34,330 nucleotides of DNA from an uncultured delta proteobacterium. Lineage in GTDB: Bacteria; Myxococcota_A; Polyangia; Haliangiales; Haliangiaceae. Shown here one piece after another: positions 1 through 34,330 of this stretch (position 1 is its first letter; every line of letters starts with the position of its first letter). The DNA lies in contig CAADGB010000534.1 of the NCBI GenBank assembly GCA_900696455.1, forward strand, positions 1-34,330. The letters run 5' to 3'. A program made the translations under genes and the position numbers. The notes beneath the pieces were generated by a model. It searched no databases, was not told the DNA's origin, and saw only the letters and a list, made by a program, of their open reading frames with translations.

Positions 1-22
1 GGCGCCGCCGCCCGCGGCGGCC
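1..22. other. GC hairpin beyond the ispA stop
   Basis: Just past the stop of the minus-strand prenyl synthase gene, bases 4-11 and 14-21 are perfectly complementary (8 bp, 2-base spacer). There is no T-run on the minus strand, so this may be only GC-rich codons of a further gene or a weak transcript-end structure. The window edge prevents a decision. Confidence 0.2.
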
Positions 23-880
23 TCACGCGGCGCCGACGCCGCCGATCCATGTCGCCAGCGCCACCAGCGGCTGGCCGGCGGGACCGAGGTCGCGGGCGAG
101 CGCGGTGGCCTCGGCGCCGAGCTCGGCGATGCGCGCCGCCGCCGCCGCCGCGTGCTCGGCCAGCTCGCCGTCGTCGCGATCGTCGGCGTGCTGGAAGGCG
201 ATGCCCAGGGCCAGCCCGTAGCGCCCGAGGCGGGCCCGCGCCGCCTCGCCGGCGCCGGCGGCGATCGCGCCCAGCTCGCAGGCGGCGGCGAACAGGGCGC
301 CGGTCTTGCGGGCGTGCAGGTCCTCGACCGCCGCGAAGGTCGCGGGCCGGGCGCCGCCGAGGAGCGCGAGGTCGATGGCCTGGCCGGCGAGCAGCTCGCG
401 GGCGCCGGCGCGGCGGGCCAGCGCCGCGACCGCGTCGGCGCAGGCGGGGCCGAGATCGGCGAGCGCGGCGAAGGCCGCGGTGAGCAGCCCGTCGCCGGCG
501 AGGATCGCGATGGCCTCCCCGAACGCGACGTGGACGGTGGGCCGGCCGCGACGCTCGTCGTCGTCGTCCATCGCCGGCAGATCGTCGTGGACCAGGGTGT
601 AGGCGTGGAGCAGCTCGACCGCCGCCGCCGCCGGCAGCGCGCGCGCCGGGTCGCCGCCGCAGGCCTCGCACGCGGCCACGACCAGCGCCGGCCGCAGCCG
701 CTTGCCGGGGCCGAGGGCGGCGTAGCGCATGGCCTCGCGCAGCCGCCCCGGATCGTCGGCGGCCTCGCCGTCGTCACCGAGGCGGCGGGCCAGCTCGGCC
801 TCGATGGCGGGGCGCACGCGGTCGAGGAAGGCCCGGGCCGCGGCCGGCGCGGCGCCGGGATCGATCGTCGGCGTGATCAC
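23..880 (-). CDS. ispA: Polyprenyl (farnesyl/geranylgeranyl) diphosphate synthase, IspA type
   Basis: Condenses isopentenyl diphosphate with an allylic diphosphate to make C15/C20 prenyl diphosphates for quinones, carotenoids and undecaprenyl carriers; cytosolic. The 285-aa product shows GKRLRP (59-64), the first Asp-rich motif DDLPAMDD (99-106), KTGALF (192-197) and a second Asp-rich motif DDRDD (233-237). The GTG start at 880 overlaps the TGA of the upstream response regulator (GTGA, 877-880), so translation is probably coupled; the frame stays open further upstream, but only as a shadow of that gene. Odd: only 48 residues follow DDRDD, against roughly 65-70 in E. coli IspA as I recall it. 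The stretch carrying the usual LGK...GKxTYP segment appears missing, and the third position of the second motif is Arg rather than Ile/Leu. Being next to xseB fits the common xseB-ispA(-dxs) order; dxs would lie off the left edge. Chain length cannot be settled by eye. Confidence 0.9.
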
Positions 881-1305
881 GGCGAGGGTTGTACCAGCTC
901 GCGCACGCGGTCGACGAGGGCGCGGCCGTCGATCGGCTTGGGGAAGAAGTCGACCGCGCCGCAGGCCAGGCCGGCCGCGACGTCGGCGGGCGCCGAGCGG
1001 CCGGACACGAACACCACCGGGATCCGCGCCCACTCCGGGTTCTTCTTGAGGGCGCGGCAAAGCTCGAAGCCGTCGATCCACGACATGTTGACGTCGAGCA
1101 GGATCAGATCGGGGCGATCCACCTGCAGCGCCGACACCAGGCGCAGGCCGTTGGCGGCGAGGGCGACGTCGTAGCCGGCGGTGCGCAGGACGCCGTCGAG
1201 GTACTCGCGGACCTCGCGATCGTCGTCGACCACGGCGATGAGCGCCGGGCCGGCGGTGGAGCGCCGGGCGCGGCCGGCGGGCGAGCGGGGCACGGGCGCG
1301 GTCAC
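877..1305 (-). CDS. Single-domain (CheY-like) response regulator
   Basis: A stand-alone phosphoreceiver domain of 142 aa with no output domain. Receiver hallmarks are in order: acidic pocket VVDDD (25-29), phosphoacceptor Asp71 in LLDVNM, Ser101 in VFVSG, and the conserved Lys123 in FFPKPID. The first 20 residues are a basic, Ser/Pro-rich extension. It starts with GTG at 1305, overlapping the xseB TGA, and its own TGA overlaps the ispA GTG. It is therefore translationally embedded between two housekeeping genes, with no histidine kinase nearby. Its kinase and target cannot be inferred from the window; in myxobacteria such orphan receivers are very common. The family call is secure, the role unknown. 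Confidence 0.9.
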
Positions 1306-1544
1306 GGCGGATCGTCGGTGGCGGCCTCGTCGAGCGGGACCGACTGCGCGCCGCCGGCGATCAGCAGCTCGACCCGCTTCTCGGCGCCATCGAGGAGCGC
1401 GTGGCCGCGCTGGGCCAGCCCGACGCCCTCCTCGTAGGCTGTCAGCGACTGCTCCAGGCTGAGGTTCCCGCCCTCCAGCCGCTCGACCACCTTGCGCAGG
1501 CGGGCGAGGACGGCGTCGAACCCCTCGTCCTCGATCGTGGACAT
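1302..1544 (-). CDS. xseB: Exodeoxyribonuclease VII small subunit
   Basis: Small subunit of exonuclease VII, which with XseA degrades single-stranded DNA into oligonucleotides in repair. The 80-aa size is normal for the family. The conserved helical core is seen as [18 protein letters not shown] followed by [16 protein letters not shown] and a second helix ending in KRVELL. The ATG at 1544 is preceded by GGGGGA a few bases upstream. A TATAGT box lies 7 bases before the ATG (see promoter entry), so the message could also begin at the start codon. It is the first gene of a minus-strand operon with the response regulator and ispA; xseA is not in the window. Long upstream extensions of this frame run antisense through the Fur gene and are not real. 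Confidence 0.93.
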
Positions 1545-1551
1545 GTCCCCC

Positions 1552-1557
1552 ACTATA
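1552..1557 (-). promoter_or_regulatory. -10-like TATAGT box before xseB
   Basis: TATAGT (minus strand), preceded by GGG, ends 7 bases before the xseB ATG. That spacing would put transcription initiation at or next to the start codon. No TTGACA-like -35 is seen at 16-18 bases. A purine-rich GGGGGA in the gap could equally act as a Shine-Dalgarno sequence. Confidence 0.45.
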
Positions 1558-1652
1558 CCCGGGGCGGCGGCCGCGGGGCGTGGCCGCGCGGGATCGCTTC
1601 TGAAATCCGGGAGCGCCGGATGTCGGTTGACGTTCGAGCAGTTACCGGGAAA

Positions 1653-2131
<479 letters not shown>

Positions 2132-2153
<22 letters not shown>

Positions 2154-3238
2154 GCCCCGCGCGAGCGGGCGGGGCGGCGGGGGGCGGGGGGCCGGCGTCG
2201 CCCGCGGTCGCCCGGCGCCTCGCGATCCTCGCCGCGCTCGCGCTCCTGGCCAGCGGCGCCGCGGGCTGCGGCGGCGACGACGGCGGCGACGGCGGCGACG
2301 GCGGGATCGACGCCGGCGTCGACGCGATCGCGTGCGACCCGACGACGGCGCGGCCGCTGGCGCCCGAGGTCCTGGTCGGGCCGGGCAGCGGCGGGGCGGC
2401 GCTCGAGGAGCGGGTGGTCGCCGCCCTCGACGCCGCCACCGCCTCGATCGACGTCCAGATGTACGCCTTCACCGTCGATCGCGTCGCCAGCCGCCTGGTG
2501 GCGGCCCGCGGCCGCGGCCTCGCCGTGCGCGTCATCCTCGACGGCAACCAGGTCGGCGTCGCCGAGACCCGGTCGCAGCTCGAGGCCGGGGGGGTGGCGG
2601 TGCGCCTGGCGTCGCCGACCTTCCCCAACGCCCACGCCAAGTACATGGTGCTCGACGGCAGCGCCGCCTTCATCCTGTCGGCCAACTTCACGGTCTCGGG
2701 CTTCGACAACCAGCGCAACTACGCCGTGATCGATCGCGACCCCGACGCCGTCGCCGACCTGGCGGCGATCTTCGAGGCCGACTGGCGCGGCGAGGCCGCG
2801 GCCCCGGGCTGCACCCGGCTGATGGTGACCCCGGGCGACGCCCGCACCCGGCTGCTCGCGCTCATCGCCGCCGCCACCACCACGCTCGAGGCCGAGCTGT
2901 TCTACCTGGCGGACTCGGCGGTGCGGCAGGCGATCATCGGCGCCCACGGCCGCGGCGTGGCGGTGCGGGTCCTGCTCGCCGATCCCAGCGACATGAACGA
3001 CAACACCACCACCGCCACCACCCTCCGCGGCGCCGGGGTCGCGGTGCGGACGCTGGCGACCCCGGACGTCCACGCCAAGCTCATCATCGCCGACGGCGTG
3101 GCGCTCATCGGCTCGCACAACATGTCGTCGACCGCGCTGCGCGACAACCGCGAGATCGGCGTGCTGGTGCGCGAGAGCACCGCGGCCACGGCCCGCGGGC
3201 AGTTCGAGCAGGACTGGGCGGCGGCCACCGCGTGGTGA
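2132..3238 (+). CDS. Phospholipase D-like lipoprotein with two HKD motifs
   Basis: The 368-aa product has a basic N-terminus, a hydrophobic stretch (30-43) and GAAGC ending at Cys46, a plausible lipobox, followed by a Gly/Asp linker (47-64). Two PLD-family catalytic motifs follow: HAKYMVLD (His168, Lys170, Asp175) with SANF, and HAKLIIAD (His314, Lys316, Asp321) with GSHNMSS. Two HKD motifs in one chain are the usual complete PLD active site. Family members are phospholipases, cardiolipin synthases or nucleases; substrate cannot be assigned, but a lipoprotein signal argues for action in the periplasm or at the outer membrane. The ATG at 2132 lies inside the end of the Fur-family gene (22-base overlap), implying co-transcription and possibly metal-linked expression; that link is inference. 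Confidence 0.85.
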
Positions 3239-3255
3239 GCGGCCCGCGGACGCCG

Positions 3256-3275
3256 GCTCCGACCCGCGTCGGAGC
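3256..3275. terminator. Hairpin between convergent genes
   Basis: A perfect 8-bp inverted repeat, GCTCCGAC-CCGC-GTCGGAGC, lies between the stop of the PLD-like gene (3238) and the stop of the minus-strand lipoprotein gene (3279). The position suggests a bidirectional terminator. There is no T-run on either strand, so it is not a classical intrinsic terminator. Confidence 0.5.
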
Positions 3276-3278
3276 AGC

Positions 3279-3806
3279 TCAGGGGCCCGGGGGCGGGGGC
3301 GGCGGCGCCGGCTGGCGCAGGCGCTCGTACTCGGCGTGCTCGGAGCGCGGCAGGACGCGCACCATGCAGCGCCCCGGCGTCGACGGCAGCTCGCCGATCA
3401 CGTAGACGTGGGCGTTCTGCCAGTAGGCGCGGCCCGGGCGCTCCTCGTGGGGCGCGCCGAAGTTGCTCTTGATCCACGACGCCAGCTTCTCCTCGTCGCA
3501 GCCGCGGATCTGGAGCTGGATCTCGATGACCCTGGCGTCGGGCTCGTTCGTGCCGAAGTAGAGGTCGACGTCGGCGTTCATCCCGGCCACGCCGAGGCGG
3601 GGCTGGCCGTAGCACCACGCGCCCTGGCGACCGTCGGGCAGCTCGGTGGGATCGCAGCGCCCGGGCGCCTTGGCCAGGGTCAGGCGCTTGACGTGGTAGG
3701 GGCCGATCCCGGCCGGCTGCTTCTCGCGCTCGCAGCCGGCGCCGCCGAGCGCGGCGAGGCCGGTCACCGCCGCGACGGCCAGCCCGCGGCGGCGCGCCGG
3801 GGTCAC
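3279..3806 (-). CDS. Small lipoprotein, function unknown
   Basis: A 175-aa predicted lipoprotein: basic start MTPARRRG, a hydrophobic segment, then GGAGC ending at Cys25 followed by charged residues. The lipobox is weak because Gly sits at -3. The mature part has several Cys residues (GRCDPTE, GAWCYG, IRGCDEE, GRCMVRV) and ends in a Pro run. I do not recognise a family. The GTG start at 3806 overlaps the TGA of the YceI-like gene (GTGA), so it is the last gene of a PP2C-YceI-lipoprotein unit and probably translationally coupled. Other ATG starts far upstream in this frame lie antisense or out of frame to YceI and have no support. Confidence 0.75.
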   Translation of the reverse strand: MTPARRRGLAVAAVTGLAALGGAGCEREKQPAGIGPYHVKRLTLAKAPGRCDPTELPDGRQGAWCYGQPRLGVAGMNADVDLYFGTNEPDARVIEIQLQIRGCDEEKLASWIKSNFGAPHEERPGRAYWQNAHVYVIGELPSTPGRCMVRVLPRSEHAEYERLRQPAPPPPPPGP

Positions 3807-4318
3807 GCCGGCCCCGCGCCGACGGCGCCGGCCAGCGTCACCTCGACCGTGACCACGTCCTCCATCTTGAACATGAGGAAGCGCGGCGCGGTCAGGCCGA
3901 GCGTGCGGATGTCGAGCTCGACGCGGCCGGTGGCGGCGAGCCGGGAGGCGTCGAGCGTGCCCTCGCCGGCGACGGTCAGCTCGACCTCGCGCCCGCGCCA
4001 GCGCAGGACGCCGGTGGCGGTGGCGCGGAAGCGCCCGCCGTCGTCGACCACGTCGCGCAGGCCGGTCAGGGTGAACGTGGCCTGGGGGTGGTCCTCGAGC
4101 TCGAAGTCCTTGCGCAGCTTCCGGTTCTTGAGGAAGTCGCCGGCGTCGAACCGGGTCATGTCGACGGTGAACGACGCGGTGGCGCCGGCGGTGGCCAGGG
4201 TGGCGGGATCGGCGGTGACCTCGCCGCTCACCGCGCTCCACACCGTGCGGGTGTCGTGCAGGCTCGAGCGCGCCCTCACCACCAGGGTGGAGCCGGCACC
4301 GACGGCGTAGCGCGGCAT
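3803..4318 (-). CDS. YceI-like domain protein
   Basis: A 171-aa YceI/lipocalin-like protein. This family folds as an extended antiparallel barrel binding polyisoprenoids or similar lipids. Family-like features are SLHDTR...SGEV near the N-terminus, the central [23 protein letters not shown] segment (FD...RNxxLRxxfFExxxyP in family terms), then [12 protein letters not shown]. Typical YceI proteins carry a signal peptide; here the chain begins directly in the domain ([19 protein letters not shown]), suggesting a cytosolic protein. It lies 22 bases after the PP2C gene and overlaps the lipoprotein gene by 4 bases. Its ligand is unknown; the operon suggests a lipid or stress role under phosphatase-linked expression, which is inference. 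Confidence 0.85.
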
Positions 4319-4340
4319 GGCGTTCTCCCTCGCGCGCGAC

Positions 4341-5108
<768 letters not shown>

Positions 5109-5146
5109 TGGCGCAGCGGACGGGGGGACGGGATGCCCACGACCGA

Positions 5147-5176
5147 AGGATAGGTTGCCCACGAAAGCCGCGTCAA
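5147..5176 (-). promoter_or_regulatory. Sigma70-like promoter for the PP2C operon
   Basis: On the minus strand TTGACG (5171-5176) is followed after 18 bases by TATCCT (5147-5152). Initiation near 5140 would give a leader of about 30 bases before the ATG at 5108, with no clear Shine-Dalgarno sequence. It lies in the shared region with divergent cinA. Confidence 0.5.
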
Positions 5177-5214
5177 CCCAACCGCCCGGATTCGCAAGCG
5201 GTCGCCCCAGGCGG

Positions 5215-5220
5215 TAGAGT
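5215..5220 (+). promoter_or_regulatory. TAGAGT -10 box immediately before cinA
   Basis: GGTAGAGT ends 6 bases before the GTG start, the spacing expected for a leaderless transcript. The 19 bases at 5211-5229 match 17 of 19 of those at the nagZ start (22745-22763). No Shine-Dalgarno sequence is present. Confidence 0.5.
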
Positions 5221-5226
5221 GCGGCC

Positions 5227-6486
5227 GTGCTGGCCGAGATCTTGACCATCGGCGACGAGCTCACCCGCGGCGAGATCGTCGACACCAACTCGGCGTGGCT
5301 GGCCGGTCGGCTGTGGGATCTCGACGTCACCGTACGCTGGATGACGAGCTGCCGCGACGACGAGGCCGACCTGCGCGCCGCGCTCGCCGCCGCCTGCGCC
5401 CGCGTCGATCTGGTCCTCACCTCCGGCGGCCTGGGGCCGACCGAGGACGATCTGACCTGCGACGTGGTCGCCGCCGCCGCCGGGGTCCCGGTCGCCATCG
5501 ACGAGGGCGCGCGCGCCCGCCTCGAGCAGTTCCTGTCGTCGCGCGGACGGCCGGTGTCGGAGGTGAACCTGCGCCAGGCCCGGGTCCCGGCCGGGGCCCG
5601 CGTCCACGCCAGCCCGGTCGGGCTGGCCCCGGGGTTCGAGGTCGCGCTCGGCGGGGTGCCGGTGGTGTGCCTGCCCGGCGTCCCGCGCGAGCTCCACGCC
5701 ATCTGGGAGGCCGGGCTGGCGGCGCGGGTCGACGAGCTGCGCCGCGCCCACGGCGCCGCGCCCCGCATCGCCCGCCGCGTCTACCGGCTGTTCGGCTGCG
5801 GCGAGTCCCAGGTCTCGGAGGCGCTGCGCGGCCTGGTCGACGACGTGGCCGGGGCGTCGCTCCACTACCAGGTCAAGTTCCCCGAGGTCCTGGTCAAGCT
5901 GGTCGTCCGGGATCCGGACGCAGCGGCGGCGGCCGAGCGGCTGGCCGCCCTCGACGCCGGCCTCGCCGCCCGGGTCGGGGCCTGGACCTACGGCACCGGC
6001 GACGAGCCGCTGCCGCTGGTGGTGGGGCGGGCGCTCCTGGCCGGCGGGCACCGGGTGGCGGTGGCCGAGTCGTGCACCGCCGGCCTGGTGGGGGCGCTCC
6101 TCACCGAGCTCCCCGGGGCGTCGGGCTACTTCGTCGGCGGCGCCATCGCCTACGCCGACGACGAGAAGGTGCGGCAGCTCGACGTCTCGCCGGCGACCCT
6201 GGGCGCGCACGGGGCGGTGAGCGAGGAGGTGGTGCGGGAGATGGCGCGCGGAGCGCGGGCGCGCACCGGCGCCGGGATCGGGATCGCGGTGTCGGGGATC
6301 GCCGGCCCCGGCGGCGGCACGCCGGCCAAGCCGGTGGGGACGGTGTGGCTCGCCGTCGACGGCCCGGGCGCCGGCCACCGCACCTTCCGCATGCGCTGGC
6401 CGGGGCCGCGCGACCAGGTGCGGACGCTGGCGGCGTGGTGGGCGCTCGAGCTGGTGCGCCAGGCGATCGGAGGCGCTCGTGCCTGA
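5227..6486 (+). CDS. cinA: CinA: competence/damage-inducible protein with NMN deamidase domain
   Basis: Two-domain nucleotide-cleanup enzyme. The N-terminal MoCF-like (COG1058) domain hydrolyses ADP-ribose-type compounds in characterised homologs; the C-terminal PncC domain deamidates nicotinamide mononucleotide in pyridine nucleotide salvage. Seen in the 419-aa product: [20 protein letters not shown] at the start, [14 protein letters not shown] (about 65-78), [11 protein letters not shown], and C-terminally [10 protein letters not shown] (Ser/Cys active region) plus [20 protein letters not shown]. Length is typical of full-length CinA. The GTG at 5227 begins right at the domain; there is no Shine-Dalgarno sequence but a TAGAGT box 6 bases upstream. 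It overlaps thpR by 8 bases and precedes recA, matching the cinA-(thpR)-recA order known in several bacteria. Confidence 0.96.
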
Positions 6487-7198
6487 GCGCGTGCCCGAGG
6501 AGAACGACGCGGGCCGAGGCCCTCCGCCCGAGGTCGGCGCCGGGGCGGTCCGCCTGTTCGTCGGCGTGCCGGTGGCGCCGGCGGTGGCGAGCGAGCTGGC
6601 GGCGACCTGCGAGTCGCTGGCGCGGCGGGCGACGGCGCACGAGGTCGCGCTGCGCTGGCTGGCGCCGAGCTCGTACCACGTGACCCTGCGCTTCCTCGGC
6701 TGGGCGCGGCGCGCGCTGGTGCCGGCCCTCGGCGAGGCCCTGGCGCGCGCGGTCGCGACCGCCGCGGTGACGCCGTTCCGCTTCCGCTGCGAGCGCCTGG
6801 GTGCGTTCGCCAGCCCGCAGCGTGCCACGGTGGTGTGGAGCGGGGTCGCCGACGGCGGCGGACTGGCGAGGCTGGCCGCCGCGCTCGAGGCCGAGGCGGT
6901 GGCGCTGGGCTTCGCGCCCGAGCGCCGGCCGTTCCACGCCCACGTCACGCTCGCCCGGCTGCGGGCCCCGGCGCGGGTGGCCGACGTGCTCCTCCCGTTC
7001 ACCGAACAGGTGTTCAGTGAGACGTTGTGCGATTCCATCACCCTGTTCGAAAGCGTAACGAAAACGACAGGTTCCGGGTATCTTCCGGTTCTCCGTCAGG
7101 CCCTCCCGGCGCCGAAATCGGCGGTCCAGCGTCAGAGCGACCCCGTACAACCGGCGCCACTGGACGCATCGCCCGGCAGCGACGACGGGTGGAAATGA
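6479..7198 (+). CDS. thpR: RNA 2',3'-cyclic phosphodiesterase (2H family)
   Basis: Member of the 2H phosphoesterase family (formerly 2'-5' RNA ligase, LigT), which opens 2',3'-cyclic phosphate RNA ends. The 239-aa product has both HxT catalytic motifs: HVTLRFLG (His67, Thr69) and HAHVTLARL (His155, Thr157). RLFVGVPV (25-32) is the usual first strand, and LFES...YLPVLRQ the last. About 30 residues beyond that are Pro/Ala/Ser-rich with no family counterpart. The first 22 residues are also an extension; internal starts are possible, but GTG at 6479 overlaps cinA (8 bases). The 3' part of the gene is less GC-rich than its surroundings and contains a LexA-like palindrome (7004-7015), so it likely doubles as the recA control region. 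The TGA overlaps an alternative recA ATG. Confidence 0.92.
7003..7016. promoter_or_regulatory. Candidate LexA (SOS) box upstream of recA
   Basis: The sequence CGAACAGGTGTTCA contains the palindrome GAAC-N4-GTTC (7004-7015). This fits the LexA box CGAACRNRYGTTYC known from Gram-positive bacteria at 13 of 14 positions. It also resembles a GTTCAG-containing myxobacterial LexA site as I recall it. It sits in the 3' part of thpR, about 200 bases before the recA start, in a locally less GC-rich stretch. I could not place a convincing -35/-10 pair after it. Confidence 0.5.
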
Positions 7199-7218
7199 CG
7201 TCCCCAACGAGGGAGCCC

Positions 7219-8433
<1,215 letters not shown>

Positions 8434-8483
8434 TCCCTGCCCGATCCCGCGCGCCCGCGTCGCACCTGCGGCGTCAGCGTCTC

Positions 8484-8520
8484 ACCGAGGCGACCCTGTC
8501 GTGGTCGCCTCGGTTGTTTT
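8484..8520 (+). terminator. Intrinsic terminator after recA
   Basis: A 12-bp perfect stem, ACCGAGGCGACC (8484-8495) and GGTCGCCTCGGT (8503-8514), has a 7-base loop and runs directly into TTGTTTT. It is the clearest Rho-independent terminator in the window and closes the cinA-thpR-recA unit. Confidence 0.92.
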
Positions 8521-8547
8521 CGGGACCTTGCCCGACGCCCCCACCCG

Positions 8548-8615
8548 GTCGCAGGGTGTCCCCGGTCACTCAACTGTCTGGAACTACAGCGTCACTGGAC
8601 GGTGATCCCTGCGAC
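8548..8615. repeat. 9-bp inverted repeat in the recA-lipoprotein gap
   Basis: GTCGCAGGG (8548-8556) and CCCTGCGAC (8607-8615) are perfectly complementary across 50 bases. That interval itself contains smaller hairpins such as TCAC-N6-GTGA (8592-8605). The 296-base gap 8434-8729 otherwise holds the recA terminator, an isolated TTGACA (8640-8645) with no matching -10 box, and the GAGGGAGG ribosome-binding site (8715-8722). Confidence 0.35.
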
Positions 8616-8729
8616 AAGAGTGCGACCCAGATCTTGCCTTTGACACGGCGATGCGCGATGACTTCGCCGACCGAGGGCTCGGAGAACCCCGCCAGCGGTC
8701 CACTAGCACCTTATGAGGGAGGCTTCGTA

Positions 8730-9719
8730 ATGCTGCGCTACCGGACGCAAGGGCTCCTTGCGGTGGGACTCGGAATGGTCGCCGGAGGTTGCTTCGGCGA
8801 ACCCGTCAACAAGACCGATCTTCGCTCCGAGGGACCGCCCGAGGTGCTGGCCGCGATGGGCCAGTCGCTCGTGACGCTCGAGGAGTACTCCTTCCACTGC
8901 CGGTACGTGAACGGCGTGCGCGACGAGAAGGCGCCCGGGTTCGCGATCGACGCGATCCTCGGCGGCCAGATCGTCTGCCCCGAGACCGCGACCGAGTTCG
9001 CGCCGACGCCGGTCGATCCCCGCGCCTTCGCGCTGCGGGTGATGTTCGACGAGCTCCTCGACGCCGACGCGGTCGAGACCCTCGACTGCGACGACGACGG
9101 CCGCTGCTCCGGCTCGCTCGACTCGACGCAGCCGGTGACCCTGACCTGCGACGGCACCGTGGTCGGCTACACCGGCTACTACGTGCCCAACGGCAACAAC
9201 ACGACCTTCCCGCTGGGGCCGTCGCTGTACATCGCGCCCAACCTCGACGAGCTGGTCTTCCCCACCGGCACCGAGTGCACGCTGTCCATCGGCGACGTCG
9301 TGGTCGACAAGACCGGCAACGCCGTGCCCGCCGACCAGCGCGACCTCGACCTCCAGATCGCCGACCTCGCCCTCCTGTTCACCGAGCCGGCCGACGCCGA
9401 GGCGGTGGGTGACCGCGCGGTGCTGGGCCCCGACGAGGCGATCGCGTTCGTGTTCAACACCTACCTCGACGACGCGACGATCGCGGCGACCGAGGTGGTC
9501 GTCCTCGACGGTGACGGCGACCCGGTCGCCGACGTCGACTTCGCCGTCGACGCCTACTTCGTCGACACCGACACCATCTACGTGTTCTCGACCGCCACCG
9601 ACGGCTTCCCGCCCGGCAACTACACCGCCCGCATCACCGCCTCGGCCGTGATCGGCGAGGTCAACGGCGGCACCGTCACCTTCACGGCGAACGAGGACGT
9701 TCGCTTCGTCGTCGAGTGA
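8730..9719 (+). CDS. Lipoprotein with bacterial Ig-like repeats
   Basis: A 329-aa predicted lipoprotein: MLRYRTQ, a hydrophobic segment, then VAGGC with acylated Cys21. The mature part looks all-beta, with at least two segments resembling bacterial Ig-like (Big_5-type) modules: ALRVMFDELLDADAVE... and AIAFVFNTYLDDATI...TYTARITASAVIGE-like endings (here NYTARITASAVIGEV). It is Asp-rich, including CDDDGRCSG and VLDGDGDPVADVD. The ATG at 8730 has an excellent GAGGGAGG 7 bases upstream. The receptor gene begins 14 bases after the stop, so the two are almost certainly co-transcribed and the lipoprotein is a likely surface partner of that receptor. Ligand unknown. Confidence 0.85.
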   Translation: MLRYRTQGLLAVGLGMVAGGCFGEPVNKTDLRSEGPPEVLAAMGQSLVTLEEYSFHCRYVNGVRDEKAPGFAIDAILGGQIVCPETATEFAPTPVDPRAFALRVMFDELLDADAVETLDCDDDGRCSGSLDSTQPVTLTCDGTVVGYTGYYVPNGNNTTFPLGPSLYIAPNLDELVFPTGTECTLSIGDVVVDKTGNAVPADQRDLDLQIADLALLFTEPADAEAVGDRAVLGPDEAIAFVFNTYLDDATIAATEVVVLDGDGDPVADVDFAVDAYFVDTDTIYVFSTATDGFPPGNYTARITASAVIGEVNGGTVTFTANEDVRFVVE

Positions 9720-9733
9720 AAGGACCCCACACC

Positions 9734-12700
9734 ATGAAGCGCATCGGCATCTCCTTCGCCATGGCGGTCGGGGTCCTCGGCGGGACCTTGGCCGGCGTCC
9801 AGCTCTTCGCGGCCGACGTCGCGGTCGCCCAGAGCAGCACCACCGGCTCGGTCCGCGGCCGCGTCATCGACAAGACCTCCAAGGATCCGGTCATCGGCGC
9901 CACCGTGGTCATCTCGGGCCCGGCCCTGCAGGGCCAGCAGGCCGAGATCACCAGCGAGAACGGCACCTTCCGCATCGACAACCTGCCGCCCGGCGTCTAC
10001 CTGCTCACCGTCTACTACAACGACGCGCAGTTCACCCGGCCCAACGTGCTGGTCGAGCTCGGCAAGCAGGCCTTCGTCAGCGTGCCCATCGACACCACGG
10101 TGCAGAGCGCCGAGGTCATCGAGCTCGAGGGTCGCGCCCCCATCGTCGATCAGGGCTCGACCAAGACCGGCGTGACCATCACCGACGAGTACACCACCCG
10201 CATCCCGGTCGGCCGCACCTTCGGCGCGGTGCTGGGCACGGCCGCCGGCACCCAGGGCGACCTGTACGGCGTCTCGTTCGGCGGCTCGACCTCGCTCGAG
10301 AACACGTACATCATCGAGGGCATCAACACGACCGACACCGCCTACGGCGAGCAGTCGTCGAACCTGCCCAACGAGTTCATCGAGGAGACCGAGGTCATCA
10401 CCGGCGGCTACGCCGCCGAGTTCGGTCGCTCCACCGGCGGCGTGATCAACGTCGTCACCAAGCAGGGCGGCAACACCTTCCGCGGCTCGGTGTTCGGCTA
10501 CTACACGCCGGGCAGCATGGTCGCCGACGTCGAGCGCATCACGCGCCAGGGCTCCTCGATCTCGAGCGAGACCAACCTCGACTACTCGGCCGACATCGGC
10601 TTCGAGGTCGGCGGCCCGATCAAGAAGGACAAGCTCTGGTTCCACGTCGGGTACAACCCGTCGTTCCGCAAGTCGACCCTCGACCGCGTCACCTACAGCC
10701 AGGTCGACGAGGACCAGGACGGCGTCCCCGACGTCGACGCCGACACCGGGTTCGAGATCTTCGAGGAGCTGGGTCGCAGCCCGCTGTCGACCTCGACCCG
10801 CACCCACTTCTTCACCGCCAAGGTGAACGGCGCGCTGTCGGCGAACCACCAGTTCCAGGTCTCGGGCTTCGGCAACCCGCGCGCCAACGACCGGGCGTTC
10901 TACCGCGTCCTCGGCGATCGCCAGTCGCAGCTCTACGCCTTCGAGGACGGCGCCTACGACGCCGCCCTCAAGTGGACGTCGAAGTTCAACGACAACAAGA
11001 CCCAGATCGACTTCGTCGCCGGCTACCACCTGGGCTACAGCCACGAGCGGCCGTACTTCGAGAACGGCGGCAGCTCCAAGCTGGTCCGCTACGCCTGGGA
11101 TCGCAGCCTGCACGACATGATCGGGTTCGAGTCGGCGCAGGGCCAGGGCTTCTTCAGCGGCTGCGAGGACGGCACGGCCAACGACATGTACCCGATGATC
11201 ACGAACTGCCCGGTGCCGTTCGTGACGCCGTACAACACCAACGGCCTCGGCTTCCTCGAGGTCCGGGACAACGCGCGCACCTCGGCCAACCTGGCCGTCA
11301 CCCAGCGGGTCAACCTCGCCGGCCACCACACCTTCAAGCTGGGCGTCGACCTCGAGCGCACCCAGTACGACTCGCAGCGCATCTACACCGGCGGTGGCCT
11401 CTGGACCCAGGCCCGGCGCTCGTTCTTCGTCACCAACGAGCCCGGCGCATGGGACCTGCGCAGCTTCGTCAAGCCGGTGCCGATGGGCCAGACCAGCGTC
11501 GACAACATCCCGTGCATCGGCGGCCTCGCGGTCTGCGATCACGCCGGCGACGACGGCATCATCGCCGACACCGCCAACCGCAACCTGGCGGCCTACCTCC
11601 AGGACTCGTGGCAGATCCGCCCCAACCTGACGCTCAACGCGGGCCTCCGCTGGGAGCAGCAGATCGGCTACACCGCCAAGGACATCCAGGGCGACACCTC
11701 GCCCGAGGGCGAGATCATCCCCAAGGAGGCGTTCACGCTGAACAACCAGCTCGCGCCGCGCGTCGGCTTCATCTTCGACCCGACCCAGGAGGGCCGGTCG
11801 AAGCTGTTCGCCCACTGGGGCCGCTTCTACGAGACGGTGCCGATGGACATCAACGTCCGCGCCTTCGGCGGCGAGATCATCAACTTCGCCCGCGCCACCA
11901 CCCGCGGCGCCACCGCCACCTGCCCCGAGGCCCTCAACACCTTCGACCCGGAGCTGCTCGATAGCTGCCCCATCGCGATCCCGGCCCGTCTCCAGTGCGG
12001 CGGCGGCACCGAGTACGTGGCGCCCTCGATCGGCGGCCAGTACATCGACGAGCTCATCCTCGGCGCCGAGTACGAGCTGATGCCCGACTTCAAGATGGGC
12101 ATCAACTACGTCTACCGCGACCTCGGCCGCGCCATCGAGGACGTCTCGACCGACGGCGGCAACAACTACTTCATCACCAACCCGGGCGAGAACTTCGACG
12201 ACGACGCCGCGGACCTCCGCCGCCAGGCCGACGCCCTCGAGATGCAGGGCGAGACCGACCTCGCCGACGTCTACCGCGTCCGCGCCACCAACCTCGAGCG
12301 CAACAAGGACTTCGACAAGGCCATCCGCCGCTACAACGCGGTGGTGGTGACCGCGACCCAGCGGTTCTCGAAGAACGCGATGCTCCTGGCGTCGTACACG
12401 TACTCGCGCAGCAAGGGTAACTTCCCCGGCCTGTTCTCGACCGAGACCGGCCAGCAGGACCCGAACCTCACCTCGATGTTCGACCTGCCCGACCTCATGG
12501 GCAACCGCTACGGCGCGATGGCCCTCGACCGCCCGCACCTGCTCAAGGTCGACGGCTTCTACCAGTTCGACTTCAAGAGCGCCGGCGCGCTGATCCTGGG
12601 CGCCAGCGTCCGCGGCCAGTCGGGTGCGCCCCACAACGCGCTGGCCGGCCACTGGGCCTATGGCGCGGGCGAGTCGTTCCTCCTGCCCCGCGGCGTCGCC

Positions 12701-13018
12701 GGCCGCTCGCCGGTGACCTACACCGCCGACCTCAAGGCGACCTACGGCAAGAAGCTGGGCAAGAACTCGATCGAGGCCTTCGTCGACATCTTCAACCTCC
12801 TCAACTCGCAGGAGGAGGTCGACATCGACGAGATCTACACCGGCAACTACGCCAACCCGATCATCGGCGGTGACCTCAGCGACGCTCGCCACTCGAAGAC
12901 CCTCGACGACTTCGGCACCGAGCAGAACCTGACCCCGTCGGTCAACAAGAACTGGGGCAAGCTCAGCGCCCGTCAGGCGCCGCTCTCGGTGCGCTTCGGC
13001 ATGCGCTACACCTTCTGA
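9734..13018 (+). CDS. TonB-dependent receptor, Oar-like, with carboxypeptidase-regulatory domain
   Basis: A large outer-membrane receptor of 1094 aa. It has a signal peptide (MKRIGISFAMAV..., cleavage likely after AVA near residue 32) and a carboxypeptidase-regulatory/CNA-B-like domain (about 37-120: GSVRGRVIDKTSKDPVIGATVVI...FRIDNLPPGVYLL). The plug follows (about 140-250: TRIPVGRTFGAVLG, LENTYIIEGINTTD, IEETEVITGGYAAEFGRSTGGVINVVTKQGGN). The rest is a long beta-barrel ending in LSVRFGMRYTF with a terminal aromatic. This architecture is that of the Myxococcus Oar family. The substrate is unknown; Oar itself is linked to development and protein export rather than siderophores. ATG 9734 was chosen over GTG 9716 because AAAGGA lies 9 bases before it and the signal peptide starts there. 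A clear TonB box was not identified. Co-transcribed with the preceding lipoprotein gene. Confidence 0.93.
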   Translation: MKRIGISFAMAVGVLGGTLAGVQLFAADVAVAQSSTTGSVRGRVIDKTSKDPVIGATVVISGPALQGQQAEITSENGTFRIDNLPPGVYLLTVYYNDAQFTRPNVLVELGKQAFVSVPIDTTVQSAEVIELEGRAPIVDQGSTKTGVTITDEYTTRIPVGRTFGAVLGTAAGTQGDLYGVSFGGSTSLENTYIIEGINTTDTAYGEQSSNLPNEFIEETEVITGGYAAEFGRSTGGVINVVTKQGGNTFRGSVFGYYTPGSMVADVERITRQGSSISSETNLDYSADIGFEVGGPIKKDKLWFHVGYNPSFRKSTLDRVTYSQVDEDQDGVPDVDADTGFEIFEELGRSPLSTSTRTHFFTAKVNGALSANHQFQVSGFGNPRANDRAFYRVLGDRQSQLYAFEDGAYDAALKWTSKFNDNKTQIDFVAGYHLGYSHERPYFENGGSSKLVRYAWDRSLHDMIGFESAQGQGFFSGCEDGTANDMYPMITNCPVPFVTPYNTNGLGFLEVRDNARTSANLAVTQRVNLAGHHTFKLGVDLERTQYDSQRIYTGGGLWTQARRSFFVTNEPGAWDLRSFVKPVPMGQTSVDNIPCIGGLAVCDHAGDDGIIADTANRNLAAYLQDSWQIRPNLTLNAGLRWEQQIGYTAKDIQGDTSPEGEIIPKEAFTLNNQLAPRVGFIFDPTQEGRSKLFAHWGRFYETVPMDINVRAFGGEIINFARATTRGATATCPEALNTFDPELLDSCPIAIPARLQCGGGTEYVAPSIGGQYIDELILGAEYELMPDFKMGINYVYRDLGRAIEDVSTDGGNNYFITNPGENFDDDAADLRRQADALEMQGETDLADVYRVRATNLERNKDFDKAIRRYNAVVVTATQRFSKNAMLLASYTYSRSKGNFPGLFSTETGQQDPNLTSMFDLPDLMGNRYGAMALDRPHLLKVDGFYQFDFKSAGALILGASVRGQSGAPHNALAGHWAYGAGESFLLPRGVAGRSPVTYTADLKATYGKKLGKNSIEAFVDIFNLLNSQEEVDIDEIYTGNYANPIIGGDLSDARHSKTLDDFGTEQNLTPSVNKNWGKLSARQAPLSVRFGMRYTF

Positions 13019-13065
13019 GCCCCACGGCATCGGGGACCACCCGGGCCCGGATCTGAGGTCCCGAG

Positions 13066-13097
13066 CGGCGGAGCACGAGCTCCGCCGTTCATGTTTT
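13066..13097 (+). terminator. Intrinsic terminator after the Oar-like receptor
   Basis: CGGCGGAGC (13066-13074), loop ACGA, GCTCCGCCG (13079-13087), then TTCATGTTTT. The perfect 9-bp stem with a T-rich tail lies about 50 bases after the receptor stop. Confidence 0.75.
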
Positions 13098-13112
13098 CGG
13101 GGACTTGCGGGC

Positions 13113-13250
13113 GACCTGGAGGTGGGTGGCACCTGCTGACCTGGCACCTGCTGACCTGGAGGTGGGTGGCACCTGCTGACCTGGAGGTGTGACCTGGAGG
13201 TGGGTGGCACCTGACCTGGAGGTGTGACGTGCAGGTGGGTGGCACCTGCA
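13113..13250. repeat. Array of seven GACCTGGAGGTG-type short repeats
   Basis: Seven head-to-tail units each begin with GAC. Long units are 25 bases (13113-13137, 13153-13177, 13226-13250) or 22 bases (13191-13212). Short units are 15 bases (13138-13152) or 13 bases (13178-13190, 13213-13225). Long and short units strictly alternate. Every long unit contains AGGTG-GGTGG-CACCT, able to fold as a hairpin; the 13-base units contain ACCT-GG-AGGT. Unit lengths are mostly not multiples of three, which argues against coding. There are no unique spacers, so this is not CRISPR. Confidence 0.85.
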
Positions 13251-13313
13251 GACCGCAAGGCGAGCGTGCGAGGCTGGTAGATCGGGGCCGGGGCTGGCGC
13301 GTCGGTAGGTCCC

Positions 13314-14432
13314 ATGACCACGGCGCTACGCTTCGTCGATCACCCGGCCTTCCACCGCGCCTCGATCGCCACCGCCCTGGGCGCCGCTGCTGGCGCCGCG
13401 GGCGCGACCGCCCTCGCCGGGCCGCTCGGGCTGGCCGCGCCCGCGCTGGTCGGCGGGGTCGTCGGCGCGCTGGCGGGGTTGTCGTGGGCCGAGGCCGGGC
13501 GCAGCGCCGGGCGGACCGGCCTGCGGCTGTGCGCGGCGGCGGCCGGGCTCGCGCTCCTGGCCACCGGTCAGCCGGCGCTGGCGGTCGCGGTCGCCCTGGC
13601 GCTGGGGCTCGCGATCGGCAGCGGCCGGCGCCGCGTCGCGGTGGTCGGCGTGGCGGGCGCCGTGGCCGGGCTGGTCGCGGCCTGGGCGAGCGCGCGGGTG
13701 ATGGGGGCGCAGGAGACGGCGAGCCTCGCCGCGCCGCTCGCCGGCGCCCTCGCCGGCGCCGCGGTCGGCCTGGCGACGACCCTGGCCCTCGCCGCGCGTC
13801 ACCTCACCCTGGCGCCCGATCCGGTGGCGGCGGCCTACCGCGCGCTGCCGCCGCTCGCCGGCGAGGCCCGCGACCTGGTGGAGCGTGGCCGCGCCATCTG
13901 GGCCGGCACCGCCGAGCTGCCGGTCGGCGACGACAACCGCGAGCTGGTCAAGGACGGGGTGCTGCGCCTGTTCGGCGTCGCCGAGCGCCTGGCTGCCGCG
14001 CCGGCGGTCGACGGCGGCGGGATCGAGCGCCGCATCGCCGAGCTGGATCACCGGATCGCGGGCTGCGGCGACGCCGTGGCGCGCGCGCAGTACGTCGAGG
14101 CGCGCGCGGCTCTCGTCGATCAGCGCCGCTATGTCGACCGGGTCGGCGCCGCCCGCGAGCGCATCGTCGCCCGCATGCACCACTGCGTGGCGACCCTCGA
14201 GACGTTCAAGCTGGCATGCGCGCAGCTCGACGCCACCGCGGCCGCGCGCGAGGCCGCCGACGCCCGCAACGCCATGAGCGTGCTGGGCGAGCTGGGCGAG
14301 GGCCTCGCCATCGCCGCGGGCGCCGAGGGCGACGGCCTGTCCGGCCTGTCCGCGTCGTCGCCCGCCGAGGCCAGCGCCGCGGCGGCGTCGCCGGCCGAGG
14401 CCAGCGCCGCCGCGGCGTCGCCGGCGACCTGA
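13314..14432 (+). CDS. Membrane protein with C-terminal helical region, unknown function
   Basis: A 372-aa protein I cannot assign to a family. The N-terminal half has about four Ala/Gly/Leu-rich hydrophobic segments (near 17-55, 70-100, 106-130 and 140-162), several with Gly/Ala patterns like glycine-zipper membrane segments. The C-terminal half is soluble and helical, with Arg/Glu heptad-like stretches (RRIAELDHRIAGC...ARAQYVEARAALVDQRRYVDRV) suggesting a coiled coil. It ends in a tandem decapeptide, SPAEASAAAA twice, then SPAT. The ATG at 13314 has no good ribosome-binding site. It lies between the short-repeat array and the TPR gene, with no operon partner evident. High Ala content makes topology calls uncertain. 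Confidence 0.6.
   Translation: MTTALRFVDHPAFHRASIATALGAAAGAAGATALAGPLGLAAPALVGGVVGALAGLSWAEAGRSAGRTGLRLCAAAAGLALLATGQPALAVAVALALGLAIGSGRRRVAVVGVAGAVAGLVAAWASARVMGAQETASLAAPLAGALAGAAVGLATTLALAARHLTLAPDPVAAAYRALPPLAGEARDLVERGRAIWAGTAELPVGDDNRELVKDGVLRLFGVAERLAAAPAVDGGGIERRIAELDHRIAGCGDAVARAQYVEARAALVDQRRYVDRVGAARERIVARMHHCVATLETFKLACAQLDATAAAREAADARNAMSVLGELGEGLAIAAGAEGDGLSGLSASSPAEASAAAASPAEASAAAASPAT
14358..14417 (+). repeat. 30-bp in-frame tandem duplication
   Basis: Two 30-base units (14358-14387 and 14388-14417) differ at two synonymous positions and encode SPAEASAAAA twice at the C-terminus of the membrane protein, followed by a partial third copy. Confidence 0.85.
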
Positions 14433-14553
14433 CCGGCCCCGGGCGTCACCGGCGAGCGGTCCAGAGGCGTAACCGGCGGCGTCCGCGCGGCCACGATCGG
14501 GAGCGAGCCCCCGGCCGCGTCCGGTCGCGGGCGCCCGACCACCACCCCGGTGG

Positions 14554-14559
14554 TACGCT
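14554..14559 (+). promoter_or_regulatory. TACGCT -10-like box before the TPR gene
   Basis: GTGGTACGCT resembles the GGTAnnnT boxes seen elsewhere in the window, but here it stands 21 bases before the start codon. An AGGAGG (14570-14575) sits between them, so a short leadered transcript is expected. No -35 was recognised. Confidence 0.35.
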
Positions 14560-14580
14560 CCGGCTCTCCAGGAGGCTCCC

Positions 14581-15531
14581 GTGCGTCGACCGCTCCGCTC
14601 CGCCGTGCTCGCCGCCGCCGTCCTCGGCGGCGGGCTCGCCGCCGCCCTGCCGGTGGCCGTCCACCCCGCGCTCGGGCGCGCCCACGCCGACGGCGCGGCC
14701 GCCGCGCACTACAAGCAGGGGCTCGTGCTCAAGAACCAGGGCCGGGACGCCGACGCCATCGCCGCGTTCGAGCAGGCGGTGGCGGCCGACAGCGGCCACG
14801 GCATGGCGTGGGCTTCGCTCGGTCACCTCTACAAGAAGCGCGGCGACCAGGCGCGCACGGTCCAGGCCTACGAGCAGGCCTCGCGGATCCTGACCAAGGA
14901 CGCCGTGGTGTGGTCGAACCTGGGCATGGCCTACTACCGGGTCGATCGCCTCGACGACGCCATCGCCGCGCTCGAGCGGGCCTGCCGGCTCGCGCCCAAG
15001 GACGCCGACATCCGCGGCAACCTGGGGGCGCTCCTGCGTCGCAAGGGCGACCACGAGGCCGCGATCAAGCAGCTCCGGTGGGCGGTGAAGCTGGCGCCCG
15101 GCGAGGCCACCTACCACAACAACCTCGGCGTGGCGCTCCGCGCCGCCGACAAGCTCGACGAGGCCGCGGCCGCGTTCCGCAAGGCCATCGAGCTGTCGCC
15201 CAACCTCGCCGAGCTCCACTTCAACCTGGCGGTGATCTACCGGCGCCAGGAGGAGATCGAGAAGGCGATCGCGAGCTACGAGCGCGCGGTCTCGCTGGCC
15301 GCCGACCACGCCGACGCCTGGTACGACCTCGGCCACATGTACAAGCTCGACCACGAGCCGGACAAGGCGATCGAGGCCTTCAACACCTTCCTCGAGCTCA
15401 ACCAGGGCAAGGACGCCGCCGCCCAGACCAACGTCGAGGGCGAGATCGAGGCCCTGGGCGGGACCCCGGTGACCCGCAAGCCCGCGCCGAAGAAGGCCCC
15501 GCCGAAGAAGGCCCCGCCGAAGAAGAAGTAG
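14581..15531 (+). CDS. Exported tetratricopeptide-repeat protein
   Basis: A 316-aa protein with a signal-peptide-like N-terminus (MRRPLRSAVLAAAVLGGGLAAALPVAVHP, possible cleavage near AHA-DG) followed by about seven TPR units. Examples are AAAHYKQGLVLKNQGRDADAI, AWASLGHLYKKRGDQARTV, VWSNLGMAYYRVDRLDDAI, TYHNNLGVALRAADKLDEAA and AWYDLGHMYKLDHEPDKAI. TPRs form helical scaffolds for protein contacts. The C-terminus is a Lys/Pro/Ala tail (APKKAPPKKAPPKKK) containing a repeated 15-base unit and is possibly sensitive to length change. The GTG at 14581 has a perfect AGGAGG 5 bases upstream, the best ribosome-binding site in the window. radA starts 47 bases downstream and may be co-transcribed. The partner protein is unknown. 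Confidence 0.88.
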   Translation: MRRPLRSAVLAAAVLGGGLAAALPVAVHPALGRAHADGAAAAHYKQGLVLKNQGRDADAIAAFEQAVAADSGHGMAWASLGHLYKKRGDQARTVQAYEQASRILTKDAVVWSNLGMAYYRVDRLDDAIAALERACRLAPKDADIRGNLGALLRRKGDHEAAIKQLRWAVKLAPGEATYHNNLGVALRAADKLDEAAAAFRKAIELSPNLAELHFNLAVIYRRQEEIEKAIASYERAVSLAADHADAWYDLGHMYKLDHEPDKAIEAFNTFLELNQGKDAAAQTNVEGEIEALGGTPVTRKPAPKKAPPKKAPPKKK

Positions 15532-15578
15532 CGGGCCTCGGGATCGCTGTCAGACCGGGCGAGTACCACCATCGTCCG

Positions 15579-16973
15579 GTGAGCGCGATCAAGAGCAAGG
15601 CGAAGGGGCCCCGCACCGTGCACCGGTGCCAGGGGTGCGGGCACGTCGAGGCGCGCTGGCTCGGCCGCTGCCCCGCCTGCAGCGAGTTCGGCACGCTGGT
15701 CGAGGAGCTGCAGGCGGGCGCGCCGCCGCGCCCGTCGGCGGCGCTGGTCGCCGACGGCGCCGCGCCCGTCGCCGCCACCGAGGTCCCACCCGACGACGCC
15801 ACCGCGCGCGTGGCCACCGGCATCGCCGAGCTCGACCGGGTGCTGGGCGGCGGCCTGGTCCCGGGCGCGGTCGTGCTGCTCGGCGGCGAGCCGGGCATCG
15901 GCAAGTCGACCCTGCTCCTCCAGCTCCTGGCCGGGGTGGTCGGCGGCGGCGGCGGCGTCCTCTACGCCACCGGCGAGGAGTCGGTGGCGCAGACCGCGAT
16001 GCGGGCGCGGCGGGTGGGGGCGGCCCTGCCCGGGTTGCGGCTGGTGGCCGAGACCGACGTCGACGTGATCGTCGGTCACGCCCGCGGCGGCGGCGCGGGC
16101 CGACCGCCGTCGGTGCTGGCGGTCGACTCCATCCAGACCGTCTACACCAGCGAGCTCGACTCCATCCCGGGCGCGGTCGGGCAGGTGCGCGAGTGCACCG
16201 CCCGCCTGGTGCGCCTGGCCAAGACCACGGCGATGCCGGTGATCGTGGTCGGCCACGTCACCAAGGACGGCGCGCTCGCCGGCCCCAAGACCCTCGAGCA
16301 CCTGGTGGACGTCGTGCTCCAGGTCGAGGGCGACGGCGGCAGCCCGTACCGGGTCGTGCGCGCGCACAAGAACCGCTTCGGCTCGACCCAGGAGATCGGC
16401 GTCTTCGAGATGCGCGGCGCCGGCCTGGTCGAGGTGCCCGAGCCGTCGGCGCACCTCCTGGCCGAGCGCCCCGCCGGCGCGCCCGGCTCGGTGGTGGTCG
16501 CCTCGGCCGACGGCCACCGCCCGCTGCTGGTCGAGGTCCAGGGCCTGGTGGCGCCGGCGGCCGCGGGCTTCGGGCGGCGCACGGTGGCCGGCGTCGACGC
16601 CAACAGGGTCGCGCTCCTGCTCGCGGTCCTGGCCCAGCGCGCCGGCCACGACGTGCTGGGTCAGGACGTGTTCGTCAACGTCGCCGGCGGCCTGCGCCTG
16701 GTCGAGCCGGCGATCGACCTCGGCATCGCGTGCGCGCTGGCCTCGTCGAACCTCGGCCGCGCCGTCGATCCCGGGACCGTCGTGTTCGGCGAGGTCGGGC
16801 TCGCCGGCGAGGTGCGGGCGGTGCCCATGGCCGAGCAGCGCCTGGCCGAGGCCCGCAAGCTCGGCTTCACCCGCTGCATCCTGCCGGCGCAGAACCGGGC
16901 GCGCCTCGGCGCGGCCAGCGGCCTCGAGCTGGTCGGCGTCGATCGCCTGCAAGCGGCGCTGGCGGCGCTGTAG
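15579..16973 (+). CDS. radA: DNA repair protein RadA (Sms)
   Basis: RecA-related branch-migration ATPase/helicase acting with RecA in recombinational repair. The 464-aa product has the N-terminal C4 zinc finger (Cys17, Cys20, Cys31, Cys34 in CQGCG...CPACSEFGT), Walker A GGEPGIGKST (102-111), ATGEES, Walker B region SVLAVDSIQT, the RadA-specific KNRFG (264-268), and a C-terminal Lon-protease-like domain (PAAAGFGRRTVAGVDANR to the end), which in RadA lacks peptidase activity. Length is typical. The GTG at 15579 is chosen because the protein then starts just before the zinc finger; no Shine-Dalgarno sequence is visible, so another non-ATG start is possible. It ends 13 bases before the stop of a convergent gene. 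Confidence 0.96.
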   Translation: MSAIKSKAKGPRTVHRCQGCGHVEARWLGRCPACSEFGTLVEELQAGAPPRPSAALVADGAAPVAATEVPPDDATARVATGIAELDRVLGGGLVPGAVVLLGGEPGIGKSTLLLQLLAGVVGGGGGVLYATGEESVAQTAMRARRVGAALPGLRLVAETDVDVIVGHARGGGAGRPPSVLAVDSIQTVYTSELDSIPGAVGQVRECTARLVRLAKTTAMPVIVVGHVTKDGALAGPKTLEHLVDVVLQVEGDGGSPYRVVRAHKNRFGSTQEIGVFEMRGAGLVEVPEPSAHLLAERPAGAPGSVVVASADGHRPLLVEVQGLVAPAAAGFGRRTVAGVDANRVALLLAVLAQRAGHDVLGQDVFVNVAGGLRLVEPAIDLGIACALASSNLGRAVDPGTVVFGEVGLAGEVRAVPMAEQRLAEARKLGFTRCILPAQNRARLGAASGLELVGVDRLQAALAAL

Positions 16974-16986
16974 CGGCCCCGCGGGA

Positions 16987-18774
16987 TCAGAACTCGATCG
17001 CGAAGCGGGCCTGGATCGAGTGCGCGTTGCTGGCGTCGCCGATGTTGCCGGCGCCGTAGCCGAAGCCGTCGCCGCCGCCGAGGATCGAGTCCTCGGGGTG
17101 GTTCATGGCGCTGAGCGGGATGAACAGGCCGTAGGCGAGGCCGGCGTGGAAGCCGTTGCTCGAGTAGGCGAGGTCGAGATCGAGCTCGACGCCCCACATC
17201 TTGGCGTTGCCCGGGGTCGCCACCGGCCGCAGCGCGCCGGCGGTGACGTTCTGGGCGTGGAACTTGATCGAGCGGGTCAGCTCGTAGCTCAGCCACGGCC
17301 GGACGTAGACCGCGTTCGACACCGCGCCGATCAGCTCGCGGAACAGGATGAGATCGATCTTGTAGTCGGGGTCGAAGATGAAGCGGTTGAAGGTCCGATC
17401 GCTGGTCAGGAGCGCCTGGTCGCGGATGTGGGTGGACCCCTGGGGATCGCCGTCGGCCTCGTCGCCGCTGGCGGCGCCGAGCTCGAGCCCGTAGCCGAGC
17501 TTGTCGTCGAGGGCCCTGGCCGAGACCCGGGCGACGCCGCCCCAGGCCAGGATGTCGACCCCGCTGTCGAAGCCCAGGTCGGTGGCGTGCTCGATCGAGC
17601 CGACGCGGAGCCCGACCTCGGCCTCGACCAGGACCTTGCGCCAGCCCAGCTTGAACCAGGCGCTGGGCTGGTACTCCTTGTAGCCGCGGGGCACGTAGGC
17701 CTCGGCGGTGGCGCCGGGCGTGACCGGGTCGCTGTAGTCGCGATCCTGGGTGCGGCGGACCACGCGCGCGGCGTAGTTCATCGTCAGCTTGCCGCGCGCC
17801 ACCCGGTCGGCGAAGTCGGCGGGGGCGTCGACCCGGGCGACGCCGAGCATCCAGCCCTTCTCGTCGTCGTTGTCGTCGACGTCCCACGGCTGGCCGCCGG
17901 CGAGGCCCTCGTCGGCGCTGGTGACGCTGACCGCCGGCCAGTCGACCGCGGCGATGGCGCGGAACGGCGTGCCCGGGATCATGGCGGTGAACGACAGCCG
18001 GTCGGCGGTGTCGCCGTGGTCGCTGTCGAGGTCGTAGCCGACCGGGTTGGTGCCGCCGATGTTGGCCAGCGCCGCGGGCTGCCACAGCGTCTCCCACGCC
18101 GCGTAGTCGGTGTCGACGCGGCGACCGGAGTTGGCGGTGATGCCGAGGCCGAAGTGGTCGGGCATGCGGCCGAACTTGAGGTAGCCGAGGCCGGTCGAGA
18201 CCTCGGCCCAGGCCCGGCGCAGCACGATGTCCGAGGTCGAGCCGGCCCCACCGCCGGAGCCGAGGACGACGTTGTCGAACAGGTCGAGCTGGGTGTGGAC
18301 GGTGATCGTCTCCGAGAGCTGGATCGACGGCTCGAGGCGCAGCCGCAGGTTGCTCGACTTGAGGGTGTCGTCGCACGGCGAGCCCGCCGGCCCGGCGCAG
18401 CCGAGCGGGCGCGGGAAGGGCGCCCCACCCAGCGTCGGGTCGTCGTTGAACCCGAGGTGCAGGTTCTTCATCCAGTCGCCGCGCGTGCGCAGGTAGCCGT
18501 CGAGCGTGATGACCTCGAACTTCTTGCGGCGGTCGCGCGGCGGCGGCAGCGCGGTGGTGGTGGTGAGCAGGCCGGCGGCCTTGGGGGCCGCCTCGGCGAT
18601 CCCTTCCGGCTTGGGCGCGTCCTCGCCGGTCGGTGGGCCACCGGTGGGCAGGGGGCCCGGCTGGGCGCGGGCGCCGTCGGCGGTGAGCGCGGCGGCGCCG
18701 AGCGCGAGCGCCAGCGGCGCGACGAGACCGGCGCGGCGGCGCGGCGATGAGGGGGCGAGGTTGTCGAAAATCAT
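16987..18774 (-). CDS. Large outer-membrane beta-barrel protein (TIGR04551-like)
   Basis: A 595-aa exported protein with a signal peptide ([30 protein letters not shown], likely cleavage near ARA-QP) and a Pro/Gly-rich linker. Barrel-like strands follow, from KKFEVITLDGYLRTRGDWMKNLHLGF through RLRLEPSIQLSETITVHTQLDLFDNVVLGS, RRAWAEVSTGLGYLKFGRMPDHFGLGI and so on. It ends in SIQARFAIEF with the C-terminal Phe typical of outer-membrane proteins. The pattern matches my recollection of the TIGR04551 family of myxobacterial proteins, whose function is not established; the assignment is recall, not a search. Contiguous strands with alternating aromatic residues support a porin-like role. ATG 18774 was chosen at the signal peptide; longer in-frame forms run antisense to the next gene. 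Confidence 0.75.
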   Translation of the reverse strand: MIFDNLAPSSPRRRAGLVAPLALALGAAALTADGARAQPGPLPTGGPPTGEDAPKPEGIAEAAPKAAGLLTTTTALPPPRDRRKKFEVITLDGYLRTRGDWMKNLHLGFNDDPTLGGAPFPRPLGCAGPAGSPCDDTLKSSNLRLRLEPSIQLSETITVHTQLDLFDNVVLGSGGGAGSTSDIVLRRAWAEVSTGLGYLKFGRMPDHFGLGITANSGRRVDTDYAAWETLWQPAALANIGGTNPVGYDLDSDHGDTADRLSFTAMIPGTPFRAIAAVDWPAVSVTSADEGLAGGQPWDVDDNDDEKGWMLGVARVDAPADFADRVARGKLTMNYAARVVRRTQDRDYSDPVTPGATAEAYVPRGYKEYQPSAWFKLGWRKVLVEAEVGLRVGSIEHATDLGFDSGVDILAWGGVARVSARALDDKLGYGLELGAASGDEADGDPQGSTHIRDQALLTSDRTFNRFIFDPDYKIDLILFRELIGAVSNAVYVRPWLSYELTRSIKFHAQNVTAGALRPVATPGNAKMWGVELDLDLAYSSNGFHAGLAYGLFIPLSAMNHPEDSILGGGDGFGYGAGNIGDASNAHSIQARFAIEF

Positions 18775-18802
18775 GAAGGAATCAGCGGGGTAAGGTCGGC
18801 GG

Positions 18803-18832
18803 ACTATCGGCGAGCGGTTCTTCGGCAAACAA
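18803..18832 (-). promoter_or_regulatory. Candidate promoter for the outer-membrane barrel gene
   Basis: On the minus strand TTGTTT (18827-18832) and GATAGT (18803-18808) are spaced by 18 bases, with predicted initiation about 20 bases before the ATG at 18774. The match is moderate. Confidence 0.35.
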
Positions 18833-18872
18833 GGGCGCCCGGTCGAAAACTCGCCGCCGCCCGCGCCTGAGG

Positions 18873-18878
18873 TAGCTT
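18873..18878 (+). promoter_or_regulatory. TAGCTT -10 box immediately before a lipoprotein gene
   Basis: GAGGTAGCTT ends 8 bases before the ATG at 18887. There is no Shine-Dalgarno sequence in between (CCCATCTC). The arrangement matches the leaderless-type boxes before cinA and nagZ. Confidence 0.4.
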
Positions 18879-18886
18879 CCCATCTC

Positions 18887-19843
18887 ATGGCCTTGGACCT
18901 CGCGCCGCGTCGCCCCGTTGCCTGGCTCGTGGTGGTCGTGGGCGCCGCCGGCGGCGCGTGCGGCCCGTCGGTGCGGCCGGAGGCGCCGGGCGACGAGCCC
19001 ACGCCGTCGACGGTCAGCACCCGACCGCCGCCCCTGTCGGCGGGGCGGTCGGCGCTGGTCGGCGAGCTGTGCCCGCAGGGCGCGGGCGGCCGGCCGGCGG
19101 TGGCGCCCCTGGCCCTGCGCGCGGTGTCGTGGACCAGCGACCGCGAGGAGCTGGTGTCGATCCTGGCCCGCGGGTCGGCGGCCCAGTTCACGGTGCACGC
19201 CGTCGACGGTCGCCGGGCCGGCACGTTCTCCGCCATCGGCACCGCCGACGTCGGCGGCAACGAGGTCGCGATCGGCTCCTACGTCGGCGCGCCGCCGTGC
19301 TCGCGGCCGGCCGCCGCCGTCGGCGGCGAGGTCACCGGCGATGCGGCCTGCCTCCAGCACCAGAAGGGGTGCGGGCTGGCGGTCGCGGCGGTGGGGGCGC
19401 CGGGCGGCGCCTTCGCCGAGGCCGCGCTGGAGTCGCCGGAGCTGGCGCTCGGGGTGGTCACCGGCGGCGCGTGCCGGAGCGGCGAGGTCCTCGCCGTCGA
19501 CGTCGATCGCGACGGCGTGGTCGAGGTGTTCCCGCTGGGGGCGTTCGTCGACGCCGTGCGGGCGCCGGCCGAGGAGGTCAGCGCGGTGTCGATGGTCGCG
19601 CCGGCGTGCGCGCCGGCGTTCGCGCTCCACGGGCTGGCGCCGCCGCCGGCGCCGGGCGTGGTCATGGACGGCAAGCACAAGGTCGAGCTCGACGTCCTCG
19701 GCGTCCTCGACGTCGACGGTGACGGCCGCCACGAGCTGGTGGTGGCCTATCGCTACGTCGAGGGCCGCACGATCGCCGTCTACAGCGCGATGAGCACGGC
19801 GGCGCGCCTCGAGCTGGTGGGCGAGCTCGTGCCCTGGCCCTGA
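18887..19843 (+). CDS. Probable lipoprotein with Asp-rich calcium-loop-like motifs
   Basis: A 318-aa protein with a hydrophobic N-terminus and AGGAC at Cys25, giving a weak lipobox with Gly at -3, followed by a Pro/Thr-rich linker. Two segments resemble EF-hand/FG-GAP calcium loops: DVDRDGVVEVF (about 205) and DVDGDGRHELVVAY (about 277), the latter typical of integrin-like repeat proteins. Paired Cys residues are scattered through the chain (CPQG, CSRP, CLQHQKGC, CRSG, CAPAF). I do not recognise a named family. It is divergent from the outer-membrane barrel gene and convergent with the single-TM protein gene. A TAGCTT box 8 bases before the ATG and the absence of a ribosome-binding site suggest a leaderless message. 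Confidence 0.7.
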   Translation: MALDLAPRRPVAWLVVVVGAAGGACGPSVRPEAPGDEPTPSTVSTRPPPLSAGRSALVGELCPQGAGGRPAVAPLALRAVSWTSDREELVSILARGSAAQFTVHAVDGRRAGTFSAIGTADVGGNEVAIGSYVGAPPCSRPAAAVGGEVTGDAACLQHQKGCGLAVAAVGAPGGAFAEAALESPELALGVVTGGACRSGEVLAVDVDRDGVVEVFPLGAFVDAVRAPAEEVSAVSMVAPACAPAFALHGLAPPPAPGVVMDGKHKVELDVLGVLDVDGDGRHELVVAYRYVEGRTIAVYSAMSTAARLELVGELVPWP

Positions 19844-19857
19844 GCCCTTCGCCTCGC

Positions 19858-19881
19858 CGACCGCCCGCGGCGGGTCGGTCA
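19858..19881. terminator. Hairpin between convergent genes
   Basis: Imperfect stem CCGAC-CGCC ... GGCG-G-GTCGG (9 bp with one bulged G) reaching into the stop codon of the minus-strand gene. There is no T-run. A bidirectional terminator is possible. Confidence 0.3.
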
Positions 19882-20394
19882 GCGCGTCACGCCGGCGTCG
19901 CACGGCGGGCACGACGCCGGCGCCTGCGTCCCGCCGAAGACCAGGGCGCCGATCACCATGCCCACGGTCAGCGCGGTGAGCGCGAGCAGGAGCGGGAAGA
20001 GCCACGCCGGGGTCTCGCGGCGTGGGTGGGGCAGGGTGGGATCGACGTGGGCGACGCGACCGGTCGGGTGCTTGCGATCGGGCACCGTGGTCGGCGCGCC
20101 CGGGTTGGTCGGGACCTGCTCGAACCAGCGATCGGCGTCGGCGGCGGCCGGGGACGGCGGCAGGGGCGCGGGCGTGGGCTCGACCGTGATGCGCTCCACG
20201 CGCGAGGTCACGATCAGCTCGCTGGGCGCCTCGCCGCGGCGGCCGGGACGGGCCGCGAGCGCCGGCGGCAGGACCGGCGGCTTCACGCCGCCGGGCAGGC
20301 GAGGCGGCGTGGGCAGCCGCGCCGGGGTGGTCTCGGTCGGCGTCCTCGCGTCGATGCTCCGATCCGTACTGCGCTCGGTTTTCGACCGCTTCAT
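19879..20394 (-). CDS. Single-pass membrane protein with Pro-rich cytoplasmic region, unknown
   Basis: A 171-aa protein. The N-terminal 130 residues are Pro/Arg/Thr-rich and probably disordered (e.g. TPARLPTPPRLPGGVKPPVLPP). One transmembrane helix follows near 139-160 (WLFPLLLALTALTVGMVIGALVFGG), then a short tail with CPPC (ASCPPCDAGVTR). With basic N-terminal and pre-helix residues, the inferred topology is N-in, with CPPC outside the cytoplasm. Such Pro-rich/TM proteins accompany Ser/Thr kinase networks in myxobacteria, but nothing here proves that. The ATG at 20394 is preceded by a reasonable promoter (GTGACG-N17-GATAAT). Convergent with the preceding lipoprotein gene and divergent from the MopE-like gene. 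Confidence 0.7.
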   Translation of the reverse strand: MKRSKTERSTDRSIDARTPTETTPARLPTPPRLPGGVKPPVLPPALAARPGRRGEAPSELIVTSRVERITVEPTPAPLPPSPAAADADRWFEQVPTNPGAPTTVPDRKHPTGRVAHVDPTLPHPRRETPAWLFPLLLALTALTVGMVIGALVFGGTQAPASCPPCDAGVTR

Positions 20395-20411
20395 GTGGGG
20401 ATGCTCGCCGC

Positions 20412-20440
20412 ATTATCGACGACGGCGCGGGCGCCGTCAC
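20412..20440 (-). promoter_or_regulatory. Sigma70-like promoter for the single-TM protein gene
   Basis: On the minus strand GTGACG (20435-20440), a 17-base spacer and GATAAT (20412-20417). Initiation near 20405 gives a leader of only about 11 bases before the ATG at 20394. Confidence 0.5.
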
Positions 20441-20552
20441 CATCCACGCCGCGCTTGGTGCGCGGTGAGATCGACCACGGGGTGGGCCGGTGTAGGCGCG
20501 GGCGGATCCGGAGGGGCCGCGGATGCGGCGGCGCGCCGTCCCCGGATCCGGC

Positions 20553-20558
20553 TACAAT
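20553..20558 (+). promoter_or_regulatory. TACAAT -10 box upstream of the MopE-like gene
   Basis: TACAAT matches the -10 consensus at five of six positions. It would give a leader of about 48 bases ending in GAGGGGAG (20602-20609) and the ATG at 20613. No -35 element is recognisable. Confidence 0.4.
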
Positions 20559-20612
20559 CGGCAGGCGAGTCCCCGCTCGCGTCCTTCATCCTGGCTTAAC
20601 CGAGGGGAGTTC

Positions 20613-22499
20613 ATGTCCGCTGTCCCATCGAGTCGCCCCGCCGCGCGCGGGAGCCGGCTCCGCTCGTGCGTCGCCGGATCCCTGGTCGGCGTGCTCGGCG
20701 CGCTCGGCGCGGTCGGCGCGGTCGGCTGCGGCGGTGAGACCGGCATCGTGCTCGAGATCCACAAGGCGCCCGGGGTGTCGTCGGAGGTCAACCGCCTCGA
20801 CGTGTACGTGGGCGTCGGCCACGCGCCGGGGCTGTTCGATCCGGCGTGGTGGCTCGCGGCCGAGCTCGAGGCCGGCGACGCCCGGGTCCGGCTCGACGCC
20901 GAGCTGGGCGGCGGCACCCACCGCTACCTGGTGCGCCCGGGCGGCGGCCTCGACCTCGACACCGACCTGGTGTTCGCGGTGGCCGGCTACAAGCACGACG
21001 GCGACAGCAAGCCGGTGGTGTTCGGCCACTCGACCGCGACGGTCCGCTTCGGCGACGGCGAGGTCCGGATCTACCCGTTCCCGCTGGTCACCTTCCTCGA
21101 CACCCATCACGGCGTCACCGCCACCGGCTGTGCGTGGTGGGACCTCGAGGGCACGCGGCGGCGCCGCGACGCGATCGCGCCCCACGACGACGCCGACTGC
21201 GACGCCTTCCGCCGCCACCCCGACGGCGCGGCCGACTGCGTGCTCGACTGCGACGACGGCGACCCGACGATCAACCCCGGCGCCGCCGAGATCTGCGCCG
21301 ACGGCATCGACCAGAACTGCTGCGACGACAACGACGGCCAGGACGATCTCGACGGCGACGGCTTCGCCCGCTGCGGGACCGCCACCCCCGACTGCGTCGA
21401 CCTGCCGCCCGGCGTGCCCGGTCCGCGCAACGTCTTCGGCGAGGAGGTGCCGTCGAACCAGATCTTCCCCGGCGCCCCCGAGCTGTGCGACGGCCTCGAC
21501 AACGACTGCAAGGACGGCTGCGACGATCTCGCGGCCTTCGACCCCGACGGCGACGGCTACCTCAACTGCCAGCGGGTCGGCGGCGACGAGCGGATCGGGG
21601 TCCGTCGCACCGCCGACGCCTGCGAGCGGGCGGCGCTCGACTGCCTGGAGACCGAGGTCGCCGGCGGGCCCGACCCGGCCACCATCAACCCCGGCGCCGC
21701 CGACGACGACTGCGACGGCTGGGATCAGGACTGCGACGGCGTCTGCGATGGCGCGATGGTCTCCCGGGGAGACGAGGACGACGACGGCTTCCCGGCCTGC
21801 ACCACCGAGGACGGGTACGCGACCGCGTCGGTGCCCCGGTGCCGGCTCGGCACGGGCGCCGACTGCGACGACGGCTCGGCGTACCACCACCCCGGCCGCG
21901 CCGAGCGCTGCGACGGGATCGACTTCGACTGCGACGGCGCCCTGTTCCCGTCCACCTCGCCCTGCTTCGTCACGGTCGACGAGGCCGGGATCGCGCGCTG
22001 CCGGCTGGGCACCCGCACCTGCAACGACACGCCGGGCGATCCCGAGGCCGGCTTCGGCGCGTGCGAGCGGGATCCCAACGCGCTGACCACGCACCTGCCC
22101 CAGGAGTGGTGCACGTCGTCGTGCGCGCTGGCCGCCGATCCCATCCAGTGCCTGGCCAGCGAGGGGCCGCGGTGCGACGTCCACTTCCCGATGGCGCTCG
22201 CCGGCGAGCCGTGCGCGCCGCCGGCCGACGTCGCGCTGCCCGAGGACGTCGGCGCCGGCGGCTGCGCCTACGCGCTGGCCGGCGGCGCGATCCAGGGCGA
22301 CTGGATCGTGCGCCTGGTCGATCCCCAGGGCAACGTCGGCCTGACCGCCACCGGCTGCGGCTCGCGCCTGCGGATCCAGAGCGCGCGCGTCGACGCCGAG
22401 GATCGGGTGGTGCTGGTGGTGACCGCGGTGGCTCCCCACACCTTCGAGCTGCGGCGCCGGGATCAGTGCGGGAGCCAGGCCAACGTGATCTGCCAGTGA
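20613..22499 (+). CDS. Lipoprotein with MopE-type Asp/Cys-rich metal-binding repeats
   Basis: A 628-aa predicted lipoprotein: a basic start, a hydrophobic Gly/Val/Leu segment, then AVGC at Cys39. A beta-rich N-terminal domain (about 45-190: GIVLEIHKAPGVSSEVNRLDVYVGVG...) is followed by four MopE-like repeats built on DCDDGxxxxxPGAxExCDGxDxDC. Examples are DCDDGDPTINPGAAEICADG, PGAPELCDGLDNDCKDGCDD, NPGAADDDCDGWDQDCDGVC and DCDDGSAYHHPGRAERCDG. The Methylococcus MopE family binds copper at the cell surface, but many myxobacterial copies have no tested ligand and Ca2+ is equally plausible from the DxDxDG loops. The C-terminal domain (about 500-628) is Cys-rich and unassigned. ATG 20613 has GAGGGGAG 3 bases upstream. 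No partner gene is evident. Confidence 0.85.
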   Translation: MSAVPSSRPAARGSRLRSCVAGSLVGVLGALGAVGAVGCGGETGIVLEIHKAPGVSSEVNRLDVYVGVGHAPGLFDPAWWLAAELEAGDARVRLDAELGGGTHRYLVRPGGGLDLDTDLVFAVAGYKHDGDSKPVVFGHSTATVRFGDGEVRIYPFPLVTFLDTHHGVTATGCAWWDLEGTRRRRDAIAPHDDADCDAFRRHPDGAADCVLDCDDGDPTINPGAAEICADGIDQNCCDDNDGQDDLDGDGFARCGTATPDCVDLPPGVPGPRNVFGEEVPSNQIFPGAPELCDGLDNDCKDGCDDLAAFDPDGDGYLNCQRVGGDERIGVRRTADACERAALDCLETEVAGGPDPATINPGAADDDCDGWDQDCDGVCDGAMVSRGDEDDDGFPACTTEDGYATASVPRCRLGTGADCDDGSAYHHPGRAERCDGIDFDCDGALFPSTSPCFVTVDEAGIARCRLGTRTCNDTPGDPEAGFGACERDPNALTTHLPQEWCTSSCALAADPIQCLASEGPRCDVHFPMALAGEPCAPPADVALPEDVGAGGCAYALAGGAIQGDWIVRLVDPQGNVGLTATGCGSRLRIQSARVDAEDRVVLVVTAVAPHTFELRRRDQCGSQANVICQ

Positions 22500-22666
22500 G
22501 CCGAGGCGCAGCCGAGGCGGCCCTGGTCTGGATGCGATCGGACGAGCCCGTCTGCGGGCGAGGTCGATCGATCGAGGACAGGCTCTGCGGCGAGCGAAGC
22601 GAGCCGAGTTCTTCTGACTCAGGTCGACCCCGCCGTCCTCGCCGGGACCGACCGATCGACCCGAGC

Positions 22667-22733
22667 GTGTGATTCCTCCACACCCTCTGCGCCGAGGGCG
22701 CGTCGACGCGATCGCCGGGTGATTCCTGCACAC
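22667..22733. promoter_or_regulatory. Twin palindromic sites upstream of nagZ
   Basis: GTGATTCCTCCACAC (22669-22683) recurs as GTGATTCCTGCACAC (22719-22733), 14 of 15 identical and exactly 50 bases apart. The first copy extends to the palindrome GTGTG-N7-CACAC (22667-22683). Their location 28-95 bases before the nagZ start and the dyad symmetry suggest a pair of operators. The rest of the 22500-22760 gap shows only a weak 5-bp GCCCG/CGGGC hairpin (22546-22559) after the MopE-like stop. Confidence 0.5.
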
Positions 22734-22748
22734 GCCCGACCCACGCGG

Positions 22749-22754
22749 TAGACT
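22749..22754 (+). promoter_or_regulatory. TAGACT -10 box immediately before nagZ
   Basis: GCGGTAGACT ends 6 bases before the GTG at 22761, with no Shine-Dalgarno sequence. It is almost identical to the cinA start region (17 of 19 bases). Confidence 0.5.
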
Positions 22755-22760
22755 GCGGGC

Positions 22761-23891
22761 GTGGCGCACTCCCTTGGCGACGACGTCGGTCAGGTCCTCT
22801 GGGTCGGCTTCCACGGCACGACCGTGCCCGACCCGCTGCGGGCGTGGATCGCCGGTGGGCAGGTCGGCGCGGTCGTGGTGTTCAAGCGCAACCTGGTGAT
22901 CCAGGTCGTCGACGGCCCGGTCCCTCAGGAGGTGGTGGACCTCGAGGCCCTGGTGGCGCTCAACCGCGCGCTGCACGCCGCGGCGCCGGCCGGCGCGCCG
23001 CTCCTGGTCGCGGTCGATCAGGAGGGCGGCGTGGTGCAGCGGGTGCGGGCGCCCGCCACCCAGTGGCCGCCGATGCTGTGCCTCGACGGCCACGGCGCGC
23101 CCGCCGACGAGGAGCTGGCGGAGGCGGTCGGCCTGGCGCTCGGCCGCGAGCTGGCCGCGCTGGGCTTCGACGTCGACTTCGCGCCGGTGCTCGACGTCCA
23201 CACCAACGACGCCAACCCGATCATCGGCGACCGCGCCTTCGGCCGCGATCCCGAGCCGGCCGCGCGCCGCGCCCTGGCCCTCGCCGCCGGCCTGGCCCGG
23301 GGCGGTGTCCTGGCCTGCGGCAAGCACTTCCCCGGTCACGGCGACACCGCCACCGACAGCCACCTCGAGCTGCCGCGGCTCGAGCACGGCTGGGAGCGGC
23401 TCGAGGCCATCGAGCTGGTGCCGTTCCGCCGCGCCGCCCAGGCCGGGCTGCCGATGATCATGACCGCGCACGTCGTCTTCGCGGCGCTCGACGCGACCCA
23501 GCCCGCGACCCTGTCGCCGCAGGTGATCGACGGCCTCCTCCGCCGCACCCTCGGCTACCGCGGCGTGATCGTCTCCGACGATCTCGACATGCGGGCGATC
23601 GCCGATCACGTCGGCATCGGCGACGCCGCGGTGCGCGCGATCGCCGCCGGCTGCGACGCGCTGCTCCTGTGCCGCGACGTCGGCCACCAGCGCGAGGCCC
23701 GGGACGCGCTCCTCGCCGCCGGCGCGCGCGACCCCGCGCTCGCGGCCCGCCTGGCCGAGGCCGCGGCCCGGGTGCGGGCGATGAAGGCGGCGCACGCCGC
23801 CGCCCGCGACGCCGCGCCGGCCCCCGGCCTCGACGTGGTCGGCGCGCTCGCCCACCGCCGCCTCGCCGATCGCCTGGCCGGCCGCGCCTGA
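22761..23891 (+). CDS. nagZ: Beta-N-acetylhexosaminidase NagZ-like (GH3)
   Basis: Glycoside hydrolase family 3 enzyme that removes N-acetylglucosamine from muropeptides during cell-wall recycling; cytosolic, with no signal peptide. The 376-aa product has VAVDQEGGVVQRV (83-95), the GH3 NagZ-specific loop KHFPGHGDT (188-196) with Asp199-His201 as the acid/base pair, MTAHVVF, and VSDDLDM (271-277) carrying the Asp nucleophile. VDFAPVLDV and NPIIGDRAFG are also family-typical. Length matches single-domain NagZ plus a short Ala-rich tail. GTG 22761 starts directly at the domain, behind a TAGACT box and two operator-like repeats, suggesting regulated and perhaps leaderless expression. No other recycling genes are in the window. 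Confidence 0.93.
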   Translation: MAHSLGDDVGQVLWVGFHGTTVPDPLRAWIAGGQVGAVVVFKRNLVIQVVDGPVPQEVVDLEALVALNRALHAAAPAGAPLLVAVDQEGGVVQRVRAPATQWPPMLCLDGHGAPADEELAEAVGLALGRELAALGFDVDFAPVLDVHTNDANPIIGDRAFGRDPEPAARRALALAAGLARGGVLACGKHFPGHGDTATDSHLELPRLEHGWERLEAIELVPFRRAAQAGLPMIMTAHVVFAALDATQPATLSPQVIDGLLRRTLGYRGVIVSDDLDMRAIADHVGIGDAAVRAIAAGCDALLLCRDVGHQREARDALLAAGARDPALAARLAEAAARVRAMKAAHAAARDAAPAPGLDVVGALAHRRLADRLAGRA

Positions 23892-23924
23892 TCGCGGGAG
23901 ACGAACGGCGAGCCAATCTCTCCG

Positions 23925-23972
23925 GTCGGCCTGAGCCGCCCGAGCGCCAGCGAGGGCGTGTCGAAGGCCGAC
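23925..23972. repeat. Palindromic repeat family, copy 1
   Basis: Core of 37 bases at 23933-23969 (35 of 37 identical to copy 2). Outer arms GTCGGCCT (23925-23932) and AGGCCGAC (23965-23972) are perfectly complementary. Inner arms CGCCC and GGGCG pair inside. It lies just after nagZ. Confidence 0.8.
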
Positions 23973-24020
23973 GAGCCGCGGCCCCGCGCGAGTGATGCCG
24001 GGCGCCTACCGGCGCCGTTC

Positions 24021-24071
24021 GTCAGGAGCCGCCCGAGCGCGAGCGAGGGCGTGTCGAAGGGCGAGCCTGAC
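24021..24071. repeat. Palindromic repeat family, copy 2
   Basis: Core at 24026-24062 in the same orientation as copy 1. It is a perfect 37-base inverted match to copy 3 (24212-24248). Outer arms here are GTCAGG (24021-24026) and CCTGAC (24066-24071), different in sequence from copy 1 but still complementary. Confidence 0.8.
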
Positions 24072-24124
24072 GCGGCAGCGCACCGTCGGCGCGGGGACCG
24101 CTGGCGCTCGCGCGCGCGACGTCG

Positions 24125-24175
24125 CCGGCGCCCCGCACGGGCCGTGCGCGCGGGCCGCGGTGCGGGCGGCGCCGG
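24125..24175. repeat. GC-rich imperfect palindrome between copies 2 and 3
   Basis: CCGGCGCC-CCGCAC (24125-24138) pairs with GTGCGG-GC-GGCGCCGG (24160-24175) apart from a 2-base bulge, giving a 14-bp stem in the middle of the interval flanked by copies 2 and 3. Confidence 0.55.
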
Positions 24176-24211
24176 GGCCGCCGCGCCCCGTGGTGGCGAG
24201 CGAGGGAGACG

Positions 24212-24252
24212 GCCCTTCGACACGCCCTCGCTCGCGCTCGGGCGGCTCAGGG
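24212..24252. repeat. Palindromic repeat family, copy 3 (inverted)
   Basis: Core at 24212-24248 is the exact reverse complement of 24026-24062. Outer arms GCCCT (24212-24216) and AGGGC (24248-24252) pair. Together with copy 2 it bounds a 223-base segment by 37-base inverted repeats. The gene-free stretch 23892-24417 is fully accounted for by these copies, the central palindrome and the hexamer array. Confidence 0.8.
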
Positions 24253-24287
24253 CGATCGGAGGGGGGGGCCGTCCTCGTCGCTTGATG

Positions 24288-24395
24288 CGAGTCCGAGTCC
24301 GAGGCCGAGGCCGAGTCCGAGTCCGAGGCCGAGGCCGAGTCCGAGTCCGAGTCCGAGTCCGAGGCCGAGGCCGAGTCCGAGGCCGAGGCCGAGGC
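24288..24395. repeat. Hexamer tandem array, 18 units of CGAGTC/CGAGGC
   Basis: 108 bases made of 18 uninterrupted hexamers, each CGAGTC (T) or CGAGGC (G), in the order TTGGTTGGTTTTGGTGGG. A 24-base higher-order unit (TTGG) is visible. It lies 22 bases beyond the stop of the minus-strand BatA-like gene. One plus-strand frame would read Glu-Ser/Glu-Ala dipeptides and another Arg-Val/Arg-Gly, but no credible gene encloses it. Confidence 0.95.
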
Positions 24396-24402
24396 GATCA
24401 GA

Positions 24403-24416
24403 GCTGGCGCGCCAGC
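24403..24416. terminator. Palindrome just after the BatA-like gene
   Basis: GCTGGCGCGCCAGC is a perfect 14-base palindrome one base beyond the TAG of the minus-strand operon. It could form a 5-6 bp stem ending the transcript, but there is no T-run. Confidence 0.35.
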
Positions 24417-24417
24417 G

Positions 24418-26517
24418 CTACCGCGTGCGCTGGATGAGCAGCGACTCGAGCAGGAGCAGGAGCAGGAGCGCGGCCGCCAGGGCGTGCCACAGCTCGACCC
24501 GGCGGGCGGTCGGGCGCGAGCCCGCGGCCCCGGCGCCGTCGCTGCGCGGCAGGAGGTGGGGCGGCGCCTGCTCGAGGTCGCTGCCGCGCGGGTCGAGGTT
24601 GACGGCGAAGGCGAGGTCGTCGCGGTCGCGGGTGGCGCCGGTGCGGTCGGTGCCGATGACCCGGTAGAAGCCCGGGGCCTCGGCGCCGGTGAAGCGGACG
24701 GTGCGGCGGCCCTCGAGCCGCGCGCCCTCGAACACCGCGCCGGCGCGCTCGGGGCCGCGGACCTCGAGCCGGCGGAGGTCGAGGGTGGGCAGGATGGCGA
24801 CCTGGCCGACGAGCACCGACGACGTCGCGTCCTGGACCCGGCGCCGCGCCAGGTGCCGCACCGACTCCTGCAGGAGTGGCAGGTAGCCGGGGTGGATCGG
24901 CAGGTCGTTCCAGTCGCGATCCAGGGTCGAGGTGAACAGGAGCAGCCGCCCGTCTCCGCGGCGCGCCTCGACCAGGGCGGCGGCGCCGTTGGTGAAGCGC
25001 GCCAGGACCTTGCGATCGACGGTGTCGGTGGTGGGGCCGAGCAGCATGATCTTGGTGAAGCGGGCCAGGGCCAGGCCGGGGGCGTCGCTCGCGAACGGCG
25101 CGAAGATGGGGTGGTCGGCCTCCCACTTGGTGAGGTGGAGGGCGCGGGCGGCGCGCTCGTCGGGCGCCGCCCCCCACGCGGTGTCGATGGGGTCGCGGAG
25201 CTCCTGGGGCAGGAGCGGCAGCATCGTGCGCGCGTAGGCGGCGGGATCCACCCGGTCGCCGAGCGTGACCAGGAGGCCGCCGCCGGCGCCGACCCAGCGC
25301 GCCACCCGCGCGACCACGTCGGCGGACAGCGCCGGCACGTTGGCGAGCACGATCACGTCGTGCTGGTCGAGGTCCGCGTCGTCGAGCTCGTCGGGGATGA
25401 GCTTCGTGACCGCGGCGCCGGCCTCGGCGCGATCGCCGGGGCGGAGGGCGGCCTCGGCGTAGAACAGCTCGTCGTCGTGGCGGGCGGCGTGGGGATCGCC
25501 GTCGACGAGGAGCACGCGGATCTCGTCGCGGAGCTGGGCCACGGCGAAGCGGCGATCGTCGGCGGGCAGGGCGTCGGCCGGCAGCTCGACGGCGACCTCG
25601 GCCGAGCGCCGGCCCGGGGGCAGGGTGGCGAGGAAGCGTTTGTGGCGGAGCTCGCCCGGCCTCAGGTCGAGCTGACCGTGGGCGATGATCTGGCCGGCCA
25701 CCCGCAGCGAGATCAGGACGGCGGGCGCGGGCCGCGGCGAGTGGTTGGCGATCTCCGCCACCACCGCGATGCCGCGGCTGCCGGCCGCCGGATCGGGCTC
25801 GACCCGCAGGCCGACCACGGCCAGGTTGGACAGCGTCGCCCGCCGGCGCAGGTCGACCAGCTCGAGCGCCGGGCCGTCGTCGGCCCACGCCCGCTCGCCG
25901 CCCTGGAGGCCGCCGCGGGTCAGCGGCGACAGCACGTAGATCGTGCGCCGGGCGTGGCTCGAGCCGGCGAGGAGCTGGGCGGCGCGATCGAGGGCGCGAT
26001 CGAGATCCGCGGGGCGGGCGGTCGGCGTCAGCGTCGCGAGCTGATCGCGCAGGCGCAGGTGATCGCGCGACAGCTCGGTGGGGTGGATCGCGCCCTCCGC
26101 CGCGCGCACCAGCGCGACCTCGGCCTCGGGGCCGAGCTGGCCGAGCAACTGCGCCGCCTCGCCGGTGGCGCGGGCCAGGAGCGTGGTGCCGTCGACCCGG
26201 TAGCCGCTGGTGAAGGAGTCGTCGACGACCAGCACCGCCGCCTGCGGCCCGCGCGCCACCAGCGGCCCCTTGCTCGCGCACGAGGTGAAGGGCTTGGCCA
26301 GGGCCACCGGCAGGACGACGCACAGGAGCACGCGGATGGCGAGGAGCAGGCGCTCGCGGAGCTGCATCCGGCGCGCGGTGCGGCGCCGGGTCGCGAGCAG
26401 GAACTCGAGCGCGGAGAAGCGGACCACCTTGGCCCGTCGTCGGCCGATGAGGTGGATGGCGACGGGGATGGCCAGGCCGGCCACGCCGAGCAGGAGCAGG
26501 GGGGCGAGGAAGCTCAT
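24418..26517 (-). CDS. BatA-type membrane protein with vWA-like domain
   Basis: A 699-aa protein. The N-terminal BatA signature has a first transmembrane helix (MSFLAPLLLLGVAGLAIPVAIHLI), then RRRAKVVRFSALEFLLATRRRTARRM, then a second helix (LLLAIRVLLCVVLPVAL). A vWA-like periplasmic region follows with a degenerate metal site (VLVVDDSFTS instead of the usual DxSxS), a long beta-rich middle, a glutamine-amidotransferase-like segment (RVLLVDGDPHA...HDVIVLANVPAL...WVGAGGGLLVTLGD), and a C-terminal helix (LWHALAAALLLLLLLESLLIQ). In Bat-type operons these proteins sit in the membrane beside a MoxR ATPase and a DUF58 protein. The ATG at 26517 overlaps the DUF58 stop (ATGA). Last gene of the operon; the substrate is unknown. 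Confidence 0.85.
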   Translation of the reverse strand: MSFLAPLLLLGVAGLAIPVAIHLIGRRRAKVVRFSALEFLLATRRRTARRMQLRERLLLAIRVLLCVVLPVALAKPFTSCASKGPLVARGPQAAVLVVDDSFTSGYRVDGTTLLARATGEAAQLLGQLGPEAEVALVRAAEGAIHPTELSRDHLRLRDQLATLTPTARPADLDRALDRAAQLLAGSSHARRTIYVLSPLTRGGLQGGERAWADDGPALELVDLRRRATLSNLAVVGLRVEPDPAAGSRGIAVVAEIANHSPRPAPAVLISLRVAGQIIAHGQLDLRPGELRHKRFLATLPPGRRSAEVAVELPADALPADDRRFAVAQLRDEIRVLLVDGDPHAARHDDELFYAEAALRPGDRAEAGAAVTKLIPDELDDADLDQHDVIVLANVPALSADVVARVARWVGAGGGLLVTLGDRVDPAAYARTMLPLLPQELRDPIDTAWGAAPDERAARALHLTKWEADHPIFAPFASDAPGLALARFTKIMLLGPTTDTVDRKVLARFTNGAAALVEARRGDGRLLLFTSTLDRDWNDLPIHPGYLPLLQESVRHLARRRVQDATSSVLVGQVAILPTLDLRRLEVRGPERAGAVFEGARLEGRRTVRFTGAEAPGFYRVIGTDRTGATRDRDDLAFAVNLDPRGSDLEQAPPHLLPRSDGAGAAGSRPTARRVELWHALAAALLLLLLLESLLIQRTR

Positions 26518-27428
26518 CGCCGCCCGCCTGCCGCGGCGCCGCGCTGGCGGCTGGCCAGGAGCTCGAGGAGCGTGTCCTCGACCGGGCGGTCGGTCGGGCA
26601 CAGGTGGTGCTCGACGCCGGCGGCGGTCAGCTCCTGGCCGACCCGGGCGAGGAAGCCGTTCATGCGCTCGAGGTACTCGGCGCGGATCGCGGCGGGGTTG
26701 GCGAGCAGCCGGTTGTCGCTCTCGAGCGACTGGAACAGGGTCAGCCCCTCGAACGGGAAGGTCCGCTCCTCGGGCGCCAGCACCTGGAGGACGGCGACGT
26801 CGTGGCGCTGGGCGCGCAGGCGGCGGAGGGCGCCCAGGGTGCGGTCGTCGGGATCGAACAGATCGGAGGCCAGCACCACCAGCGCCCGCTTGCGCCGCGC
26901 CAGCTCGGCGACGCGCTCGAGGGCGTCGGCGGGCGAGGCGTCGTCGCCGCCGTCATCGGCGATCGTCCGGTCGATGACCGCCAGCAGGTCGGCCAGGTGC
27001 GAGGCGCGGCCGCGCGGCGGCACCAGCGCGCCGCCGCCGGCGCCGCCGAAGGTGAGGAGCCCGACCTTGTCCTGCTGCTGCACCACCAGGTAGGCGAGGG
27101 CGGCCAGGCACAGGCCGGCGTACTCGACCTTGGGCAGGCCGGCGCCGGCGAAGCGCATCGAGCCCGAGCCGTCGAGGACGAGGTAGACGGTGAGCTGCGA
27201 CTCCTGCTCGTACTGCTTGACGTAGTAGCGATCGAGCTTGGCGTAGGCGCGCCAGTCGACGTGGCGCAGCTCGTCGCCGGGCGAGTACTCCTTGTGCTCG
27301 GCGAACTCGACCGACGAGCCGTGGAGGCGGGCGCGGTGTAGCCCCGACAGCGCGCCCTCGACGATCACCCGGGCCTTGAGCGGCAGGCTGCCGAGGCGGG
27401 CCAGGGCGACGGGATCGAGGCGCGGCAC
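26514..27428 (-). CDS. DUF58 family protein with von Willebrand factor A fold
   Basis: A 304-aa cytosolic protein with the DUF58 signature GSSVEFAEHKEYSPGDELRH-VDWRAYAKLDRYYVKQYEQE (38-75), followed by a vWA-like metal-site motif VLDGSGSM (84-91) and LVVLASDLFD (183-192). DUF58 proteins are regular companions of MoxR AAA ATPases and are thought to act as metal-dependent binding modules or adaptors for the ATPase. The GTG start at 27428 lies 8 bases after the MoxR stop and 4 bases overlap with the BatA-like gene, so the three are tightly coupled. Much longer forms of this frame run through the MoxR gene and are spurious. No good Shine-Dalgarno sequence, which is compatible with coupling. Confidence 0.9.
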   Translation of the reverse strand: MPRLDPVALARLGSLPLKARVIVEGALSGLHRARLHGSSVEFAEHKEYSPGDELRHVDWRAYAKLDRYYVKQYEQESQLTVYLVLDGSGSMRFAGAGLPKVEYAGLCLAALAYLVVQQQDKVGLLTFGGAGGGALVPPRGRASHLADLLAVIDRTIADDGGDDASPADALERVAELARRKRALVVLASDLFDPDDRTLGALRRLRAQRHDVAVLQVLAPEERTFPFEGLTLFQSLESDNRLLANPAAIRAEYLERMNGFLARVGQELTAAGVEHHLCPTDRPVEDTLLELLASRQRGAAAGGRR

Positions 27429-27436
27429 GGCGCGGC

Positions 27437-28579
<1,143 letters not shown>

Positions 28580-28591
28580 GGCGTGGTCGGC

Positions 28592-30174
<1,583 letters not shown>

Positions 30175-30178
<4 letters not shown>

Positions 30179-33100
30179 CGGATGAGCTCCTCGTAGTAGC
30201 GACGGACCAGCTCGTCGTAGCCGGCGGGCGGGCGCCGCTTCATCGCCTCGAGCAGCTCCTCGCGGAAGCGCTCGGGGGCGCGGTACTCGTCGGCGCCGGG
30301 GATCCGCACCGGCTCGTCACCGCCCGCGGCCTCGCCCTGGGTGCGGGCCTGGCGGGCGGCCTGCTGCGCCTCGCGGCGGGCGCGCTCGAGGAGCTCGGCG
30401 GCGGTGCGGGCGCTGTCGCGCGCGCCCGAGGGATCGCGGCGGCCCAGCCGCTGTTCGGCGGCGTCCTGGTGCGGGGCCGCCTCGCCGACGCGGCGGGCGA
30501 CCGCGGCGCCGGCGTCGCCGGGCAGGCCGGTGGCGGCGCGGGCGCGATCGCCGAGGCGCCGGGTGCGATCGCGGTTCATGCCCTGGCGCCGGCGCAGGGC
30601 GTCCATCCGCTTGCGGTCGTCGCGGCCCAGGATCTGGTCGGGCGACGGCGTCATGGCCTCGAGCTCCGAGACCTGCTTGTCGGCCAGCGGGTGGGCGGCC
30701 TCGACCGCGTCGAGGGCCTCGGCGGTGGCCTGGGCCCACGGCGAGCGCGGATCGTCGGCGAGGGCGGCGTCGAGCTCGCCGGCCACGGTCTCGAGCGACT
30801 GGCGGGCCTGGCGGGCCATGCCCAGGGCTTCGGCCAGATCGCCGTCGGCCAGCATGCGCTCGAGATCGAGCAGGCGCTTGTCGACGATCTCGAGCTCCTC
30901 GCGGGCGAACGGGGTGAGGCCGCCGTCGGTGACGCGGGCCAGCTTGTCCTGCAGGCGGTCGACGGCGGCGCCGAGGCGACGCTGGGCGCCGCGGGTGAGA
31001 TCGCGCATCAGGTCGTCGGCGCGCTCGGCGTAGCGCTCGAACAGGCGATCGGCCTCGGCGGCGATCTCGGCCTGGTCGCGGGCGACGTCGGCCAGCTCGT
31101 CCATCAGCTCGTCGAGCTTGCGCTCGCCCTCGCTGAAGCGCTCGCCGCGCAGGCCGCGCAGGGCGTCCTCCATCGAGCTGGTGGCGTCGGCGAAGCCCTG
31201 GCGGCAGCGCTCGAGCGCCTGCTGGGCGGCGCGGGCGTCGCCGCGATCGACCAGCGTCCGGACCTCGGCCAGGCAGCTCGTGGCCTGCCGATCGTGGAGC
31301 GCGCTGGCGTGCACGAACTGATCGAGGACGTCGGCGGCGATGCCCTTGCGCTTCTGGGTCAGCTCGGCGAGGCGCTGCTCGATGGCGCGGATCTGGCGCA
31401 GGATCTCGGCCTTGAGCTTGTCGTCGCCGGTGCGGGCGAGCTCGGCCAGGAGCTCGGCCAGCCGCTTGTGGTGGGCGTCGATCTCGTCGGTGACGTCGAG
31501 CATGCCCTCGAGCTGCTCGCGCTCGAGCCAGTCGGCGAGCAGGAGCACGTCGTCCTCCAGCTCGGCGACCACGACGCGGTCGACCGCCTGCCAGCGCGCG
31601 GGCGGCAGCCGGGCCGGCGGCGCGCCGCGCCGGGCGGCGGCGGCGAGCGCGGCCTCCTCGCGCTCGAGCTGGCGGGCCTCCTGCGCCACCAGCTTGTCGA
31701 GGCGGCCGCGCATGCTCTCGAGCGCGTCGCGCAGGCCGCGATCGGCCAGCGGGTCGGACTCGAAGGCGGCGGCGAGGGTGCCGAGCTCGATCGTGATCTC
31801 GGTGAGCTGCCGGTGGAGCGCGTCGCGGGGCGGCGCGGTGGGCTCGGCCGCGGTCAGGCGGTGGCCGAGCGCGACCAGGACCTTCTGCGCCAGCTCGGCC
31901 TGCCGCGCCAGGTGCTGCTCGTGGCGCTCGCGCGGCGAGAACACGCGCAGGCGGAGCTCGCGCGAGCGGCCGACGTTGGGGCCGTCGACGGTGTCGTTGT
32001 CCAGGGCCTCGATGCGGTAGGTGACGCGCGCGCCGGGAGGCAGCACGACCTCGGCCAGGTCCCACACCACCTTGGCCTGGGCCCGCCCCGGCGCCGCCGG
32101 CAGCGTGGCCAGCGCCTTGCGCTCGGCCTTGCCGTCGACCTCCCACACCAGCTCGACCTTGCCGATGCCGAAGTCGTCCTCGACGACGTAGGCGAGCTCG
32201 ACGCGCTTCATGTCGGTGACGTCGAGGTCGTCGCCGGGAGCGTAGAGCTCGACGGTCGGCGGCTGATCGGGCTCGAGCTCGATGACGTGGGCCACCGCCT
32301 CGATCGTGCGCCGGCCGTCGGGGCGCGCGGCCTGGAAGCGGTAGCGGGCGGCGCCGGCCACGATCAGCTCGCCGACGACGAGGCCCGCCGGCTGGTCGGC
32401 GCCGGCGGCCGCCATCGGCACCTCCACCGGCTCGGCGCCGTCGCGCTCGACGACGATCGACAGCGTGGCCTCGGGATCGAGCGGGCGGGTGGTGAGCTGG
32501 GCGCGGGTGCCGGCGAGGGCGCGGAAGTCGCCGGCGGTCGATGGCAGGTGGAGCGGCGGGCGCCGGCTGTACGCCGGCGGGGTCAGCACGATCTCGAGGT
32601 CGCCGACCAGCGGCACCGGCGAGCGCACGGTCACGGCGGCGGCGCGCCCGCGGGCGTCACCGAGGCGGTGCCAGCCGGCGCGCAGGGCGTCGCCGGCGAA
32701 GGCGAGGGCGGCGCCGTGGGCGGCGAGCAGGATCCCGATCGCGGCCAGCCCGCGCCGCAGCCAGCGCCGGTCGAGGAGCGCCGGCGCGTCGAGGCGCGCG
32801 ACGCGGGCGGCGGTGACCTCGGTGAGCGCGTCGACCAGGGCCGGCGACGGCGCGGTCGGGCGCGGCGGCGCCTGGTTGAGCTCGACGGTGGACAGCAGGT
32901 CGGAGGCGAGCGCCGGGTTGCGCCTGCCGACCCAGCGCGCGACCGCCGCGTCGGCCCGCCAGCGCCGCGCCGGCACCACCGCGCCCAGGACCACGCCGGC
33001 GATCACGCCGAGGCCGCCGACGAGCCCGGCGAGGGCGACGATGGCGAGCGCCCCCGGGCGATCCGGCGCCACCGCCCAGCCGACCAGCGGGAGGACGAGG

Positions 33101-33222
33101 GCGAGCGCGAGCCCCAGCGTCGCGACCGCGATCAGCGCCGACGCCGCGGCGTGACGGCGCAGGCGGACGCGGACGTCGGCCAGGAAGGCGCGGATCGAGG
33201 CGAGCGTGGTAGGCGAGGACAC
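30175..33222 (-). CDS. Large membrane protein, DUF4175-like, long coiled-coil C-terminus
   Basis: A 1015-aa protein. Two N-terminal transmembrane helices (about 26-48 and 57-85) and a third near 160-178 are followed by a beta-rich domain ([25 protein letters not shown]...[24 protein letters not shown]) of the kind in DUF4175 proteins of Bat-type operons. About 550 residues of highly charged helix come next (e.g. [66 protein letters not shown]), probably coiled coil. The C-terminus ends [13 protein letters not shown]. The GTG at 33222 is chosen because it directly precedes the N-terminal helix segment; the open frame continues upstream into the promoter region. First gene of the five-gene operon, divergent from the ECF sigma gene. 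Topology implies a large domain outside the cytoplasm; the function is unknown. Confidence 0.8.
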
Positions 33223-33286
33223 GACGGAGGACCGGGGAGCGCGCGCGCCGCGGCGGTCGCCGGGACGGTCGCACGCGAACGCGACG

Positions 33287-33292
33287 AGTCTA
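33287..33292 (-). promoter_or_regulatory. TAGACT -10-like box for the five-gene operon
   Basis: GCTAGACT on the minus strand, about 65 bases before the GTG at 33222. There is no recognisable -35 and no leaderless spacing, so the leader would be close to 60 bases. Confidence 0.3.
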
Positions 33293-33348
33293 GCGCGCTC
33301 GTGCGCACATGAGAGAGGGATCTGGCGACGGCTCCCACCTCGCCGGGG

Positions 33349-33354
33349 TATAAC
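33349..33354 (+). promoter_or_regulatory. TATAAC -10 box immediately before the ECF sigma gene
   Basis: GGGGTATAAC ends 7 bases before the GTG at 33362. There is no Shine-Dalgarno sequence, so a leaderless transcript is plausible. The box is also the loop of the palindrome CCGGGGTATAACCCCGG (33344-33360). Confidence 0.45.
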
Positions 33355-33361
33355 CCCGGCC

Positions 33362-34069
33362 GTGACCAAGCGCGCCCACGAGGCACGTTCGCCGGTCGCG
33401 CCCGCGACGGGGGGCGCGCCGGACGACCGCGAGCTGGTGGTCCGCGCCCAGAAGGGCGACCGCGACGCGTTCCGCGTGCTGTTCGAGCGCTACAGCCGCC
33501 GCGCCTATTCCCTCGCCTTCGGCATCGTCCGGCACGCCGACGACGCCCTCGACGTGGTCCAGGACGCGTTCATCAAGGCCCACCGCCACCTCGACAAGTT
33601 CGAGGGGCAGGCCAGCTTCTACACCTGGCTCTACCGGATCGTCATGAACCTGGCGATCGACCACCTGCGCAAGCACCGGCGCCAGCGCGTGGTCGACTTC
33701 CCCGACGCCGGCGAGACCCTCGACGAGGGGGCGCTGGGCGAGGATTCACTAATCCCTCGGATTATTGGAGGAAATCCCGGGCGGGCGCTGCTCGACCGGG
33801 AGATCCGCGACCGCATCGCCCAGGCCCTGGACGAGCTCTCCGACAACCACCGCGCCGTCCTGGTGATGCGGGAGCTGGAGGGGCTCTCGTACGAGGAGAT
33901 GGCCCAGGCCATGGGGTGCAGCAAGGGCACCATCATGTCCCGCCTGTTCCATGCCCGGCGCAACATGCAGAAGCGGCTGCTGGATCTCTACGATCGCCCG
34001 GCGAATCTCGCCCCTTCCGACGAACCTGATCGCGGCGTTGAATCAGGGACCGACGATCACTCGTCATAG
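33362..34069 (+). CDS. ECF-type RNA polymerase sigma factor (RpoE-like)
   Basis: A 235-aa sigma factor of the extracytoplasmic-function group. Region 2 (about 25-108) contains [20 protein letters not shown] and [22 protein letters not shown]. Region 4 (about 153-207) contains [20 protein letters not shown], then [28 protein letters not shown], the -35-binding helix-turn-helix. The linker (112-150) is unusually encoded: residues 128-139 use GAT TCA CTA ATC CCT CGG ATT ATT GGA GGA AAT CCC, many of them rare in this GC-rich genome. The GTG at 33362 is chosen for the TATAAC box 7 bases upstream and the reasonable N-terminus. A probable anti-sigma gene follows after 39 bases. The divergent five-gene envelope operon is a possible target, which is inference. 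Confidence 0.93.
33742..33777 (+). other. AT-rich four-arm structure inside the ECF sigma gene
   Basis: Arms GGATT (33742-33746), AATCC (33751-33755), GGATT (33759-33763) and AATCC (33773-33777) alternate and can pair 1-2, 2-3, 3-4 or 1-4. They lie in the linker between sigma regions 2 and 4, in a run of rare codons. Confidence 0.6.
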
Positions 34070-34108
34070 TCTCGAGCCCGACGCTCGCTAACCTGCCCAG
34101 AGCTCCCC

Positions 34109-34330
34109 GTGTCCAAGCCCACCGACCCCGACCTCATGCTCCTCGCCGACGGCGAGCTCGCCGACGGCGAGGCCGGCGCGCTCGAGCGCGCGGCCGGTCC
34201 GACCGGCGCGGCCAAGCTCGCGGCCTTGCGCGAGGTCGGCGAGCTGGTGCGCGGCCACCTCGAGCTGGCGGCCGACGCCGCCGAGCCACGCCTGGCCGGG
34301 CTGTGGGAGCTGGTCGAGCGCCGGCTCGAC
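34109..34330 (+). CDS. Probable anti-sigma factor, N-terminal part (cut by window edge)
   Basis: A frame open from GTG 34109 to the window end (74 codons), reading MSKPTDPDLMLLADGELADG, then EAGALERAAGPTGAAKLAALREVGELVRGHLELAADAAEPRLAGLWELVERRLD in outline. The DLMLLADGEL...AGALE opening and the position 39 bases behind an ECF sigma gene fit an anti-sigma factor. The usual zinc-binding H-x3-C-x2-C motif is absent from the visible part; there is no Cys at all. The transmembrane helix expected in such proteins would lie beyond the edge. There is no strong ribosome-binding site (CTCCCC precedes the GTG). Function rests on context plus the weak N-terminal resemblance. Confidence 0.65.
   Translation, partial: MSKPTDPDLMLLADGELADGEAGALERAAGPTGAAKLAALREVGELVRGHLELAADAAEPRLAGLWELVERRLD

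Follow-up and report, generated by a model that had tools for sequence, protein, structure and literature searches.

A TAnnnT box directly upstream of start codons and probably leaderless genes in a Kofleriaceae-like myxobacterial genome

Described leaderless systems and the DNA compared with them

Of 33 delta-proteobacterial genomes surveyed by Zheng et al. (2011), 8 were predicted to contain leaderless genes, at a share of 15.8% of genes on average and a range of 5.7–20.6% (PMC3160421). Among the examples listed for Streptomyces coelicolor, which have documented transcription starts, TAGCGT or TAGGTT stands 6–7 bases before ATG or GTG (PMC3160421, Table 1). In Deinococcus-Thermus, a TANNNT motif adjoins ORFs with a spacing requirement and gives leaderless messages, with GGAG as a second motif; the former has been tested by experiment and concerns about 30% of ORFs on phylum average (PMC12340547). 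The words myxo, Sorangium and Haliangium are absent from the main text of PMC3160421, its supplement aside, and no paper devoted to myxobacterial leaderless genes was among the literature matches listed. Since delta-proteobacterial cases were predicted in 2011, the leaderless class described here has precedents in its group.

The window analysed here is an entire contig of 34,330 bases, belonging to an assembly of 7.98 Mb in 554 contigs (95% complete, G+C 74%). Its CinA protein matched 20 loci with 53–81% identity in Myxococcales, Kofleriaceae and other deltaproteobacterial assemblies, and therefore the earlier label “myxobacterial” holds, with the taxonomy derived from these matches and from the kinship labels of the genomes rather than from a formal classification. 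In many genes of this organism the promoter appears to lie directly against the start codon, and the message probably starts where the protein starts. The common sign of these genes is a TAnnnT box, and the number of bases between it and the start codon is called the gap; the main class was counted at gap 6–9.

The TA-like (Pribnow-box) genes of Zheng et al. resemble those found here, with the box just before the start and no Shine-Dalgarno sequence, and the share of the box class among all called genes with upstream sequence (139 of 968, or 14%) falls inside the delta-proteobacterial range given in PMC3160421; what is added to that work is the Kofleriaceae-like genomes and the footprints across species. 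The layout is nearly identical to that of S. coelicolor, likewise an organism of high G+C but of a different phylum, whose starts are documented (PMC3160421), whereas the starts given here are deduced from sequence. The TANNNT motif, the spacing and GGAG are shared with Deinococcus-Thermus (PMC12340547), from which our case differs in its lower share, its phylum and in being known from sequence alone.

The boxes of the window and their footprints in relatives

The original prediction described a box recurring at five starts, at two of them with variation, 6–8 bases before the start codon. Direct reading of the coordinates confirms TAnnnT at this distance for four of them. In cinA (5227–6486, plus strand; Pfam CinA, 3.9e-50; upstream regions of relatives), which is predicted to be leaderless, TAGAGT at 5215–5220 is followed after 6 bases by GTG 5227. 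The predicted leaderless nagZ-like gene of glycosyl hydrolase family 3 (22761–23891, plus strand; Pfam Glyco_hydro_3, 5.6e-74) has TAGACT at 22749–22754, 6 bases before GTG 22761. TAGCTT at 18873–18878 (plus strand) precedes by 8 bases the ATG 18887 of a probably leaderless gene of unknown function (18887–19843), for which the Pfam match is sub-threshold only. On the minus strand, TATAGT at 1552–1557 lies 7 bases before ATG 1544 of xseB (1302–1544), encoding the exonuclease VII small subunit (Pfam Exonuc_VII_S, 7.2e-16) and predicted to be leaderless as well. The fifth site, upstream of a possibly leaderless sigma-70 family (ECF) gene (33362–34069, plus strand, GTG start; Pfam Sigma70_r2, 6.3e-21), departs from the pattern: the box at 33349–33354, 7 bases before GTG 33362, is TATAAC, with C in place of T at box position 6, and hence TAnnnT failed there. 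A variant of the same type, TACAAC, occurs on the minus strand at 888–893, 7 bases upstream of GTG 880 of a polyprenyl synthetase gene, with a weak score.

The near-identity of the cinA and nagZ start regions, to which the original prediction drew attention, was counted correctly (17 of 19 bases), while its significance did not stand. Fifty gap-6 sites taken from the genome’s own DNA form 1225 pairs, of which 2 share at least 17 bases, and when the columns of these sites were shuffled, at least one pair at 17 or more matches arose in 56% of 300 shuffles. Such similarity is expected because of the shared box and G+C-rich filler, and the agreement carries no extra weight.

Inspection by eye revealed no good −35 at the cinA and nagZ sites. 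A GTCAAC block upstream of cinA was weighed as the cinA −35 and dismissed: it stands at differing distances from the box in different relatives, and on the minus strand it reads as TTGACG, 18 bases from TATCCT, resembling the leadered promoter of the divergent PP2C gene. The element at 5147–5176 (minus strand: TTGACG, 18 bases, TATCCT, then 38 bases to ATG 5108 of the PP2C phosphatase gene) is likely to be this leadered promoter; it shares one intergenic region with the cinA box. Of 20 relatives, 13 have its GTCAA core at a distance of up to 60 bases from the cinA start. Upstream of nagZ, GTGATTCCT(C/G)CACAC occurs in two copies (22669–22683 and 22719–22733) exactly 50 bases apart; the second overlaps the place where a −35 for the nagZ box would lie, so that a regulator site is possible. 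The related loci L135 and L139 have GTGAT(T/C)TGCCAGT at a similar place.

Conservation was assessed by counting exact TAnnnT at gap 6–9 in relatives, any in-frame start near the aligned one being allowed, and the controls were the same counts at gaps moved by 6 and by 12 bases. Start offsets of up to 15 codons in single rows are possibly due to chance and were left out of use. The box was present in 15 of 20 relatives for cinA (controls 0 and 0), in 20 of 27 usable relatives for nagZ (controls 1 and 0; 2 of 29 loci unusable), in 14 of 25 usable relatives for xseB (controls 0 and 0; 2 of 27 unusable) and in 12 of 14 usable relatives for the 18887 gene (controls 3 and 1; 5 of 19 unusable). By kinship, it occurs inside the family in 17 of 19 nagZ loci, 13 of 15 xseB loci and 12 of 14 loci of the 18887 gene; outside the family the numbers are 3 of 8 and 1 of 10 for nagZ and xseB, and the 18887 gene has no usable relative there. 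The footprint, as read from these alignments, is firm inside the family and weakens outside it. In the nagZ loci L134–L136 (81% identity) TAGACT and gap 6 are retained while the spacer letters vary, and in relatives where the nagZ start is −2 to +4 codons off the aligned place, the box keeps the same gap from the shifted start.

Thus four of the five named sites are conserved, and the ECF sigma gene is the exception, having TAnnnT at gap 6–9 in 1 of 19 relatives (controls 1 and 0). Exact TATAAC is nevertheless found upstream of this gene in 12 of 19 relatives, in 9 of 19 at gap 6–9 (counted without the shifted-gap control), and in L228, L229 and L233 it is present with the start further off. 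We read this TATAAC as a conserved promoter with a variable leader length, and are less sure that the ECF sigma gene is leaderless in this genome.

An effect on start calling, also raised in the original prediction, is illustrated by two of the five window genes, at which a motif-free caller chose other starts. Coding score alone gives 1553 for xseB and 18929 for the 18887 gene, whereas the box and the relatives favour 1544 and 18887, respectively.

Frequency of the box across the genome and related genomes

At the level of simple patterns, GGTAnnnT followed by 3–14 bases and RTG occurs 619 times in the genome, compared with 326 occurrences of the reversed pattern. For GGTAnnnTN6RTG the numbers are 139 in the genome, 25 for the reversed pattern and 15 with a gap of 15 bases in the same phase. 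Part of the preference for GG before the box comes from selection by this search pattern, and the letters at that place are less marked in the congener.

For the gene-level count, 976 genes were called on 80 pieces (1.247 Mb) of the own genome with a home-made scorer, which covers about one-sixth of the draft assembly gene by gene. Calling used codon usage alone, with no motif information, and was chosen in order to keep start bias out. Starts preceded by 50 or more intergenic bases were termed intergenic (n = 602), and those less than 30 bases behind a same-strand gene were termed close, or operon-internal (n = 242). TAnnnT at gap 6–9 was concentrated at starts that lead a transcription unit, being found in 108 of the 602 intergenic starts as compared with 11 of the 242 close ones, against a background of about 1.4 per position at gaps 14–35; for gaps 5 to 11 the numbers of genes are 4, 51, 25, 18, 14, 4 and 4. 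The proportion at gap 6–9 was 11 of 32 in contigs 1–19, taken blindly, 30 of 226 in contigs from the listing of the gap 3–14 pattern, 65 of 329 in contigs from the gap-6 search, which is biased to gap 6, and 2 of 15 among the window genes.

In the congener (G084) the box at gap 6–9 precedes 29 of 167 intergenic starts, and in a more distant genome of the same class (G211) 7 of 48; both genomes were known beforehand for an excess of the pattern, and their stretches were picked independently of it. Gap 6 is the mode in the own genome and in the congener. Taken together, these two have the box at 137 of 769 intergenic starts, compared with a mean of 7.3 and a maximum of 15 in 200 shuffles, and at 18 of 18,783 internal in-frame RTG codons. 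The original prediction had named a lack of genome-wide enrichment at this distance as its refutation; the count, run on part of the genome, did not refute it and gave a sharp peak at gap 6–9 in two genomes.

Several forms differing from TAnnnT at one base are also in excess at gap 6–9 (observed/expected): TAnnnC (22/8.2), TAnnnG (20/7.5), TAnnnA (15/4.5), CAnnnT (32/17.1) and GAnnnT (36/24.5), while at the same gaps no excess was seen for TTnnnT (5/8.6), TCnnnT (16/23.6), TGnnnT (21/19.5) and AAnnnT (7/4.7). A separate genome-wide TATAAC class was considered and dropped, TANAAC at gap 6–9 being found in 3 of 769 starts (0.1 expected), which is too few. In genes without the exact box (n = 632), TTG occurs at spacers 17, 18 and 19 in 20, 14 and 9 cases, and at other spacers in 0–8, which points to further, degenerate boxes. 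Because of this signal and the excess of some one-off boxes, 18% of intergenic starts is probably the minimum for the box class; as a rough estimate, the true share may be 20–25%.

To see how far the pattern spreads, we used counts at gap 6 and gap 15 copied by hand for 62 of 283 genomes, those of the same class or nearer. Across the phylum the reversed-pattern control was replaced by the gap of 15 bases in the same phase because the former is too composition-sensitive. A gap-6 excess with p < 1e-4 was observed in 21 of the 62 genomes, which as relatives are non-independent samples, and 4 of the 62 have a ratio of 1 or less. The window’s genus stands out, with 522 occurrences at gap 6 and 70 at gap 15 in three genomes including the own one. 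Because a pattern with GG is found more readily in G+C-rich lineages, a low ratio elsewhere does not show that the class is absent there.

The nature of the box and its consequences

The absence of a clear Shine-Dalgarno sequence at the box genes, part of the original prediction, is seen in most of the set: the Shine-Dalgarno core is present in 10 of 116 box genes (gap 5–10) versus 122 of 486 others in the own genome, and in 1 of 29 versus 35 of 138 in the congener. A TTGACA-like hexamer (at least 4 of 6 matches) occurs at a spacer of 17 in 16 of 137 box genes, a weak but sharply placed signal, given that each of the other 23 spacers tried (8 to 31) has it in 0–6. Owing to the missing Shine-Dalgarno sequence and the weak −35 at this spacer, the boxes look like sigma-70-type −10 elements. 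In E. coli-type promoters the −10 hexamer occupies −12 to −7; a gap of 6 would thus bring +1 onto the start codon, which makes leaderless messages much the best interpretation. We consider it highly probable that the main (sigma-70-type) RNA polymerase uses the boxes as −10 elements and that +1 coincides with the first start-codon base.

The closest competitor to leaderless messages accepts a real −10 box and supposes very short leaders: in many genes transcription would start 1–4 bases to either side of the start codon, giving some messages a tiny leader and making others miss the start. Start selection by the polymerase does vary by a few bases, and gaps 7–9 are common (57 of 108); yet in both genomes gap 6 is the commonest, and 135 of 137 box genes begin with RTG, which fits a purine at +1. 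TTG starts are rarer among box genes (2 of 137 versus 31 of 632 others), which points the same way, though the cases are few. We regard short leaders as a general explanation as unlikely.

The two remaining explanations dispense with a promoter or with the signal itself. AT-rich biases at about −20 to −10 before starts are described in some other phyla (PMC5397173), so the box might be imagined as an AT-rich signal at the start site, translational or of another kind, such as a binding site for S1 or a stretch free of structure; this is very improbable in view of the −35-like hexamer at spacer 17 and of the operon-internal genes, which need translation and no promoter, and yet have the box in just 11 of 242 cases. 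Still more remote is the idea of chance matches in a G+C-rich genome, selected by eye: chance suffices for a 17 of 19 agreement between two sites such as those of cinA and nagZ, and the ECF sigma site lies outside TAnnnT, but the enrichment at both pattern and gene level, plus the footprints in relatives, speaks against it. Over the first 40 bases, the box genes show no weakening of predicted RNA structure (−10.8) relative to the Shine-Dalgarno genes (−7.8), and no special downstream composition of the box genes was seen in the own genome and the congener.

A loss of the anti-Shine-Dalgarno sequence was discarded as an explanation, since its normal form, GGATCACCTCCTT, has two copies in the genome; the longer GGATCACCTCCTTTC has zero occurrences there. 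At close same-strand starts a strong GGAG/GAGG peak stands 5–8 bases upstream. The presence of the anti-Shine-Dalgarno sequence and the Shine-Dalgarno peaks, clearest in operons, suggest that the leaderless and Shine-Dalgarno modes coexist.

Under the leaderless reading, the main RNA polymerase would bind the box and begin transcription where the start codon begins; the resulting message would open with AUG or GUG, and the ribosome would initiate at its 5' end without Shine-Dalgarno contact. Genes leading a unit would use either this mode or an ordinary leader, and operon-internal genes mostly the Shine-Dalgarno sequence. What the sequence shows is the box with its spacing, enrichment and conservation, its link to a missing Shine-Dalgarno sequence and the weak −35; which sigma factor acts, where the message begins and its translation from that end are inferred.

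For Kofleriaceae-like myxobacteria in general, the balance of probability is somewhat in favour of a picture in which about one-fifth to one-quarter of unit-leading genes are leaderless and promoter and start codon co-evolve, the start moving with the −10 box. The landing place of the promoter would then fix the N-termini, many of which would be misplaced by start calling that lacks a promoter model. Leaderless use at such a level bears on start calling and N-terminal signals, as well as on predictions of translation during stress or in the presence of antibiotics that leave leaderless initiation intact, and it would extend a well-studied mode of expression to a large and poorly cultured branch.
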